This document shows, piece by piece, positions 1 through 64,000 of a stretch of 64,000 nt of DNA. Each line of letters opens with the position of its first letter. Within the stretch, counting starts at the first letter, position 1. Position numbers and translations under genes: made by a program. The notes under the pieces are model-generated. The model searched no databases. It saw nothing but the letters and a program-made list of their open reading frames with translations, and was not told where the DNA came from. Source of the DNA: an uncultured Litoreibacter sp. (lineage in GTDB: Bacteria; Pseudomonadota; Alphaproteobacteria; Rhodobacterales; Rhodobacteraceae); assembly GCF_947487515.1 (NCBI RefSeq), contig NZ_CANKWO010000004.1, positions 62,001 through 126,000 of the forward strand, written 5' to 3'.

Positions 1-49
1 GGCGGACACAATTCCCATCTTTGAGGTCGATTGCAGGGTAAAGGATCAT
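1..49 (-). CDS. hisA: HisA N-terminus (partial, runs off window start)
   Basis: Read on the minus strand from an ATG at 49, the window edge encodes MILYPAIDLKDGNCVR, the hallmark N-terminus of phosphoribosylformimino-5-aminoimidazole carboxamide ribotide isomerase, including the first catalytic Asp (AIDLKDG). HisA performs the Amadori isomerisation in histidine synthesis. Only 16 codons are present. It lies downstream of hisB and hisH on the same strand, which is the usual Rhodobacteraceae order; a plus-strand DUF2147 gene and a small lipoprotein gene intervene. Confidence 0.85.
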   Translation of the reverse strand, partial: MILYPAIDLKDGNCVR

Positions 50-167
50 GGCATTGGGCTTTCATGTCAGCAAGATTTGAGCGGTCTATTCCACATTCGC
101 GCCCCGACGTCACGCTTGATTTGCGCGCCAGATTTCGCACCATGTTTGCCAGAACAGGGAGGACACC

Positions 168-554
168 ATGAAATCAGTTAAATTCGCAGCCGCGTTTGTA
201 CTGGCGTTTGCAGGTCAGGCAATGGCCGATCCGGCCGAAGGCGTTTGGAAGACACAGGTCGATGACGGTGCCTATGCACATGTTACCATGGCGAAATGTG
301 GGGCCGCCATTTGCGGGACAATTTCACGGACGTTCAATGCGTCGGGGGAATATAAGTCACCAAATCTTGGCAAGCAGATTGTGCGCTCGATGAAGCCATT
401 GGGCGGTGGCAAATACGAAGGCAAGGTTTGGCGGCCCTCAAATGACAAAATTTATTATGGCAAGATTGATCTTGGCGGAAACAGCTTGAAACTGGCGGGC
501 TGCATTGCTGGTGGCTTGCTGTGCTCCAAGCAAACATGGACCCGCTTGAAGTAG
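168..554 (+). CDS. DUF2147 family secreted protein
   Basis: A 128-residue protein with a clear Sec signal peptide (hydrophobic residues about 5-18, cleavage near AMA-DP). The mature part begins DPAEGVWKT and contains the W-x-T / CGxxICG / Y-x-GK-x-W pattern of DUF2147, a small beta-rich periplasmic family of unknown function. Four cysteines (near CGAAICG and in the C-terminal half) could form disulfides. A good Shine-Dalgarno (AGGGAGGA) precedes the ATG. DUF2147 genes often sit near hisH/hisA in this family; here it is divergent from hisA. Confidence 0.8.
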   Translation: MKSVKFAAAFVLAFAGQAMADPAEGVWKTQVDDGAYAHVTMAKCGAAICGTISRTFNASGEYKSPNLGKQIVRSMKPLGGGKYEGKVWRPSNDKIYYGKIDLGGNSLKLAGCIAGGLLCSKQTWTRLK

Positions 555-688
555 ATAGAATTCACAATCTATTTAGATAAATGTCGAGGTAACCCCTCGG
601 CCTTTTGGTTCCAAAATTCACCCAATCTTATCTCCTGCAGCGGATTGTCAAGCAGAGCCACAAATGGTTCGTTGCTTGGGAGAAACAG

Positions 689-844
689 ATGAAAGCTTTT
701 ATTTTACTTGCCATCACCGGAAGTCTGACATTGGGGTGCTCGGCCATCAAGATGGATGTTCCGCTCACGGAAGTCGAAGGCTGGGTGCAGATGATTTCCA
801 ATTCCGAAGTCAGCGGCGTGCCTGTTCTATCTGTGACCTGGTAG
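689..844 (+). CDS. Small predicted lipoprotein (51 aa)
   Basis: The frame is open from 605, but the ATG at 689 starts a sensible protein: MKAFILLAITGSLTLGC is a lipoprotein signal with lipobox TLGC, and GGGAGAAACAG just upstream may serve as ribosome binding site. The mature part is only about 35 residues (CSAIKMDVPLTEVEGW...). No family is recognised. It ends 3 nt before the convergent hisH stop. Confidence 0.55.
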   Translation: MKAFILLAITGSLTLGCSAIKMDVPLTEVEGWVQMISNSEVSGVPVLSVTW

Positions 845-847
845 CCG

Positions 848-1498
848 TTACGGCGCCCAGCGCAGAAAGTTCGAGATCATGCGCAGGCCTGTGGATTGGC
901 TCTTTTCGGGGTGAAACTGCATCCCGATCATGTTGTCGCGCCCCACAATGGCGGTGATGTCTCCGGCGTAATCCACATGTGCCAAGCGATGGGCAGGGTC
1001 TGCCACGCGGAAGCTGTAGGAATGGACGAAATATGCGTGATCGCCGGTTTTGACACCCTCTAACACAGGGTGGGCCGCGGGCACGTCATCCAAAACCAGA
1101 TCGTTCCACCCCATATGAGGCACTTTCAACGAAGGGTCCGAAGGTGTGATCATCGCAATCTCGCCTCCGATCCAGTCAAACCCTTTTGTATCCTCGTATT
1201 CGCGTCCCAAGCTGGCCATCATTTGCATGCCGACGCAAATCCCCATGAAGGGGCGCGCCTTGGCAATGACAGCGTCTTCAATGGCTTCGAACAAGGCGGC
1301 ACGATCACGGGTTAAGGCGTTGCGACACGCTGGAAAGGCCCCGTCACCAGGCAACACAACCCGATCAGCCCGCGCCACGTCTTCTGGCTTGGAGGAGACG
1401 ATCACCTCCCCGCCGTTAACCTCTGCGGACATGCGTTGAAACGACTTTTCAGCCGAGTGTAGATTACCGCTATCGTAATCGACGAGGACGGTCAGCAT
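848..1498 (-). CDS. hisH: Imidazole glycerol phosphate synthase subunit HisH
   Basis: A class I glutamine amidotransferase of 216 residues, the normal HisH length. It releases ammonia from glutamine for HisF, which closes the imidazole ring and yields IGP and AICAR. The catalytic triad is visible: Cys88 in GICVGMQ, and His196 and Glu198 in GMQFHPEKSQ. The N-terminus VDYDSGNLHS is typical. It lies 49 nt downstream of hisB on the same strand, so the two are probably co-transcribed. Confidence 0.96.
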   Translation of the reverse strand: MLTVLVDYDSGNLHSAEKSFQRMSAEVNGGEVIVSSKPEDVARADRVVLPGDGAFPACRNALTRDRAALFEAIEDAVIAKARPFMGICVGMQMMASLGREYEDTKGFDWIGGEIAMITPSDPSLKVPHMGWNDLVLDDVPAAHPVLEGVKTGDHAYFVHSYSFRVADPAHRLAHVDYAGDITAIVGRDNMIGMQFHPEKSQSTGLRMISNFLRWAP

Positions 1499-1547
1499 AG
1501 TGAGGCTCCGGTTCTAGGGGCAGGGCGTTCGAGGTTGCGATCAGCGC

Positions 1548-2135
1548 TCAAAGCGTGCCTTTGGTCGATGGGATGGCATCGGATTTGCGCGGGTCGGTCT
1601 CAACGGCACTGCGCAGGGCACGGGCCACCGCTTTGAACGCAGCTTCCACAATGTGGTGGCTGTTGAAGCCGTGCAGGCGGTCGATGTGCAACGTAATGCC
1701 GCCGTGGGTTGCCAGAGCTTGGAAAAACTCTTGAACCAGCTCCGTGTCAAATGCCCCGATCTTTTGCGTAGGAATGTCGAGGTTGCAGATCAGATAGGGG
1801 CGCGCCGACAGATCCAACGCGCACCGAACCTGCGCGTCATCCATGGCAAGGTGGCACTCGCCATAGCGGCGGATGCCGCGTTTGTCGCCCAAGGCCTGTG
1901 CCAGAGCTTGGCCCAACGCGATCCCAGTATCCTCGACGGTGTGGTGGTCGTCGATGTGCAAATCACCTTTGGCGCGAATGGTCATGTCAATGAGCGCGTG
2001 ACGGCCCAATTGATCAAGCATGTGGTCAAAGAAGCCCACGCCGGTTTGGTTGTCATAGATGCCGGTGCCGTCGAGATTGATCTCTACGGAAATGTCGGTC
2101 TCAGCCGTACTGCGCGTAATTTTGGCGGTTCGCAT
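1548..2135 (-). CDS. hisB: Imidazoleglycerol-phosphate dehydratase HisB
   Basis: A monofunctional IGPD of 195 residues, lacking the histidinol-phosphatase domain found in enterobacteria. It dehydrates imidazole glycerol phosphate to imidazole acetol phosphate. Both manganese-binding motifs are present: [14 protein letters not shown] in the N-terminal half and [12 protein letters not shown] in the C-terminal half. It is the first gene of the visible minus-strand his operon (hisB-hisH-hisA). Confidence 0.97.
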
Positions 2136-2405
2136 GGGGCTCTCCTTTGGGCCGTTCGCTGCGTTATACGCAGGCGGGTTGCTTAGGCCAAGGGGGCGCG
2201 GTTCGGGCGTGGGCAGTTGTCGCGAAAATGCCGGACAGTCTTAACGCCACAATTGAACCACCGCGGCTAGGGGCGGGCTCGGCCAAGCAATGGGGCTCAA
2301 TTCAGACAATTTGAGATAAAGGCGCAAAAACTCCAAAACCGCGCCATATTTCGAACACGCCGACACGGTCTTTGAACGCCAAGAGTTAGGTGGAGACGAG
2401 TAAAG

Positions 2406-4052
2406 ATGGCGGCGTTGAACGCAGATTTATCGGCCAGCGCGGTAGCGATGGCCACAGAAATTTTGGGGGCAGGGTTCACGATCAACTCGGCAACCTATTT
2501 TGGCGATTCGGCCTCTTCGGGTATTTACACCGATGGGGACACGACCAATCCTGATGTTCTTCCTTCTGACACCGGCGTCATCTTTTCGACAGGCAATGTG
2601 TCGACATTTGCCAATGCAACAGGCGCGAACAACAACGGTGTGGGCACGACTACCGACACGGCAGGCATCGACGGCAACGCGGCGTTTAATACGGCGGCGG
2701 GGCAGTCTACCTTTGACGCTTCCTACATTGAAATCTCGTTCACCCCTGAGCCCGGGCAAACCTCGATCAACCTCGAGTTTCGCTTCTATTCGGAGGAATA
2801 CAACGAGTATGTATATTCCAACTTCAACGACATCGCATTGGTCCAGCTTGACGGGGTAACGCAGCCAATTTCTGTCGGGTCGGGAGAGATTTCGGTAAAC
2901 GGCATCAATGACGCGGGCAACGTTAACCCGACAAACGGCAGCGAAGCCAATGACCCCAATCCGGGAAATGGCCAGTTCGATAGCGCAAACCCGAACTTAT
3001 ACATCGACAATGTCAGCGGTGCGTATCAAACGGAAATGGACGGGTTTACGGTGACTTTGTCGCTGGATATCCCTGTCACCCCCGGAGTGACCCAGACCTT
3101 GATGATCGGAATCGCTGATGTAGGGGACACTGCCTACGACAGCTCGATTGTGATTGCATCGAACAATGTGCCCGATACCTCGGATACCGACCCGATTGCG
3201 ACAGATGACACCGGCATCGAAACTTGGGGGGTAAACCCCAAGACCGTAGATATTCTGGCCAATGACACTGACCCGACGGGGCAGGCGCTCACGATTACGC
3301 AGATCAACGGTGTGAACGTTGTCGCGGGGCAAACCGTGAACCTTCCCACGGGCCAAGATGTGACGCTGAATGCCAATGGCACGATTACGCTGGTGAACAC
3401 TGCGGGCAACTTGGGGTCGACTTCATTTAGCTACACGGTCGCCGATACTGACGGGAACACGGACAGTGCCTTCGTCACCTTTGACGCGGCGCCGATTTGC
3501 TTTTGTGACGGGACGCTGATTGATACACCAAGCGGCTTGCGCCGTATTGAGACGTTGCGCGTCGGTGATCTTGTGCTGACGCAGGACGACGGCCCGCAAC
3601 CGATCCGGTGGACGGGCAGCCGAGACATGTTTGCCAGCTCCAAACACGCGCCGATTGAATTCGACATAGGCGCGATTGGAAACGACCGCGTCTTGCGGGT
3701 CTCCCCCCAGCATAGAATTCTTCGCGCAGGCCATCTGCCGCAAATGTATTTTGGTCAAGAAGAGGTGCTGATTGCAGCACGGCATTTGGTCAATGGAAGC
3801 AGCATTCGCCAGTTGGGGATGGGGCGGGTGAGCTATCATCACCTGATGTTCGACAAACACCAGATTGTGGTGGCCGACGGGGTGGCTTGCGAAAGCTATC
3901 AACCCGGGGACTACAGTCTGCCTGGGTTGAACGACGCCGCGCGGGATGAGCTATTTGAGGTGTTTCCGGAATTGCGTTCGAACGTTGGCAGTTTCGGTCG
4001 GGCCGCTCGTATGAGCGTGACAGGCGCAATGTCGCATCTTCTGGCGGCTTGA
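2406..4052 (+). CDS. Hint domain protein with N-terminal choice-of-anchor L-like domain
   Basis: A 548-residue acidic protein rich in Asp/Asn/Thr/Gly, as expected for secreted or surface proteins. Residues about 1-220 resemble a choice-of-anchor L domain (FSTGNV, RFYSEEYNEYV, GxxxMIGIADVGD). Residues about 255-360 form a cadherin/VCBS-like beta domain (ATDD..IETWGVNPKTVDILANDTDP). Residues about 365-520 are a Hint_2 domain that starts CFCDGTLIDTPSGLRRIETLRVGDLVLT, the splicing-type fold common in Rhodobacteraceae surface proteins. No N-terminal signal peptide is seen, so type I export is plausible. The gene is monocistronic, with GGTGGAGACGAG before the ATG and a terminator just after. Function unknown; autoprocessing is possible but unproven. 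Confidence 0.8.
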   Translation: MAALNADLSASAVAMATEILGAGFTINSATYFGDSASSGIYTDGDTTNPDVLPSDTGVIFSTGNVSTFANATGANNNGVGTTTDTAGIDGNAAFNTAAGQSTFDASYIEISFTPEPGQTSINLEFRFYSEEYNEYVYSNFNDIALVQLDGVTQPISVGSGEISVNGINDAGNVNPTNGSEANDPNPGNGQFDSANPNLYIDNVSGAYQTEMDGFTVTLSLDIPVTPGVTQTLMIGIADVGDTAYDSSIVIASNNVPDTSDTDPIATDDTGIETWGVNPKTVDILANDTDPTGQALTITQINGVNVVAGQTVNLPTGQDVTLNANGTITLVNTAGNLGSTSFSYTVADTDGNTDSAFVTFDAAPICFCDGTLIDTPSGLRRIETLRVGDLVLTQDDGPQPIRWTGSRDMFASSKHAPIEFDIGAIGNDRVLRVSPQHRILRAGHLPQMYFGQEEVLIAARHLVNGSSIRQLGMGRVSYHHLMFDKHQIVVADGVACESYQPGDYSLPGLNDAARDELFEVFPELRSNVGSFGRAARMSVTGAMSHLLAA

Positions 4053-4105
4053 CGGAGCAGGGGATCAGGCTCCATGCGCCCCTCAGGGCGTCCATCAAAC
4101 AAAGA

Positions 4106-4140
4106 AAAGCCCCGGCTCGCGCCGAGGCTTTTTCGTTTTG
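4106..4140. terminator. Bidirectional intrinsic terminator
   Basis: A hairpin AAAGCCC-CGGC-TCGC-GCCG-AGGCTTT with T-rich flanks on both strands (TTTTTCGTTTTG on plus; the A-run at 4101-4108 gives a T-run on minus). It can end both the Hint gene and the convergent tRNA-Gly transcript. Confidence 0.75.
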
Positions 4141-4146
4141 ACCAGA

Positions 4147-4221
4147 TGGAGCGGGCGAGGCGATTCGAACGCCCGACCCTAACCTTGGCAAGGTTATGCT
4201 CTACCCCTGAGCTACGCCCGC
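4147..4221 (-). tRNA. tRNA-Gly (anticodon GCC)
   Basis: The minus strand gives a full cloverleaf: acceptor GCGGGCG paired with CGCCCGC, D-arm GCTC..GAGC, anticodon stem AACCT/AGGTT enclosing loop TTGCCAA (anticodon GCC), and T-loop GTTCGAATC. The 3' CCA is encoded in the genome (4149-4147). Length is 75 nt including CCA. The T-stem GGGCG / CGCCT closes with one weak pair. Confidence 0.95.
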
Positions 4222-4297
4222 GCCGTCTGGTGAGCCGTGATTTAGCGGTGGTGCGCGGGGGCCGCAAGAGGGAATTCACGACAAATGCAAAAAACTT

Positions 4298-4609
4298 TCA
4301 CAAGTCGATGCTTCCGTCCGGATTTACCTTAGGTTCCGCGTCGGGCTGCACATTGGGGCTTGGTTTGCGGCGAATAAGGATATCGCCATTCGGGAGCACC
4401 TCGGGGGCCTCGTAAGCATTGAGGTCAGACATTTTGTCCGACAGCTGTTCCATTAAGGGCAACATATCCTCCGCCAGCCCTTCGAATAATTCCCGAAAGT
4501 TCTCCGCAAGCGGCGCAAGCTCCTCAAGCCCGAACGGCGTCGACGTGTCCTGCGCCGATGCGTGGCTGGGGGAGAGCGCCAAAGCGCATAGGATGATCAC
4601 ATGTTTCAT
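4298..4609 (-). CDS. Small secreted Rhodobacterales protein of unknown function
   Basis: A 103-residue protein with a Sec signal peptide (MKHVIILCALALSPSHASA-QD). The mature part is an amphipathic, acidic helix (ELAPLAENFRELFEGLAEDM...) followed by a conserved-looking LPNGDILIRRK segment and a Pro-rich tail. Similar short proteins in Rhodobacterales are sometimes labelled 'AAA+ family ATPase', but there is no Walker A or B motif and it is far too short, so that label should not be carried over. It lies 38 nt downstream of an endonuclease-like gene on the same strand. Confidence 0.7.
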   Translation of the reverse strand: MKHVIILCALALSPSHASAQDTSTPFGLEELAPLAENFRELFEGLAEDMLPLMEQLSDKMSDLNAYEAPEVLPNGDILIRRKPSPNVQPDAEPKVNPDGSIDL

Positions 4610-4647
4610 GCCCAGAATATGGGGGCAAACCGGTCGAATTTCAAACT

Positions 4648-5658
4648 TTACAGATCGATGTCCAATGTGACCGGAAAGTGGTCCGAAGCGGTTAGCAACG
4701 CGTCTCGTACCTCGGGAGAGTTCCAGCAGTCCGGATCATCAAACGGGTGCCAAATGTGCCATTTCGGGGCTTTGGCCTTTAGATCGGGGGACACCATGAT
4801 GTAGTCAAGCAACGCGTTTAGATAGCGGTTTTCGTGGCGCACAAAGAAACGCGACGTAGTTGGGCGGGCCCCAAAGGGCTGCGTCATGACCGCATGGGCG
4901 TGGGGGTCAAACAAGGCCAATGAAGGGTCGTCGGTTTGCCCCAACACAATTTCCACGCCAGAGCGGCCGAATAACTTCTCATAGCCATCCAATCCGGGGC
5001 CGTCGTTGAAATCGCCCATGACGGCAATCGACTCGCCGGCTTTCAGGTGCTCGGTTATGCGGGCGCGCAGCCAGATACATTGCGCCAGCTGCTTGCGGCG
5101 GTTGGCGATCGAGATGCGCATGGCATCCGCCTCGTTGCGCGCGCCATGCGGGGCCTTGGATTTGAGATGCGCACCGATAAGGCGAAGGGTGTTTCCCGCT
5201 TTGGTGGTCAAAGACACCTCCAGGGGGGGCTTGGAGAACACCACATCGTCCTTCTTGGCGTCGATGTCCAAATCCATCTGAAAGGTTTCGTTAAAATGCG
5301 GCGCATCCTCGCTTTGGCGCGGGTCATGGGTCGCGGTTACCACCTTGGGGTCATAGAGAAGGGCGATTTCTTGTTGGGTGTTGTTTGCATAGCCAATCAG
5401 GGCCTTGGAGGCGCGCAGCCCGAAATGTTGCGCGAAGGTTTCCAGTGCGGCACTGCCCGACCGGTTGGGGGAGCTGTCCGGAGCCTCAATCACCATCACC
5501 ACATCCGCGTCTATCGCGCGAAACACCTGCCCCACGGCCTGCGCCTGCATTGCTTTGGTCACATTGTAGCGCGACGACCAGCTGTCATCTTGCAGCAAGG
5601 CATTGTTGGAATCGAAGAGGTAGGTGAACCATTCGACATTATAGGTGGCAATTCTCAT
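4648..5658 (-). CDS. Endonuclease/exonuclease/phosphatase family protein
   Basis: About 336 residues from the ATG at 5658 (MRIATYNVEWF). The frame is open to 5703, but that would overlap the upstream gene; starting at 5658 leaves a 10-nt gap. Metal and catalytic motifs of the EEP (DNase I-like) fold are present in order: YNVEW (Asn/Glu), a GAHLKSKAP segment, GDFNDGPGLDGYEKL (Asp/Asn) and the terminal SDHFPVTLDIDL (catalytic His). No signal peptide. The substrate could be nucleic acid or a phosphodiester and cannot be told from sequence. Probably translated after the J-domain gene as an operon. Confidence 0.85.
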   Translation of the reverse strand: MRIATYNVEWFTYLFDSNNALLQDDSWSSRYNVTKAMQAQAVGQVFRAIDADVVMVIEAPDSSPNRSGSAALETFAQHFGLRASKALIGYANNTQQEIALLYDPKVVTATHDPRQSEDAPHFNETFQMDLDIDAKKDDVVFSKPPLEVSLTTKAGNTLRLIGAHLKSKAPHGARNEADAMRISIANRRKQLAQCIWLRARITEHLKAGESIAVMGDFNDGPGLDGYEKLFGRSGVEIVLGQTDDPSLALFDPHAHAVMTQPFGARPTTSRFFVRHENRYLNALLDYIMVSPDLKAKAPKWHIWHPFDDPDCWNSPEVRDALLTASDHFPVTLDIDL

Positions 5659-5668
5659 AGAGGTGTTT

Positions 5669-6358
5669 TCACTCTGCGGGTTCAAGCGCAGAGTGGATTT
5701 CATCCCACGCGGCGTTTATGCGGATCAGGCGACGCTCGGCCAGTTTGACCGCCTCATGCGGGACCCCGCGGGCTGCCATGATGTCGGGGTGACTTTCCTT
5801 GACCAACTGGCGCCAGCGTTTGCGAATCTCCTCGACATCCATATCGCGGGTGACCTGCAGCACGGTGTAGGGGTCGGGGGTCGCGTCGGGGACAAAACGT
5901 GATCGAAGGCAGCGGAACTCCTGATCGGTGATGTTGAAAATGCGTGCGACATCCGCCAGATAGTTTTCCTCCAGCGGGTGGTAGTTCCCATCGGCCATTG
6001 CGATGTGGAACAGCCCCTCCATCAAGTCATAGAGGGTCGTGTGGTTGTCCTCGAACATATCTGCGATTTTGCGCGCATAATCGTCAAATCCGGCAACGTC
6101 TTGCCGTGCAAGGTTGAACAGCTTGGCCGCTTGTTCTTCTTCTTCTGCGGGGATCGTGAACACTTCGCGAAATGCCGTAACCTCATCGCGGGTCACCCGC
6201 CCGTCGGCCTTGGCCATCTTCGCGCCAAGGGCAATGACGGCAATGGTAAACCCCACGCGCCGCTCCGGAGGGGTGCGCAGATGCTCAAAAACCGCCAAGA
6301 GGCTTTCCCCTGCGGCCAGCGCCGAAAGCGCGTTTGATATGCGTGTCCAAACTGACAT
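5669..6358 (-). CDS. TerB/J-domain protein (DjlA-like co-chaperone)
   Basis: A 229-residue protein with a central TerB-type helical domain (about residues 35-150, with the ADGRVTRDEV and ADGNYHPLEE acidic signatures). A C-terminal J-domain (about 163-225) carries the HPD tripeptide in KESHPDIMAA, which stimulates DnaK ATPase. This layout matches DjlA-like co-chaperones; the N-terminus shows only a weak hydrophobic stretch rather than a clear membrane anchor. It is upstream of the EEP-family gene with a 10-nt gap. Confidence 0.88.
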   Translation of the reverse strand: MSVWTRISNALSALAAGESLLAVFEHLRTPPERRVGFTIAVIALGAKMAKADGRVTRDEVTAFREVFTIPAEEEEQAAKLFNLARQDVAGFDDYARKIADMFEDNHTTLYDLMEGLFHIAMADGNYHPLEENYLADVARIFNITDQEFRCLRSRFVPDATPDPYTVLQVTRDMDVEEIRKRWRQLVKESHPDIMAARGVPHEAVKLAERRLIRINAAWDEIHSALEPAE

Positions 6359-6389
6359 GGGGCTAGGCTAAACCATCCGGTTCAGCTTG

Positions 6390-6881
6390 TCAGACAAATT
6401 TCTGCATCAGCATAAGGTCGATGTAGCGTTCGAACTTATGGCCTGCCCTAGGGATCAAGCCGACCTGCGAGAACCCCAATTTTTTGTGAAATGCGATGGC
6501 CTGCGGGTTTTCCGCCGAAATGCCCGCAATCATCGAATGAACCTGCGCCGCGCGCGCATGGTCTTCCAAGGCGGTCACCAAGGTCCGCCCCAAACCGCGA
6601 CCGCGCAACGTTGATGCAATGTGGACGGTTAGCTCCACCGTTTGTGCGTAGCCGAGGCCCGACCGGAAGGGCCCGTATTTTGCGTAGCCCACCACCGCAC
6701 CGCTGTCTTCGGCCACCAGATAGGGATCGCCGCGCTGGGCATGGTTGGCCACCCCGTCCTTGACGTCACTTGGTGTAACGGGCTGCGGGGAAAATGTGAT
6801 CGTGGTCTCTTGAATGATCGGGTTGAGAACCGCACAAATACCGGTCGCATCTGACGGGCGCGCGGGGCGGATCAGGGTCAC
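6390..6881 (-). CDS. GNAT family N-acetyltransferase (phosphinothricin acetyltransferase-like)
   Basis: A 163-residue GNAT fold: N-terminus IRPARPSDATGICAVLNPII, and the acetyl-CoA pyrophosphate loop motif RGRGLGRTLV followed by ENPQAIAFHKKLGFSQVG. The arrangement resembles the PAT/MnaT subgroup that acetylates phosphinothricin or methionine sulfoximine, but the substrate is unknown. It overlaps the stop of the upstream glyoxalase-like gene by 4 nt, suggesting translational coupling. Confidence 0.87.
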   Translation of the reverse strand: MTLIRPARPSDATGICAVLNPIIQETTITFSPQPVTPSDVKDGVANHAQRGDPYLVAEDSGAVVGYAKYGPFRSGLGYAQTVELTVHIASTLRGRGLGRTLVTALEDHARAAQVHSMIAGISAENPQAIAFHKKLGFSQVGLIPRAGHKFERYIDLMLMQKFV

Positions 6882-7501
6882 GAAAGCCGCTTTGGCCCGA
6901 GCGGGGTGTCGAATGTTGCCGACAGGCTTGGGGTCTCACTTGGCGCAAAGACCATAGTGTCGCGCGGCAACAAAGGCGCGAAGATTTCGGCAATTTCTTC
7001 GGCCTGCGGGTGGTTCAGCACCAATGAGCTCAACCGGATGTTTTGATCCGGCAACTCAGGGGCAGGGTGCTTGCCCCCGTGCCATTGTATCAATGCAGGC
7101 CCCCAACCACCCCAAGGCAAGATGCCATCGTCGGGAACGGCCATCGACCACCTGAAATCTCCGCGTTCCAAGGCAACGGCTTTGCCAAAGCCATCTGGCA
7201 GCGCGGCCAACGCGGCCTCCAGATCGTCGGTGCCAAGGATCCAGTTGGTCAGCCGTGGCGGGCCGGAGAAATTGTCGATGTTGAACCAGCGCGGTCGGTT
7301 TGGCGCGGGCGCATCTGGGTTTATGGAGATGACCTCAAAATACTCCTGCGGCCCCAAAGACAGCAGGTGATTATGTGTGGCCATATGTGGATGCTCGCCG
7401 CGGGTTGCGAGCTTGACCCCCAAGGCGGTTTCCACATGAATGCGGCCCGCGTCCAAGGTTTCGGCAGCGACGGCGAGGTGGTCAAATTTGAGTGTGTTCA
7501 T
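6878..7501 (-). CDS. Glyoxalase-like (VOC superfamily) protein
   Basis: The frame opens at 7519, but the ATG at 7501 gives MNTLKFDHLAVAAETL, the usual N-terminus of the Glyoxalase_3-type VOC proteins. Typical family features are FDHLAV (first metal-ligand strand), the EYFEVISI strand and the C-terminal LSATFDTPLG strand. About 207 residues. Function is unknown; VOC members include dioxygenases, lyases and resistance proteins. It is first in a 4-nt-overlapping pair with the GNAT gene and diverges from the 5-formyl-THF cyclo-ligase gene. Confidence 0.8.
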   Translation of the reverse strand: MNTLKFDHLAVAAETLDAGRIHVETALGVKLATRGEHPHMATHNHLLSLGPQEYFEVISINPDAPAPNRPRWFNIDNFSGPPRLTNWILGTDDLEAALAALPDGFGKAVALERGDFRWSMAVPDDGILPWGGWGPALIQWHGGKHPAPELPDQNIRLSSLVLNHPQAEEIAEIFAPLLPRDTMVFAPSETPSLSATFDTPLGPKRLS

Positions 7502-7545
7502 GCGTCGCACTCTAGGCACTCAGAGGAGGTCTTGCCAAGAGGCTT

Positions 7546-8154
7546 GTGACGGGCAACAACACCGGAATGGATGAATTGACCCAAGCTAAAGCCTCAGCGC
7601 GCAAGGCCGCCTTCGCCCGCCGCAAAGAGGCCAAGTCAACTGACAGGGATGCGGCGGCTGTCGCCCAGCTGTTGCAAGCTGTGCTGCCCTTTCAGGGGCG
7701 TGCAATGGCGGGCTACATGCCGATACGAACCGAAGTTGATCCGGTGCCGGTGATGGCTGCCATGGCGGCTTGGGGGGCGGTATGTGTGCCGGTGATAAAA
7801 GGCGCAGGGCAGCCGTTGGAGTTCCACCGCTGGGAGCCGGGTTGCGAAATGGTGGAAGGTGCCTTCGGGGCATATGTCCCCGCCAAAGCCGAAGTGATCG
7901 TGCCAGAGGTGCTGATCGTCCCTTTGGTGGCCTTTGACCGCCAAGGCGGGCGATTGGGCTACGGCGGCGGCTTTTATGACCGCACGCTTGAGGGCCTGCG
8001 CGCCCGCGGGAAAACCACCGCAATCGGCTACGCCTTTCAAGCCCAAGAGGCCGAAAACCTGCCGTTAGAGCCAACGGACCAGCCGTTAGATATGATGGTC
8101 ACCGACGCGGCTGTGTTGCGTCTGTCTGGGAATGCGCCTAGGTCTCGCGGATGA
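7546..8154 (+). CDS. 5-formyltetrahydrofolate cyclo-ligase
   Basis: A 202-residue protein with the family signature LGYGGGFYDRTL (substrate and Mg-ATP binding) and the VPLVAFDRQGGRLGYGGG strand-loop. It converts 5-formyl-THF plus ATP to 5,10-methenyl-THF. A GTG start at 7546 is possible; the ATG at 7567 (MDELTQAKASARK) also fits the family and may be the true start, since neither has an ideal Shine-Dalgarno. The stop overlaps the next ATG by 4 nt (ATGA), so it is coupled to the phosphoesterase gene. Confidence 0.9.
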   Translation: MTGNNTGMDELTQAKASARKAAFARRKEAKSTDRDAAAVAQLLQAVLPFQGRAMAGYMPIRTEVDPVPVMAAMAAWGAVCVPVIKGAGQPLEFHRWEPGCEMVEGAFGAYVPAKAEVIVPEVLIVPLVAFDRQGGRLGYGGGFYDRTLEGLRARGKTTAIGYAFQAQEAENLPLEPTDQPLDMMVTDAAVLRLSGNAPRSRG

Positions 8155-8966
8155 AGATATTGTTTCTCGGGGATGTGATGGGGCGTGCGGGGCGCGCGGC
8201 CATCGTGGATCGACTGCCCAAACTGCGGGCAGAGTGGGCGTTGGATTTTGTCGTCGTGAACGGTGAGAACGCCAGCTCTGGCATGGGGTTGACCGCTGCG
8301 CACGCCAAGGTGCTTTTGGATGCGGGCGCGGATTGCCTGACGTTGGGCGACCATGCCTTTGACCAGCGCGACATGCTGCAGTTCATCGAAAAAGAGCCGC
8401 GCGTAATTCGCCCTTTGAACTTTGCGAAGGATGCCCCAGGCCGAGGTCATGGGGTGTTTGAAGCGGGCCGCGGGCGCAAAATTCTGGTCACGCAAGTGCT
8501 GGGGCAAGTGTTTATGAAGCGCGCCTTTGAAGACCCCTTTGGCAAGCTTGAACAAGTGTTGAAGGCGCATCCTCGCGGGGGGATGGTGCAGGCGTCTTTG
8601 GTGGATATTCACTGCGAAGCCACTTCCGAAAAAATGGCAATGGGTCATTGGTGCGACGGGCGCGCAAGCGTCTGCGTGGGCACCCATACCCATGTGCCAA
8701 CCGCGGATGCGATGATCATGCCGCAAGGCTGCGCCTATCTGACGGACGCGGGCATGTGCGGCGACTACAATTCGGTGATCGGCATGGAAAAGGCCGAGCC
8801 AATGCGCCGCTTTGTCACGGGCATGGTCAAAGGCCGGTTTACCCCCGCAGTGGAGGAAGCGACCCTCTCCGGCCTTTATGTAGAGACCGATGATCGCACA
8901 GGTGCAGCCACCCGCATCGAGATGGTCCGCCAAGGCGGGCGGCTGGCGCAAACTGGCCCAGCGTAA
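8151..8966 (+). CDS. YmdB-like (TIGR00282) metallophosphoesterase
   Basis: A 271-residue calcineurin-like phosphoesterase. Metal-ligand motifs are visible in order: FLGDVMGRAGR, VNGENASSGMG, LGDHAFDQ, MGHWCDGRAS and GTHTHVPTAD. The family includes Bacillus YmdB, reported as a cyclic nucleotide phosphodiesterase; activity here is inferred only. It is translationally coupled to the 5-FCL gene, a pairing common in Rhodobacterales. Confidence 0.92.
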   Translation: MKILFLGDVMGRAGRAAIVDRLPKLRAEWALDFVVVNGENASSGMGLTAAHAKVLLDAGADCLTLGDHAFDQRDMLQFIEKEPRVIRPLNFAKDAPGRGHGVFEAGRGRKILVTQVLGQVFMKRAFEDPFGKLEQVLKAHPRGGMVQASLVDIHCEATSEKMAMGHWCDGRASVCVGTHTHVPTADAMIMPQGCAYLTDAGMCGDYNSVIGMEKAEPMRRFVTGMVKGRFTPAVEEATLSGLYVETDDRTGAATRIEMVRQGGRLAQTGPA

Positions 8967-9014
8967 CACCCTATTTGAGCCCCGATATGAGCCCCCGAAA
9001 AGGATGACCCTACC

Positions 9015-9920
9015 ATGAGCGAGCGCAACAATTTGTTCGGTGCGCTGCTTGTTATGGGCGCGGGGTGGGGGCTGACCCAACCGCTGAGCAAAATCGCCGT
9101 TGAAGGCGGCTATAGGCAATTCGGCTTGGTGTTCTGGCAGGTGGTTATCGCGGGCTGCGTGCTTGGCGTGATCTGTATGTTGCGCGGCAAGCCGATGGTC
9201 TTCGGGCGCCACCAGATTTGGTCTTGCACTGTGATCGCGTTGATCGGGACGGTTCTTCCGGGGGCGGGGTCTTTTGCAGCGCTGGAGGTTTTGCCGTCCG
9301 GTTTGGTGTCCATCCTGCTGTCGTTGGTCCCCATGTTGGCCTTTCCTGTCGCGGTTCTCTTGGGAAACGAGACTTTCCAGTGGTCGCGGCTGATTGGGTT
9401 GGTCTTTGGCCTGTGCGGAGTGTTGCTGATCGTGCTGCCAGAGGCCAGTTTGCCGGATCGTGCGATGGTGGCCTATATCCCGCTGGCGATGATTGCCCCG
9501 CTGTTCTACGCGGTGGAGGGCAACTACGTCGCCCGTTGGGGCACGGCTGGGCTTGATCCGTTGCAATTGCTGTTCGGCGCAAGCGTGATCGCGGCGTTGG
9601 TATCGGGACCTGTGGCCCTGCTGCGGGGGCAGTTTATTGATCCCGTGACCAGCTATGGGCTTGCCGAATGGGCGCTGATCGCTTCCTCGCTTGTCCATGC
9701 GTTCGTCTATGCCGGTTACGTCTGGCTTGTGGGCCGCGCAGGGCCGGTGTTTGCGGTGCAGGTCGGCTATCTTGTGACCGCATTCGGAGTCGTTTGGGCA
9801 ATGTGGTTGCTGGGAGAGCGCTATTCGCTTTGGGTCTGGGCCGCCTTTGCTATACTGATGGTCGGGCTGGCTCTGGTACACCCACGCGCACCTGAAAAGA
9901 TTGAACCACTGGAACCCTAG
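9015..9920 (+). CDS. DMT family transporter (EamA)
   Basis: A 301-residue membrane protein with ten predicted hydrophobic segments arranged as two EamA repeats (first about 8-140, second about 152-288). The N-terminal GAGWGLTQPLSKIAVEGG and the PxxxALxxxLxLGE-like ends of each repeat (here VQVGYLVTAFGVVWAMWLLGERYS) are typical. Substrate unknown. Its stop directly abuts the ATG of the SLC13 permease gene, so the two are probably co-transcribed. Confidence 0.88.
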   Translation: MSERNNLFGALLVMGAGWGLTQPLSKIAVEGGYRQFGLVFWQVVIAGCVLGVICMLRGKPMVFGRHQIWSCTVIALIGTVLPGAGSFAALEVLPSGLVSILLSLVPMLAFPVAVLLGNETFQWSRLIGLVFGLCGVLLIVLPEASLPDRAMVAYIPLAMIAPLFYAVEGNYVARWGTAGLDPLQLLFGASVIAALVSGPVALLRGQFIDPVTSYGLAEWALIASSLVHAFVYAGYVWLVGRAGPVFAVQVGYLVTAFGVVWAMWLLGERYSLWVWAAFAILMVGLALVHPRAPEKIEPLEP

Positions 9921-11708
9921 ATGGAACTTCTCGACCTGTCCCAAAATACCCGCGCTCTCTTGGCCTTGCTTGTGGTCATTGGAATGTTTGCCCTGTTCGT
10001 GCGCGAAACCTACCCGACCGAAGTGGTGGCGATCGGCGGGGCGTCGGTGTTGCTGGCGACGGGGGTGCTGCCCTATCAGTCGGCCTTGGCGGTGCTGTCC
10101 AATCCGGCCCCTTGGACAATTGCGGCCATGTTTATCATTATGGGAGCCTTGGTGCGCACGGGGGCGTTGGATTGGTTCACACAAACCGCCGATAGAAACG
10201 CGGCCAAGAACCCTGCGTTGGCATTGGCCGCGATGTTTGCCTTCATCGTGTTTTCCTCGGCAATCGTGTCCAACACTCCGGTGGTCGTGGTGATGATCCC
10301 TGTCTTCGTGCAGCTGTCTCGTACTTTGGGGGTGTCCGCCTCGAAGCTGCTGATCCCGTTGTCCTATGCGGCGATTTTGGGGGGGACGCTGACGTTGATC
10401 GGGACCTCGACAAACCTGTTGGTCGATGGTGTGGCGCGCGCCAACGGGCTGGCCCCGTTTACGATCTTCGAAGTCACGCCCTTGGGCATCATCTTGGTGG
10501 TTTGGGGCATGATCTACCTGCGCTATATCAGTCCGCGCTTGCTTCCCGAGCGCGACAGCATGGCGACGATGCTGTCTGATCGCTCCAAAATGAAATTCTT
10601 CACCGAGGCGGCGATTCCCCCAGACAGCAACTTGATCGGCCGCGAAGTCTTGGATGTGCAGCTGTTCAAACGGGAAGGTGTGCGGCTGGTGGATGTGGTG
10701 CGCGGTGACACCTCTTTGCGCCGCAACCTGCAAAGCGTCACGCTGCAAACCGGTGACCGCGTGGTGTTGCGTACCGAAATGACAGAGCTTTTGTCGCTGC
10801 AACGGAACAAAGAACTCAAGCGCGTCGATCAACTGTCGGCCGTTGAGACCTCGACGGTGGAGGTCCTGATCACGCCCGGATGCAAGATGGTCGGGCGCTC
10901 GCTTGGGTCCATGCGCTTGCGGCGTCGCTATGGGGTGTATCCTTTGGCGGTGCATCGGCGGAACCAAAATATTGGGCGGCAGCTGGATGATCTGATCGTT
11001 CGGGTCGGTGACACGTTGCTTTTGGAGGGCGCGCAGGAAGATATCTCGCGGTTGGCCAATGACATGGAGCTTGTTGATGTCTCGCATCCCTCCGCGCGGG
11101 CCTTTCGCCGATCCCACGCCCCGATCGCCATCGCGACCCTTTTGGCGCTTGTGGCCTTGGCGGGATTCGGGGTGGCTCCGATTTTCTTGCTGTCGATTCT
11201 TGCGGTGGCCACGGTGTTGCTGACCCGCTGCATTGACGCGGATGAGGCGTTTTCCCATGTCGATGGCCGCTTGCTGGTGCTGATCTTCGCGATGCTGGCC
11301 ATCGGGGCAGCGCTTGAGGCCTCGGGCGCCGTGTCGCTGATCGTTGAGGCTTTGGCCCCATGGATGATGAATTTGCCGCCGTTCTTTGTGGTGTGGGGGA
11401 TTTACCTGCTGACCTCTGTTTTGACAGAGCTGGTGTCCAATAATGCGGTGGCCGTGGTGGTCACGCCCATCGCCATCGGGTTGGCCTCGGCCATGGGGTT
11501 GGATGCGCGGCCCTTGGTGGTGGCGGTGATGGTGGCTGCCTCCGCCAGTTTTGCGACGCCCATCGGCTATCAAACCAACATGCTTGTCTATGGCCCGGGG
11601 GGCTATAAGTTCACCGATTTTATGCGCGCAGGTATTCCGTTGAACCTGTCGATCGGGTTGCTGGCGTCCTTGGTGATCCCGATGATTTGGCCTTTGTCCT
11701 TGCCATAA
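9921..11708 (+). CDS. SLC13 family permease with two RCK_C domains
   Basis: A 595-residue protein: an N-terminal membrane half (about 10-185, VSNTPVVVVMIPVF and GTLTLIGTSTNLLVDG, the SNT and substrate/cation signatures of the DASS/ArsB clan), a central soluble part with two TrkA-C (RCK_C) domains (about 205-380), and a C-terminal membrane half (about 390-590, TELVSNNAVAVVVTP, a second SNNA motif). Cation-coupled anion transport (sulfate, carboxylate or similar) is the family role; the substrate is unknown. A paralogue of the same architecture lies convergently at 12231-14012. Confidence 0.9.
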   Translation: MELLDLSQNTRALLALLVVIGMFALFVRETYPTEVVAIGGASVLLATGVLPYQSALAVLSNPAPWTIAAMFIIMGALVRTGALDWFTQTADRNAAKNPALALAAMFAFIVFSSAIVSNTPVVVVMIPVFVQLSRTLGVSASKLLIPLSYAAILGGTLTLIGTSTNLLVDGVARANGLAPFTIFEVTPLGIILVVWGMIYLRYISPRLLPERDSMATMLSDRSKMKFFTEAAIPPDSNLIGREVLDVQLFKREGVRLVDVVRGDTSLRRNLQSVTLQTGDRVVLRTEMTELLSLQRNKELKRVDQLSAVETSTVEVLITPGCKMVGRSLGSMRLRRRYGVYPLAVHRRNQNIGRQLDDLIVRVGDTLLLEGAQEDISRLANDMELVDVSHPSARAFRRSHAPIAIATLLALVALAGFGVAPIFLLSILAVATVLLTRCIDADEAFSHVDGRLLVLIFAMLAIGAALEASGAVSLIVEALAPWMMNLPPFFVVWGIYLLTSVLTELVSNNAVAVVVTPIAIGLASAMGLDARPLVVAVMVAASASFATPIGYQTNMLVYGPGGYKFTDFMRAGIPLNLSIGLLASLVIPMIWPLSLP

Positions 11709-11790
11709 AGCGTTAATCTTCCGTATTGGGGGATTCCCTGAGCGGGGCGGGCAGTGTAGATTGCCCGCAAATTACGTATGCGAGGACCCT

Positions 11791-12234
11791 ATGCGCGCCA
11801 CAACCTGTAGCCTTATTGCCGTAGTGGCGCTGTCCGTGTCCGGATGTGGTTTCCTGCGCGATGTTCTCTTCGACCGCCGTGCCCCCTTTGAGACACCAGC
11901 CCCACAGCCAGAGCGCGAAGCCCGTCCGGTTCTTGTCGCCCTAGAGGCGGATGCGGTGTTGGTCGGCATGGATGACACCGTGCAATGTCTGGGCAGTGCA
12001 GGGGCCGCGGGTCGCGCCAACGGCTGGACCGGTACGTTGTCCGAATGCCCGTACCCCTATACCTACGAGGTGGTTTTGGCGGCGGGCACTTTGCCGGGGC
12101 GCGTGGTGTTGCAAGAAGTGATCAACCCGTTGATCGTGGATGACGCCGAAGTGCCCTTCCGCCCGCTGGCGGTGGTCACTGTGACGGACCCGAACGGGCA
12201 ATCCTACCGCTTTGAAAGTGCGGCAGGCTTCTAA
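11791..12234 (+). CDS. Predicted lipoprotein
   Basis: The frame opens earlier, but the ATG at 11791 begins a lipoprotein signal (MRATTCSLIAVVALSVSGC, lipobox VSGC) and yields 147 residues. The mature part is soluble, with two possible disulfide cysteines (VQCLG and LSECPYPYTYEV). No family recognised. A 7-bp GCGGGCA/TGCCCGC hairpin lies just upstream (11747-11768). It converges with, and overlaps by 4 nt, the SLC13 permease on the other strand. Confidence 0.7.
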   Translation: MRATTCSLIAVVALSVSGCGFLRDVLFDRRAPFETPAPQPEREARPVLVALEADAVLVGMDDTVQCLGSAGAAGRANGWTGTLSECPYPYTYEVVLAAGTLPGRVVLQEVINPLIVDDAEVPFRPLAVVTVTDPNGQSYRFESAAGF

Positions 12235-14012
12235 AGCGGCCAGAACGCTAGGATGGCAGGGATAGACACCGCCACCACCAGAATTTCCAAAGGCAACCCC
12301 AAGCGCCAGTAGTCCCCGAAGCTGTAGCCGCCCGGGCCTAGGATCAACGTGTTGTTCTTGTGCCCGATGGGCGTCAGAAATGCACAGGATGCGGCCACGG
12401 CGACGGCCATCAAGAACGGGTCGGGATTTACCCCCATGGTTTGCGCCATGGTGATCCCAACCGGAGCCGCCACAATCGCGGTGGCCGTGTTGTTGAGCAC
12501 ATCCGACAAGGTCATGGTTACCACCATCAAAATGGTCAGCACGGCCCAAGGGGGCATGCCATCCGTCAATGACACAAGGCTGCCCGCGATAAGCTCTGTG
12601 CCGCCTGATGCTTCAAGGGCCGCCCCCAGAGGGATCATCGACCCCAGTAGCACGACCACCGGCCACTCGATGTGGGTGTAGAGCTCTGACAAAGGAACGA
12701 TGCGCGTCAGCACGAAGGTCACGACAACTATCCCAAGCGCCACCGGCAGGTAGATAATCCCCAAGGAGGCCGCAATCACGGCGGCGGCGAACAGGCCAAT
12801 CGCCAGCCATGTCTTCTTGTCTTCAGTCACCGCAAGCCCGCGGGCCGCAAGTGGAAGGCATCCCAGCCATTCAGTCACGTCGTTGGCGCTGTCTTGGGGC
12901 ACCAGCAGCAACAGAATGTCGCCGGTTTCAACCACGGTTTTACGCACCTGCTTGCGGATGCTCTTCCCGCTGCGTGATATGCCCATCAGCACAGAGCGTT
13001 GGCGCCAAGCCAGCCCGATCGCCTGCGCTGTCTTGCCGTTGATGCGGCTTTGCTCGGTGACCACGACCTCGATGACCTTCAAGCCGTCGCTGTCGGCGCG
13101 CAAGTGGCCTTCGCGTTTGGCGTCGGCAAAATCCAGCGACAATGTCGTGCGCAACTCATCCAAGGCGTCGGGCGTGGCCTCTAGAACCAAGGCGTCGCCT
13201 GCCATCAGGGCAGAGTTCTGCGCCGTGCCATAGCGGCGTTTGCCATCGCGGATCAGGCCCAAAATGGCGACATCGGCTTTCTCGGCGTCTTCTTGCAGTT
13301 CGCGCAGGCGTTTGCCGATCAGCTTGGATTTCTCGGGGATCGTCAGCTCCGCGATGTAATCCGCGTAGTCATCCATCGGATTGCCCGCGCGGCCTTGGTC
13401 GCTGCCTTGCGGGATCAGGCGCCACCCGATGAGAGCCACAAACAGCAACCCCGCAATGGCAGTGACACCGCCCACTGGTGCGAAGTCGAACATTTTGAAC
13501 GGCTCGCCCAACATGTCCTCGCGAATGGATGCGATGATGATATTCGGCGGCGTGCCGATCAATGTCGCCATGCCTCCAAGAATGGTGCAAAACGACAGGG
13601 GCATCAGCGACAGACCGGGGCCGCGCCCCGCTTTGCGGGCCGTTTGGATGTCTACGGGCATGAGCAGGGCCAAGGCCGCCACATTGTTCATAAAGGCAGA
13701 TAACACGCCGCCAATCAGCCCCATCAACGCGATATGCGCCCCAAGGGAGCGCGCGCTATCAACCAATGTGCGCGTGATCAAGAAAACCGCACCAGATCGC
13801 ACCAACCCCGCAGAGACCACCAAAACCAAGGCCACAACCAAAGTGGCAGGGTGCCCGAAGCCCTCGAAAGCGTGCTTGGGCTCGATCACGCCGAGCACAA
13901 CCCCCGCCATCAAGGCGGAAAAGGCAATTAGATCATACCGCCAACGCCCCCACAGCAAGAGAACGAAAACAACTCCGAAGAGGGCGAACAGGGTGATTTG
14001 ATCTTGTGTCAT
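12231..14012 (-). CDS. SLC13 family permease with two RCK_C domains (second copy)
   Basis: The ATG at 14012 (MTQDQITLFALFGVVF) is preferred over the frame start at 14114, because the upstream residues are not membrane-like. About 593 residues with the same plan as the permease at 9921: membrane half with AFMNNVAALALLMPV and MATLIGTPPNIIIA, two RCK_C domains (about 205-380), then a second membrane half with LSDVLNNTATAIVAAPVG. The two paralogues converge around a small lipoprotein gene. RCK_C domains usually bind a regulatory ligand. Substrate unknown. Confidence 0.9.
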   Translation of the reverse strand: MTQDQITLFALFGVVFVLLLWGRWRYDLIAFSALMAGVVLGVIEPKHAFEGFGHPATLVVALVLVVSAGLVRSGAVFLITRTLVDSARSLGAHIALMGLIGGVLSAFMNNVAALALLMPVDIQTARKAGRGPGLSLMPLSFCTILGGMATLIGTPPNIIIASIREDMLGEPFKMFDFAPVGGVTAIAGLLFVALIGWRLIPQGSDQGRAGNPMDDYADYIAELTIPEKSKLIGKRLRELQEDAEKADVAILGLIRDGKRRYGTAQNSALMAGDALVLEATPDALDELRTTLSLDFADAKREGHLRADSDGLKVIEVVVTEQSRINGKTAQAIGLAWRQRSVLMGISRSGKSIRKQVRKTVVETGDILLLLVPQDSANDVTEWLGCLPLAARGLAVTEDKKTWLAIGLFAAAVIAASLGIIYLPVALGIVVVTFVLTRIVPLSELYTHIEWPVVVLLGSMIPLGAALEASGGTELIAGSLVSLTDGMPPWAVLTILMVVTMTLSDVLNNTATAIVAAPVGITMAQTMGVNPDPFLMAVAVAASCAFLTPIGHKNNTLILGPGGYSFGDYWRLGLPLEILVVAVSIPAILAFWPL

Positions 14013-14130
14013 GGGGTAGGTGTATCGGTCTTTTGCGCGCGCCGGAAGCGGGGAAAATCGTGCTGTGTCTTGCAGATTGCAGGACGCTTGCCTAAAAGCA
14101 GCGCAACACAGCATTTAAGGGGAGAGACCC

Positions 14131-14871
14131 ATGGCCGGCCACTCAAAATGGGCAAACATCCAACACCGCAAAGGTCGTCAGGATAAACTACGCTCCAAAC
14201 TGTTCTCCAAGCTTGCCAAGGAAATCACCGTGGCAGCCAAGATGGGCGACCCTGATCCCGATAAAAACCCGCGTCTGCGTTTGGCTGTTAAAGAGGCAAA
14301 ATCGCAATCCGTGCCCAAGGACGTGATCGATCGCGCGATTAAAAAGTCGCAAGGCGGTGATGCTGAAAACTACGACGAAATTCGCTATGAAGGTTACGGC
14401 CCGGGCGGTGTGGCTGTCATTGTTGAGACGATGACCGACAACAAGAACCGTACTGCATCCACCGTGCGTTCGACGTTTACAAAAAACGGCGGCAACTTGG
14501 GCGAGACAGGCTCGGTTGGTTTCATGTTCGATCGCAAGGGACAGGTCATTTATCCTGCTGCAGTGGGCGACGCAGACACCGTGATGATGGCGGCCATCGA
14601 GGCTGGGGCGGAAGATGTGGATTCCTCCGACGAGGGCCATGTCATCATTTGTGCGGACACGGATTTGAACACAGTCTCCACTGCACTAGAAGCTGAACTG
14701 GGGGAATCTGAATCAACGAAGTTGATCTGGCAGCCTACCACGACGACTGAACTGGATTTGGAAGGTATGACCAAGCTGATGAAGCTGATCGACGCGCTGG
14801 AAGATGATGACGACATCCAGAACGTTACCGCCAATTTCGAGGCCAGCGACGAGGTCATGGCGCAGCTCTAG
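14131..14871 (+). CDS. yebC: YebC/PmpR family protein
   Basis: A 246-residue protein with the canonical N-terminus [18 protein letters not shown] and the family core ([35 protein letters not shown]). The family comprises YebC/PmpR transcription regulators and the TACO1-type translation factors; recent work ties some members to relief of ribosome stalling. GGGGAGAG precedes the ATG. A strong terminator follows, so it appears monocistronic. Confidence 0.96.
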
Positions 14872-14900
14872 TTTCGCCCCATTTTTTTCGCCCTATGTGC

Positions 14901-14940
14901 GGCGCGATCTTCCTGAGCGAAGGTCGCGCCGTTTTGTCTT
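14901..14940 (+). terminator. Intrinsic terminator after yebC
   Basis: A 12-bp stem GGCGCGATCTTC / GAAGGTCGCGCC (one G-U pair) with loop CTGAGC, followed by GTTTTGTCTT. Confidence 0.85.
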
Positions 14941-14966
14941 GCGATGGTGGTCGCGCATGTTGCCTG

Positions 14967-15845
14967 TCAGGGGCGGTGAACAAGATTTGCTTTTGCGTGG
15001 TGCAATACTGATTTTGTGAGGGATTGAAGCGGCTTGGCGGTTCGGCGTGACACCTGCCAGTATAGCTGAACCTCCATGGGTGCGTTCGGGGAAACCTCTA
15101 CAAGCCGCCCCGCGCGCAGATGTTCACGGCACAGCATTTCAGGGTTCATCCCCCAGCCCAAACCCAGACAGGCGGCTCTGATGAAGGCATGCGTCGAGGC
15201 CATTCGGTGCTTTTGCAAGGTGACCGCACGGCCAGCCACAGCCTTTGCCCAGTCGCTTTGCAGCCTGTCTTTGTCATTGAACGTGAGGGCAGGCGCGGCC
15301 TCCAGTGCTGTGAGGTTTGGCCCCTCTGGCATGTATCGCGCCATATACTCTGGGGAGGCCGTTGCGAAATACCGCATAGCCCCCAATGCGTAGCTGTCGC
15401 AGCCCTGCACTGGGCCGGGATGGCCGGTAATCGCCGCCGCTACCTCGCCAGAGCGCAACCAGTCTGCGCTATGGTCTTGGTCGTCTACAATCAAGTCAAA
15501 CAAAAAGCTGTCATCGGTGGAAAGGGCCGGCAACAACCATGTCGCAAGGCTATCCGCATTCACCGCAATTCGGACCGGCGTTTTGGATTCGCTTGCGGGC
15601 AGCCCGACCTCCAGTGCTTTCTCCATCAAGCGGACTTGATCGGTATGGACCGCAAGAAGCCTGCCCGCTTTGGTGCCGCTGCACGGTTGCCCGCGCTTCA
15701 CAAGGACGGTGCCAACTTGATCCTCAAGCTGTTTGATGCGCTGCGAAATCGCTGATTGCGTCACCCCAATTTGAGCCGCAGCAGTGTCGAAGCTGCCGGT
15801 GCGGATTACGGCACTAAGGGCCTCTAGCTGTTTGTAGTCATACAT
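14967..15845 (-). CDS. argP: LysR family regulator, ArgP/LysG type
   Basis: A 292-residue LysR-type regulator: winged helix-turn-helix at about 1-60 (YKQLEALSAVIRTGSFDTAA, GVTQSAISQRIKQLE) and a periplasmic-binding-like effector domain after residue 90. The N-terminal sequence and the divergent LysE/ArgO exporter gene identify it as the ArgP/LysG subgroup, which senses lysine and arginine and controls export of basic amino acids. The 91-nt divergent intergenic region holds a candidate operator. Confidence 0.88.
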   Translation of the reverse strand: MYDYKQLEALSAVIRTGSFDTAAAQIGVTQSAISQRIKQLEDQVGTVLVKRGQPCSGTKAGRLLAVHTDQVRLMEKALEVGLPASESKTPVRIAVNADSLATWLLPALSTDDSFLFDLIVDDQDHSADWLRSGEVAAAITGHPGPVQGCDSYALGAMRYFATASPEYMARYMPEGPNLTALEAAPALTFNDKDRLQSDWAKAVAGRAVTLQKHRMASTHAFIRAACLGLGWGMNPEMLCREHLRAGRLVEVSPNAPMEVQLYWQVSRRTAKPLQSLTKSVLHHAKANLVHRP

Positions 15846-15853
15846 AAGCTATT

Positions 15854-15877
15854 CTAATGCCAATTAAGAATGATTAG
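15854..15877. promoter_or_regulatory. Candidate ArgP/LysG operator
   Basis: In the divergent argP/exporter intergenic region, CTAAT (15854-15858) and ATTAG (15873-15877) form an inverted repeat 14 nt apart in AT-rich sequence. LysR-type regulators bind such interrupted dyads containing T-N11-A. The assignment is inferred from position only. Confidence 0.35.
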
Positions 15878-15936
15878 CTAGTCTATATAGGTCAGCACAT
15901 ATATCACCCCAAAGAAACGTCAATTAAGGTCATGAT

Positions 15937-16539
15937 ATGCAAGTCTTCTTTTCAGGGTTTCTGCTCAGTTTTTCGCTGATCATGGCGATCGGAGCTCAGA
16001 ATGCCTTTGTGCTCCGGCAAGGTATTCGCCGCGAACATGTGTTACTTTGCGTGGCGGTCTGCGGGGTGTCGGATGCCTTGCTCATCACATTTGGGGTGAC
16101 AAGCTTCGGCGTGTTGAACGAGATGATGCCGTGGCTTGGTCCGATCATGCGGTATGGCGGAGCGGTATTTTTGCTGGTTTACGGGGCAATGGCGTTCAAA
16201 TCCGCATGGACCAGCACAGAGGCCTTGGACGTCGAGGGGCGCGCGCGCAAAGATTGGCGCAAAGTTGTGGCGACCTTATTGGCGCTGACCTTCCTGAATC
16301 CTCATGTCTATCTGGATACAGTGATTTTGCTGGGCTCCATTGCTGCGCAATATGGTGAGGACCGCACGCTGTTCGGGGCTGGGGCGGTGATTGCGTCGCT
16401 TACATTTTTCACCTTGCTTGGATTTGGCGCGCGATTGCTGGCGCCGTTGTTTGCGCGGCCCAAAGCATGGCGGGTTCTGGATGCCATGGTGGGGGCTACG
16501 ATGTGGCTGATCGCCTTTAGCCTCATCTTCAACGGATAG
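15937..16539 (+). CDS. LysE/ArgO family amino-acid exporter
   Basis: A 200-residue inner-membrane protein with about six hydrophobic segments. The N-terminus GFLLSFSLIMAIGAQNAFVLRQGIRREHV and the motif FLNPHVYLDTVILLGS are diagnostic of LysE/ArgO, which exports L-lysine and L-arginine by proton exchange. It diverges from argP, its likely activator. The start codon follows a weak AAGG-type site. Confidence 0.92.
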   Translation: MQVFFSGFLLSFSLIMAIGAQNAFVLRQGIRREHVLLCVAVCGVSDALLITFGVTSFGVLNEMMPWLGPIMRYGGAVFLLVYGAMAFKSAWTSTEALDVEGRARKDWRKVVATLLALTFLNPHVYLDTVILLGSIAAQYGEDRTLFGAGAVIASLTFFTLLGFGARLLAPLFARPKAWRVLDAMVGATMWLIAFSLIFNG

Positions 16540-16577
16540 GGGTTGCACCTCCCGAAGCAAGCGCGTCAGGTGACGCC

Positions 16578-17474
16578 ATGGCACAAACGCGAAACAGGCC
16601 CGTTGCGGGCGCAATCTGGATGTTGATCACTGGGCTGATGTTCGTGGCCGTGACCGCAATCGTAAAATATGTCGGGTCCGAGTTGCCCGCCGCTCAAGCC
16701 GCCTTTTTGCGCTACCTTTTGGGGCTCGTCTTTGTGATCCCGATGATCGGCGCAATTGTTCGGGCAAAACTGACGCCGCGCGCTTTGAAAATTTTCTGTT
16801 TCCGCGGGGGTATTCATACTTTGGGTGTGACGCTGTGGTTCTATGCGATGACCCAGATTTCAATCGCCGAGGTCACGGCGATGAACTACCTGTCGCCAGT
16901 CTATGTGACACTCGGGGCGGCGGTCTTCTTGGGCGAGAAGCTGGCCTTTCGCCGCATGATGGCGGTGGCTGTCGCTTTGATCGGGGCGATGGTGATCTTG
17001 CGTCCAGGGTTTCGGGAGTTGTCCTCTGGTCATTTTGCGATGTTGGTCACGGCCGTGATGTTCGCGGGATCCTACCTGTCGGCCAAGTTGATGGCGGATG
17101 AGGTCAGTCCGGCAATTGTTGTGAGCATGCTGTCTATTACCGTGACCATCGGCTTGGCTCCGTTGGCGGCAATGGTTTGGGTGACCCCCAGTTTGACGCA
17201 GCTTGGTTGGATGTTTCTGCTGGCCTGTTTTGCCACTGCGGGGCACTATTCTATGACGCTGGCTTTCCAAGCGGCACCGGTCACAGTCACCCAGCCGGTG
17301 ACGTTTTTACAATTGTTCTGGGCCGTGCTTTTAGGCGCGTTGGTGTTTGGCGAGGGGTTTGACGGCTGGGTGATCTTCGGCGGGGTCATCATCCTTGCGT
17401 CGGTCAGTTTCATTACGTGGCGCGAAGCTGTGTTGAGACGGTCTGAGGAGCCCAAACTCACCCCAGAAGCCTAG
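16578..17474 (+). CDS. DMT family transporter (EamA)
   Basis: A 298-residue protein with ten hydrophobic segments and two EamA repeats (about 9-140 and 150-285). TAIVKYVGSELPAAQAAFLRYLLGL and FYAMTQISIAEVTAMNYLSPVYVTLGA fit the drug/metabolite transporter family. It follows the LysE-type gene by 38 nt and may be co-transcribed with it. Substrate unknown. Confidence 0.88.
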   Translation: MAQTRNRPVAGAIWMLITGLMFVAVTAIVKYVGSELPAAQAAFLRYLLGLVFVIPMIGAIVRAKLTPRALKIFCFRGGIHTLGVTLWFYAMTQISIAEVTAMNYLSPVYVTLGAAVFLGEKLAFRRMMAVAVALIGAMVILRPGFRELSSGHFAMLVTAVMFAGSYLSAKLMADEVSPAIVVSMLSITVTIGLAPLAAMVWVTPSLTQLGWMFLLACFATAGHYSMTLAFQAAPVTVTQPVTFLQLFWAVLLGALVFGEGFDGWVIFGGVIILASVSFITWREAVLRRSEEPKLTPEA

Positions 17475-17555
17475 CAAAAAACCGATAGATTTCAGAGCGC
17501 ATATCGCTCTAATTGGTGCCAGTATTTTCAAAAATGATTTAAAGGGACCAGCTCA

Positions 17556-18215
17556 ATGCACCTCAATTTATGTTCAAGATATGTAGTGGCACTGATGGCG
17601 GCATTATTCCTAGCCTCGTGCAATGAAGTTTCGACGTCACAAAGCGGTCCGGATAGCGGCACAGAGCGAAAGGCCAGCCGTATGATGTCGCTTGTGGCAA
17701 AATCAGCGATCATCAGCCCAGCCCCCTTGGCTTGCCCGTTGAGCATTTATCGCAGCAAATCCAATCAAGACGGCGAAGTCGCAAACTGTAAAACCCACCC
17801 GAAGCTGTGCATTGCGCAATGTGAGCAGGGCAATCGAAAATCGTGCTTTGATGCGGCTCAGGTGATCGAGGCCGCGCGGGCGCGCGATGGCAATCAAGCA
17901 ACCTATCCGCTGTATGTAGAGGGCTGTGCGTTGGGTGACAGCAATGCCTGTGTCAACGCAATCGCAACCTTGAAGAATACGGTTTGGAGCAGCCCACCCC
18001 CCGCGAAAGCAGTCGCTCCGGCGTGCCAATACAAGACCGTGAAACGCATGTGTGATGAGAAGGCCCCGTGGGGGTGCTACATGACCGCGAAAGAATATCA
18101 GCGCCACGGCAAGAACGGTTACGTCAAGAACAGCAAAGTTAAACATGACCGCTATATGCGCCGCGCCTGTGCGTTGGCCCCTAAGTCTGGGGCATGCTTG
18201 GACCCATATAAATAA
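17556..18215 (+). CDS. Cysteine-rich predicted lipoprotein
   Basis: A 219-residue protein with a lipoprotein signal (MALMAALFLASC after a short charged leader, lipobox LASC) and AAAGGGACC upstream. The mature part has about a dozen cysteines spaced in helix-like units (CKTHPKLCIAQCEQGNRKSCFDAAQ, CALGDSNACVNA, CQYKTVKRMCDEKAPWGCYM, CALAPKSGACLD). The pattern recalls Sel1-like or Hcp-type disulfide-stapled helical repeats, though no repeat consensus is strict. Function unknown. Confidence 0.7.
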   Translation: MHLNLCSRYVVALMAALFLASCNEVSTSQSGPDSGTERKASRMMSLVAKSAIISPAPLACPLSIYRSKSNQDGEVANCKTHPKLCIAQCEQGNRKSCFDAAQVIEAARARDGNQATYPLYVEGCALGDSNACVNAIATLKNTVWSSPPPAKAVAPACQYKTVKRMCDEKAPWGCYMTAKEYQRHGKNGYVKNSKVKHDRYMRRACALAPKSGACLDPYK

Positions 18216-18252
18216 GGGATGAAGTCGGCGTTGGTGAAGGGGCAAGTTTTTA

Positions 18253-18272
18253 TTGATTGACGAGTCAATCAA
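18253..18272. promoter_or_regulatory. BetI operator (perfect palindrome)
   Basis: TTGATTGACGAGTCAATCAA is a perfect 9-2-9 inverted repeat located 20 nt before the betI start. It resembles the known enterobacterial BetI site (TTGATTGA..TCAAT). It should mediate choline-relieved repression of betI-betC-betB-betA. Confidence 0.85.
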
Positions 18273-18292
18273 AAACGATCAAGCGTATCGCC

Positions 18293-18865
18293 ATGCCAAA
18301 GCTTGGAATGGAACCGATACGCCGTGAGGCCCTAGTCACCGCCGCAATCGCCGAAATCGGCGCGGCGGGGTCGCTTGATGTAACAGTCAGTGCGATCTCC
18401 AAGCGCGCTGGCATGTCATCGGCTTTGGCGCATCATTACTTCGGCAATAAAGACCAGATTTTTCTTGCTGCCATGCGCCATATTCTGGCTGGGTTCGCCG
18501 TCGAAGTGCGGGGGCGCCTCAGCTTAACCACCACTCCGCGTGATCGTTTGACGGCGTTGCTTGAAGCAAGTTTCGCGCAATCCTGCTTTGATCCGGAAAT
18601 CATCTCGGCTTGGTTGAACTTCTATGTAAAGGCGCATTCCAGTCCGGATGCCATGCGTTTGCTGCGCGTCTACCAAAGACGTTTGCGCAGCAATTTGATC
18701 TATGCGCTGCGTCCAATCGCAGCCACCCCCGAGGCCTTGGCCGATGCGATCGCGGCTTTGATCGACGGGCTCTACATTCGGGCCGCCCTTGGTGCGCCCA
18801 TTGCCCGTGATCCTGCCGCGACAATTCTTGCCTTCACCGTACCCCATCTTGAGGACCAGCTATGA
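18293..18865 (+). CDS. betI: TetR-type repressor BetI
   Basis: The open frame starts at 18257 inside the operator; the ATG at 18293 gives MPKLGMEPIRREAL, which matches the BetI N-terminus. 190 residues: TetR helix-turn-helix at about 20-60 (VTVSAISKRAGMSSALAHHYFGNKDQIFLAA) and a ligand-binding domain. BetI represses glycine-betaine synthesis genes and is relieved by choline. The stop overlaps the betC start by 4 nt. Confidence 0.95.
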   Translation: MPKLGMEPIRREALVTAAIAEIGAAGSLDVTVSAISKRAGMSSALAHHYFGNKDQIFLAAMRHILAGFAVEVRGRLSLTTTPRDRLTALLEASFAQSCFDPEIISAWLNFYVKAHSSPDAMRLLRVYQRRLRSNLIYALRPIAATPEALADAIAALIDGLYIRAALGAPIARDPAATILAFTVPHLEDQL

Positions 18866-20370
18866 CACAACCGAACTTCCTGATTTTTATGGTCGATCAA
18901 CTCAACGGCACATTCTTTCCAGATGGCCCTGCAGATTGGCTTCACGCCCCGAACATCAAAAAGCTGGCGGCCCGCTCCACGCGGTTCAAAAACGCCTATA
19001 CGGCCTCGCCCCTATGTGCGCCGGGCCGAGCCAGCTTCATGACCGGTCAGCTGCCGTCGCGCACTGGGGTTTATGACAACGCAGCAGAATTCGCGTCCTC
19101 CATCCCGACCTTTGCGCATCACTTGCGTCGCGCGGGCTATCAAACCTGCCTGTCGGGCAAAATGCACTTTGTTGGCCCCGATCAGTTGCACGGGTTTGAG
19201 GAGCGCATGACCACCGACATTTATCCCGCCGATTTTGGCTGGACACCCGACTACCGCAAACCCGGCGAGCGGATCGAGTGGTGGTATCACAACATGGGGT
19301 CTGTCACTGGCGCAGGTGTGGCCGAAATTTCCAACCAGATGGAATACGACGATGAGGTCGCCTATCACGCGACCCGCAAAATTTACGATCTGGCGCGCGG
19401 CAATGACGACCGCCCTTGGTGCCTGATGGCCAGCTTCACGCACCCGCATGATCCCTATGTGGCGCGCAAAAAATACTGGGATCTCTATGAGGATTGCGAG
19501 CACCTGATGCCGGAAGTCGGCCCGATCCCTTATGAGGAACAAGACGGTCACTCCAAGCGCATTCTGGATGCCAACGACCGCGACAACTTCAACATCACCG
19601 AAGACCACATTCGTCGCGCCCGCCGTGCCTATTTCGCCAACATTTCTTACTTGGACGACAAAGTCGGCGAGGTGATGGAGGCATTGGAAGCCACACGCCA
19701 AGACGCAACCATCCTGTTTGTCGCCGACCATGGCGACATGCTGGGGGAACGCGGCTTGTGGTTCAAGATGAGCTTCTTTGAGGGGTCATCGCGCGTTCCG
19801 TTCATGATCTCCTCGCCTGATATGGAAGCGGGGCTGGTCACCACGCCCGTGTCCAACATCGACTTCTGTCCGACCGTTTGTGACCTCGCGGGCATTGATA
19901 TGTCCGAAGTGATGCCGTGGACGGATGGCGAGTCCATCGCGCCTTTGGGCAAGGGGCAGACACGCGACACTCCTGTCGCGATGGAATACGCGGCCGAAGC
20001 CAGCTACGCGCCGCTGGTGTCCCTGCGCTATGGCCAGTGGAAGTTCAACCGCTGCGCGCTGGACGACGACCAATTGTTTGATCTGGACGCGGATCCGCAT
20101 GAATTGACCAACCTCGTGGATGATCCTGCCCACGCGGGTACGCTGTCCTCCTTGCAAGCCAAATGCGAAGCCCGATGGGATTTGGAGGCCTATGACGCCG
20201 CTGTGCGCCACTCTCAGGCTGGTCGTTGGGTCGTCTACGAGGCGCTGCGCAAAGGTGGCTACTACCCTTGGGACTACCAACCGCTGCAAAAAGCATCCGA
20301 GCGCTACATGCGCAATCACATGGACCTCAACACGCTCGAGGAAAGCCAGCGCTTTCCCCGTGGCGAATAA
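18862..20370 (+). CDS. betC: Choline-sulfatase BetC
   Basis: A 502-residue arylsulfatase-family enzyme that hydrolyses choline-O-sulfate to choline and sulfate. The sulfatase signature C-A-P-G-R begins at Cys52, which would be converted to formylglycine. FLIFMVDQLNG supplies the N-terminal metal ligands, and VADHGDMLGERG the second metal set. The C-terminus (WDYQPLQKASERYMRNHMDLN) is the BetC-specific tail. It is second in the bet operon; marine bacteria use choline-O-sulfate as an osmolyte and carbon source. Confidence 0.95.
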   Translation: MTQPNFLIFMVDQLNGTFFPDGPADWLHAPNIKKLAARSTRFKNAYTASPLCAPGRASFMTGQLPSRTGVYDNAAEFASSIPTFAHHLRRAGYQTCLSGKMHFVGPDQLHGFEERMTTDIYPADFGWTPDYRKPGERIEWWYHNMGSVTGAGVAEISNQMEYDDEVAYHATRKIYDLARGNDDRPWCLMASFTHPHDPYVARKKYWDLYEDCEHLMPEVGPIPYEEQDGHSKRILDANDRDNFNITEDHIRRARRAYFANISYLDDKVGEVMEALEATRQDATILFVADHGDMLGERGLWFKMSFFEGSSRVPFMISSPDMEAGLVTTPVSNIDFCPTVCDLAGIDMSEVMPWTDGESIAPLGKGQTRDTPVAMEYAAEASYAPLVSLRYGQWKFNRCALDDDQLFDLDADPHELTNLVDDPAHAGTLSSLQAKCEARWDLEAYDAAVRHSQAGRWVVYEALRKGGYYPWDYQPLQKASERYMRNHMDLNTLEESQRFPRGE

Positions 20371-20400
20371 AATCAGAACTTTTTGTCGGAGCACATCCAC

Positions 20401-21855
20401 ATGCAAAACGCACAACCTACCGCCAGCCATTTCATCAATGGCGCCTACGTCGAAGACACCTCCGGTGCAAAGATCGAATGTATCTACCCAGCGACGGGTG
20501 AGGTGATCGCGACATTGCACGAGGCCACGCCCGCAATAGTCGATCAAGCCCTAGAGGCTGCCAAAGAGGGCCAGAAAATCTGGGCCGCAATGACCGGCAC
20601 CGAGCGGGGCCGCGTCTTGCGCCGTGCCGCCGATATGATCCGCGACCGCAACCGTGATCTGTCGGTTCTGGAAACCCTAGATACGGGCAAGCCATTGCAA
20701 GAAACGCTGGTGGCCGATGCGACGTCCGGCGCGGATGCGTTGGAATACTTCGGTGGCTTGGCAGGGTCACTTACGGGCGAGCATGTGCAACTGGGCCAAG
20801 ACTGGGTCTACACCATCCGCGAAGCCTTGGGTGTTTGCGTCGGCATCGGTGCGTGGAACTACCCGACGCAGATTGCGTGCTGGAAAGGTGCGCCTGCGCT
20901 GGCTTGTGGCAACTCGATGGTGTTCAAACCCTCCGAGACAACGCCGCTGAGCGCTTTGAAAGTCGCGGAAATCCTGTTCGAAGCCGGACTGCCCGCAGGG
21001 GTCTACAACGTAGTCCAAGGCCGCGGCGCAGTAGGGGCATCGTTGGTCACCGATCCGCGCGTCGCCAAAGTGTCACTCACTGGGTCGGTTCCAACAGGTC
21101 GCAAGGTCTATGCTGCCGCGGCGGAAGGCATGAAGCACGTCACGATGGAGTTGGGCGGCAAATCCCCGATGATCGTCTTTGAAGACGCCGACATCGACAA
21201 CGCCGTGTCTGGTGCGATCTTGGGCAACTTCTATTCTTCGGGCCAAGTCTGCTCCAATGGCACCCGCGTGTTCGTCCACAAAAGCATCAAAGAGGCCTTC
21301 ATCAAGCGCCTGAGTGAACGCCTTGAAGGCGTGGTCATGGGCGATCCGCTGGATGAGGCCACAAATTTCGGGCCGATGGTCTCCGCAGATCAGATGAATA
21401 TCGCAATGGGCTATGTCCAAAAGGGTGTGCAAGAGGGGGCAACCTTGGTTGCTGGTGGCAAGCAGCTGGATAGGGATGGCTACTTCATGGAGCCAACCGT
21501 TTTTGCCGATGTCACCGATGATATGACCATCGCACGCGAGGAAATCTTTGGCCCTGTGATGTCCATTTTCGACTTCGACACCGAAGAAGAAGTATTGGCG
21601 CGGGCGAATGACACCGAGTTTGGCCTTGCCGCTGGTGTGTTCACCAACGACCTGACCCGCGCGCACCGCGTTGTTGCGGGCTTCGAGGCGGGGACTTGCT
21701 ACATCAACACCTACAACTTGGCCCCTGTTGAGGCTCCGTTCGGTGGCTCCAAAGCGTCGGGCGTTGGGCGTGAGAATTCGAAAGAAGCGATCAACCACTA
21801 CTCCGAAGTGAAAACAGTCTACGTCGCAATGACCCCAGTAGAGGCGCAGTTCTGA
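20401..21855 (+). CDS. betB: Betaine-aldehyde dehydrogenase BetB
   Basis: 484 residues from the ATG at 20401 ([19 protein letters not shown]); the frame extends to a TTG at 20383 that is not needed. It oxidises betaine aldehyde to glycine betaine with NAD(P). Catalytic Cys284 lies in [11 protein letters not shown] and the general-base Glu in [10 protein letters not shown]; the cofactor motif is GSVPTGRKV. The stop overlaps the betA ATG by one base. Confidence 0.96.
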
Positions 21856-23513
21856 TGCAAGCGGATTACGTCATTGTCGGCGCGGGCTCTGCGGGCTGCG
21901 CCATGGCTTACCGTCTGGCAGAGGCGGGGGAATCTGTGCTGGTGATTGAACACGGCGGCACAGATATCGGCCCATTCATCCAGATGCCTGGCGCGCTGAG
22001 CTACCCTATGAATATGTCGCGCTATGACTGGGGCTATAAGTCCGAGCCTGAGCCACACCTGCAAGACCGCGAACTGGTCACCCCGCGCGGCAAGGTCGTC
22101 GGTGGGTCGTCTTCGATCAACGGTATGGTTTACGTGCGCGGCCACGCAGGGGACTTTGATCACTGGGCAGAGCAGGGGGCCGACGGCTGGTCTTACGCCC
22201 ATGTGCTTCCCTACTACAAACGCATGGAGAATTGGTCCTCAGGCGGGCGCGGTGGCGATCGCAGTTGGCGCGGCAAAAACGGGCCGCTGAATGTCACCCG
22301 TGGCCCCGGAAAGAACCCACTGACCAAAGCGTTTGTAAAAGCTGGTGAGCAGGCGGGCTATCAAGTGACGCCCGATTACAACGGCGAGCAGCAAGAAGGC
22401 GTCGGCCCGTTTGATGCGACAATCAGAAACGGCCGGCGTTGGTCTGCCGCGAACGCGTATTTGCGCCCTGCGCTGAAACGCAAGAATTGCACGCTTGTTC
22501 AGGCCTTCGCGCAAAAGGTGGTCATCGAAGATGGCCGCGCGACGGGTGTCGAAGTTCTGCGCGGGGGCAAGGTCGAAGTCATCAAGGCGGGCAAAGAAGT
22601 CATCCTTGCCGCCTCATCGATCAATAGCCCCAAGCTTTTGATGTTGTCGGGCATCGGCCCTGCGCAGCACCTGAAAGACCACGGGATCGAGGTTGTCGCG
22701 GATCGCCAAGGCGTGGGGCAAAACCTGCAAGACCACTTGGAAATCTACCTGCAAATGGCCGCCTCTAAGCCCGTTAGCCTGTATAAATACTGGAATATTC
22801 CAGGCAAAGGCTGGGTCGGCACTCAGTGGTTGCTGGCAAAGTTGGGCCTTGGTGCGTCCAATCAGTTCGAATCCGGCGGCTTCATCCGTTCGGCGGCTGG
22901 GGTGCGCTACCCTGACATCCAGTTCCACTTCTTGCCAATTGCAGTGCGCTATGACGGCAAAGCGGCGGCAGAAGGGCACGGATATCAAGCTCACGTCGGG
23001 CCTATGCGGTCCAAGTCACGCGGGCAGGTGACCTTGAAATCAAGCGATCCGGCAGAGGCGCCGAAGATTGAATTCAACTACATGTCCCACCCCGATGATT
23101 GGGAGGACTTCCGCAAATGCGTTCGCCTCACACGTGAGATATTCGGACAAGAGGCGTTTTCGCAGTACACACGCCACGAAATCCAACCCGGTGCGGATGT
23201 GGAAACGGACGAGCAAATCGATGCCTTCATCGCAGAGCACGCCGAAAGTGCATATCATCCCTGCGGCACCGCCCGCATGGGGCGCCGCAACGATGCCATG
23301 GCCGTAGTTGATCCAGAGTGTCGCGTGATTGGGGTTGAAGGGTTGCGCCTCGCCGATAGCTCGATCTTCCCGCGCATCACCAACGGCAACCTGAATGCGC
23401 CGTCTATCATGGTGGGCGAAAAGGCCGCGGATCACATTCTTGGCCGCGACCCGCTTCCTGCGGACAACTCCAAGCCATGGATTCACCCGAACTGGCGTAC
23501 TGAGCAGCGGTAA
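21855..23513 (+). CDS. betA: Choline dehydrogenase BetA
   Basis: A 552-residue GMC flavoprotein oxidoreductase that oxidises choline to betaine aldehyde. FAD-binding [17 protein letters not shown] at the N-terminus; GMC signatures [18 protein letters not shown] and [17 protein letters not shown]; the catalytic histidine region is near [10 protein letters not shown], and the terminal [18 protein letters not shown] is typical. It is the last gene of betICBA. No betT-type choline transporter is present nearby. Confidence 0.96.
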
Positions 23514-23533
23514 TAAACATCGTTTGATTGTGT

Positions 23534-23562
23534 CGGTCCCCGACAGTCGGGGGCCGTCTCTA
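23534..23562 (+). terminator. Likely terminator between betA and the convergent AraC gene
   Basis: A 10-bp stem CGGTCCCCGA / TCGGGGGCCG with a 3-nt loop CAG (23534-23556), followed by TCTCTACC. The U-tract is poor, so efficiency is uncertain. Confidence 0.5.
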
Positions 23563-23563
23563 C

Positions 23564-24424
23564 CTAAGCGCGTGGCGCGCGCCGGTAGGCACTGGGGCTG
23601 GCGCCCGTCTCTCGCCGAAAGGCACGGTTGAAAGCATTAGCGTCGGCATAACCGGTCTTATAGGCAATCTCATCCACAAGCAGGGTGGTGCTTTCCAGCA
23701 TCTTGCAGGCCTGCCCCATCCGGCATTGCCGCACATAGTGGATCGGGGACAGCCCGGTTGCCAGTTTGAAGCGCTCGGCGAAGGCAGTGCGCGATTGTCC
23801 GTATATGTCTGCAAGGGAATCCACCGTCCACGCCGCACTAGGGTTGGAGTGGATTTCTTCCAGTACACCCTTAATTCGCGGGTTGGCCAGCGCTTGCAGG
23901 GTTTCATCATGAGAAAGGGCGCTTTGGAGCCAGTCGTGAACCGTATGCAGGCATAGAATTTCGGTCAAACGGTTCAGCACGCTTTGCTGGGGGGCGGATG
24001 TTTTGCTGACCTCGGCGTTGATAAGTTGAAAGATCAGGTCGAGCTTATGCGCCCGCCCGTCCGTGCCGCTGCGCTCGATCAGCATGTCGGGAAGGCGCGA
24101 GGTGATGGCTTTCGGGGTGTTTTCGGTGAATTGGAAATAGCCACAGAACAAATGCGCGTTCATAGCGCCATCCGCGTTCTCATCGCTGAAGTAGCAATGC
24201 GCTTTTCCATTCGGGATGATCACAATGTCGCCAGCCAGTAGCAAGCTTGGCTCCGGCATGCCGTCGATCTGCAGCCATGTTTGACCGGATAAAACCAGAT
24301 GAAACCGAGCGAAGCCCTCCGAGGAAGGATGGCAGAAGTACCATGGGGCGGTCAGGGTCTCCCCGACGCAGGCCGTGCCGCGAACGCGAATTAGATCAAG
24401 GAGTTTTAAGATGTCATCAGTCAT
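23564..24424 (-). CDS. AraC family transcriptional regulator (cupin-type sensor)
   Basis: About 286 residues from the ATG at 24424 (MTDDILKLLDLIRVRG); the frame opens at 24484 but the extra residues look non-native. Residues about 1-170 resemble the AraC cupin N-domain (GTACVGETLTAPWYFCHPSSEGFARFHLVLSG). Two helix-turn-helices follow in the C-terminal 100 residues (WTVDSLADIYGQSRTAFAERF and VDEIAYKTGYADANAFNRAFRRETG). It converges on the bet operon; target unknown. Confidence 0.88.
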   Translation of the reverse strand: MTDDILKLLDLIRVRGTACVGETLTAPWYFCHPSSEGFARFHLVLSGQTWLQIDGMPEPSLLLAGDIVIIPNGKAHCYFSDENADGAMNAHLFCGYFQFTENTPKAITSRLPDMLIERSGTDGRAHKLDLIFQLINAEVSKTSAPQQSVLNRLTEILCLHTVHDWLQSALSHDETLQALANPRIKGVLEEIHSNPSAAWTVDSLADIYGQSRTAFAERFKLATGLSPIHYVRQCRMGQACKMLESTTLLVDEIAYKTGYADANAFNRAFRRETGASPSAYRRAPRA

Positions 24425-24729
24425 GCTTCTTTGATCTGAAAGATGCTGATCACGTTCTATAGACGAAGCCGTTATCTCGCACACATTGAAGCGAGAAAGA
24501 GTGAGGCATCAGACACGAAACCGTCAGATCGGACACGTCTGTGTGATCTACGTGCGATGACTTGGACGATCTGCAAGAAATGCCGGACGCACGGCACTGT
24601 TCCCTGTTTCTCAACCCGTTAACCTTAAAATCCGGAAGTCATTAAGTCCCTGTAAATGGCAGCATGACATACCGCAGACGGCTCAGTTCGATCTGGGTGA
24701 AAATTATTGGTCAAACTGGAGAAACGATC

Positions 24730-25050
24730 ATGAAAACTATTCTAGCCGCCACCGTAGCAACTTTGGCATTTGCCGCCCCTTCGTTCGCAGAAACATCTGC
24801 AGCCGAACTGTTCGCCATGAGCAACGCCTCTGCTGCCGAGACAATCTTGCGTGAAACATCCATGGGCGACGTCACATCTGCCCGCATTCGTTTGGCATTG
24901 GGCAACATGAGCGCGGCAGAGCGCCAGGCCTTTTTCCAAGCGGACACCGTATCGCGCCAGCGCATTCTGAAGAACGCCAAGCTGTTTGGTGACAGCAACA
25001 GCGCCGCTGAAATGGCGTCCGAATCCGTAAAGGCAGCTGCTGGCAACTAG
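24730..25050 (+). CDS. Small secreted helical protein
   Basis: The ATG at 24730 follows a GGAGAAACG ribosome binding site and starts a Sec signal peptide (MKTILAATVATLAFAAPSFA-ET). The mature part of about 86 residues is predicted helical, Ala/Ser/Met-rich and cysteine-free (SAAELFAMSNASAAETILRE, MSAAERQAFFQADTVSRQRIL). No family recognised. A hairpin terminator follows, then the exported MsrB gene 84 nt on. Confidence 0.72.
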   Translation: MKTILAATVATLAFAAPSFAETSAAELFAMSNASAAETILRETSMGDVTSARIRLALGNMSAAERQAFFQADTVSRQRILKNAKLFGDSNSAAEMASESVKAAAGN

Positions 25051-25077
25051 GTTCGCCTGTCGCGACGACGTTTACTC

Positions 25078-25116
25078 GGGCGGGCTGCGGTGATGCGTAG
25101 CCCGCCCCTATAGTTT
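25078..25116 (+). terminator. Probable intrinsic terminator
   Basis: GGGCGGGCT / AGCCCGCCC (9 bp, extendable to 12 with a G-U pair), followed by CTATAGTTT. It separates the small secreted protein gene from the msrB-like gene. Confidence 0.55.
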
Positions 25117-25133
25117 AAGGAAAGGCCACCTCA

Positions 25134-25670
25134 ATGACCCATGCAAACGGTAACAGTCTTACACGGCGGGGGTTCTTCGCGAGCACAGGCGCAGCAGCTC
25201 TGACTGTTGCAAGCACACCGGTGGTGGCCAGTGTAGAGGCGGGAAGCGCCTCGAACTTCAAATTTGAAATCAATCGCACAGTGGATGAATGGCTGACCCA
25301 ATTGGGCGAGCAAAGCTACGCGATCATGCGCGAAGGGTTCACCGAGGCCCCTAAATCCAGCCCGTTGTGGGAAGAAACCCGCGCTGGCACCTACCATTGC
25401 AAAGGCTGCGACTTACACAACTACAGCGCCAATCAGAAAGTCGTTCTGGAGAAAGGCTGGGTGTTCTTCTACCACGCAGAGCCCGATTCTGTCCTGATGG
25501 CGATTGACGGTGCGGTGCCGGAATATGGTGCGATGTCCGAGGATGCCGCGTTGATTGAGTTGCATTGCCGCCGATGTGCGGGGCACTTGGGGCATCTTGT
25601 GATCATTGCGGGCGGCATGAAGCACTGTATCAACGGCGCATCATTGGACTTCAAACCGACGGCCGCCTAG
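25134..25670 (+). CDS. Tat-exported peptide-methionine (R)-S-oxide reductase (MsrB-like)
   Basis: A 178-residue protein. The N-terminus LTRRGFFASTGAAALTVAS is a twin-arginine signal. The SelR/MsrB domain covers about 45-176: structural zinc cysteines C89/C92 (CKGC) and C145/C148 (CRRC), then the catalytic motif KHCINGASLDF with Cys165. The canonical GWPSF loop is altered to GWVFF, so substrate use may differ. MsrB reduces methionine R-sulfoxide in proteins; a Tat signal puts it in the periplasm. Confidence 0.86.
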   Translation: MTHANGNSLTRRGFFASTGAAALTVASTPVVASVEAGSASNFKFEINRTVDEWLTQLGEQSYAIMREGFTEAPKSSPLWEETRAGTYHCKGCDLHNYSANQKVVLEKGWVFFYHAEPDSVLMAIDGAVPEYGAMSEDAALIELHCRRCAGHLGHLVIIAGGMKHCINGASLDFKPTAA

Positions 25671-25756
25671 CGCCGCCAAAGGGATGCAAAACAAACTGCG
25701 GAACGAAATAAGAACACCTCTTTCCCTAAAGAGGGGATCACGCTATCCTATCTGGC

Positions 25757-28138
25757 ATGACCAGTTTTAACGACGAAGATGCCTTCGAAGCCGCCAGCCT
25801 GCCTTTATCCCAACGCGCCATGGGTGCGACGATGGGGGCACGTGCTGCACCTTATCTTGACGGGTTGAACCCCGCACAACGCGAAGCGGTGGAAACTTTG
25901 GATGGCCCCGTTTTGATGCTGGCAGGCGCTGGCACGGGCAAAACCAAAGCCCTGACATCGCGTATTGCACATCTTTTGACCACCGGCAGTGCGCGGCCCA
26001 ATGAAATCCTTGCCGTGACCTTCACGAATAAGGCCGCGCGCGAGATGAAGAGCCGTGTGGCGGGCCTATTGGGGGAGGCCATCGAAGGGGTGCCTTGGTT
26101 GGGCACCTTCCACTCTATCTGTGTGAAACAGTTGCGCAGGCACGCCGAATTGGTGGACTTGAAGTCAAATTTCACCATTTTGGACACAGACGACCAAATT
26201 CGCCTGCTCAAGCAATTGATCGTGGCGGAAGGCATCGACGACAAACGTTGGCCTGCGCGAATGCTGGCCGGTTTGATCGATAGCTGGAAGAACCGTGCTT
26301 GGACGCCGGAGGCTTTGCCTGCCTCTGAAGCGGGGGCCTATGACCACAAAGGCGGTAAGATTTACGCCCAATACCAAGAGCGCCTGCGCACGCTGAATGC
26401 CTGTGACTTTGGCGACTTGTTGTTGCATATGGTGACGATATTTCAGCAGCACCCCGATGTTTTGGAACAATACCAGCGCTGGTTCCGGTACATTCTGGTG
26501 GACGAGTACCAAGATACCAATGTCGCTCAATACATGTGGCTGCGCTTGCTGGCCGCGGCGCATAAGAACATCTGCTGCGTCGGGGATGATGATCAGTCGA
26601 TCTACGGCTGGCGCGGTGCCGAAGTGGGCAACATTTTGCGGTTCGAAAAAGACTTCGAGGGCGCAAAAATTGTCAAATTGGAACAAAACTACCGCTCGAC
26701 CGAACATATCCTTGGCGCGGCCTCTGGTGTGATCTCTGGCAACAAGGGACGCTTGGGAAAGACCCTGTTTACCGAAAGTAAGGGGGGCGAAAAGGTCCGA
26801 TTAATCGGTCATTGGGACGGCGAGGAAGAGGCCCGCTGGATCGGTGACGAAATCGAGTCAATGCAATCGGGCACCCGCGGTATGAACCCGATTGGGTTGA
26901 ACCAAATGGCGATCCTTGTGCGGGCCTCGCATCAGATGCGCAGCTTTGAGGACCGGTTCTTGAGCATTGGTCTGCCGTACCGCGTTATTGGCGGTCCTCG
27001 TTTCTACGAACGGTTGGAAATTCGGGATGCCATGGCCTATTTCCGCCTGATCACCAGCCCCAGTGACGATCTTGCCTTCGAGCGGATCGTCAATACGCCC
27101 AAACGCGGTCTTGGCGATAAGGCTGTGCAGAAAATCCAAGTGATGGCGCGCAGCAACGGTCTGTCTTTGCTTGACGGGGCCAAGCTGCTTCTGGAAACCA
27201 AGGGCTTGGGCGGAAAAGGCGCGAAAGAGCTGGCCAAACTGGTTGATGGGTTGGACCGCTGGGGGGCTGCCGCGCGGATCGGTGATATGTCTCACATCGA
27301 GATTGCAGAAATGGCACTGGAAGAATCCGGTTACACCGAGATGTGGCAAAATGACAAAACCCCGGAAGCCCCGGGGCGTCTCGATAACCTCAAAGAGTTG
27401 GTCAAAGCGCTGGAGCAGTTCGAAAACCTGCAAGGGTTCTTGGAACATATCGCGCTGGTCATGGACAATGACACCGAAGAGGCGTCCGAAAAAGTGTCGA
27501 TCATGACGCTGCATGGCTCCAAAGGGTTGGAATTTCCTGCCGTGTTTCTTCCTGGATGGGAGGAGGGGCTATTTCCTTCGCAGCGCTCCATGGACGAATC
27601 CGGTGTCAAAGGCTTGGAGGAAGAGCGTCGCCTCGCATATGTCGGCATCACACGGGCCGAAACGCTTTGCACAATCTCCTTTGCCGGCAACCGCCGCGTC
27701 TATGGCCAGTGGCAAAATGCGCTGCCATCACGCTTCATCGATGAGCTGCCGGAGCGTCACGTCGAAATTCTGACGCCTCCTGGGATTTACGGTCACCAAG
27801 CAGGATCCGCCAGCGATATGCTGGACGCCTTGGGGGGCAGTGACCTGCATGAGGCAGCCGCCAAAGCCAATGTCTATAACTCGCCGGGGTGGCGCCGTTT
27901 GCAAGACCGTCAGGCCAGCCGCGGGTCAACCTCTTCGGGCATGGGCGTGACAATCGAGGCTCAAGCCGTTTCGTCGTTCTCCGTCGGGGAGCGGGTGTTT
28001 CACCAAAAATTCGGCTACGGCGAGATCACCGCCTTAGAGGGGGACAAGCTTGACGTGGCCTTCGACAAGGCAGGCGACAAAAAGGTCATCGGAAAGTTCC
28101 TAACGGCGGCAGACAGCGCGGGCGACGTGCCGTTTTAG
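25757..28138 (+). CDS. uvrD: ATP-dependent DNA helicase UvrD/PcrA
   Basis: A 793-residue superfamily 1A 3'-5' helicase used in nucleotide excision and mismatch repair. Motif I is LAGAGTGKTKAL (about 54-65), motif Ia TFTNKAAREMKSR, motif II VDEYQDTN, motif III GDDDQSIYGWRGA, motif IV EQNYRST, motif V MTLHGSKGLEF and motif VI YVGITRAE. The C-terminal SVGERVFHQKFGYGEITALEG is the Tudor-like RNA-polymerase-binding tail of PcrA/UvrD. Overlaps the convergent LysE-type gene by 4 nt. Confidence 0.95.
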   Translation: MTSFNDEDAFEAASLPLSQRAMGATMGARAAPYLDGLNPAQREAVETLDGPVLMLAGAGTGKTKALTSRIAHLLTTGSARPNEILAVTFTNKAAREMKSRVAGLLGEAIEGVPWLGTFHSICVKQLRRHAELVDLKSNFTILDTDDQIRLLKQLIVAEGIDDKRWPARMLAGLIDSWKNRAWTPEALPASEAGAYDHKGGKIYAQYQERLRTLNACDFGDLLLHMVTIFQQHPDVLEQYQRWFRYILVDEYQDTNVAQYMWLRLLAAAHKNICCVGDDDQSIYGWRGAEVGNILRFEKDFEGAKIVKLEQNYRSTEHILGAASGVISGNKGRLGKTLFTESKGGEKVRLIGHWDGEEEARWIGDEIESMQSGTRGMNPIGLNQMAILVRASHQMRSFEDRFLSIGLPYRVIGGPRFYERLEIRDAMAYFRLITSPSDDLAFERIVNTPKRGLGDKAVQKIQVMARSNGLSLLDGAKLLLETKGLGGKGAKELAKLVDGLDRWGAAARIGDMSHIEIAEMALEESGYTEMWQNDKTPEAPGRLDNLKELVKALEQFENLQGFLEHIALVMDNDTEEASEKVSIMTLHGSKGLEFPAVFLPGWEEGLFPSQRSMDESGVKGLEEERRLAYVGITRAETLCTISFAGNRRVYGQWQNALPSRFIDELPERHVEILTPPGIYGHQAGSASDMLDALGGSDLHEAAAKANVYNSPGWRRLQDRQASRGSTSSGMGVTIEAQAVSSFSVGERVFHQKFGYGEITALEGDKLDVAFDKAGDKKVIGKFLTAADSAGDVPF

Positions 28139-28731
28139 GTTTGCTTCAACAGTGGATAAAGTGACGCGAGCAACAAGGCGGCCATCGTGTAGTTGAAGGC
28201 CTGCAATCGCGCGGGCTTGGTTAAAAGGCGCCGCATTTGTTGCCCCAAAACGGTCCACATAGAAACCGAAGGCGCATTGACTGCCCCAAAAATTATGGCG
28301 ACCAAGGTAACAGCCAAAACGGACCTGTCCGGCGCGTAAATCGTAATCGCCGTGAGCGCCATGGCCCAAGCTTTGGGATTTACCCATTGAAAGGCAGCGG
28401 CTTGCAAGAAGGTCATGGGGGTCCCTGTTGCTTCTGCGCCCTTTGGGGGGGCGGCATTTGCGATCTTCCAAGCAAGCCAAGACATGTAACCTACCGATGC
28501 AACTTTCAAAATCAGGTGGCTTTCGGGAAATTGGTCGAAGATTTGCATAAGCCCGATGCCCACGAGGAACACCATCAGCATGAAGCCGATTGAGATTCCC
28601 AACATGTGAGGAATGCTGCGACGAAATCCGAAGTTCGCTCCAGAGGCCATAAGCATCAGATTGTTAGGGCCAGGCGTGGCAGATGACACGAATGCAAAGA
28701 GGATCAGCGCGGAGATAAGTTCAATATTCAT
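28135..28731 (-). CDS. LysE family translocator
   Basis: A 198-residue inner-membrane protein with about six hydrophobic segments. The N-terminal FVSSATPGPNNLMLMASGANFGFRRS and the FQWVNPKAWAMALTAI motif are typical of the RhtB/LysE amino-acid exporter superfamily. It diverges from the Lrp/AsnC gene at 28805, a common regulator-exporter arrangement. Substrate unknown. Confidence 0.9.
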   Translation of the reverse strand: MNIELISALILFAFVSSATPGPNNLMLMASGANFGFRRSIPHMLGISIGFMLMVFLVGIGLMQIFDQFPESHLILKVASVGYMSWLAWKIANAAPPKGAEATGTPMTFLQAAAFQWVNPKAWAMALTAITIYAPDRSVLAVTLVAIIFGAVNAPSVSMWTVLGQQMRRLLTKPARLQAFNYTMAALLLASLYPLLKQT

Positions 28732-28804
28732 GCCGATGATTCTAGGCGCCTTTTGGCGAATTTATGTTGCGTTTTGACTGATGTTGTCCCAATTGTTGCA
28801 ACCT

Positions 28805-29257
28805 ATGAGCGATTTGGATCAGATCAACGAAAACATATTGCGTGAGCTCTCTCGGGATGGTCGGGTCAGTAACCTTGATCTGGCGGACCGTGTAGGGCTG
28901 TCGCCTTCGGCCTGCTTGCGTCGTGTGCAAGATCTGGAAAGGCGTGGGATTATCCAAGGATATCGCGCTGTTTTGGACCGAACTCAGCTTGGAACTGGGT
29001 TTGTGGCCTATGTGGGTGTGGGGTTGTCGAATCACTCCAAGGCGTCTCAGGAGGCATTCGAGCGCTCTATTGCGCGCAGCCCGCAGGTGGTCGAATGCCA
29101 CAATATCACAGGATCGATTGAGTATCTGCTGCGCATCGAATGCGCGGATCTGGCAGCCTACAAGGTGTTTCATACCGATATTCTTGGGGCATTGGAATCG
29201 GTGAATGCGATCACATCCTATGTGGTCATGGGCTCCTCGAAAGACGAACGCGCTTAA
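28805..29257 (+). CDS. Lrp/AsnC family transcriptional regulator
   Basis: 150 residues from the ATG at 28805 (MSDLDQINENILRELSRDGR); the frame opens at 28781. N-terminal winged helix at about 5-55 (RVSNLDLADRVGLSPSACLRRVQDLERRGII) and the RAM effector domain at about 65-145. It probably regulates the divergent LysE-family exporter at 28135-28731. Confidence 0.9.
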   Translation: MSDLDQINENILRELSRDGRVSNLDLADRVGLSPSACLRRVQDLERRGIIQGYRAVLDRTQLGTGFVAYVGVGLSNHSKASQEAFERSIARSPQVVECHNITGSIEYLLRIECADLAAYKVFHTDILGALESVNAITSYVVMGSSKDERA

Positions 29258-29277
29258 TCCGGCGGACCTCCAGACAC

Positions 29278-29314
29278 AAAAAAACGGTGACGCGGGAGGA
29301 GGTGCGTCACCGTT
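29278..29314 (-). terminator. Terminator of the DUF1127-sRNA transcript
   Basis: The last hairpin of the array (11-bp stem AACGGTGACGC/GCGTCACCGTT on the plus strand) is followed on the minus strand by TTTTTGTGTC, with two further T bases ending the stem. It doubles as the final anti-SD hairpin and an intrinsic terminator. It also faces the Lrp gene end. Confidence 0.8.
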
Positions 29315-29522
29315 CTTATGTGCGGCTCCGACCAGGGAGGAGGAAGGTCATCGCCGTATGACGGGCCAGCCTCGGGAGGAGGTGAAGCTGTTCCGTGGTG
29401 CTCAGCACATGCGTCTAAGGGAGGAGGAAGACGCAGTGCCGATCTGGTCAGCGGCGGCACCTAAGGGAGGAGGAAGGTGCCACCGCTAAAGCGAACTCGG
29501 CTAAAGGGAGGATAAAGCCGAG
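29283..29522 (-). ncRNA. Array of six anti-Shine-Dalgarno hairpins (CcsR/cuckoo-type sRNAs)
   Basis: On the minus strand, directly downstream of the DUF1127 gene, six hairpins each expose a CCTCC core in the loop. Plus-strand loop motifs: GGGAGGAGG at 29294, 29335, 29374, 29419 and 29465, and GGGAGGA at 29506 (spacing 39-46 nt). Stems: 29283-29293/29304-29314 (11 bp); 29330-29333/29346-29349 with outer CGGC/GCCG; 29367-29370/29387-29390; 29411-29416/29429-29434; 29456-29461/29476-29481 with outer GCGG/CCGC; 29496-29502/29516-29522 (7 bp). Loop and stem sequences differ while the core is kept. In Rhodobacter sphaeroides, CcsR1-4 sRNAs with this motif follow a DUF1127 gene and are processed from a shared stress-induced transcript. 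Six units here, perhaps three double-hairpin RNAs. Exact ends are not determinable. Confidence 0.85.
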
Positions 29523-29531
29523 AGCGCAAAC

Positions 29532-29744
29532 TTATTTTCCGTAAGCTGCCTCATAGGCGACGGATTTGATGTTGCCGCGTGTCATGCCCAAGTCAGCCAA
29601 TTCGCGGCCGCTCAAGTACTGCAACTCGTTCAATGTTGTGCGGTACACGTTGTATTTCGCACGACGCTCAACCAGTTCGTTTTTCAATGCGACCAAGCCT
29701 TCAAAGAAGGAAGGAGCAGTGCGGATGCTTGTTGTAAAAGCCAT
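29532..29744 (-). CDS. DUF1127 small protein (CcaF1-like)
   Basis: About 70 residues from the ATG at 29744 (MAFTTSIRTAPSFF); a second in-frame ATG at 29750 lies closer to the AAAGG site, so the start is uncertain by two codons. The C-terminal ELQYLSGRELADLGMTRGNIKSVAYEAAYGK is the DUF1127 (YjiS-like) signature. In R. sphaeroides the DUF1127 protein CcaF1 is a small RNA-binding protein encoded just upstream of the CcsR sRNAs and influencing their processing. Here the stop lies 9 nt before the first anti-SD hairpin, an exact match to that layout. Confidence 0.9.
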   Translation of the reverse strand: MAFTTSIRTAPSFFEGLVALKNELVERRAKYNVYRTTLNELQYLSGRELADLGMTRGNIKSVAYEAAYGK

Positions 29745-29812
29745 GTCCATTTACCTTTTCTCTGCGAAACCGTGGCACCGATGTTTCGATGTCTTCGTTT
29801 CTGTTGCCTCAT

Positions 29813-29840
29813 ATTTAGTGAAATGCTGCGCTGCAACAAG
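29813..29840 (-). promoter_or_regulatory. Candidate (RpoH-type) promoter of the DUF1127-sRNA unit
   Basis: Minus strand: -35 CTTGTT (29840-29835), 16-nt spacer, -10 CTAAAT (29818-29813), about 65 nt before the DUF1127 start. CTTG plus CTAAAT is close to the R. sphaeroides RpoHI/II pattern known for the homologous locus. Inference from pattern and homology only. Confidence 0.45.
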
Positions 29841-30085
29841 ACACAGATTAACATTTCCGCTATGCAGCACGCGCATGGCTTAACGTGTTGTTTTGCTTAC
29901 GTAACGTGACTTGGATTATGACATTTTTGTGAACTCCCGTTAGCGCTGCCATCTCAAATGGCCGGAGGGCGCGCCCTATGGCTGGCCGAAAACTGTCACA
30001 CTGATGGGTGGGTTGGGGGTTGCCCTTGTGGCCCATGGGCTCCACTTAGGTGGGACCCAAAATTAACCACGACAGGGATGCCCCG

Positions 30086-31144
30086 ATGACTGTGACCCGT
30101 GATTCAATTCTAGACGCTCTTCGGGTGTTGAAACTGCCTGACGGTGAGGATGTGGTGGCCAAAGATATGGTCCGCGCTTTGGCTGTCGACGCAGGCGCTG
30201 TGCGCTTCGTCATCGAAGCTGCACCCGAGGTGGCCAAACATCTGGAACCTCTTCGTGCCGCCGCACAACAAATCGTAGAACGCATGGAAGGCGTAGACAG
30301 TGCCTCTGTGTTGTTGACAGCGCATTCAGACAAAAAGCCGCCTTCCCTAAAGGTAGGTAAACATCCGGAGCCGCAAGATGGTCCGACGAAACCCAAAGGG
30401 GTCGCGCGCATTTTGGCGGTGGCATCCGGTAAAGGGGGCGTGGGCAAATCTACCTTGTCGTCCAACCTCGCTGTAGCGTTGGCGAAGCAAGGCCGCCGCG
30501 TAGGGTTGCTCGATGCTGATATATATGGACCGTCCCAGCCGCGTATGATGGGAGTAAGCAAACGCCCTGCGTCGCCGGACGGCAAAACGATCATCCCTTT
30601 GAAGGCCCACGGTGTGACCATGATGTCGATTGGTTTGATGATGGACCCTGACAAGGCGATCGTCTGGCGCGGGCCTATGCTAATGGGCGCGTTGCAGCAG
30701 ATGTTAGGGCAGGTGGAATGGGGCGAGCTGGACGTGCTGATCGTTGATCTGCCGCCGGGTACGGGCGATGTGCAGTTGACCCTGTGTACCAAATCCGAGC
30801 TGTCCGGCGCCATCGTGGTCTCCACCCCGCAAGATGTGGCGCTTCTGGATGCACGCAAAGCCATCGACATGTTTAACACGTTGAAAACTCCGGTGCTGGG
30901 GCTGGTGGAAAACATGTCCATGTATGTCTGCCCCAAATGTGGAACTGAGGCGCATATCTTCGGCCACGGCGGCGTGAAGGCGGATGCGGCCAAGATGGGC
31001 TTGCCGTTTCTAGGGGAAATCCCGCTGGATGTAGATGTGCGGCTCGCCGGAGACAGCGGAACGCCGATTGCCGCGGGCGACAGCCCCGTAGCGCAGGCCT
31101 ACGCCAAATTGGCCGAGGGGCTGGTTAAAGGCGGAATGGCTTGA
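30086..31144 (+). CDS. Mrp/NBP35-family Fe-S cluster carrier ATPase (ApbC)
   Basis: 352 residues from the ATG at 30086 (MTVTRDSILDALRVLKLP). An N-terminal MIP18/DUF59-type domain (about 1-75), a linker, then a P-loop NTPase with deviant Walker A ASGKGGVGKST (about 113-123), DADIYGPSQPRM, VDLPPGTGDVQL and the CPKC pair near residue 288 that binds a bridging 4Fe-4S cluster. It transfers Fe-S clusters to apo-proteins. About 340 nt separate it from the divergent DUF1127 gene; besides that gene's promoter I see no other clear element there. Confidence 0.94.
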   Translation: MTVTRDSILDALRVLKLPDGEDVVAKDMVRALAVDAGAVRFVIEAAPEVAKHLEPLRAAAQQIVERMEGVDSASVLLTAHSDKKPPSLKVGKHPEPQDGPTKPKGVARILAVASGKGGVGKSTLSSNLAVALAKQGRRVGLLDADIYGPSQPRMMGVSKRPASPDGKTIIPLKAHGVTMMSIGLMMDPDKAIVWRGPMLMGALQQMLGQVEWGELDVLIVDLPPGTGDVQLTLCTKSELSGAIVVSTPQDVALLDARKAIDMFNTLKTPVLGLVENMSMYVCPKCGTEAHIFGHGGVKADAAKMGLPFLGEIPLDVDVRLAGDSGTPIAAGDSPVAQAYAKLAEGLVKGGMA

Positions 31145-31310
31145 CCCAAGCCTGATAATAGGGGTAGGAGGCGGCAGGGCAGCAGAATGCCCGCCGCCCG
31201 CTAGGCTTGTCCTTTGGTGAAATTCTGTATCTAGCAAGATCACATCTGCAACTGACGCGCAGGGTGATGGCAACGCGGGCTCCATCAAACCGATTTCGCG
31301 TCATCTTGTA

Positions 31311-31763
31311 ATGGATGATCAAATGACCAATCTAGACCCTATGCCTTCGGTGGAAGACCTAAAGGCTCAAGCCAAACGACTTCGATCGCAAATGGCTTCT
31401 ATGAATACACCCGTTTCGCATTCCCAATCGCTGGAGCTTCTGGCCCAGCAAATGGGTTTGCGTGACTGGAACACTTTACAGGCGCGCGCCGCTGCGCTGT
31501 CGAACCATCGCCCGCCTTGGGCCGTTGGGGATTTCGTGCGGGGGCGTTATCTGGATCAGCCGTGTTCAGGGCGCATCTTGTCGCTGACAGCTATCGCGGG
31601 TGGGCGATACCGCATGACGCTGCATCTGGATGACCCCGTGGATGTGGTGACCTTCGATAGCTTCTCGTCATTCCGCCAACGCATCAACGCGACGGTGGAT
31701 AGTCATGGGATTAGTGTCGGTAAGCGCTCCGACGGGGTGCCGCATCTGGTGTTGAACCACTAG
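31311..31763 (+). CDS. Glyoxalase-superfamily-associated small protein
   Basis: A 150-residue soluble protein. The N-terminal part (VEDLKAQAKRLRSQMASMNTPVSHSQSLELLAQQMGLRDWNTLQARAA) matches a helical module that Rhodobacterales genomes annotate as 'glyoxalase superfamily protein', although no VOC metal site is visible. The C-terminal half is beta-rich (GDFVRGRYLDQPCSGRILSLTAIAGGRYRMTLHLDDPVDVV). Start at 31311 or at the in-frame ATG 31323. Function unknown. Confidence 0.7.
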   Translation: MDDQMTNLDPMPSVEDLKAQAKRLRSQMASMNTPVSHSQSLELLAQQMGLRDWNTLQARAAALSNHRPPWAVGDFVRGRYLDQPCSGRILSLTAIAGGRYRMTLHLDDPVDVVTFDSFSSFRQRINATVDSHGISVGKRSDGVPHLVLNH

Positions 31764-32112
31764 CAGCAAGGGCCTTGGCCGCCATCCCGCCGCGCCTCAA
31801 CCTGCCTAAAAGGGACGGGTTGAGGCGCACCACGCCGCAGATGGGGCAGGGTGAGTTCGTGGGGCGGTCGTAAACCTATGGCGCAATGCCGAAGCCAGAT
31901 GGCGGGTGTGAGCCCAAATAAACGGATGCTGCGGTTAATATATGCTGTCGTGTGGCTGTCAAAAACCGCCAACAATCCTCGAGGTTTTGTGCGGGCTGTT
32001 TGAAAGCGCGAATGTCGATGTTTTTACATCGTGCCAAAAAGGAAGGTTTCTGGAGGCGCCTTGCTCAGAACGGTTTTAAGTTTATTATTTTCCATGGCAG
32101 TGAAAGTTTGAC
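31764..32112. other. Intergenic region with one stable hairpin
   Basis: 349 nt without a credible gene. An 11-bp perfect inverted repeat GCGCCTCAACC (31792-31802) / GGTTGAGGCGC (31818-31828) lies 28 nt after the preceding stop. It lacks a T-run, so it is at most a weak terminator or RNA-stability element. The rest (31900-32112) is AT-richer and probably carries the promoter of the next gene. Confidence 0.5.
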
Positions 32113-32433
32113 ATGCACCGATTATTTTTCATCTCCTGTTTTGCTTTGGTATCCTGTGCGCCGGAAAACGAGTTTGCCTTTTCCGAGGCGGACAAAATTA
32201 CCTGTGAAGCCGATGGTTCACGATACGTAAGCGACCCGCTCGTTAACGGATACTCTTGTGTCGAGGGCACTTCTGACGCTGGCAAAATGTGCCTAAGCGC
32301 GACGGAATGTGAAGGGTGGTGTGGTGTCACCCGGGAAGGTGCACCTGGCCAATGTTCCGCCCAAAAGAAAATGATTTTCGGCTGCTATGACTTTTATGAT
32401 AGCGACGGCCAATATGTTTCAATTTGCATATAA
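32113..32433 (+). CDS. Small cysteine-rich predicted lipoprotein
   Basis: 106 residues with a short lipoprotein signal (MHRLFFISCFALVSC, lipobox LVSC). The mature part has eight further cysteines (ITCEADG, GYSCVEG, MCLSATECEGWCG, QCSAQ, FGCYD, SICI), suggesting a disulfide-rich periplasmic domain. Lower GC than its surroundings and no recognised family. Together with the decayed sequence just downstream it looks like an accessory insertion before the dcw cluster. Confidence 0.6.
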   Translation: MHRLFFISCFALVSCAPENEFAFSEADKITCEADGSRYVSDPLVNGYSCVEGTSDAGKMCLSATECEGWCGVTREGAPGQCSAQKKMIFGCYDFYDSDGQYVSICI

Positions 32434-32467
32434 GATAGGAACGGCGGCCTTCCCACTACAACTATAG

Positions 32468-32626
32468 CCCTGCTCAAGCGATCTGTTTTGGGTGGTGCTC
32501 AAACATCATCCGTTTTTGGGATGGGGCGTCAAATCGGACATTGACGCACTTCGCTTGGATGAAGGCAAAGCCCGCATAACCACCCTCTCTCCGCAAACAC
32601 TCACCAAATTCCTCAGCCGCGCATAG
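32468..32626 (+). pseudogene. C-terminal gene remnant
   Basis: A 52-codon open stretch with protein-like composition (...LKHHPFLGWGVKSDIDALRL then DEGKARITTLSPQTLTKFL) that ends at a TAG immediately inside a strong terminator hairpin. It is bounded upstream by an in-frame TAG and has no ATG or ribosome binding site. It looks like the 3' end of a lost gene. The LKHHP segment faintly recalls DUF3223-type proteins, but I cannot identify the family. Confidence 0.4.
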
Positions 32627-32649
32627 TCTTGCGCGGCTTTTGTTGTTTT
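32615..32649 (+). terminator. Strong intrinsic terminator upstream of the dcw control region
   Basis: A perfect 9-bp stem AGCCGCGCA / TGCGCGGCT (32615-32623 and 32630-32638) with loop TAGTCT, followed by TTTGTTGTTTTG. It insulates the dcw promoter region from upstream transcription. Confidence 0.9.
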
Positions 32650-32653
32650 GCCC

Positions 32654-32662
32654 TGTGGATAA
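32654..32662 (-). promoter_or_regulatory. DnaA box (perfect 9-mer, isolated)
   Basis: TGTGGATAA on plus is TTATCCACA on minus, the consensus DnaA box. About 0.5 chance hits are expected in a window of this size on both strands, so its location in the dcw control region is suggestive but not significant alone. Confidence 0.4.
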
Positions 32663-32705
32663 CTTGCGTCGCGAATCAAAATGACTCAAAAGGGGGTGAT
32701 TCGGG

Positions 32706-32770
32706 TGGGATTTCATGGGCTGAGCATGGGAAATCACTTCAAAATGGAAAAATCATGGGAAATCATGGGA
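32706..32770 (+). promoter_or_regulatory. Plus-strand TGGGN repeats (possible MraZ sites)
   Basis: TGGGA/TGGGC/TGGGA at 32706, 32716 and 32727, and TGGGA/TGGGA at 32756 and 32766, mostly at 10- or 11-bp spacing. The second pair lies within a tandem repeat of AATCATGGGA. MraZ in E. coli binds TGGGN direct repeats separated by 5 nt. This array is less regular than the one at 32883-32927. Confidence 0.45.
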
Positions 32771-32790
32771 AAAATTTCAGAAAATTTGAG

Positions 32791-32806
32791 CCACTATATC
32801 TAGTGG
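32791..32806. promoter_or_regulatory. 16-bp palindrome resembling an NrdR box
   Basis: CCACTATATCTAGTGG is a 6-4-6 perfect inverted repeat. It fits the invariant positions of the NrdR-box consensus (acaCwAtATaTwGtgt). NrdR boxes usually occur as helically phased pairs upstream of ribonucleotide reductase genes; only one is present here, between the two MraZ-type arrays. Function is open. Confidence 0.4.
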
Positions 32807-32882
32807 TGCCTCACAGCGCTGTCACCAACTGAGCCAAAAACACCCCCATTTCAGCGACTCGGGGCGGGCGGAAAAATCTTAT

Positions 32883-32927
32883 TCCCACGCTGTCCCGTAA
32901 AAACCCATTGATTACCATATCGTCCCA
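32883..32927 (-). promoter_or_regulatory. MraZ operator: five boxes in exact 10-bp phase
   Basis: On the plus strand TCCCA (32883), TCCCG (32893), ACCCA (32903), TACCA (32913) and TCCCA (32923) repeat every 10 bp. On the minus strand this reads TGGGA-N5-TGGTA-N5-TGGGT-N5-CGGGA-N5-TGGGA. TGGGN with 5-nt spacers is the E. coli MraZ recognition pattern. A -35-like TTGATT (32908-32913) lies inside the array, so binding would repress the promoter. The position suits autoregulation by the mraZ product encoded 250 nt downstream. Confidence 0.72.
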
Positions 32928-32944
32928 TGGCACAAAGTTCTCAC

Positions 32945-33149
32945 GATAAAGACGGCAACTAAAAACAAGGGGCGATTAAGAACCCCAAGGCGACCAAAAG
33001 GTTTCATACAGGCACCGACTTTATCTAACTACGTTTGACCCTGCGCGAGTAGACATCCCCCCAGGTGGCGCGGGTCAAACACCTCCCTAAACGGGAACGA
33101 GGGCGGCAAGTTGATCAGTGGCAGCAGATCAACTTGCCGTTTTCCGTTT
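32945..33149 (+). ncRNA. UpsM-like leader sRNA of the dcw operon (5' end approximate)
   Basis: The roughly 200 nt between the MraZ array and mraZ have no protein-like reading frame but end in a textbook terminator (33104-33149) only about 35 nt before mraZ. In Rhodobacter sphaeroides the dcw operon has the same design: a long leader that is mostly terminated early to give the abundant sRNA UpsM of about 200 nt. The 5' end here is set from that length and from the TTGATT -35-like element, so it may be off by tens of bases. Confidence 0.65.
33104..33149 (+). terminator. Attenuator-like terminator just before mraZ
   Basis: A perfect 13-bp stem CGGCAAGTTGATC / GATCAACTTGCCG (33104-33116, 33127-33139) with a 10-nt loop, followed by TTTTCCGTTT. 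Standing between the dcw promoter region and mraZ, it must be read through for dcw expression. Confidence 0.92.
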
Positions 33150-33183
33150 AAGGGCTTGAGAATATGAAAGGGTGGCGCGGACA

Positions 33184-33696
33184 GTGGCACAACGGTTCAG
33201 AGGTGAAGGCGTCCACAAGGTGGACAGCAAGGGCAGGGTCTCGATCCCAGCCCTGTTTCGCCGTGTTCTGGAAGCCTCTGACCCCGATTGGACCGACGGT
33301 CTGAACCCGAATGTTGTCATTGTATACGGTGGCAAAACTCAAAATTACCTTGAAGCCTATACGCAAGAAGCCATTCAAGAGGTCGATGACAAGATCGCGC
33401 GTTTGCCGCGCGGCTCCAAACAGCGTCGCGCGCTGGAGCACATCTTCAACTCGCAATCCCTGCCCACGCAAACCGACGACACGGGTCGTTTGGTTTTGCC
33501 CGCAAAGCTGCGCGAGAAAATTGGCATCACAAATGAGGCCAAATTCGTGGCCATGGGCGACACGTTCCAAATCTGGGCGCCAGACGCCTTTGATGATCGC
33601 AATGCAGACATCGAAGACTGGTTGGACGAGCAGGGCGAAGACTTCGACCCATTGGAATTGTTGGAGATGGCGCCAGAGCCATCCCCCGCGGAGTAG
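33184..33696 (+). CDS. mraZ: Transcriptional regulator MraZ
   Basis: First gene of the dcw operon. The GTG at 33184 gives [27 protein letters not shown], the standard MraZ N-terminus, with AAAGGG 11 nt upstream; an earlier GTG at 33172 overlaps that ribosome site and is unlikely. 170 residues with two SpoVT/AbrB-like repeats ([13 protein letters not shown] and [15 protein letters not shown]), longer than E. coli MraZ by a C-terminal acidic tail. It binds TGGGN repeats and represses its own operon; candidate sites are present upstream. Confidence 0.95.
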
Positions 33697-33700
33697 GCCC

Positions 33701-34690
33701 ATGTCTGCAAGAGTGCCGCGTGAGACGAACCCTGATGCGCCGCACCTGCCGGTCCTCATTGATGCAATCTTAGACAATGTCACGCCTCAAGGGGTCTGGG
33801 TGGATGGCACCTTTGGCGCTGGCGGCTACACCAAAGCTTTCCTTGATAAAGGGGCGAAGGTTATCGGCATTGACCGCGACCCTTTGGTCTTTGAAATGGC
33901 AGCCAGTTGGGTTGAAACCTACCCCGCGCTGACACTCAAACGCGGTACATTCTCCGAGTTGGACAAGCTGGCGGGCGAATTGGTCGACGGCGTGGTTCTC
34001 GATCTGGGCGTGTCCTCTATGCAGTTGGATCAAGCAGAGCGCGGCTTCTCTTTCCTGCGTGACGGCCCGCTTGATATGCGCATGGGGCAAGATGGGCTAA
34101 GTGCCGCTGATCTGGTCAACGAGGGCTCCGAGGCCTTGCTGGCCGACATCCTGTTTCAATACGGCGAAGAACGTGCATCGCGCCGCATCGCCAAGGCGAT
34201 GATCGCCGCGCGTCCGATCACCACAACGGCCAAGCTGGTGGAGGTGATCGAAAGCGTTCTGCCCAAAGGCAATCCCAGCAAGAGCCATCCCGCGACCCGC
34301 AGCTTTCAGGCGCTACGTATCGCTGTAAATGACGAATTCGGGCAACTTATCAGCGGGTTGGAAGCCGCAGAGCGTGCATTGAAACCCGGCGGTGAGCTGG
34401 CCGTGGTGACCTTTCATTCGCTGGAAGACCGTATCGTCAAAAAATATCTCCAAGCGCGCGCTGGCAAAACCGGTGGCGGCTCGCGCTATGCGCCCGAACA
34501 AGAGTTCGACGCGCCAACATTTGAGCTGATCACGCGCAAGGCTGTGACGGCAGACAAGGACGAGCTGGAGCGTAACCCGCGATCACGTTCGGCCAAACTT
34601 AGGGTCGGGCGGCGCACGGACGCCCCCGCAGCAGACAAGGGGAGGGCAGGTCTTGGCCTGCCCAAACTGACAGGACAGGAGCTTTTGTAA
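33701..34690 (+). CDS. rsmH: 16S rRNA (cytosine(1402)-N(4))-methyltransferase RsmH
   Basis: A 329-residue SAM-dependent methyltransferase that N4-methylates C1402 of 16S rRNA. The frame is open far upstream, but the ATG at 33701 starts [19 protein letters not shown], and the preceding codons overlap mraZ. SAM-binding [15 protein letters not shown] and GIDRDP, then [12 protein letters not shown] and the [15 protein letters not shown] motif. The mraZ stop is 4 nt upstream; its own stop overlaps the ftsL start (TAATG). Confidence 0.96.
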
Positions 34691-35064
34691 TGCGTGGACT
34701 ATTTTATTCGGTATCGGCCCTTGCGGTCATGGGGCTTGGCTACTGGGCCTATTACGAAAACTACGAAACCCAAGACGCGCTGCGCACGGCCTCTGGCTTG
34801 CAACGTGAAATCGGGTCATCCCGCGAAACCATGTCCGTTCTGGCCGCAGAATGGGCCTATCTGAACCGCCCCGAACGTCTGCGCGATCTGGCCGACCTGA
34901 ACTTCCCCGATCTGGAACTTCTGCCGATCACACCGGGTCAGTTCGGGGATGTGGCGCAGGTCACCTTCGCCTCCCCCGAGGCAGAGTTTAACCTCGACGA
35001 CATCAATGGCGCCGTGGATGTGCGCGGCAATTATCTGGCTGAGGACGGAGAGCAATACCCATGA
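34690..35064 (+). CDS. ftsL: Cell division protein FtsL
   Basis: A 124-residue bitopic membrane protein of the divisome. It has one N-terminal transmembrane segment (about residues 4-20) followed by a coiled-coil-prone periplasmic region (LRTASGLQREIGSSRETMSVLAAEWAYLNRPERLRDLA) typical of FtsL. FtsL forms the FtsQLB complex that activates FtsWI. Translationally coupled on both sides, with 1-nt and 4-nt overlaps. Confidence 0.9.
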   Translation: MRGLFYSVSALAVMGLGYWAYYENYETQDALRTASGLQREIGSSRETMSVLAAEWAYLNRPERLRDLADLNFPDLELLPITPGQFGDVAQVTFASPEAEFNLDDINGAVDVRGNYLAEDGEQYP

Positions 35065-36845
35065 TCCGGACCCCGCTGCGCCCCTTGGCGCGAATTCTGC
35101 AAGCAAGACAGAAGGGCGAGAACCCAGACAAGATCGAGCGCGACAACATTCGTGCCCGTCATGAAGAAATGCGCGACAAAATGCGCCTGCGTGCCGAAAG
35201 CCGCTTGCTGTTCGTGGGGGTGTTCTTTGTGATCGCCTTCGCGCTGGTCGGTGCGCGGATGACCGAACTGGCCTCAAGCGAAGCAGTGGAGCCGCAAGCC
35301 TCCGCCACGGGTGCGAAGATTGTTGCGCAACGCGCTGATATTGTTGATAGAAATGATCGCGTGCTGGCGACCAACCTGATCACCAACTCCCTATACGCCC
35401 AACCTCATCTGATGATCGAGCCGGAGCGCGCCGCCAAAGAGCTGGTCGCCATCTTCCCTGATCTGGACTTGGCACGTTTGAAGAAAGATTTCTCCGGCAA
35501 GCGTAAGTTCTTGTGGATTAAGAAAAAACTCAGCCCAGAGCAATTGCAAAAAGTGCATGATATTGGCGATCCGGGGTTGCTTTTTGGACCGCGTGAGATG
35601 CGCCTTTACCCCAACGGCAAGCTGGCTGCACATATCTTGGGTGGGGCGAGCTTCGGGCGTGAAGGCGTTCATTCTGCTGAAGTAATCGGGACCGCCGGTG
35701 TCGAGAAATCATTCGACACCTACTTGCGGGACCCAGCTATGGAAGGCGCCCCTTTGCGCCTGTCGCTCGACATGAGCATCCAAGCCGCATCACGTCAGGT
35801 CCTAGAGGGCGGCATGAAATTGATGAACGCCAAAGGGGCCACCAGCATTTTGATGGATGTGCACACGGGCGAAGTTATCTCGATGATTTCCCTGCCCGAT
35901 TTTGATCCCAACACCCGCCCCAACGGGTTGATCAAAGGGGACCCGTCCGACAGCCCCTTGTTTAACCGCGCGGTGCAAGGCGTGTATGAGCTTGGCTCGA
36001 CATTCAAGATTTTTGCCGCCGCTCAGGCGCTAGAGGTCGGTCTTGTGAACCCAAACACGATGATCAACACCAAAGGCCCCATGCAAAAAGGCCGCCATAA
36101 AATTCGTGACTTCCACAACTATGGCCCAGCCCTCAGCGTGACCGATATTATCGTGAAGTCCTCCAATATTGGCACCGCACGCATGGCGCTTGATATTGGT
36201 GCGAAACGTCAAAAGCAGTTTCTCAAAGACCTCGGGTTCTTTGCGCCAACTCCGGTGGAGCTGGTCGAAGCCCCGGGGGCGAAGCCGCTGTTGCCGAAGA
36301 ACTGGGCTGATATTCACACGATGACTGTGTCCTATGGGCACGGCATGGCGGCCAGCCCGCTGCATCTCGCCGCGGCCTATTCGACCATGGTCAACGGCGG
36401 CACATTGGTTAAGCCGACTTTGCTGAAGCAAACCGAGGTCGTCAAAGGCCCACGCGTCATTTCGCAAAGGACCTCTCAGCAGGCCCGCATGATGCTGCGC
36501 GAGGTGGTGAAGCGCGGTACGGCGTCTTTTGCCCGTGTCGAAGGATATGAGGTGGGGGGCAAGACCGGCACCGCCGATAAGCCAAAGCGCCGCGGTGGCT
36601 ATCACAAGGACAAGGTGATCGCGACATTCGCATCCGCCTTCCCGATGAGTGATCCAAAATATGTGCTTGTCGTGACCCTAGACGAGCCGTCTGAAAACTC
36701 TGGTAAAAAGCCACGTCGCACCGCCGGTTGGACCGCTGTGCCCGTGGCGGCCGAAATGATCCGGCGCACTGCCCCCCTTTTGGGCTTGCGGCCAGCGCTT
36801 GATCGCGGTGAATTAAGCCAAGTTGTAAACACCGCATCCCGCTAG
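35061..36845 (+). CDS. ftsI: Peptidoglycan D,D-transpeptidase FtsI (PBP3)
   Basis: A 594-residue class B PBP that crosslinks septal peptidoglycan. Cytoplasmic tail, a transmembrane segment at about 50-68 (LLFVGVFFVIAFALVGA), a dimerisation/pedestal domain, then the transpeptidase with all three motifs: Ser313 in STFK, SSN at 367-369 and KTG at 501-503. Overlaps ftsL by 4 nt and precedes murE. Confidence 0.96.
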   Translation: MIRTPLRPLARILQARQKGENPDKIERDNIRARHEEMRDKMRLRAESRLLFVGVFFVIAFALVGARMTELASSEAVEPQASATGAKIVAQRADIVDRNDRVLATNLITNSLYAQPHLMIEPERAAKELVAIFPDLDLARLKKDFSGKRKFLWIKKKLSPEQLQKVHDIGDPGLLFGPREMRLYPNGKLAAHILGGASFGREGVHSAEVIGTAGVEKSFDTYLRDPAMEGAPLRLSLDMSIQAASRQVLEGGMKLMNAKGATSILMDVHTGEVISMISLPDFDPNTRPNGLIKGDPSDSPLFNRAVQGVYELGSTFKIFAAAQALEVGLVNPNTMINTKGPMQKGRHKIRDFHNYGPALSVTDIIVKSSNIGTARMALDIGAKRQKQFLKDLGFFAPTPVELVEAPGAKPLLPKNWADIHTMTVSYGHGMAASPLHLAAAYSTMVNGGTLVKPTLLKQTEVVKGPRVISQRTSQQARMMLREVVKRGTASFARVEGYEVGGKTGTADKPKRRGGYHKDKVIATFASAFPMSDPKYVLVVTLDEPSENSGKKPRRTAGWTAVPVAAEMIRRTAPLLGLRPALDRGELSQVVNTASR

Positions 36846-36882
36846 GCATTTGGCCCCGCGGGGCGACACTCTCGGGGGCACT

Positions 36883-38364
36883 ATGGCACGCACACGCGCA
36901 AGCCTGAATGAATTGGGGCTAACCGCTCAGGGCACAGCGGATGTGCAGGTCACTGGCCTGTCCGTCGACAGCCGTCTCGTTAAACCCGGACATCTGTTCG
37001 CAGCCTTGCCGGGATCGAACGTCCATGGGGCGGAATTCATTCAATACGCCTTGCGTATGGATGCAGGCGCCATTCTGACCGACCCGGAAGGTGCGGAAAT
37101 CGCCGCCGAAGACATCGCCGCCTCCGGTGCAGCATTGGTCGTCACCGAGGACCCGCGCCAAGCCTTAGCCTATGCCGCGGCCCTTTGGTACGGGGCGCAG
37201 CCCAGCTCCATGGTGGCGGTGACAGGGACCAATGGCAAAACATCGGTCGCAAGCTTTACCCGTCAGATTTGGCTGGAAATGGGGCTGGACGCCGTCAATT
37301 TCGGCACCGCGGGCGTCGAGGGGGCCTTCACAGCCCCGATGACCCATACCACCCCAGAGCCGATCACCCTGCACAAACTCCTGTCCGAGATGGCAGGGCA
37401 GGGCATCACGCATGCCGCGATGGAGGCCTCCAGTCACGGGCTGGAGCAACGCCGCCTCGACGGGGTGCGCTTGATTGCGGCGGCCTTTACGAATTTCACC
37501 CAAGACCACCTAGATTACCACGAAACCTTCCTTGAGTATTTCAACGCCAAAGCAGGTTTGTTCCGGCGCGTGTTGGCGCAAGACGGCGTGGCGGTGATCA
37601 ATATGGATGACCCCAAGGGCACCGAAATGGCCGCAATCGCCAACGAACGCGGCCACCGTTTGCTGCGTGTCGGCAGTTCGGACAATTGTGACCTGCAACT
37701 CCTTGGCCAGCGCTTTGATGCCACCGGTCAGGACCTGCGCTTTTCCTTTGACGGCGATGTGCACCAAGCGCGCCTTGACCTGATCGGCGGCTTTCAGGCC
37801 TCCAACGTCATGGTCGCCGCAGGCCTTGCGATCGGGGCGGGGGCGAAGCCCGCTGAGGTGTTCGAGACCTTGCCAATGCTGACCACAGTGCGCGGGCGTA
37901 TGCAAAAGGCCGCAACCCGTGCCAATGGGGCTGCGGTGTTTGTCGATTATGCCCATACGCCCGATGCGCTGGCCACAGCCCTTAAGGCCATGCGCCCCCA
38001 TGTGATGGGGCGCCTTATCGTGGTCTTTGGCGCAGGCGGGGACCGCGACACCGGCAAGCGCCCACTTATGGGGGCGGCTGCGCGGGATCATGCTGATGTG
38101 GTCTTTGTGACAGATGATAATCCGCGCTCCGAAGAGCCATCCGCCATTCGCGCCGCGATCATGGAGGCCGTCCCGAACGCCACCGAGGTGGGGGATCGCG
38201 CCGAGGCTATTTTGCGCGGAGTGGATGCGCTTGGCGCCGGAGATACGTTGCTCATCGCGGGCAAAGGCCATGAAACTGGGCAGGTCGTGGGCGATGACAT
38301 TTTGCCCTTTGATGACGTGGAACAAGCAAGCGTGGCGGTGGCTGCGTTGGAGGAACTGCTATGA
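36883..38364 (+). CDS. murE: UDP-MurNAc-tripeptide synthetase MurE
   Basis: 493 residues from the ATG at 36883 (MARTRASLNELGL); the frame opens at a TTG at 36850. It adds meso-diaminopimelate to UDP-MurNAc-Ala-Glu. ATP loop VTGTNGKTSVASF (about 113-123), carbamylated-lysine region, and the DNPRSEEP motif at the C-terminal domain that specifies meso-DAP rather than lysine. Overlaps murF by 4 nt. Confidence 0.95.
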   Translation: MARTRASLNELGLTAQGTADVQVTGLSVDSRLVKPGHLFAALPGSNVHGAEFIQYALRMDAGAILTDPEGAEIAAEDIAASGAALVVTEDPRQALAYAAALWYGAQPSSMVAVTGTNGKTSVASFTRQIWLEMGLDAVNFGTAGVEGAFTAPMTHTTPEPITLHKLLSEMAGQGITHAAMEASSHGLEQRRLDGVRLIAAAFTNFTQDHLDYHETFLEYFNAKAGLFRRVLAQDGVAVINMDDPKGTEMAAIANERGHRLLRVGSSDNCDLQLLGQRFDATGQDLRFSFDGDVHQARLDLIGGFQASNVMVAAGLAIGAGAKPAEVFETLPMLTTVRGRMQKAATRANGAAVFVDYAHTPDALATALKAMRPHVMGRLIVVFGAGGDRDTGKRPLMGAAARDHADVVFVTDDNPRSEEPSAIRAAIMEAVPNATEVGDRAEAILRGVDALGAGDTLLIAGKGHETGQVVGDDILPFDDVEQASVAVAALEELL

Positions 38365-39764
38365 CGCTTTGGACATCTGACGAGGCAGTGGCCGCAACTG
38401 GTGGAACATCTGCCGTAAGCTGGACGGCTACCGGTGTCTCCATCGATACGCGCACGTTAGAGGCGGGCGATATGTTCGTGGCCCTGAAGGCAGAACGCGA
38501 CGGGCATGACTTCGTCGCCCAAGCCTTGGAAAAGGGGGCGGGCTGTGCGCTGGTGTCCAAAATACCCGATGGGGTGCCCAAGGACGCACCTTTGCTGCTG
38601 GTGGAGGATGTGTTGGCCGGCCTTGAAGCCCTTGGTCGGGCAGCGAGATCGCGTACACATGCGCAGGTGATCGGCGTCACCGGCTCGGTGGGGAAAACAT
38701 CGACCAAGGAAATGTTGCGCACTGCATTGACGGGCCAAGGGGCCATCCACGCCGCCGAGAAAAGCTATAACAACCATTGGGGCGTGCCGCTGACTTTGGC
38801 ACGCATGCCGCGCGATACTGATTTTGCCGTGATTGAAATCGGCATGAACCATCCTGGCGAAATCGCACCTTTGGCCAAAATGGCGTGCCCGAATGTGGCG
38901 ATAATCACCATCGTGGCCCCCGCGCATCTGGAGGCCTTTGTGTCCGTTGAGGACATCGCGCGCGAAAAGGCGGCGATCTTTGAGGGGCTCGAGCAGGGGG
39001 GTACAGCGATCATCAATGCCGATCTGGCTACGACGCAACTGCTGCTCTCCAAGGCACCTTCAAACTGTGAAACCTTCGGTCAGTCCGAGGCCGCCGACTG
39101 GCAACTGTTGGAGGCGACCTCTGGCGATGCGTCTACGGTCTGCCGCGCAAGCCACGCGGGCACGGCATTGGTGTTCAAACTTGGTGCGCTTGGGCGTCAC
39201 TTTGCGATGAACGGGTTGGCCTGTCTGGCGGCCGCACATGCGGCAGGGGCCGATTTGGGGCGCGCTGCGGTAGAGCTGAGCAACTGGGCCCCCCCTTCTG
39301 GGCGGGGGCAGCGCAAGTTCATCCACCTTGACGCTCAGATGCCGGAGCAGGGGATCGATTTGTTCGACGACGCCTATAACGCCAATCCCGCCTCCGTCGG
39401 GGCGGCTCTTGATGTTTTGGCCAGCGCCACACGGCCATCGGCCGCAGGGCGCCGCGTGGCCATCCTTGGTGATATGAAAGAGCTCGGGGAGACCGAAGCT
39501 GATTTGCACGCCAGTTTCGCCACCCATCAGGCGATGGAACATATCGATCAAGTCCACTGTGTTGGACCATTGATGAAACATCTCTACGATTCCCTTCCCG
39601 CCTCCAAGCAGGGCCTATGGGCGCAGACCAGCGCCGAGTTGGCTGAAAGTCCGCTGGCACTGGTTCGGGCAGGTGATGTGGTGATGGCAAAGGGATCTTT
39701 GTCGATGAAAATGGCTCTGATCGTTGACGCCATCAAAAATTTGGGCCAATCCGTAGCTAAGTAA
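38361..39764 (+). CDS. murF: UDP-MurNAc-pentapeptide synthetase MurF
   Basis: A 467-residue Mur ligase that adds D-Ala-D-Ala. Motifs: GVSIDTRTLEAGDMFVALKAERDGHDF (N-domain), ATP loop GVTGSVGKTSTKEML, VIEIGMNHPGEI, the NANPASVGAALD loop and LGDMKELGE near the C-terminal domain. Overlaps murE and is 18 nt before mraY. Confidence 0.95.
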   Translation: MTLWTSDEAVAATGGTSAVSWTATGVSIDTRTLEAGDMFVALKAERDGHDFVAQALEKGAGCALVSKIPDGVPKDAPLLLVEDVLAGLEALGRAARSRTHAQVIGVTGSVGKTSTKEMLRTALTGQGAIHAAEKSYNNHWGVPLTLARMPRDTDFAVIEIGMNHPGEIAPLAKMACPNVAIITIVAPAHLEAFVSVEDIAREKAAIFEGLEQGGTAIINADLATTQLLLSKAPSNCETFGQSEAADWQLLEATSGDASTVCRASHAGTALVFKLGALGRHFAMNGLACLAAAHAAGADLGRAAVELSNWAPPSGRGQRKFIHLDAQMPEQGIDLFDDAYNANPASVGAALDVLASATRPSAAGRRVAILGDMKELGETEADLHASFATHQAMEHIDQVHCVGPLMKHLYDSLPASKQGLWAQTSAELAESPLALVRAGDVVMAKGSLSMKMALIVDAIKNLGQSVAK

Positions 39765-39782
39765 CCAAAGGGGCACCGCTAC

Positions 39783-40868
39783 ATGTTGTATTGGCTCACC
39801 GCATTTTCAGATGGCGGCGATTTCTTTAACCTTTTTCGCTACATCACGTTTCGTGCGGGCGGGGCATTCTTCACAGCGCTTATTTTCGGGTTCGTCTTCG
39901 GGCGGCCGTTGATCAATCTGCTCAAACGCAAGCAGCGTAACGGTCAACCCATTCGCGATGACGGGCCAGAAAGCCACATCCTGACCAAGCAAGGCACCCC
40001 GACGATGGGGGGCGTGTTGATCCTTGGCGCTTTGATCTTGTCGACACTTCTGTGGGCGCGGTTGGACAATGGGTTTGTCTGGATCGTGCTGTTGGTCACA
40101 ATCGGGTTTGGCGCGATCGGTTTCGTGGATGACTACGCGAAGGTGACCTCCAATTCCCATGCGGGCCTGTCGGCACGTATCCGGTTGATTTTGGGCTTTA
40201 TCATCGCGGCCATCGCGGGCTTTTTCGCGACGACGTTGCATCCCGACGGGCTGGTCAACCAGCTGGCCTTGCCGGTGTACAAAGACACTTTGGTGAACCT
40301 CGGGTTCATGTTCATTCCGTTCACAATGTTGGTGATCGTGGGGGCGGCCAATTCGGTCAACCTCACCGATGGGCTGGACGGGCTGGCCATCATGCCGGTG
40401 ATGATTGCGGCAGCGACCTTGGGCGTGATTGCCTATGCGGTGGGCCGCGTCGACTTCACCGACTACCTTGGTTTGCACTATGTTCCTGGCACGGGCGAGC
40501 TGCTGATCTTCATGGCTGGCATGATTGGCGGCGGGCTTGGCTTTCTTTGGTATAACGCCCCGCCGGCGGCTGTTTTCATGGGCGATACCGGTTCGTTGGC
40601 TTTGGGCGGCGCGCTTGGCACCATTGCGGTTCTGACCAAGCACGAGCTGGTCATGGGCATCGTTGGCGGCCTTTTTGTGGTGGAAACCCTGTCGGTGATT
40701 ATTCAGGTTCTCTACTTCAAGAAAACCGGCAAACGGGTGTTTTTGATGGCCCCGATCCATCACCACTTTGAAAAGAAGGGCTGGGCAGAGCCGCAAATCG
40801 TTATCCGGTTCTGGATCATCTCTTTGATCCTTGCCATGATTGGCCTTGCAACATTGAAGGTGCGCTAG
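39783..40868 (+). CDS. mraY: Phospho-MurNAc-pentapeptide translocase MraY
   Basis: A 361-residue integral membrane protein that makes lipid I from UDP-MurNAc-pentapeptide and undecaprenyl phosphate. Ten hydrophobic segments; the catalytic loops are visible: [15 protein letters not shown] (adjacent Asp pair), [22 protein letters not shown] and the histidine loop MAPIHHHFE. Directly abuts the CHMI-like gene. Confidence 0.97.
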
Positions 40869-41204
40869 ATGCCCCATGCGGAAATCAAATACTCGGCTGA
40901 TCTGACACTCGATACACAGGCGATGATGGCGCTGATCGAGACAACGATTGCCAATCATGACAGCGGGGCAGGGGCCGTGAAGTCGCGGGCCTTTCAGGTC
41001 GGGGATTACAAGCATTCTCATGTGATTATCAACATCACCTTGTTGCCCAAGGCGCATCGCGATGCGGACTTCATGAATGCGCTTATGGGGGATCTATCTG
41101 CGGGCCTTAAGGGCGTGGTGGATCAGCCGTGTGCCTTCTCGCTGGAGCTGAGCTTTAACGGGCCCTACTACCACACCGCCTATCTTGCTGGGCCAGCCAC
41201 TTGA
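40869..41204 (+). CDS. 5-carboxymethyl-2-hydroxymuconate isomerase-like protein (CHMI family)
   Basis: A 111-residue tautomerase-superfamily protein. [12 protein letters not shown] places Pro2 as the N-terminal residue after Met removal, the catalytic base of 4-oxalocrotonate tautomerases and [31 protein letters not shown] and GPYYHTAYL fit the family core. Canonical CHMI works in homoprotocatechuate degradation, but no other pathway gene is here. The start abuts the mraY stop and its end overlaps murD, so it is co-translated with the dcw genes. Confidence 0.75.
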
Positions 41205-42604
41205 TCCCTGTTCAAGGATATGCCGGTGCAACGGTCGCCGTTCTTGGCCTTGGTCGCTCTGGGCTGTCTGCGGCGCGCGCATTGCGCGAAGGCAAGGCGC
41301 ATGCGGTGGTTTGGGACGACAATGAAGCAGCCCGAGACACAGCGGCAGCCGAGGGTTTCGAGGTCCGCGATCTGGGCAAGCAAGGGGGCTTTGACGGCGT
41401 CGCTTCTTTGATCGTCTCTCCTGGAATTCCGCATCTCTATCCTTCTCCGAATAAGGTGGTGCGCGCCGCATGGGCGGCGGGTGTGCCGGTGGATAACGAT
41501 ATCTCTTTGTTCTTTCGCTCGTTCGCCACGTCGGAGTGGGACAATTTCGAGCGCATGCCAAAGATCATCGCGGTTACCGGCTCGAACGGCAAATCAACAA
41601 CGTCTGCTCTGATCCACCACATCCTTGAGCATGCCCAACGTCCGACGCAACTTGCGGGCAACATCGGGCGCGGGGTGCTGGATATCGATCCCGCCATCGA
41701 CGGCGAAGTAGTGGTGCTGGAGCTGTCTAGCTATCAAACCGACCTTGCGCGATCTTTGACGCCGGACGTCGCGGTCTTCACCAATCTGACCCCTGATCAT
41801 TTGGATCGCCATGACGGCATGGGAGGGTATTTCGCCGCCAAACGTCGATTGTTTTCAGAAGGCGGTCCTGACCGGTGCATCATTGGGGTGGACGAAGACG
41901 AAGGTCTCTATCTCGCCAACCAAATGGCAAGCAACGCCGTGGATGATCGGGTGATCCGCGTCTCGTCAGCGCGTAAACTGGCTGGCGAGGGGTGGAATGT
42001 CTTTGCCAAGAAGGGCTTCTTGTCCGAATGGCGCAAGGGCAAGCAAATCGCGTCGATTGATCTGCGCAACATCTCCGGATTGCCCGGCTCTCATAACCAC
42101 CAAAACGCCTGTGCCGCCTATGCGGCTTGCCGCACGGTCGGGCTGGCTCCGCGGGTGATCGAGGCAGCGTTTCACAGTTTCGGCGGCTTGCCGCATCGCT
42201 CCCAGTTGGTGGGCGAGGTGGACGGAGTGAAATTCGTCAACGACAGCAAGGCCACCAATGTCGATAGCGCCGCCAAGGCGTTGCAGGCGTTCACCAACAT
42301 TCGCTGGATTTGCGGCGGGTTGGAAAAAGAAGGCGGGCTCGACGCGCTGCTGCCCCATGTGGGCGGCGTCACCAAGGCCTATGTGATCGGTCGCGAGGCG
42401 GCAAACTTCGCGATGCAACTGGGTGATCTGCCCCATGAGGTCTGCACCGATATGGCCACGGCGGTCGGACGCGCAACTGCTGATGCTACAAGCGGCGATA
42501 CAGTTCTCCTCGCGCCTGCCGCGGCAAGTTTCGATCAATACGACAGCTTCGAGAAACGCGGCGAAGACTTCATTGCGCAGGTTGCGGCCATCACTCAGGC
42601 GTGA
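41201..42604 (+). CDS. murD: UDP-MurNAc-alanine D-glutamate ligase MurD
   Basis: A 467-residue Mur ligase that adds D-Glu to UDP-MurNAc-Ala. TTG start at 41201, overlapping the preceding TGA by 4 nt (TTGA); [28 protein letters not shown] is the expected N-terminus for this family, so the rare start is believable. ATP loop [13 protein letters not shown], the carbamyl-lysine region FAAKRRLF, and [15 protein letters not shown]. Followed by two minus-strand genes. Confidence 0.95.
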
Positions 42605-42623
42605 GCGCTCTGCTCCCGTTTTC

Positions 42624-42938
42624 TCAATATCCCATGTCGCGTTCCGCACGTTGCTTTTTCTTGGCGCGGTCCAATGTGAATTCACAACCTGCTCTTGTTG
42701 CTGTGGTGCACGAATAGGTCTGGCCCGCGACCACGATTGCCCAGACCTCTTTGCCCTTTTGACGGCCATTTAGGGCGATCGCACGCTTGAGGCGGTAGTC
42801 GGTTCCCTCAATGGTAATCTTGCTGTCGGGTAATGGCTTCGTGCTGGCCTTCACGATCGTCGGTATTCCTGGGTTTGCGCATGCGCTCGCCAGCAGTAAC
42901 GCGCAGCCAACACCATAAGTTTTTGCAAAATTCTTCAT
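42624..42938 (-). CDS. Small predicted lipoprotein
   Basis: 104 residues from the ATG at 42938, preceded by a GGGGAA site; the frame opens further up but that part is not protein-like. Signal: MKNFAKTYGVGCALLLASAC, lipobox ASAC. The mature part is beta-like with two cysteines (YSCTTATRAGCEF) and a basic C-terminus. No family recognised. It is opposite to the surrounding dcw genes. Confidence 0.7.
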   Translation of the reverse strand: MKNFAKTYGVGCALLLASACANPGIPTIVKASTKPLPDSKITIEGTDYRLKRAIALNGRQKGKEVWAIVVAGQTYSCTTATRAGCEFTLDRAKKKQRAERDMGY

Positions 42939-43086
42939 GTAAACTTCCCCTAGACAATTCTGACTATGAGGGAGCGTAACACAGCTTGGATATCGCTCAA
43001 AACGCGGGCGGGTTGGGCTGGTCACGCTGCGCGCCAATGAGGTGGCGTATTTTGTCGAGGGGCGGGCAGGCGCTTTCCCTGTCAGT

Positions 43087-43674
43087 TCACCGTGCGTAGG
43101 CGGCTTCTCGCTCTGCCTCACTCAAGACAACGGGTTTCACCACAGAGCGCCCGTCTTCGCCAAAGAACGGCGTGTTCTTCCACGTCCCGGACACCCGTGC
43201 CTTTAGCATGTTGCGGATGGTGTATCCGGCAAAGCGCAATAGGCTTCCGTGTGGCTCTGGGACGGGTCCGGTGGCTTGGTCCGGTTTGTATTTGATTGTG
43301 ACGGGGCCCAAGGACTCTTGGTTCGTCAAATTGGCGCTCATAAATCCAACGAACGACAATTTCGGGTTCCCCATTGTGTTGCAAATCGCGGTGTTACAGC
43401 AGCTGGTGTGCCAGCGGTACAGCCCTTTGGGGGCCAGTTGCAGGACTGCCAATTTATCCGCCCCAGCGGTGATTTCGACCTGTGACGGCTGGGTTTGATA
43501 CAGATCGGTTCCGCCCGAGCTGTCCAGAATGTGGTCCTCTTGATTGAGGTGATGGGCAAAGGCGCGGCAGTCTTTGCAATAGCACATGGCGTGATTGCAC
43601 GAAGAGGCACTCGGGCCATGAATGACGGCTTGAAATTCGCCACATTGGCAGGACAGGGTCAATTGAGGGGTCAT
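43087..43674 (-). CDS. DUF6151-like / GFA-fold zinc protein
   Basis: 195 residues from the ATG at 43674 (MTPQLTLSCQCGEFQAVI); the frame extends to 43722. The CQCG, CYCKDC and HTSCCNTAICN motifs resemble the zinc-binding cysteines of GFA/CENP-V-type folds and the DUF6151 family. The function is unknown. Lies between murD and ftsW, on the opposite strand. Confidence 0.78.
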   Translation of the reverse strand: MTPQLTLSCQCGEFQAVIHGPSASSCNHAMCYCKDCRAFAHHLNQEDHILDSSGGTDLYQTQPSQVEITAGADKLAVLQLAPKGLYRWHTSCCNTAICNTMGNPKLSFVGFMSANLTNQESLGPVTIKYKPDQATGPVPEPHGSLLRFAGYTIRNMLKARVSGTWKNTPFFGEDGRSVVKPVVLSEAEREAAYAR

Positions 43675-43829
43675 TCGTTTGCTCCGTTCGTGGATATCAA
43701 CATCATGACAACCGGCGCGCATCCGCGCAATTCCAAAACTTGAGGCTGGATTGCCGCAGCTTTTGCCGCTAACATTGGCGAATAGACCCGAAAAATCGGG
43801 CGATTGAGGCAGTTAAGGCGGTAATTCTC

Positions 43830-44999
43830 ATGACTGAGATGGTGTATGGCACCGCTCTGGTGCAACCAGGCGAGCCAATTTTACCCAAATGGTGGCGTAC
43901 GTTGGATCGCTGGTCGATGACCTGCGTCTTCGCATTGTTTGGGATCGGACTCTTGCTGGGGTTGGCCGCGTCGCCGCCCTTGGCCGAGAAAAACGGCCTT
44001 GATCCTTTCCATTACGTATCACGTCAGGCCTTCTTTGGCTGTGTTGCGATGATGACGATGATCGCGGTGTCGATGATGTCGACCTTGATGGTGCGCCGCT
44101 TGGCGACCTTGATGTTTCTGGCCACGCTTGTGGCTTTGGTTATGTTGCCTGTGTTCGGGACGGATTTTGGCAAAGGGGCCACGCGCTGGTATTCGCTGGG
44201 CTTTGCCTCGGTGCAGCCGTCGGAGTTCCTCAAGCCTGTGTTTATCGTCACCTCCGCGTGGTTGATCGCCGGAGGTCAGGAGATCAACGGCCCGCCCGGC
44301 AAGCTTTATTCCTTCCTTCTTACTCTGGTGGTGGTGGGTTTTCTGGCGATGCAGCCCGACTTTGGCCAAGCCTGCTTGGTGCTGTTTAGCTGGGGCGTGG
44401 TGTATTTCGTTGCTGGCGCGCCGATGATCTTGTTGGCGGGCATGGCCGGTGCGGTGGTCTTCGCAGGCCTGACGGCGTATTCGCTGTCCGAGCACTTTGC
44501 CCGTCGTATCGATGGTTTCTTGACCGCCGAGGTCGATCCAACCACCCAATTGGGCTATGCCACAAACGCCATTCGCGAAGGTGGATACTTCGGTGTCGGC
44601 GTCGGCGAAGGCTCGGTGAAATGGTCCCTGCCTGATGCGCATACCGACTTCATTATCGCCGTGGCTGCCGAGGAATACGGCCTCGTTATGGTGCTGGCGA
44701 TCATCGCACTCTATGCCATCTTCTCGGTGCGTTGCTTGCACCGTTTGATGAAAGAGCGTGACCCGTTCACGCGTCTCGCAGGCACCGGCCTTGTGGCGAT
44801 GTTCTCCATGCAGGCCTTTATCAACATGGGTGTGGCTGTGCGTCTGCTGCCCGCCAAAGGCATGACGCTTCCCTTCGTCTCCAACGGTGGGTCATCGCTC
44901 ATTGCAGGGGGCATTGCCCTTGGGATGCTGCTGGCCTTCACTCGTCAGCGCCCGCAAGACGAGATGCGCGATATCCTTCTGCGCCGCAGGGGGCAATGA
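43830..44999 (+). CDS. ftsW: Septal peptidoglycan glycosyltransferase FtsW
   Basis: A 389-residue SEDS-family membrane protein with about ten hydrophobic segments. It polymerises lipid II glycan strands with FtsI. Typical motifs: [38 protein letters not shown] and the C-terminal [28 protein letters not shown]. Because two minus-strand genes precede it, it must have its own promoter or a long read-through. Overlaps murG (ATGA). Confidence 0.96.
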
Positions 45000-46096
45000 T
45001 GTCTGACGCGCCACTTTTGGTGATTGCCGCTGGCGGTACCGGCGGGCATATGTTCCCCGCGCAGGCCTTGGCCGAAGCAATGCTGGCGCGTGGTTGGCGG
45101 GTGAAACTGTCGACCGACGCGCGCGGGGCACGCTACACAGGCGGCTTCCCCCAAGATGTCTCTATCGAGCAAGTCAAATCGGCCACATTTTCCCGCGGCG
45201 GTGTGGCTGGCAAACTCGCAGCGCCCTTCAAACTGGCGGCGGGCGTGCTGTCGGCAATGATGGCGTTTCGCAAGGATCGGCCTTCCGCGGTGGTGGGCTT
45301 TGGCGGTTACCCAAGCTTTCCCGCCATTTCTGCGGCGACGTTGATGAAGCTGCCCCGCGCCATCCACGAGCAAAACGGCGTGCTGGGCCGCGTCAACCAA
45401 GTGTTCGCCAAACGGGTCAATGCGGTGGCTTGCGGCACATGGCCAACCGACCTTCCCGAAGGGGTGGAGGGGGTATTCACCGGCAACCCTGTGCGGGGCG
45501 CTGTGTTGGAGCGGGCCTCCGCGGGCTATATCTCGCCAGGCGATTACCCAATGAGCATCGTCGTGATTGGTGGCTCGCAGGGCGCGCGCATCCTCAGCGA
45601 GGTGGTGCCTGCGGCAATTGCCGCCTTGCCAGATGCCCTGAAAACCCACCTTCGTGTGGCCCATCAGGCTCGCGATGAAGACGCCGAGACCGCCGCCGCG
45701 ACCTATGCGCAGGCCGGTATCGACGCTGAGGTGCAACCCTTCTTTGAGGATGTGCCCAGCCGTTTCGCCGAGGCGCAACTTGTGATCTCGCGCTCTGGCG
45801 CGTCATCGGTGGCGGATATTTCTGTCATCGGTCGCCCGTCAATTCTGGTGCCCTTCGCGGCCGCCACCGCGGACCATCAAACCGCCAATGCGCGTGGCTT
45901 GGTCGAGGCGGGTGCGGCAATTATGGTCCCAGAAAGCCAACTCACGCCAGACACGCTGGCGGCGAATATCGAAACCATCCTCACCAATCCCGACGGGGCG
46001 CTTAAGATGGTGCAGGCGGCCTTATCCGTCTCCCGCCCTGACGCCACCGAACGCTTGGTCGAAATTGTTGAAACTCTCGCAAAGAAGAGCAAATGA
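44996..46096 (+). CDS. murG: UDP-GlcNAc:lipid I GlcNAc transferase MurG
   Basis: A 366-residue GT28 glycosyltransferase making lipid II. The glycine-rich loops [28 protein letters not shown] and [11 protein letters not shown] are visible, and [14 protein letters not shown]. The start overlaps ftsW by 4 nt (an alternative ATG three nt later is equally good); its stop overlaps murC by 4 nt. Confidence 0.96.
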
Positions 46097-47499
46097 ACGC
46101 ATCCGCTACAAAACTCCCGTTAGAACTCGGCGCCATCCACTTCGTGGGCATCGGCGGCATTGGCATGTCCGGCATCGCCGAGGTGCTGTTGAACCTTGGC
46201 TACACGGTCCAAGGCTCCGACATGAAGACATCGAAAATTACCGATCGTCTGAGCAAGCTTGGCGCAACGATCTTTGAAGGCCAACGTGCCGAAAACTTGG
46301 TGAATGCGGATGTGGTCGTGATCTCTTCGGCCATTAAGCCTGGAAACGCCGAGCTGGACGAGGCCCGTCTCAAAGGCCTGCCGGTTGTGCGCCGCGCGGA
46401 AATGCTGGCCGAGTTGATGCGCCTGAAGTCCAACATCGCCGTCGCGGGCACCCACGGCAAAACGACGACGACCACCATGGTTGCGGCATTGCTGGACGCG
46501 GGCAACATCGACCCGACCGTGATCAATGGCGGCATCATTCACGCCTATGGCTCCAACGCACGGGTGGGGCAGGGCGAATGGATGGTGGTCGAAGCAGACG
46601 AAAGCGACGGCACTTTCAACCGGCTGCCAGCCACCATCGGTATCGTCACCAACATCGACCCAGAGCATATGGAGCACTGGGGCGACTTCGATACCCTGCG
46701 CAAAGGGTTTCTGGATTTCGTCTCCAATATTCCGTTCTACGGGTTGGCGGTTTGCTGCACGGATCACCCAGAGGTGCAGGCGTTGGTGGGCAAAATCACC
46801 GACCGCCGCGTGGTTACTTTCGGGTTTAACGCACAAGCCGATGTGCGGGCGATCAACCTGACCTATAAGGCGGGGGTGGCGCATTTCGATATCGCTTTGC
46901 AAAACGATGACATGGTGATCGAAGGCTGTTCCCTGCCCATGCCGGGGGATCACAATGTCTCTAACGCGCTTTCCGCCGTCGCGGTGGCGCGGCACCTTGG
47001 GATGAAGGCCGAGGAAATCAAAGACGCGCTGGCAAGTTTTGGCGGCGTGAACCGTCGCTTCACCAAGGTGGGCGAAGTTAACGGCGTCACCATCATCGAC
47101 GATTACGGCCACCACCCCGTTGAAATCGCCGCCGTCCTCAAGGCCGCGCGTCAGGCGACCGAGGGCCGCGTTATCGCGATCCATCAGCCGCACCGCTTTT
47201 CCCGATTGCATTCGTTGTTTGACGACTTTTGCTCCTGTTTCAATGATGCTGATGTTGTGGGGATCGCGGATATCTTCGCCGCCGGTGAGGATCCGATCGA
47301 GGGCGCAGGTCGCGACGATCTGGTGGCAGGTTTGCTGCGCCACGGCCATCGCCACGCCCGCGCCGTGATCAACGAGGACGACCTGCTGCGCCTTGTTCGC
47401 GAGCAGGCCAAAGCCGGTGATATGGTTGTTTTGCTTGGGGCTGGTACCATCAGCGCATGGGCGAATGCTTTGCCCGCGCGCTTGGGTGATCCGTCATGA
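46093..47499 (+). CDS. murC: UDP-MurNAc-L-alanine ligase MurC
   Basis: A 468-residue Mur ligase adding L-Ala to UDP-MurNAc. N-terminal [22 protein letters not shown] (UDP binding), ATP loop [24 protein letters not shown] and the C-domain [16 protein letters not shown]. It follows murG and overlaps the DUF2484 gene by 4 nt, as in other Rhodobacteraceae. Confidence 0.97.
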
Positions 47500-47756
47500 G
47501 CCTTTCCCTTCTGGCAGCATGCATCTGGGTCGTGGTGGCGAATGTCTCCGCCATGATCCCGTCAAATGACAATCTTTGGCGCAGGGCCTATGTGCTTATC
47601 GCCGTGGGGGTGCCGTTGCTGGGGTGGGTTACATATGAAAACGGCCCGTGGATCGGGTTGATCTGCTTGGCGGCGGGGGTGTCTGTTCTGCGGTGGCCCG
47701 TCCGCTACCTCGCGGGGTGGGTGAAGCGCAAAGCCGTCGGCGAGACCTCCGAATAG
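47496..47756 (+). CDS. DUF2484 family membrane protein
   Basis: An 86-residue protein with two to three hydrophobic segments ([44 protein letters not shown]) and a basic C-terminus. DUF2484 genes in Rhodobacteraceae sit between murC and murB, as here, though their function is unknown. Coupled to murC by a 4-nt overlap. In this genome an iron-related operon separates it from murB. Confidence 0.85.
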
Positions 47757-47927
47757 CGCAGCCTCAGCGTCTCGTAGCATAAGCGGCGCAATCTTGCCGT
47801 TGCAGCACGAGGACCGCGCCTTTGACCACCTGTGCGGGCCAGCCTGGTTTTTCGGTCAAACTGCAATTTTTTCAGTCAAACAACGAAGTCATGCGGCAAG
47901 ATAGCCTGCGGGCGGGCAAAATTTATA

Positions 47928-47952
47928 CCTGAGTGAAAAAGTCAGGTTGACA
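47928..47952 (+). promoter_or_regulatory. Iron-responsive operator-like dyad with adjacent -35
   Basis: CCTGA (47928-47932), 9 nt, TCAGG (47942-47946) forms an inverted repeat whose core is TGA-N9-TCA, the IRO pattern of RirA; a related 'iron-Rhodo box' is known for IscR-type control in Rhodobacterales. TTGACA (47947-47952), a perfect -35, follows directly. It lies about 95 nt before the first gene of the hemP operon. The cognate regulator is not identifiable. Confidence 0.55.
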
Positions 47953-48045
47953 TACCTTATTAAATTACTCAGATATATAACACGTCTAGCCACCCCAACC
48001 AGCATTGGGGAAGCCCGATTATCAATTGATGAAAGGACTTCCGAA

Positions 48046-48237
48046 ATGCGTGATGCCGTTGAACATTTGAAACCCCACTCCACAGAGCGCGACAGCAGCT
48101 CTTTGACGCGTGAGGAAATCGCACTGGCGCAACTTCAGGCGGGGGTCAGTGAAGGCTTCAGCATGGAATGGCTGCTCAACTGCGCCTCTGCACATGATGC
48201 CAGAACACGTGATGCAAGTGCAAGGGAGCAAAGCTAA
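48046..48237 (+). CDS. Small protein coupled to hemP (63 aa)
   Basis: The ATG at 48046 has an AAAGGA site 8 nt upstream. The open frame extends to a TTG at 47947, but that TTG is part of the -35 element. The protein (MRDAVEHLKPHSTERDSSSL) is acidic, with a helical centre REEIALAQLQAGVSEGFSMEWL. The TAA overlaps the hemP ATG (TAATG), indicating translational coupling. No family recognised. Confidence 0.65.
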   Translation: MRDAVEHLKPHSTERDSSSLTREEIALAQLQAGVSEGFSMEWLLNCASAHDARTRDASAREQS

Positions 48238-48404
48238 TGTCTTTCCATTCCGCAAAAGAAGCAATGACGCCGGTGTCGAACATGTTGCCTACCTATTCGG
48301 CCCAAGAGCTGACCAAAGGCGCAGATCAGGCGCAGATCGTCCTCGGTGACCAGATATATACCCTGCGGATTACGCGTGCGGGCAAGCTGATCCTGACAAA
48401 ATGA
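48237..48404 (+). CDS. hemP: Hemin uptake protein HemP
   Basis: A 55-residue protein. The C-terminal half QAQIVLGDQIYTLRITRAGKLILTK carries the HemP signature (I-x-H/L-x-G-x-x-Y-x-L-R-x-T-R-x-G-K-L-I-L-T-K). HemP/HmuP is a small regulator or accessory factor of heme/iron uptake in proteobacteria. It is preceded by an iron-box-like site and followed, with a 4-nt overlap, by the next gene of the operon. It is shorter than most annotated ORFs and easily missed. Confidence 0.85.
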   Translation: MSFHSAKEAMTPVSNMLPTYSAQELTKGADQAQIVLGDQIYTLRITRAGKLILTK

Positions 48405-48892
48405 CCGGCACGTTGGACAAGCGCGGCGGGGCGCCGGTGGGCTTCGTGACGGAGCTGGACGGGATCGAGGCGGCCTCGGTCATCTATTTGCGCCTTTGGT
48501 GCGATGGCCCTGACAGTCAGGCCAATGTCCGCAGGGACTTCATGTCTTCCCTTGGGGCCGCTCAAGGGCACAAGACGCTGAAATCATTTGAGGATCTCTG
48601 CAGTCTTTGCGCACGACACGGGCGCAGGCCCTTGATGCGGCATTCCATAAGCTGCAAGTGCCTCGGCTCCGATGAATCATGTTTTGCAAATTTCATCGGC
48701 GCGGCCGCCAACGGGGACCGCGAAGATGCCATGCTGATCGCAACTTTGCTGGTGCGTGCGGACGTCGCCCCGTTGATCACCTCCCTTGCAACCGACTTTG
48801 GGCTGGCGCTGAAGCAGATGAACCTGCGCGCCCCCAAACATATGGCTGGAGAGGCGTCTCGCCCTCCATCTCAATCCCCGACGTTTCACTGA
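48401..48892 (+). CDS. Hypothetical protein of the hemP/imelysin operon
   Basis: A 163-residue soluble protein with eight-odd cysteines/histidines in the centre (LWCDGP, LCSLCARHGRRP, HSISCKCLGSDESC), suggesting metal or cluster binding. The N-terminal half (GIEAASVIYLRLWCDGPDSQANVRRDF) and C-terminal helix (REDAMLIATLLVRADVAPLI) are typical of a family seen next to hemP and imelysin genes in Rhodobacteraceae, without known function. The start overlaps hemP (ATGA). Confidence 0.65.
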   Translation: MTGTLDKRGGAPVGFVTELDGIEAASVIYLRLWCDGPDSQANVRRDFMSSLGAAQGHKTLKSFEDLCSLCARHGRRPLMRHSISCKCLGSDESCFANFIGAAANGDREDAMLIATLLVRADVAPLITSLATDFGLALKQMNLRAPKHMAGEASRPPSQSPTFH

Positions 48893-48903
48893 AAGAAATC
48901 CCC

Positions 48904-50124
48904 ATGAAATATGCCTGTCTGACCTCCACGGTGTTGTTTGTATCTGTTGCCGCGCCAGCCTTTGCCGTCGATAAGGCCGAGGTATTGAAAACCTATGCCG
49001 ATATTGCCTTTGCGAAATACTCCGACAGTCTGACCACGGCCCAAAGGCTGCAAACCGCAGTGACCGCGCTGGTATCAGAGCCCTCTGCCGCGGCCTTGCA
49101 GGATGCCAAATCAGCGTGGCTGGCGGCGCGGGTCCCCTATCAGCAGACCGAAGTGTACCGCTTTGGGAACCCGATCGTCGATGACTGGGAGGGCAAAGTA
49201 AATGCTTGGCCGTTGGACGAGGGCCTGATCGACTATGTGGATGCCTCTTATGGCGGCGCGTCCGATGAAAACGAATTTGCGGCATTGAATGTGATTGCGA
49301 ACCCGAGGTTCACCCTGTCTGGCAAAGCCATTGACGCGACGAAGATCACACCGGCGCTTTTGGAAGGCTCTTTGCAAGAAGCCGACGGTATCGAGGCGAA
49401 TGTTGCAACCGGATATCACGCCATCGAATTCCTGTTGTGGGGGCAAGACCTCAACGGGCATGCGGCAGGGGCTGGGAACAGGTCATGGACCGACTACGCC
49501 AAGGGGGCGGCCTGCACCAATGACAACTGCGACCGTCGCGGCGAATACCTTGGCGCGGCCACCGAGTTGTTGGTCACTGATCTGGAATGGATGGCGGCTC
49601 AATGGGCGGATGGCGGGGCGGCGCGAGCTGTGTTGACGGCCGACACGACCGCAGGCCTTGCGGCCATCTTGTCGGGGATGGGGTCTTTGTCTTACGGCGA
49701 AGTCGCCGGTGAGCGGATGCGCCTTGGTGTGATGTTGAACGACCCTGAGGAGGAACACTCCTGCTTTGCCGACAACACTCACAATGACCACTACTACGAC
49801 GGGTTGGCCGTCCAGAATGTCTACCTTGGCACCTATGTGCGCAGCGACGGCACATTGGTCACCGGCCCGTCACTGGCGGATTTGGTGGCGCTAAAAGACC
49901 CCGCATTGGATGTTGAAATGCAGACCAAGTTGAGCCGGACGATGATGTCTTTGGGGCGGATCAAAACAACCGCCGAGGCGGGGTTTGCATATGATCAAAT
50001 GCTGGAACGCGGCAATGCCGCAGGGGAGTCGCTGATTATGGGCCGGCCCTTGCGGACAATCGCCCCGAAGCCCGCGCAACAGGGCGGGAATGGCGCACAC
50101 CGCCGCTTTGGGGGGTGGGGTTGA
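48904..50124 (+). CDS. Imelysin family (IrpA-like) protein with a truncated, frameshifted C-terminus
   Basis: About 406 residues: Sec signal peptide (MKYACLTSTVLFVSVAAPAFA), then an imelysin-type periplasmic iron-regulated domain. The signature GxHxxE is present in ATGYHAIEFLLWGQD. The protein reads normally to GNAAGESLIM (residue 379, nt 50040); the remaining 27 residues (GRPLRTIAPKPAQQ..., ending FGGWG) are a di-heme oxidoreductase gene read out of frame. So the usual C-terminal 40-50 residues of the family are lost through a deletion. The core may still fold. The family takes part in iron acquisition at the cell envelope. Confidence 0.85.
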   Translation: MKYACLTSTVLFVSVAAPAFAVDKAEVLKTYADIAFAKYSDSLTTAQRLQTAVTALVSEPSAAALQDAKSAWLAARVPYQQTEVYRFGNPIVDDWEGKVNAWPLDEGLIDYVDASYGGASDENEFAALNVIANPRFTLSGKAIDATKITPALLEGSLQEADGIEANVATGYHAIEFLLWGQDLNGHAAGAGNRSWTDYAKGAACTNDNCDRRGEYLGAATELLVTDLEWMAAQWADGGAARAVLTADTTAGLAAILSGMGSLSYGEVAGERMRLGVMLNDPEEEHSCFADNTHNDHYYDGLAVQNVYLGTYVRSDGTLVTGPSLADLVALKDPALDVEMQTKLSRTMMSLGRIKTTAEAGFAYDQMLERGNAAGESLIMGRPLRTIAPKPAQQGGNGAHRRFGGWG

Positions 50125-50291
50125 CCCAGCAGGTCAGCGGCCACAGCACCTTTTTGCATGATGGTCGGGCGCGGTCTCTTTTGGAGGCGGTGCTTTGGCA
50201 CGGGGGCGAGGCGCAGTCGCAGCGCGATGCGGTGCGCGCCATGGAAACCGGCGACCGTGAGGCGTTGGTCAAATTTCTGGAAAGCCTGTGA
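50034..50291 (+). pseudogene. C-terminal remnant of di-heme oxidoreductase (DUF1111)
   Basis: In the +2 frame relative to the imelysin gene, from codon 50034, the DNA encodes DYGPALADNRPEARATGREW and, further on, RTPPLWGVGLTQQ and HDGRARSLLEAVLWHGGEA, ending at TGA 50289-50291. These are the terminal ~85 residues of the di-heme (thiol) oxidoreductase family, which is normally 400-500 residues and lies between two imelysin genes. The N-terminal ~80% including both heme CxxCH sites is absent. A deletion fused it to the imelysin gene. No own start; the GTG of the next gene overlaps its TGA. Confidence 0.85.
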
Positions 50292-51292
50292 AGCCCGTCG
50301 CAGTGTGCTTGGCGCTGTTGGTCACGCCGGTCGTGGCCGCCGCCGACCCGATCCCCGACATCGTGGATCGCCATATATTGCCCAAGTTCCACCTTCTCGC
50401 ACAAAGAACCAAAGCCCTGTCGGGGGCGGCGCACCAAGAGTGCGACCCGCGCTCTGCGGCCCTGAGGGCGGCTTATGGGGCGGCCTTTGATGCGTGGGTG
50501 TCGGCCAGTCACCTGCGCTTCGGCCCGACAGAGGTGAATGATCGTGCCTTCGCGCTGGCCTTCTGGTCCGATAAGCGCGGGGCCACACCGCGCGCCTTGA
50601 CCGCGCTACTGACCCAAGAGGATTCCATCGCCACCTCTGCACAAACCTATGCCGAGGCCTCTGTCGCGGCGCGGGGGGTCTACGCCTTGGAATATCTGCT
50701 CTATGATGAGGCGTTGATCTCAATGGCGGGGGCGACCTATCGCTGCGCGTTGCTTCAAGCCGTTAGCGCCGATATGGCCGCCAGTGCATCTGCCATCTAT
50801 GAGGACTGGCAATCGGATTTTGCCGCCAAGCTGCGGTCCCCCGAACCCGCAGCGGTCTACCGCAGCCCCGCCGAAGTCCTGCAAGTTCTGTTCAAATCGC
50901 TTTCGACAGGCCTTCAATTTACCTCCGAGACCCGCCTTGGGCGACCTTTGGGGCGCTTTGATCGTCCACGCCCCGCGCGGGCAGAGGCGCGCCGGTCCGG
51001 ACGGTCGTCGCGACATGTGCAGATGAGCCTCGCGGCGCAGCAAGACCTCGCGCTGCGGCTTGCTGGGGATGAGGCCGAGCTGCGCGCCAAGCTGCAGGCA
51101 GGTTTCATGCGCGCACTCTTGCAACTGGCTGATCTGCAGGATCCGGTGTTTGAGGGCGTGGCGGACCCCCAGTCCCGTCTAAAGATAGAGTCGTTGCAAC
51201 AATCCGTTGATGCCATCCGCGCCATTGTGCGCGAGGACTTGGGCCCGAAGCTTGGGGTGACGGTCGGTTTTAACGCGCTGGACGGGGATTGA
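50288..51292 (+). CDS. Second imelysin family protein
   Basis: A 334-residue protein with Sec signal peptide (MKPVAVCLALLVTPVVAAA), GTG start overlapping the preceding TGA. Imelysin-like helical fold (HILPKFHLLAQRTKALS, FDAWVSASHLRFGP, ARGVYALEYLLYDE); the usual His of the GxHxxE motif is Tyr here. Two cysteines (HQECDP, TYRCAL). Normal length for the short imelysin of this operon type, so this gene seems intact. Confidence 0.85.
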   Translation: MKPVAVCLALLVTPVVAAADPIPDIVDRHILPKFHLLAQRTKALSGAAHQECDPRSAALRAAYGAAFDAWVSASHLRFGPTEVNDRAFALAFWSDKRGATPRALTALLTQEDSIATSAQTYAEASVAARGVYALEYLLYDEALISMAGATYRCALLQAVSADMAASASAIYEDWQSDFAAKLRSPEPAAVYRSPAEVLQVLFKSLSTGLQFTSETRLGRPLGRFDRPRPARAEARRSGRSSRHVQMSLAAQQDLALRLAGDEAELRAKLQAGFMRALLQLADLQDPVFEGVADPQSRLKIESLQQSVDAIRAIVREDLGPKLGVTVGFNALDGD

Positions 51293-51293
51293 G

Positions 51294-51605
51294 ATGCCAA
51301 AGACAGGGGTGCGCCGACGCCAGTTTCTCAGCGGACTTCTGGCAACGGGGCTTTTGCCCAAGTCAACTTGGGCGGACGCGGGGGCACCAGTCTTCCTTGC
51401 GGCGGCTGCGCGGCCCGATGGTCGCTTTTTGCTGTGCGGGATTGGTGCCGATCTGGCGATCCGGCTTGAGCTGCCACTCCCTGCGCGCGGCCATGATGCA
51501 GCGACCCACCCGACGCGCCCCGTCGGACCGCGTGGTGGGCTGCGCGGCGGCAGGCGCTCAAAGCTGGCATGGGACAATCACCTCATCCCCGTGTGCCCCA
51601 CATAA
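51294..51605 (+). pseudogene. DUF1513 gene with internal deletion
   Basis: The 103-codon frame begins as a DUF1513 protein: Tat-type signal RRRQFLSGLLATGLLPKSTWA, then FLAAAARPDGRFLLCGIG and LELPLPARGHDAATHPTRP. After about residue 77 it jumps to SKLAWDNHLIPV, which matches the C-terminal end of DUF1513 (WDNHL). DUF1513 proteins are normally around 350 residues, so about 250 residues are missing in frame or nearly so. Start abuts the imelysin stop. Probably non-functional; it lies 85 nt before murB. Confidence 0.75.
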
Positions 51606-51690
51606 ATCCGCTGGTTGGGACGGCGGGCATTGTCGCGGTCGAAGGAGATTTTCCCTTGCCCAAGGCGGGCTTGGGATTTAGCACAAATCC

Positions 51691-52608
51691 ATGACAGATT
51701 TTCCGACGCCTCGCGGGGTTTTGACCCCTGATCGCCCATTGGCGGATCTCACTTGGTTGCGCGTTGGCGGCCCCGCATTGGCATTGTTCCAACCAGCGGA
51801 TCACGATGATCTGGCTGACTTTTTGCGCGACCTTGATGGCGAAATCCCTGTGTTTCCGATGGGGGTGGGGTCTAACCTGATCGTGCGGGATGGCGGGGTG
51901 GATGCCGTGGTGGTCCGCTTGGGGCGCGGCTTCAATGGCATCACATTTGACGGCACTCGCGTGATTTGTGGTCCGGCTGCGCTGGATGCACATGTTGCGC
52001 GGAAGGCGGCGGACCAAGGCTTGGACCTCACCTTTTTGCGCACCATCCCGGGGGCTATTGGCGGTGCTATCCGTATGAACGCGGGCTGCTATGGCTCCTA
52101 TGTGGCGGATGTGTTCGTCGAGGCCACAGCGATTGCGCGCGATGGTCAAAGGGTGACGCTCAGCGCAGAAGATTTGAACTTCGGGTATCGCTCCTCGGAT
52201 TTGCCCGAGGGCATGGTGATCGTGGAGGTCGTGTTGCAGGCCCCTCAGGGTGATCCCGAAAGCTTGCACGCCCGCATGGTTGAGCAGCTGGCAAAGCGCG
52301 ACGCGACACAGCCGACCAAGGACCGGACCGCCGGCAGCACCTTTCGCAATCCCGCGGGCTTCTCGTCGACAGGGCAGGCGGATGACACCCATGAGCTGAA
52401 AGCATGGAAAGTCATCGATGATGCGGGCCTGCGGGGCCACAGCCTCGGGGGCGCTCAGATGAGCGAAAAGCATCCGAACTTTTTGATCAATACCGGCGGG
52501 GCCACGGCGGCTGATTTGGAAGATTTGGGCGAGTTGGTGCGGAAAAGGGTTCTCAAACATAGCGGAATAGAGCTACAATGGGAGGTGCTTCGGGTAGGTA
52601 AACGCTAA
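51691..52608 (+). CDS. murB: UDP-N-acetylenolpyruvoylglucosamine reductase MurB
   Basis: A 305-residue type II-like FAD enzyme that reduces UDP-GlcNAc-enolpyruvate to UDP-MurNAc. FAD-binding [16 protein letters not shown] and [15 protein letters not shown]; catalytic Ser within AGSTFRNP; the C-terminal [21 protein letters not shown]. The iron operon remnant lies directly upstream, so its transcription may depend on read-through or an internal promoter. Confidence 0.95.
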
Positions 52609-52691
52609 CCCAAGCATGGACTAACTAAATATAGGGGTCATGAAGATCCCAGACACATAATAAGCCCCACAAAGGGGCAATTGAGGCGGAT

Positions 52692-53606
52692 ATGTCGAGC
52701 AGGGCAATTCGCAAAGTGGTGGTAATTAAGGGCGGCCCCTCTGCAGAGAGGGAAGTTTCGCTGTCCTCTGGGCGTGATTGCGCCACCGCATTGCGTGAAA
52801 CGGGCTATGAAGTGACAGAACTGGACGCGGGTCCGGATTTGGCTGCACGCCTGTCGGAAATCCAGCCAGATGTTGTGTTCAACGCGCTCCATGGTCGCTG
52901 GGGCGAAGATGGCTGCGTGCAAGGCCTGCTGGAGTGGATGCGCATTCCCTATACGCATTCGGGCGTTTTGGCGTCTTCGACCGCGATGGACAAAGAACGC
53001 ACCAAACAAATTTTCCGCGAGGCCGCTTTGCCGGTCTGCTACAGCGTGCTGGCCTCCAAGGAAGATGTGATGGCCGCACATGTCATGCCGCCCCCATATG
53101 TCGTGAAGCCTTTCAACGAGGGGTCCTCGGTTGGGGTCTATCTGGTAAACGAAGCCGCAAATGGCCCGCCGGTATTGGCGGACGATATGCCCGATGTGGT
53201 GATGGTAGAGGCCTTCGCCCCCGGACGAGAGCTGACCACCACTGTCGTTGGGGATCGTGCATTATGTGTGACCGACATCCTGACGGATGGGTGGTATGAT
53301 TATGATGCGAAATACGTCGATGGCGGCTCGCGCCATGTCGTCCCCGCAGAAATCCCCGCCGAAATCACCGAGCTGTGCAAAGACTACGCCCTGCGGGCCC
53401 ATAAGGCATTGGGCTGCCGCGGCGTGACGCGAACAGATTTTCGCTGGGATGAAAGCAAGGGTGTGGACGGGTTGATCCTGCTGGAAACCAACACCCAGCC
53501 GGGTATGACGCCGACGTCCCTGACGCCCGAACAGGCGCAGCATGAAGGCATGACAATGGCGGAGCTGTGCCAATGGATGGTGGAGGACGCGTCATGCGAC
53601 CGATAA
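52692..53606 (+). CDS. ddl: D-alanine-D-alanine ligase
   Basis: A 304-residue ATP-grasp enzyme making D-Ala-D-Ala for Mur[16 protein letters not shown] (N-domain), [19 protein letters not shown], the ATP-grasp lysine [11 protein letters not shown], and [19 protein letters not shown] with the metal-binding Glu and Asn. Overlaps ftsQ by 13 nt. Confidence 0.96.
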
Positions 53607-54484
53607 ACCCGTTCAAACAAACGCAGCCCGCAAATGATCCGGCTCCAAGCCGCTGGGCCTACCGGATGGAGCGCCTTTGGCTGACCCCGTCCTTTCGCCG
53701 CATTGTGCGCGTGGGAATGCCGACGTTTCTGGTGGCGGCCTCATTGGGGTTGTATTTCTCCAATGAGAAACGCCAAGTGGCGATTGCTGAAAAATATGCG
53801 GAAATTCGACGCTCCGTGGAGGAGCGCCCAGAGTTTATGGTCAAGCTCTTGGCCATCGACGGGGCATCGGCGGGGCTGAATAGCGCCATTCGCGAAGTGA
53901 TGCCGGTGGATTTGCCGTTGTCGAGCTTTGATCTTGATCTGGAGGCCATGCGCAAGCAGGTCGAAAGCCTTGATGCGGTGAAACGTGTGGACGTGCGGGT
54001 GCGCGCGGGCGGCCTGTTGCAAATTAATGTGGAAGAGCGGGTGCCTGCGGTTGTCTGGCGTGGCCCCGACGGCTTGGAGCTGCTGGACGTTGGCGGCCAC
54101 CGTGTCTCGGCGCTGCAAAGCCGCGCTGCACGCCCCGACTTGCCCTTGATCGCAGGCGAAGGCGCAAATGTCGCCGTGCCCGAAGCGTTGGCCCTGTTGG
54201 AACGCACAACCCCGATCCGCGACCGCGTTCTGGGCATTGTGCGCATATCAGAGCGCCGCTGGGACGTCGTCTTGAACCGCTCGCAACGCATTATGTTGCC
54301 GCCGCTTCAGCCCGATCTGGCGCTGGACCGCGTCTTGGCGCTGAACGAGGCGCAAGACCTGCTCAAGCGTGACGTGACCCATATCGACATTCGCAATCCC
54401 GACAGACCCACACTTCGTATGACCTCTGACGCGCTGGACAGCATGCGTGAAATGCAGGGCATCAAAGTGAACAGCAACCAATAA
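53594..54484 (+). CDS. ftsQ: Cell division protein FtsQ
   Basis: 296 residues from the ATG at 53594 (MRPINPFKQ); the frame opens at 53567. Cytoplasmic tail, one transmembrane segment at about 42-58 ([17 protein letters not shown]), a POTRA domain ([41 protein letters not shown]), then the beta domain ([20 protein letters not shown]). It recruits FtsL/FtsB and others to the septum. Confidence 0.93.
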
Positions 54485-54501
54485 CGAGAGACAAACGTCC
54501 C

Positions 54502-55836
54502 ATGACCGATCTGTACCAATCTCAACGCGCCATGAGAAACAAACGCCAAGCTGCCATGCAGCGGGGGGTTATTGCGGTGTTGGATGTGGGGTCGTCCAAA
54601 ATTGCCTGCTTGGTGTTGCGCTTCGATGGGCCGGAAAGCTTCCGCGACAGCGACGGGATCGGGTCAATGGCGGGGCAGTCGTCTTTTCGGGTGATCGGGG
54701 CCGCAACGACGCGGTCGCGCGGGGTGCGCTTTGGCGAAATCGACGCAATGCACGAGACAGAACGGGCCATTCGCACCGCAGTGCAGGCGGCGCAAAAAAT
54801 GGCAGGCGTTCGGGTGGATCACGTGATTGCGTGTTTTGCGGGGGCGAAGCCGCGGTCTTATGGTTTGGCGGGCAGTGTTGATCTGCATGACGGCGCGGTG
54901 ACAGATAACTGCGTGGCGCGGGTTTTGTCGTCTTGCGATGTGCCAGACTACGGTGAGAACCGCGAAATCCTGCACGCACAGCCGGTGAACTTTGCGGTGG
55001 ACCACCGCTCGGGTCTGGGGGATCCGCGTGGGCAGGCGGGCAACTCCTTGTCGGTTGATATGCATATGCTGTCGGTGGATCGCGCGCCCATCGAGAACCT
55101 TCTTTACTGTATTAAACGTTGCGATCTGGAACTCGCGGGCATCGCGTCCTCCAGCTATGCGGCGGGGATTTCGTCGCTGGTGGAGGACGAGCAAGAGCTG
55201 GGGGCGGCCTGTATCGATCTGGGTGGCGGCTCCACCGGCATTTCGATCTTTATCAAGAAACACATGATCTATGCAGACACCGTGCGCATGGGCGGGGATC
55301 ACGTCACGTCGGATATTTCCCAAGGCCTGCAAGTGCCTATGCCCACCGCCGAGCGGATCAAAACCTTCTACGGCGGGGTGCAGGCCACGGGTATGGATGA
55401 CCGCGATATGATCGACCTCAGCTCGGACACTGGCGATTGGGAACATGATCGCCGCACGGTCAGCCGCGCCGAGGTGATCGGCGTGATGCGCCCGCGTATG
55501 GAAGAAATTCTGGAAGAGGTCCGTGTGCGTCTGGACGCCGCTGGCTTTGAGCATTTGCCAAGCCAGCGCATTGTGTTGACCGGCGGGGCGTCGCAACTGC
55601 CGGGCCTCGATGGTTTGGCGACACGTATTCTGGGCCAGCAAGTGCGCCTTGGTCGCCCGCTGCGTGTGCAAGGCTTGCCGCAGTCGGTCACAGGGCCGGG
55701 CTTTGCCTCGGCCGTGGGCACCTGCTTGTTCGCAGCACATCCCCAAGACGAATGGTGGGATTTCGATATTCCGGTGGAAGGCTATCCGGCCCGTTCGCTG
55801 AAGCGTGCGGTGAAATGGTTCAAAGACAACTGGTAG
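54502..55836 (+). CDS. ftsA: Cell division protein FtsA
   Basis: A 444-residue actin-fold protein that tethers FtsZ to the membrane. Phosphate-1 loop VIAVLDVGSSKIACLVLRFD, the SHS2 (1C) domain, phosphate-2 region CIDLGGGSTGISIF, adenosine motif VLTGGASQLPG, and the C-terminal amphipathic helix SLKRAVKWFKDNW for membrane binding. It is followed by an unusual membrane protein gene before ftsZ. Confidence 0.96.
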   Translation: MTDLYQSQRAMRNKRQAAMQRGVIAVLDVGSSKIACLVLRFDGPESFRDSDGIGSMAGQSSFRVIGAATTRSRGVRFGEIDAMHETERAIRTAVQAAQKMAGVRVDHVIACFAGAKPRSYGLAGSVDLHDGAVTDNCVARVLSSCDVPDYGENREILHAQPVNFAVDHRSGLGDPRGQAGNSLSVDMHMLSVDRAPIENLLYCIKRCDLELAGIASSSYAAGISSLVEDEQELGAACIDLGGGSTGISIFIKKHMIYADTVRMGGDHVTSDISQGLQVPMPTAERIKTFYGGVQATGMDDRDMIDLSSDTGDWEHDRRTVSRAEVIGVMRPRMEEILEEVRVRLDAAGFEHLPSQRIVLTGGASQLPGLDGLATRILGQQVRLGRPLRVQGLPQSVTGPGFASAVGTCLFAAHPQDEWWDFDIPVEGYPARSLKRAVKWFKDNW

Positions 55837-55846
55837 GACGATAGCA

Positions 55847-56260
55847 ATGGCACGAGGCGCAGGCGGATCAGACGGTGGCACAGGCAGTTTCCTGCTTGGC
55901 TTTGTGATGATGTGCGCGGGGGGCTATATGCTGCTCAACGGGATCATCGTGCGGCCGCAGTTCGGCATGGGCATGGTGGCGTTCCGCTTGGGCGGGTTGC
56001 CGGTGACGTCTGGAATGATCTTGGTGCCGTTTATCTTTGGTGTGGGCATGATTTTCTACAACTCGAAGAACTACATCGGTTGGGGTTTGGCGGCGGCGTC
56101 GCTCATCGGTTTGGTCTTTGGGGTGATCGCCAATATCAACCTGCAACTGGTCCGCATGAGTGCCTTTGACCTGCTGGTGATCCTGATCTTGCTGGTCGGC
56201 GGCATCGGGCTATTCTTGCGGTCGCTGAAAGAGAAGAAAGACGTCACAAAGGACGCGTGA
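55847..56260 (+). CDS. Small membrane protein between ftsA and ftsZ (unknown function)
   Basis: A 137-residue protein with about four hydrophobic segments (GSFLLGFVMMCAGGYMLLNGI, PVTSGMILVPFIFGVGMIF, GWGLAAASLIGLVFGVIAN, AFDLLVILILLVGGIGLFL) and a short basic C-terminus. I do not recognise a family. 10 nt after ftsA with an AGGACGATAGC spacer, so probably co-transcribed. Its position invites a role in division, but this is inference only. Confidence 0.8.
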   Translation: MARGAGGSDGGTGSFLLGFVMMCAGGYMLLNGIIVRPQFGMGMVAFRLGGLPVTSGMILVPFIFGVGMIFYNSKNYIGWGLAAASLIGLVFGVIANINLQLVRMSAFDLLVILILLVGGIGLFLRSLKEKKDVTKDA

Positions 56261-56613
56261 CTCCCCCCGATTTCTGGGGTAGAATCTACATGTTGTCCGT
56301 AAGAGGCAAAACAGGCCGAGCAGTGGCCCCCAAATCAAAGAGATGATTCCGTGTGAATTGCAGCGCGCGGTCGATGTTCTTGCTTTGTCTTGTGCCTGAA
56401 GGCACAGCTTCCGCCATATATCCACAATTAAGCGAAATATCGCCGAATTAACCCTGATAATTCCCATATTTTGTGGCATAAATGCCTTTTTCGCGTGACG
56501 TCAGCCCATTGTATCGATAGGATTTACCGAAACGAGGCTTAAACATAAGGGTCAAGACGGCCCATTTTCGTGAAAAGTACACACACCTTATTCTACAGCG
56601 GGCGGACCCACTT
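56261..56613. other. ftsZ upstream regulatory region
   Basis: 353 nt with no credible gene, likely carrying ftsZ promoters. Seen: two TTAA elements (56428, 56448) that are half-sites for CtrA (TTAA-N7-TTAA), but with the wrong spacing; TTAA-N7-AATT starting at 56448; two GANTC sites (56282, 56345) for CcrM. Numbers are near random expectation. A small CCCC/GGGG hairpin sits just after the preceding gene. No strong terminator. Confidence 0.45.
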
Positions 56614-58185
56614 ATGACACTTAATCTTCGGATGCCGGAACAAGCAGATCTCAAACCACGTATCACCGTCTTCGGTGTCGGCGGGGCAGGCGGCAACGCC
56701 GTCAACAACATGATCGAGAAAGAGCTTGATGGCGTCGAGTTCGTGGTTGCCAACACTGATGCGCAAGCACTTCAGCAGGGCAAAGCCCCAGCGAAGATTC
56801 AGATGGGTGTCAAAGTGACCGAAGGTCTGGGTGCCGGTGCGCGCGCAACCGTTGGTGCAGCAGCCGCTGAAGAAAGCATCGAGGAAATCGTCGACCACCT
56901 CGCTGGCGCGCACATGTGCTTCATCACGGCCGGTATGGGCGGTGGTACTGGGACCGGTGCCGCACCGATCATCGCACAAGCTGCCCGCGAGCTTGGCGTT
57001 TTGACTGTGGGTGTTGTCACCAAGCCGTTCCAATTCGAGGGCGGCAAGCGCATGAAGCAAGCCGAAGACGGCGTTGAACAGCTGCAAAAGGTTGTCGACA
57101 CGCTGATCATCATCCCGAACCAAAACCTGTTCCGCCTTGCCAATGAGAAAACGACCTTCACCGAAGCCTTCTCCATGGCGGATGACGTGTTGTATCAAGG
57201 TGTTAAAGGCGTCACCGACCTGATGGTGCGTCCTGGCCTGATCAACCTCGACTTTGCGGACGTTCGCGCCGTGATGGATGAGATGGGCAAAGCCATGATG
57301 GGCACAGGCGAGGCCGAAGGCGAAGATCGCGCGATCCAAGCTGCGGAAAAAGCCATCGCCAACCCGCTGCTGGATGAAATTTCCCTGCGCGGTGCCAAAG
57401 GCGTTCTGATCAACATCACCGGTGCGCATGACCTGACCCTGTTCGAGCTGGACGAAGCGGCCAACCGTATCCGTGAAGAAGTGGACCCAGAGGCGAACAT
57501 CATCGTGGGCTCGACCTTGGATACCTCCATGGAAGGCAAGATGCGTGTCTCCGTCGTGGCCACTGGCATCGAAGCAACCGAAGAATTGCTGGCAACTCCG
57601 GTAACACGCCGGTCCTTGGCCGCACCATTGACCTTGGAGCGCGCCGAGCCAACGCCGCAACCAATGCCTGAAACAGCGCAAGCCCCAGCGGCTGCTCCTG
57701 CAGCACCGACACCAGCCTATGAGCAACCCGCCGTGGCAGAGCCTTCCTTGTTTCAAGCGGCCCAGCCAGCGGTAGCCGAAGACGAGTTGCCAGAGCCCGT
57801 ATACACCCCTGCGCCAGCACCGGCCTATCAACCTGCCGCTGCTGCAGAACCTGCGCAGCCTGTGTTCCAATCGCGTCAGCCTACAGCTGGCACACCAACA
57901 CCAGAAGCCATGCAGCGTTTGCGTGCAGCCGTTGGCCGCAACCCTGGTCGCGAGCAAACAGCGCATCAATACGAAGAAGAAGTTGTTGAACCGCAGACCG
58001 AAAAGCAGCGTTTCGGGATTAACTCCTTGATTGGTCGCATGACCGGATCTGCAGAAGGGGAGGCTCCAGCCGCTCCTCAGCAGCCGCGCGTGGCTCCTCC
58101 AGCGGCGCCGCAACCACAGGCGAAAGCCGACCCAGAGCAAGAGAAGATCGAAATTCCGGCCTTCCTGCGCCGTCAGGCAAACTAA
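56614..58185 (+). CDS. ftsZ: Cell division GTPase FtsZ
   Basis: A 523-residue tubulin homologue that forms the Z ring. GTPase signatures [21 protein letters not shown] and [13 protein letters not shown]7 loop [11 protein letters not shown]. Residues about 320-500 are a long Pro/Ala/Gln-rich linker, typical of alphaproteobacteria, followed by the C-terminal FtsA-binding peptide [21 protein letters not shown] precedes the ATG. Confidence 0.98.
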
Positions 58186-58210
58186 AACATACGCAATATT
58201 GCGACGTTTC

Positions 58211-58243
58211 AAGGCCGGGCTCTGCTCGGCCTTGTTCGTTTTT
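58211..58243 (+). terminator. Intrinsic terminator after ftsZ
   Basis: Stem AAGGCCG / CGGCCTT (58211-58217, 58227-58233) with a 9-nt loop, followed by GTTCGTTTTT. It marks the end of the dcw transcription unit. Confidence 0.85.
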
Positions 58244-58429
58244 AGGTAATGTTTTCAAAGGGCTTACCCTATTGTGACAGAATGTGACGGGAATGTTGCA
58301 AACAGTCATAAAGAGTGAGTTGTGACATCGCCCTTCACCCCATAATTTAGCGCAAACGAAATGGTCCCATGGGGCCAGTGACGCGTAGTGAAACAAACGA
58401 AGCCATATCGGCTTTATCGGGGGTCTTGG

Positions 58430-59350
58430 GTGCAAGCCACTTTGACACAGACAATCAGCTTTGAGGGCGTCGGCCTGCACTCCGGCGCGCCGGTTCGCAT
58501 GGACGTGCACCCTGCCGCTGCTTGCTTTGGCATCTGGTTCAAACGCACCGACGTCACCGACGCGGACAATATGATCCGCGCAATCTACACCGCCGTTGGT
58601 GCCAAACCGCTGTGCAGCGAAGTTACCAATGCTGCGGGTGTCGGGGTTTCCACGGTTGAACACATCATGGCCGCCCTTGCAGGCTGCGGTATCCACAACG
58701 CCTTGATCGAGGTGAATGGCCCCGAAGTGCCGATTATGGACGGCTGCTCTGCTGATTTTGTCCGCGCCATTGTTGAAACAGGTGCGCGCAAGCAGGCCGC
58801 ACGGCTTCACGCCATTGAGGTGCTGTCTCCGGTTATCGTCGAAGAGAATGGCGCCATGGCCATGCTGACCCCTGCGGGTGGTTTGGAAATTGATTTTCAC
58901 ATCGACTTCTCTGATGCCGCAATCGGGCGCCAGCATATGGCCTTGGACATGCGCAACGGAACATTTGTTCGTGAGCTGTCCGACAGCCGGACCTTCTGCC
59001 GCAAGGCGGATATCGACACAATGCACGCCAATGGACTGGCCCTTGGCGGCACTTATGAAAATGCGGTTGTCATTGATGGTGATGACGTGCTCAGCCCAGG
59101 TGGCTTGCGCCACAAGGATGAGGCCGTTCGCCATAAGATGTTGGATGCGTTGGGAGATTTGGCTTTGGCGGGGGCTCCGATCTTGGGGCGCTACACAGGG
59201 GTCAAGGCCGGTCACGCGATGACAAACAAGCTTCTGCGCAAGATGTTTGCCAACCCGTCCTCTTATCGCTTTGTGCCTTGCACCCCTGAACAAGCGGCGC
59301 GTTTGCCGGGTGTTGGCGTGCGTAAGGCCGATTTGGCGCTCGTCGCTTAA
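58430..59350 (+). CDS. lpxC: UDP-3-O-acyl-N-acetylglucosamine deacetylase LpxC
   Basis: About 306 residues, the normal LpxC length, from the GTG at 58430 (MQATLTQTISFEGVGLHSG), which matches the conserved MQxTL start; the frame also opens at a GTG at 58388 with a weaker ribosome site. It catalyses the committed step of lipid A synthesis. Zinc and catalytic residues: VSTVEHIMAAL (His), HKMLDALGDL (His and Asp), GGLRHKDEAVRHK. Follows ftsZ after a terminator. Confidence 0.93.
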   Translation: MQATLTQTISFEGVGLHSGAPVRMDVHPAAACFGIWFKRTDVTDADNMIRAIYTAVGAKPLCSEVTNAAGVGVSTVEHIMAALAGCGIHNALIEVNGPEVPIMDGCSADFVRAIVETGARKQAARLHAIEVLSPVIVEENGAMAMLTPAGGLEIDFHIDFSDAAIGRQHMALDMRNGTFVRELSDSRTFCRKADIDTMHANGLALGGTYENAVVIDGDDVLSPGGLRHKDEAVRHKMLDALGDLALAGAPILGRYTGVKAGHAMTNKLLRKMFANPSSYRFVPCTPEQAARLPGVGVRKADLALVA

Positions 59351-59452
59351 TCCATCATAAAGGCGTTTTGCCCTGCAAAGAGATGTGCTAGACCATCGCA
59401 AAGAGGCCGTGAACCGGACACCGGGGCGGTCAAACAAAGAGGTTAGCGGTCA

Positions 59453-60328
59453 ATGACAGGGCGCAACAGGTATATCATACGAACAGTCACGGCGTTTGCG
59501 CTGGTGGCCAGCCTATCCGCTTGTGGAAAGCGCGATGGTGACGGATTCCTTGCGAATTTCTGGGGCTCGAAGGCAGAGGCCCCGCTGGAGACATTCGGTC
59601 CCGAAGAAATTTACAAACGCGCTGAGTTCGAGTTGGAGCAAAGCGACGTTGATGAGGCCGTTCGCCTGTTTGGCGAGGTAGAGCGCCTGTATCCCTATTC
59701 CGAATGGGCCAAGCGTGCGTTGATCATGCAGGCTTTTTCCTATCACGCAGATCGCGACTATGAAAATTCCCGCGCCACGGCGCAGCGGTTCCTTGATTTC
59801 TACCCCGCCGATGATGACGCGCCCTATGCGCAGTATCTTCTTGCGATCAGCTATTATGATCAAATCGACCAAGTGGGGCGGGACCAAGGCCTGACATTCC
59901 AAGCCCTGCAAGCCCTGCGCACGGTGATCGAACGCTACCCAGACAGCGAATACGCCAAGTCTTCGGTGCTGAAGTTCGACCTTGCGTTTGACCATCTTGC
60001 GTCAAAGGAAATGGAAATCGGCCGCTACTACCTCAAGCGGGGGCATTATCCCGCTGCGATCAACCGCTTTCGGGTGGTGGTTGAGGAGTTCCAAACAACC
60101 TCTCACACCGCAGAGGCATTGCACCGTTTGGTCGAATCCTACCTGTCTTTGGGCCTGACGGACGAGGCGCAAACGGCGGGTGCAATTTTGGGCCACAACT
60201 TCCAATCCACTGGCTTCTATCAAGACAGCTACAACCTTCTTCAAGGGCGCGGGCTGGAACCGGAGGCCGCAGGCAAAGGCTGGTTGCAGGACATCTACCG
60301 TCAGGTAATCCGGGGCCGGTGGCTGTAG
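59453..60328 (+). CDS. bamD: Outer membrane assembly lipoprotein BamD
   Basis: A 291-residue lipoprotein: signal with lipobox LSAC (residue about 23), then five TPR-like repeats (EIYKRAEFELEQSDVDEAVRLFGEVERLYPYSEWAKRALIM, and following). BamD with BamA inserts beta-barrels in the outer membrane. The usual spot after lpxC in this order. A GC-rich GCGGGGC/GCCCCGC hairpin follows (60335-60350). Confidence 0.95.
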   Translation: MTGRNRYIIRTVTAFALVASLSACGKRDGDGFLANFWGSKAEAPLETFGPEEIYKRAEFELEQSDVDEAVRLFGEVERLYPYSEWAKRALIMQAFSYHADRDYENSRATAQRFLDFYPADDDAPYAQYLLAISYYDQIDQVGRDQGLTFQALQALRTVIERYPDSEYAKSSVLKFDLAFDHLASKEMEIGRYYLKRGHYPAAINRFRVVVEEFQTTSHTAEALHRLVESYLSLGLTDEAQTAGAILGHNFQSTGFYQDSYNLLQGRGLEPEAAGKGWLQDIYRQVIRGRWL

Positions 60329-60369
60329 CATACGGCGGGGCAAGCCCCGCTCCTTCGCAGGTGACCTAG

Positions 60370-62013
60370 ATGCTGCGCTCGCTTGATATTCGCGACATGT
60401 TGATCATTGACCGGCTGGAACTGGAGTTTCAGGCCGGTCTCAATGTTTTGACCGGTGAAACCGGTGCCGGTAAATCCATCTTGCTCGACTCTCTGGGGTT
60501 CGTTTTGGGATGGCGCGGGCGGGCCGAGCTGGTGCGCTCCGGCGCTGAGAAAGGCGAGGTCACGGCGCAGTTCGACCTCCCCTCGGGCCATCCGGCATGG
60601 GCGGTGTTGGAAGAGGCGGGCTTCGATCACGACGGAGAGCTGATTTTACGCCGCACCAATTACCCCGACGGGCGTAAACAGGCCTATATCAACGACCGCC
60701 GGACCTCTGGCGAGTTGCTGCGCGCGCTGTCGGAAACTTTGGTCGAATTGCACGGCCAACATGACGACCGCGGCATCCTAAACCCCAAAGCCCACCGCGA
60801 AATGCTGGATAGTTTCGCTGGGGTGGACCTATCCAAGCTGGCCAAACGTTGGCAGGCGCTGACGGCAGCGAAACGGGCGTTAAAGCGAGCCGAGAAAGCC
60901 TTGGATGAAATCCGCGCAGAGGAGGAGTTTCTGCGCCACGCGGTGTCGGAATTGGACGCCATCGATCCACAACCTGGCCAAGAGGCAGAGCTGGACGTGA
61001 AGCGCCGCCAGATGCAGGCAGGGGAACGCATTCGGGATGATATTTCCAAGGCTCTTCAGGCGCTTGGCCTGAACGGAGCGGAGGGCATGACCAATGATGC
61101 CGCGCGGTGGCTGGATGGTGTCTCGGATCAGGCCGAGGGCCAGCTGGATGCGCCTTTGGCGGCGTTGGAGCGGGTGCTGCATGAGTTGAACGATGCTCAC
61201 CAAGGGGTGGAAGCGGTGTTGGATCATCTGCAGTTCGACCCGTTGGAGCTGGAGCAGGTGGAAGAGCAGCTTTTCGCCCTACGCGGCTTGGCCCGTAAGC
61301 ATGATGTTCTGGCGGACGATCTGGCGACCTTTGCGCAGGGGTTGCGCATCCGACTGGCCGCATTGGACGGCGGCGAAGATGAATTGGCGGACCTGCAAAA
61401 TTCCCTGACCGAAGCTTCGGCAAAATACCAAGAAGAAGCCGACCGGATCACCAAACAACGCCAAGCAGCCGCAATCAAACTGGACGCGGCCATGGGGGCT
61501 GAACTTGCTCCGTTGAAAATGGAACGCGCGGTGTTCAAAACCGATGTAACGCCGGAGCCATCTGGGCCCGACGGCCAAGACGACGTCTCTTTCACCGTGG
61601 CCACAAATCCGGGTGCGCCCTCTGGCCCATTGAACAAAATTGCATCGGGCGGAGAGCTGTCGCGCTTTTTGCTGGCGCTGAAAGTCTGCCTGTCGGGCAC
61701 GACCGAAGGCGTCACGATGATCTTCGACGAAATCGATCGTGGGGTCGGCGGCGCAACTGCGGATGCCGTCGGGCGCAGGCTGAAGTCACTGGCCGAGGGG
61801 GCGCAGGTGTTGGTGGTGACGCATTCGCCGCAAGTCGCGGCCTTGGGCGGGCATCACTGGCGGGTTGAAAAACAGGTGCGCGACGAGCAGACATTCTCGA
61901 CGGTGATCCCATTGGACGAACCCGCCCGCATCACCGAGATCGCCCGCATGGTGTCAGGTGACACGATCACAGATGCCGCAAAAGACGCCGCGCGGTCGCT
62001 GTTGAAAGTCTAG
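60370..62013 (+). CDS. recN: DNA repair protein RecN
   Basis: A 547-residue SMC-like ATPase of double-strand break repair. Walker A GETGAGKSI (29-37), QLHGQHDDRGIL, long coiled-coil arms (about 150-370), then the ABC signature IASGGELSRFLLALK and Walker B TMIFDEIDRGVGG and the VVTHSPQVAALG switch. Follows bamD. Confidence 0.96.
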   Translation: MLRSLDIRDMLIIDRLELEFQAGLNVLTGETGAGKSILLDSLGFVLGWRGRAELVRSGAEKGEVTAQFDLPSGHPAWAVLEEAGFDHDGELILRRTNYPDGRKQAYINDRRTSGELLRALSETLVELHGQHDDRGILNPKAHREMLDSFAGVDLSKLAKRWQALTAAKRALKRAEKALDEIRAEEEFLRHAVSELDAIDPQPGQEAELDVKRRQMQAGERIRDDISKALQALGLNGAEGMTNDAARWLDGVSDQAEGQLDAPLAALERVLHELNDAHQGVEAVLDHLQFDPLELEQVEEQLFALRGLARKHDVLADDLATFAQGLRIRLAALDGGEDELADLQNSLTEASAKYQEEADRITKQRQAAAIKLDAAMGAELAPLKMERAVFKTDVTPEPSGPDGQDDVSFTVATNPGAPSGPLNKIASGGELSRFLLALKVCLSGTTEGVTMIFDEIDRGVGGATADAVGRRLKSLAEGAQVLVVTHSPQVAALGGHHWRVEKQVRDEQTFSTVIPLDEPARITEIARMVSGDTITDAAKDAARSLLKV

Positions 62014-62042
62014 TCCCCTAGACCCCATCCGGCCTTTGTCCT

Positions 62043-63785
62043 ATGACGATAGGACGTAACGCTAGGCACTGGGGACTTATGGCCGAGCAACCTTCACCGA
62101 ACGATCCTGAGCGCGGCTTTCTGCGCGCTCAATGTGACGACGCGCTGTGCGCCATGAACAATGGCATTCACCTCATTCGCAAGAAAGGCCCGTCGCAACT
62201 TCAGTTTTGGTTCATCGCGCTGCTGATTGGGATTGCGGCCGGTTTGGCGGCTTTGGTGTTTCGCAAAGGCATCGCGGCCATCCAAGGTGTGCTTTATGAC
62301 GCGAAAGACGTGCGGGCGCTGCAGGAATTCGCCACCGACCTAGAGTGGTACTGGATTGTGTTAATCCCCATCTCTGGCGGGTTGCTAACCGGCTGGATTT
62401 TGCACCGCTTTACCGATGATGGACGGGTGCGCTCGGTCGCGGATGTGATCGAGGGGTCGGCGCTGCACAATGGTCGGGTCGAAAAACGCGCAGGGCTGGC
62501 TTCGGCGGCGGCTTCGGTCATTACGCTGGGCACCGGTGGCTCGTCAGGTCGTGAGGGGCCTGTGGTGCATTTGGCGGCTGTGATTTCCAGCTGGGTTTGC
62601 GGGCTTATCAAAGCCGATGGCATCACGGGACGCGACCTGTTGGGCTGCGCGGTGGCGGCGGCTGTTTCGGCATCGTTTAACGCACCAATAGCGGGGGCGC
62701 TATTCGCCCTGGAGGTCGTGCTGCGTCACTTTGCGGTGCATGCTTTCGCCCCGATTGTGATCGCCTCGGTGGCGGGGACGGTGATAAACCGTTTGGCCTT
62801 TGGCGATGTCACCGAATTCGTGCTGCCGTTGAACACCACGCTTGATTTCTATGTGGAGCTACCGGCCTTCATTCTGTTGGGCCTGACCAGCGGGCTGATT
62901 GCGGTGGCCTTGATGCGCGCGATCTTTTGGGCGGATGACGTGGGAAACCATGTTCAGAAGGTGACCGGAATGCCGCGCTGGCTGCGTCCTGCCTGTGCTG
63001 GGGCGATGCTCGGAATTCTGGCGGTTTGGTTTCCGCATATTATCGGGGTGGGCTATGGCACGACATCGGCGGCCCTGACCGGAGAGCTGATTTTCCATGA
63101 GGCGGTTATCTTTGCCGTTTTAAAGGTCGCGGCTGTGGCCATCACCATGGCGGGGCGCATGGGCGGCGGGGTGTTTTCCCCTGCGCTGATGGTGGGGGCG
63201 CTCACGGGGCTGGCCTTTGGGGGAATCGCGACCAGCGTGTTCCCCAATGTGTCAGGGTCGGAAACCCTCTATGCTTTGGCGGGGATGGGGGCGGTTGCGG
63301 CGGCGGTCTTGGGGGCGCCGATCTCAACCACGCTGATTGTGTTCGAGCTGACGGGGGATTGGCAAACGGGCCTTGCGGTGATGGTGGCGGTGTCGCTGTC
63401 AACGGCGCTGGCCAGCGGGCTGGTGGACCGCTCGTTCTTCTTGACGCTGTTGGAGCGTCGTAACGTGCATCTGGCGGCGGGCCCGCAGGCCTATCTGTTG
63501 TCGATGTTTCGGGTGCAAAACGTGATGCGCGATAGTGATCATTCCGATCCGGCCTCGGATGATGACATCTGGAAGCTGCTGGAGCAGGGGGTCTTCATAG
63601 ACCCCAATGCCACGCTGGAAGATGCCATGCCGCTGTTTGAGAGCCGCAACTATGCCTTTATACCTGTCGCGACGATGGGCGCGGAGGGGGAAGCCCCCAC
63701 CATTCTGGGGGCGTTGTTTCAGGTGGATGCGCTAAAGCAGTATAATCGCGCCTTGGCTGCGACCGCCGCAGAAGAGCATTCCTGA
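62043..63785 (+). CDS. CLC-type chloride channel/antiporter with CBS region
   Basis: A 580-residue membrane protein (MAEQPSP at 62079 is an alternative start). Helix motifs of CLC transport: GTGGSSGREGPVVHLAA (the gating Glu in GREGP), GSxxG/GIG region RMGGGVFSPALMVGALTGLAFG and the central GMGAVAAAVLGAPISTTLIVFELTGD. A C-terminal cytoplasmic segment (MRDSDHSDPASDDDIWKLLEQGVFI) resembles CBS domains. Chloride/proton transport inferred from the family. Confidence 0.93.
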   Translation: MTIGRNARHWGLMAEQPSPNDPERGFLRAQCDDALCAMNNGIHLIRKKGPSQLQFWFIALLIGIAAGLAALVFRKGIAAIQGVLYDAKDVRALQEFATDLEWYWIVLIPISGGLLTGWILHRFTDDGRVRSVADVIEGSALHNGRVEKRAGLASAAASVITLGTGGSSGREGPVVHLAAVISSWVCGLIKADGITGRDLLGCAVAAAVSASFNAPIAGALFALEVVLRHFAVHAFAPIVIASVAGTVINRLAFGDVTEFVLPLNTTLDFYVELPAFILLGLTSGLIAVALMRAIFWADDVGNHVQKVTGMPRWLRPACAGAMLGILAVWFPHIIGVGYGTTSAALTGELIFHEAVIFAVLKVAAVAITMAGRMGGGVFSPALMVGALTGLAFGGIATSVFPNVSGSETLYALAGMGAVAAAVLGAPISTTLIVFELTGDWQTGLAVMVAVSLSTALASGLVDRSFFLTLLERRNVHLAAGPQAYLLSMFRVQNVMRDSDHSDPASDDDIWKLLEQGVFIDPNATLEDAMPLFESRNYAFIPVATMGAEGEAPTILGALFQVDALKQYNRALAATAAEEHS

Positions 63786-64000
63786 CTATACAGCCTCGAC
63801 GGTGACTTTGTCGGTGTAGAACGCCAGATGGCCCGCAATGGCCTCCAAGCCGTCCAGTGGGGCTTCATAGGACCATGCCGCGTCCTTGATCGGCCCGCTT
63901 TTGGCTTGCAACGTGTAGTAGCTGGCGTCCCCTTTATGGGGGCAATGGCTGCTGGTGTCGGTCTTGTCAAAGAACGCCATGGCCAGATCCGCGCGCGGAA
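63786..64000 (-). CDS. DUF427 domain protein (partial, runs off window end)
   Basis: The minus strand from the window end encodes the last ~70 codons of a DUF427 protein (PRADLAMAFFDKT..., SHCPHKGDASYYTLQ, AAWSYEAPLDGLEAIAGHLAFYTDK), a family with the conserved CPHKGDA core and often cofactor-free; function unknown. The true start is beyond 64000. Its stop at 63788-63786 is convergent with the CLC gene, which ends at 63785. Confidence 0.8.
   Translation of the reverse strand, partial: PRADLAMAFFDKTDTSSHCPHKGDASYYTLQAKSGPIKDAAWSYEAPLDGLEAIAGHLAFYTDKVTVEAV

Follow-up and report, generated by a model that had tools for sequence, protein, structure and literature searches.

The 64,000-nucleotide stretch of DNA analysed here (the window) carries on its minus strand an array of six hairpins with anti-Shine-Dalgarno (aSD) loops behind a gene for a 72-residue DUF1127 protein, and this locus belongs to the known ar14/CcsR/'cuckoo' kind of RNA. 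It is very probably a Rhodobacteraceae DUF1127-cuckoo (CcsR/CcaF1, 'CIN1') locus, that is, an activator-controlled transcript whose loops would pair with G-rich ribosome-binding sites (RBSs). The locus itself is of a known kind; the parts worth following are its promoter box and an LsrB-type gene of the same genome.

The hairpin array and its DUF1127 gene

The array occupies positions 29522–29280 (Table 1). As stated in the original prediction, six minus-strand hairpins with CCTCC-type loops are present, five (H2–H6) with the loop word CCTCCTCCC and one (H1) with TCCTCCC at 29512–29506. The mapped positions reproduce the claimed spacing of 39–46 nt, and the last hairpin is joined to a terminator, H6 running into a T tract; the terminator scan, which permits loops of up to 8, gave no site at H6. 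The first hairpin stem starts 9 nt past the DUF1127 stop and the largest gap between hairpins is 19 nt. Folding of the minus strand, proposed earlier as a check, showed the array to be much more stable than shuffled sequence: a joint fold of 301 nt reached -138.4 kcal/mol (z -9.4; 0 of 100 shuffles as good), and of the six hairpins folded singly, five were better than every one of 200 shuffles. The exception is H5, a weak hairpin matched or surpassed by 8 of its 200 shuffles.

Table 1. Features of the DUF1127 gene, its promoter region and the hairpin array (window coordinates)
Feature	Position	Strand	Details
LsrB/VtlR-type LTTR box TGCTGCATAGCGGAAATG	29852–29869	-	16/18 versus family consensus
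-35-like TTG	29837–29839	-	12 nt after box
-10-like CTAAAT	29813–29818	-	18 nt after TTG
DUF1127 small protein, CcaF1-like	29532–29750	-	72 aa; Pfam PF06568, E 1.3e-9, 38.1 bits (cut-off 23.3)
H1	29496–29522	-	loop TTATCCTCCCTTT; 7-bp inner stem; z -5.2 folded singly
H2	29448–29489	-	loop TCCTCCTCCCTT; 15-bp stem; z -6.8 folded singly
H3	29410–29435	-	loop TCCTCCTCCCTT; 7-bp inner stem; z -5.1 folded singly
H4	29367–29390	-	loop ACCTCCTCCC; 7-bp inner stem; z -3.4 folded singly
H5	29329–29350	-	loop TTCCTCCTCCCT; weak 5-bp inner stem and outer 4-bp stem; z -2.2
H6	29280–29317	-	loop ACCTCCTCCC; 14-bp stem, then T tract (intrinsic terminator); z -6.4
Rfam ar14 (RF02344) match, H4–H6	29278–29401	-	77.4 bits (cut-off 58.8), E 7e-14

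The predicted placing of the array downstream of a DUF1127 gene was upheld by a Pfam match above cut-off. This short gene lies directly upstream on the same strand, as at CcsR/CcaF1 (CIN1) loci, and its product aligned with 28 relatives at a mean column identity of 56%; four DUF1127 matches above the Pfam cut-off are present in the genome. The word CCTCCTCCC occurs 13 times on both strands of the 3.34-Mb genome, five of these copies within the array, and the reversed word 20 times, so that the clustering is unusual and the word itself is not rare. No second array was found in this genome with the ar14 model, which gave two overlapping matches at the locus and one of 12.9 bits elsewhere.

On the plus strand, the H6 terminator hairpin (29280–29317) lies 23–60 nt beyond the stop of a convergent Lrp/AsnC gene (28781–29257). 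Read from this strand, it would expose GGGAGGAGG in its loop, the complement of the aSD loops, and may act as a sponge if the Lrp/AsnC transcript reads through.

Eight related 3'UTRs, the window's included, were aligned on a structure derived from the window sequence, with which 95.7% of cells were paired. Two-sided changes were seen in 18 pairs; shuffles gave 5.4 ± 1.8, and none of 500 reached 18; further pair types, one of five measures, were not raised (31 against 28.6 in shuffles, 65 of 500 as high), and slid controls favour the window structure because of its derivation from that sequence. The stems covary and the loops are constant, which bears out the earlier description of different stems around one loop core. 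Covariation and conservation in relatives, whose absence was to count against the original prediction, were both found, in these 18 two-sided changes and in the arrays of 137 of 140 genomes. Span-limited folding gave six hairpins in the window and in L. albidus (L003), eight in G002 and five in the five others. H3 is present only in the first three of these and absent from the five other aligned relatives, indicating that hairpins are gained or lost one or a few at once. Chance as the origin of the array was ruled out by the fold shuffles, the covariation and the flank-swap test described below.

Family membership and array size

The proposed covariance search was positive for one model and negative for another. 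H4–H6, three hairpins with CCUCCUCCC loops, matched ar14 above its cut-off, and the whole-genome search gave the same match, again above cut-off. A second, non-overlapping copy on H1–H3 (29402–29533, 36.9 bits) and an alternative placing on H2–H4 (45.6 bits) fell below it, and a whole-window Rfam scan with fast filters reported neither ar14 copy. At E≤10 the model also matched 9 of 14 control genomes, none above cut-off. The CcsR1 model (RF02791, cut-off 65.3 bits) scored only 30.6 and 29.7 bits, on H1–H2 and H4–H5, and at 1e-9 had no match in the window's own genome.

Kinship with the CcsR/CcaF1 and cuckoo RNAs is supported, by the DUF1127 gene with its array and by the ar14 score. NfeR1, the ar14 RNA of Sinorhizobium meliloti, resembles the array in its CCUCCUCCC loops and variable stems and in a promoter described as having an LsrB-type box (PMC10746234), but is a three-hairpin RNA with its own promoter, where the window has six hairpins after a DUF1127 gene. 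CcsR1-4 with CcaF1 of Rhodobacter sphaeroides are likewise described as DUF1127 gene, aSD array and terminator (PMC10253847); unlike them, the window locus misses the CcsR1 model, is without long linkers between pairs, and has an LsrB/VtlR-type box, the promoter published for CcsR/CcaF1 being RpoHI/RpoHII (PMC10253847). A constant loop on variable yet pairing stems, with short DUF1127 genes adjacent, is also the pattern of the cuckoo family or CIN1 locus, which is described, after Reinkensmeier and Giegerich 2015, as having 2–4 hairpins per RNA (via PMC4504443, PMC10253847), against six in the whole window array and 2–24 among its relatives.

Division of the array into three double-hairpin RNAs, as had been suggested, is not favoured. 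Its largest gap of 19 nt compares with 30–64 nt between most neighbouring pairs of the CcsR1-type arrays L175–L178, and in L178 the eight hairpins fall into four pairs separated by 32–34 nt. Among 128 arrays with at least three hairpins, 34 keep every gap below 28 nt; the compact form is therefore a minority, in which pairwise cutting is not evident. The covariance models also split the window array differently, ar14 taking H4–H6 and then H1–H3 or H2–H4, and CcsR1 taking H1–H2 and H4–H5. We take the R. sphaeroides RNA RS0680a to be CcsR1. Two stem-loops are described for RS0680a (PMC3927594), and if each CcsR has two, the six hairpins are not more than those of CcsR1-4, contrary to what the earlier comparison implied.

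An array of six is nothing unusual in this family. In loci from 140 genomes, a sample biased to strong matches in which 13 named loci were counted as own genomes and further doublets are possible among them, arrays, with a minimum of two hairpins, were present in 137 (none in G021, G167 and N_L078). Array size ranged from 2 to 24 hairpins with a median of 7, and 13 of the 137 had six; the arrays of N_L068 and G161 are identical, and removal of one left 136 with the same median and range. Such counts miss weak stems: of seven aligned relatives, four counted as 4 fold 5 and one counted as 5 folds 6. Matches to ar14 at E≤0.01 were obtained across the family, in 182 of 218 genomes against 0 of 14 controls (26 of 218 above cut-off), and CcsR1 matches at 1e-9 in 158 of 394 genomes, the window's own not included (17 of 394 above cut-off). 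When loci were found through the DUF1127 protein alone, 29 of 30, the window's own included, had an array; these 30 were returned for 34 matching genomes among 61 searched. With arrays this widespread, and with relatives folding 5, 6 or 8 hairpins, the suggestion of a species-specific expansion was rejected. In 107 of the 137 arrays the last hairpin is followed by four or more consecutive T. At one locus (L029) three tandem arrays of 8, 2 and 2 hairpins each have a DUF1127 ORF before them, and three arrays (L107, L212 and L222) have no detected DUF1127 ORF upstream, like stand-alone NfeR1.

Reversed sequence was unusable as a control since both hairpin and motif CCTCCTCC survive reversal, and flanks were swapped between 1017 TCCTCC cores instead. 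A stem score of at least 12 was obtained for 82% of cores with their own flanks and 19% with swapped flanks, and a score of at least 8 for 95% and 57%, a test that is partly circular because the arrays were selected by hairpin detection. The largest array seen, 24 hairpins in 1.2 kb of G209 (L126 1870–3069, reverse-complement coordinates), consists mostly of repeated three-hairpin units of about 140 nt each. Internal repeats (at least 60 nt, 80% identity) were found in 49 of 60 arrays with at least eight hairpins and in 11 of the 77 arrays with fewer, which suggests growth by tandem duplication. Hairpin number was correlated with flank GC (Spearman 0.41, 137 arrays, kinship uncorrected), to which easier detection may contribute.

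The promoter box and a candidate regulator

The leaders of the DUF1127 genes, taken as the 260 nt before the start (n=129), contain a family-wide box, TGCTGCATRGCAGCATTG, 12–13 nt before a TTG. It emerged from a search for common nine-base words, of which GCAGCATTG, part of the box, was present in 75 of 129 leaders and absent from 116,840 background bases. At least 14 of the 18 letters of the box were matched in 125 of 129 leaders (124 of 128 with a duplicate removed) against 2 of 1280 shuffled leaders, and a TTG stood exactly 12 or 13 nt past the box in 118 of 129 (117 of 128). A -10-like YYANNT 18 nt after the TTG was found in only 59 of the 120 TTG-bearing leaders. An exact-box search matched 80 of 218 genomes, with none for the reversed pattern among the matches listed. 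Retrieval of 30 loci by the box alone gave a DUF1127 ORF behind 27 and an array behind 28; at two of them (L212 and L222) the array follows the box by 128 and 189 nt with no DUF1127 ORF detected. In the window, the box, to which the original prediction makes no reference, lies upstream of the -35-like element (Table 1), as at LsrB/VtlR targets, and has two mismatches. The window's own genome has no exact copy, and a search of it with the 15-letter core and one mismatch gave eight other places (control 2), the window locus not among them.

Judged by its letters, this conserved box resembles the published VtlR/LsrB box, a likeness that we report as new. The latter is described as resembling CAATGCAGCCATGCA and as standing before DUF1127 genes or sRNAs (PMC12595884). 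The reverse complement of the Brucella VtlR motif, TGCATGGCTGCATTG, was matched at 12 or more of its 15 letters in 118 of 129 leaders against 4 of 1290 shuffled leaders; the best site in the window leader, at 11 of 15, is the second element. In the VtlR/LsrB regulon of Brucella, Agrobacterium and Sinorhizobium a similar box precedes AbcR sRNAs and DUF1127 genes, whereas the window has a DUF1127 gene and an sRNA-type array in one presumed transcript, under a regulator that is putative in Rhodobacteraceae. A literature search, with most subscription papers out of reach, returned none linking CcsR with LysR, LsrB or VtlR.

The -10-like CTAAAT is compatible with the RpoHI/HII promoter as described in PMC3441632. 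RpoH-like patterns were few, CTTG-N16-18-CYTA in 7 of 129 leaders (1.5 in shuffles) and TTG-N16-19-CTAT in 25 of 129 (3.9 in shuffles, 8 on the other strand), and therefore no more than compatibility with RpoH is claimed.

Among 23 LysR_substrate matches in the genome is an LsrB-type LTTR (L245 1240–2142), with 41% identity over 289 residues (243 bits) to 9HH1, the LsrB of Agrobacterium tumefaciens (PMC11975290), and 46 of 60 residues identical in the N-terminal region. The next LTTR by score had 28% identity (130 bits) and another 34% over 195 residues. This protein is a candidate LsrB-type regulator, put forward for this genome from one-way similarity, which is no proof of orthology. LsrB is called unique to Rhizobiales in PMC11975290 (2025), on the basis of selected genomes that include R. 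sphaeroides. The trxB gene of the window's genome has no LysR neighbour, unlike that of Rhizobiales, and at L260, where a LysR gene is divergent from another DUF1127 gene, no box was found between them.

Predicted function and rival readings

The DUF1127 gene and the array are probably covered by one transcript, starting some 55–60 nt ahead of the gene and terminating in H6. Its probable activator is a LysR regulator of LsrB/VtlR type bound to the box at 29869–29852, perhaps with an RpoH-type sigma factor acting alongside. The 3'UTR, uncut or cut by RNase, would present interchangeable CCUCCUCCC loops kept open by stable stems, each of which could cover an unusually G-rich RBS (GGGAGG/GGAGGAG) and block translation of a few mRNAs. 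Such silencing is argued by analogy with NfeR1, whose aSD loops are reported to silence ntrB and to act redundantly (PMC10746234).

A search of the genome for GGGAGGAG-N3-14-ATG gave 12 matches, two of which are one site, against none for the reversed pattern. Four of these open ORFs of more than 100 aa, encoding a DUF3179 protein, a Cache-domain histidine kinase, a TRAP DctP protein and a response regulator, the kinase and DctP genes being divergent (C1:170390 and 170601). These pattern matches are candidate targets and suggest that transporter and signalling genes may be silenced. At the four sites the loop was computed to pair with -17 to -19 kcal/mol and the 16S tail with -11.3 to -11.8; the respective values for the start of the DUF1127 gene in this operon were -4.3 and -7.1. 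GGAGG is absent from the last 20 nt of all 129 DUF1127 leaders, which suggests that the mRNA carrying the array escapes silencing by it. Among the 37 long ORFs of the window (start taken as the first ATG) a single one is preceded by GGAGG, so that good targets may be few.

This computed preference bears on the alternative of mimicry, in which the loops would imitate the anti-Shine-Dalgarno tail of 16S rRNA and affect ribosomes or translation generally. CCUCC is common to the loops and the 16S 3' end, but the conserved loop is CCUCCUCCC, stronger than the 16S tail at GGGAGGAG and weaker at an ordinary start, and GGAGG is rare before the window's ORFs; we consider general mimicry very improbable. 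That the array is a mere 3'UTR, stabilising and terminating the DUF1127 mRNA without a function in trans, would fit its start so close behind the gene, its terminal terminator and the fact that 130 of 137 arrays have a DUF1127 ORF no more than 400 nt before them. Yet the other 7 have no such ORF detected, nor have two of the 30 box loci with an array after the box, and a stabiliser would not need constant loops on varying stems, making this reading decidedly unlikely.

The loops might also be a platform or sponge for protein (a CcaF1-like DUF1127 protein, Hfq or another) rather than antisense seeds. R. sphaeroides CcaF1 is reported to bind RNA and act in CcsR maturation (PMC10253847) and CcsR to interact with Hfq (PMC8307010), and many like loops on varied stems, up to 24 in one array, would also suit a loop-reading protein. 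The loop, however, is a perfect complement of GGGAGGAGG, silencing by loops of this kind is described as demonstrated for NfeR1 (PMC10746234), and another DUF1127 protein, YjiS, is reported not to have shown RNA binding (PMC12501420). A protein platform is thus unlikely.

The wider picture is one to which we give even chances: that an LsrB/VtlR-type regulator, thought confined to Rhizobiales, has the DUF1127 and aSD-array operon as its main dedicated target across Rhodobacteraceae, and that the array is a dosage device of 2 to 24 loops, growing by tandem duplication of two- or three-hairpin blocks and tuned by lineage. One conserved operator would then join two target types described separately for LsrB/VtlR in Rhizobiales, and the natural 2–24 hairpin series offers a way to ask if silencing becomes stronger, or broader, with loop number.

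A further terminator-like hairpin, GGCAAGTTGATC...GATCAACTTGCC followed by T-rich sequence, was read by eye at 33105–33148 on the plus strand; the terminator scan does not list it, and Rfam gave no match to it at E values up to 1. It lies just upstream of an mraZ-like ORF (33172–33696). In R. sphaeroides the corresponding place is described as that of UpsM, a leader RNA of the dcw cluster (PMC8625941, PMC5089854).
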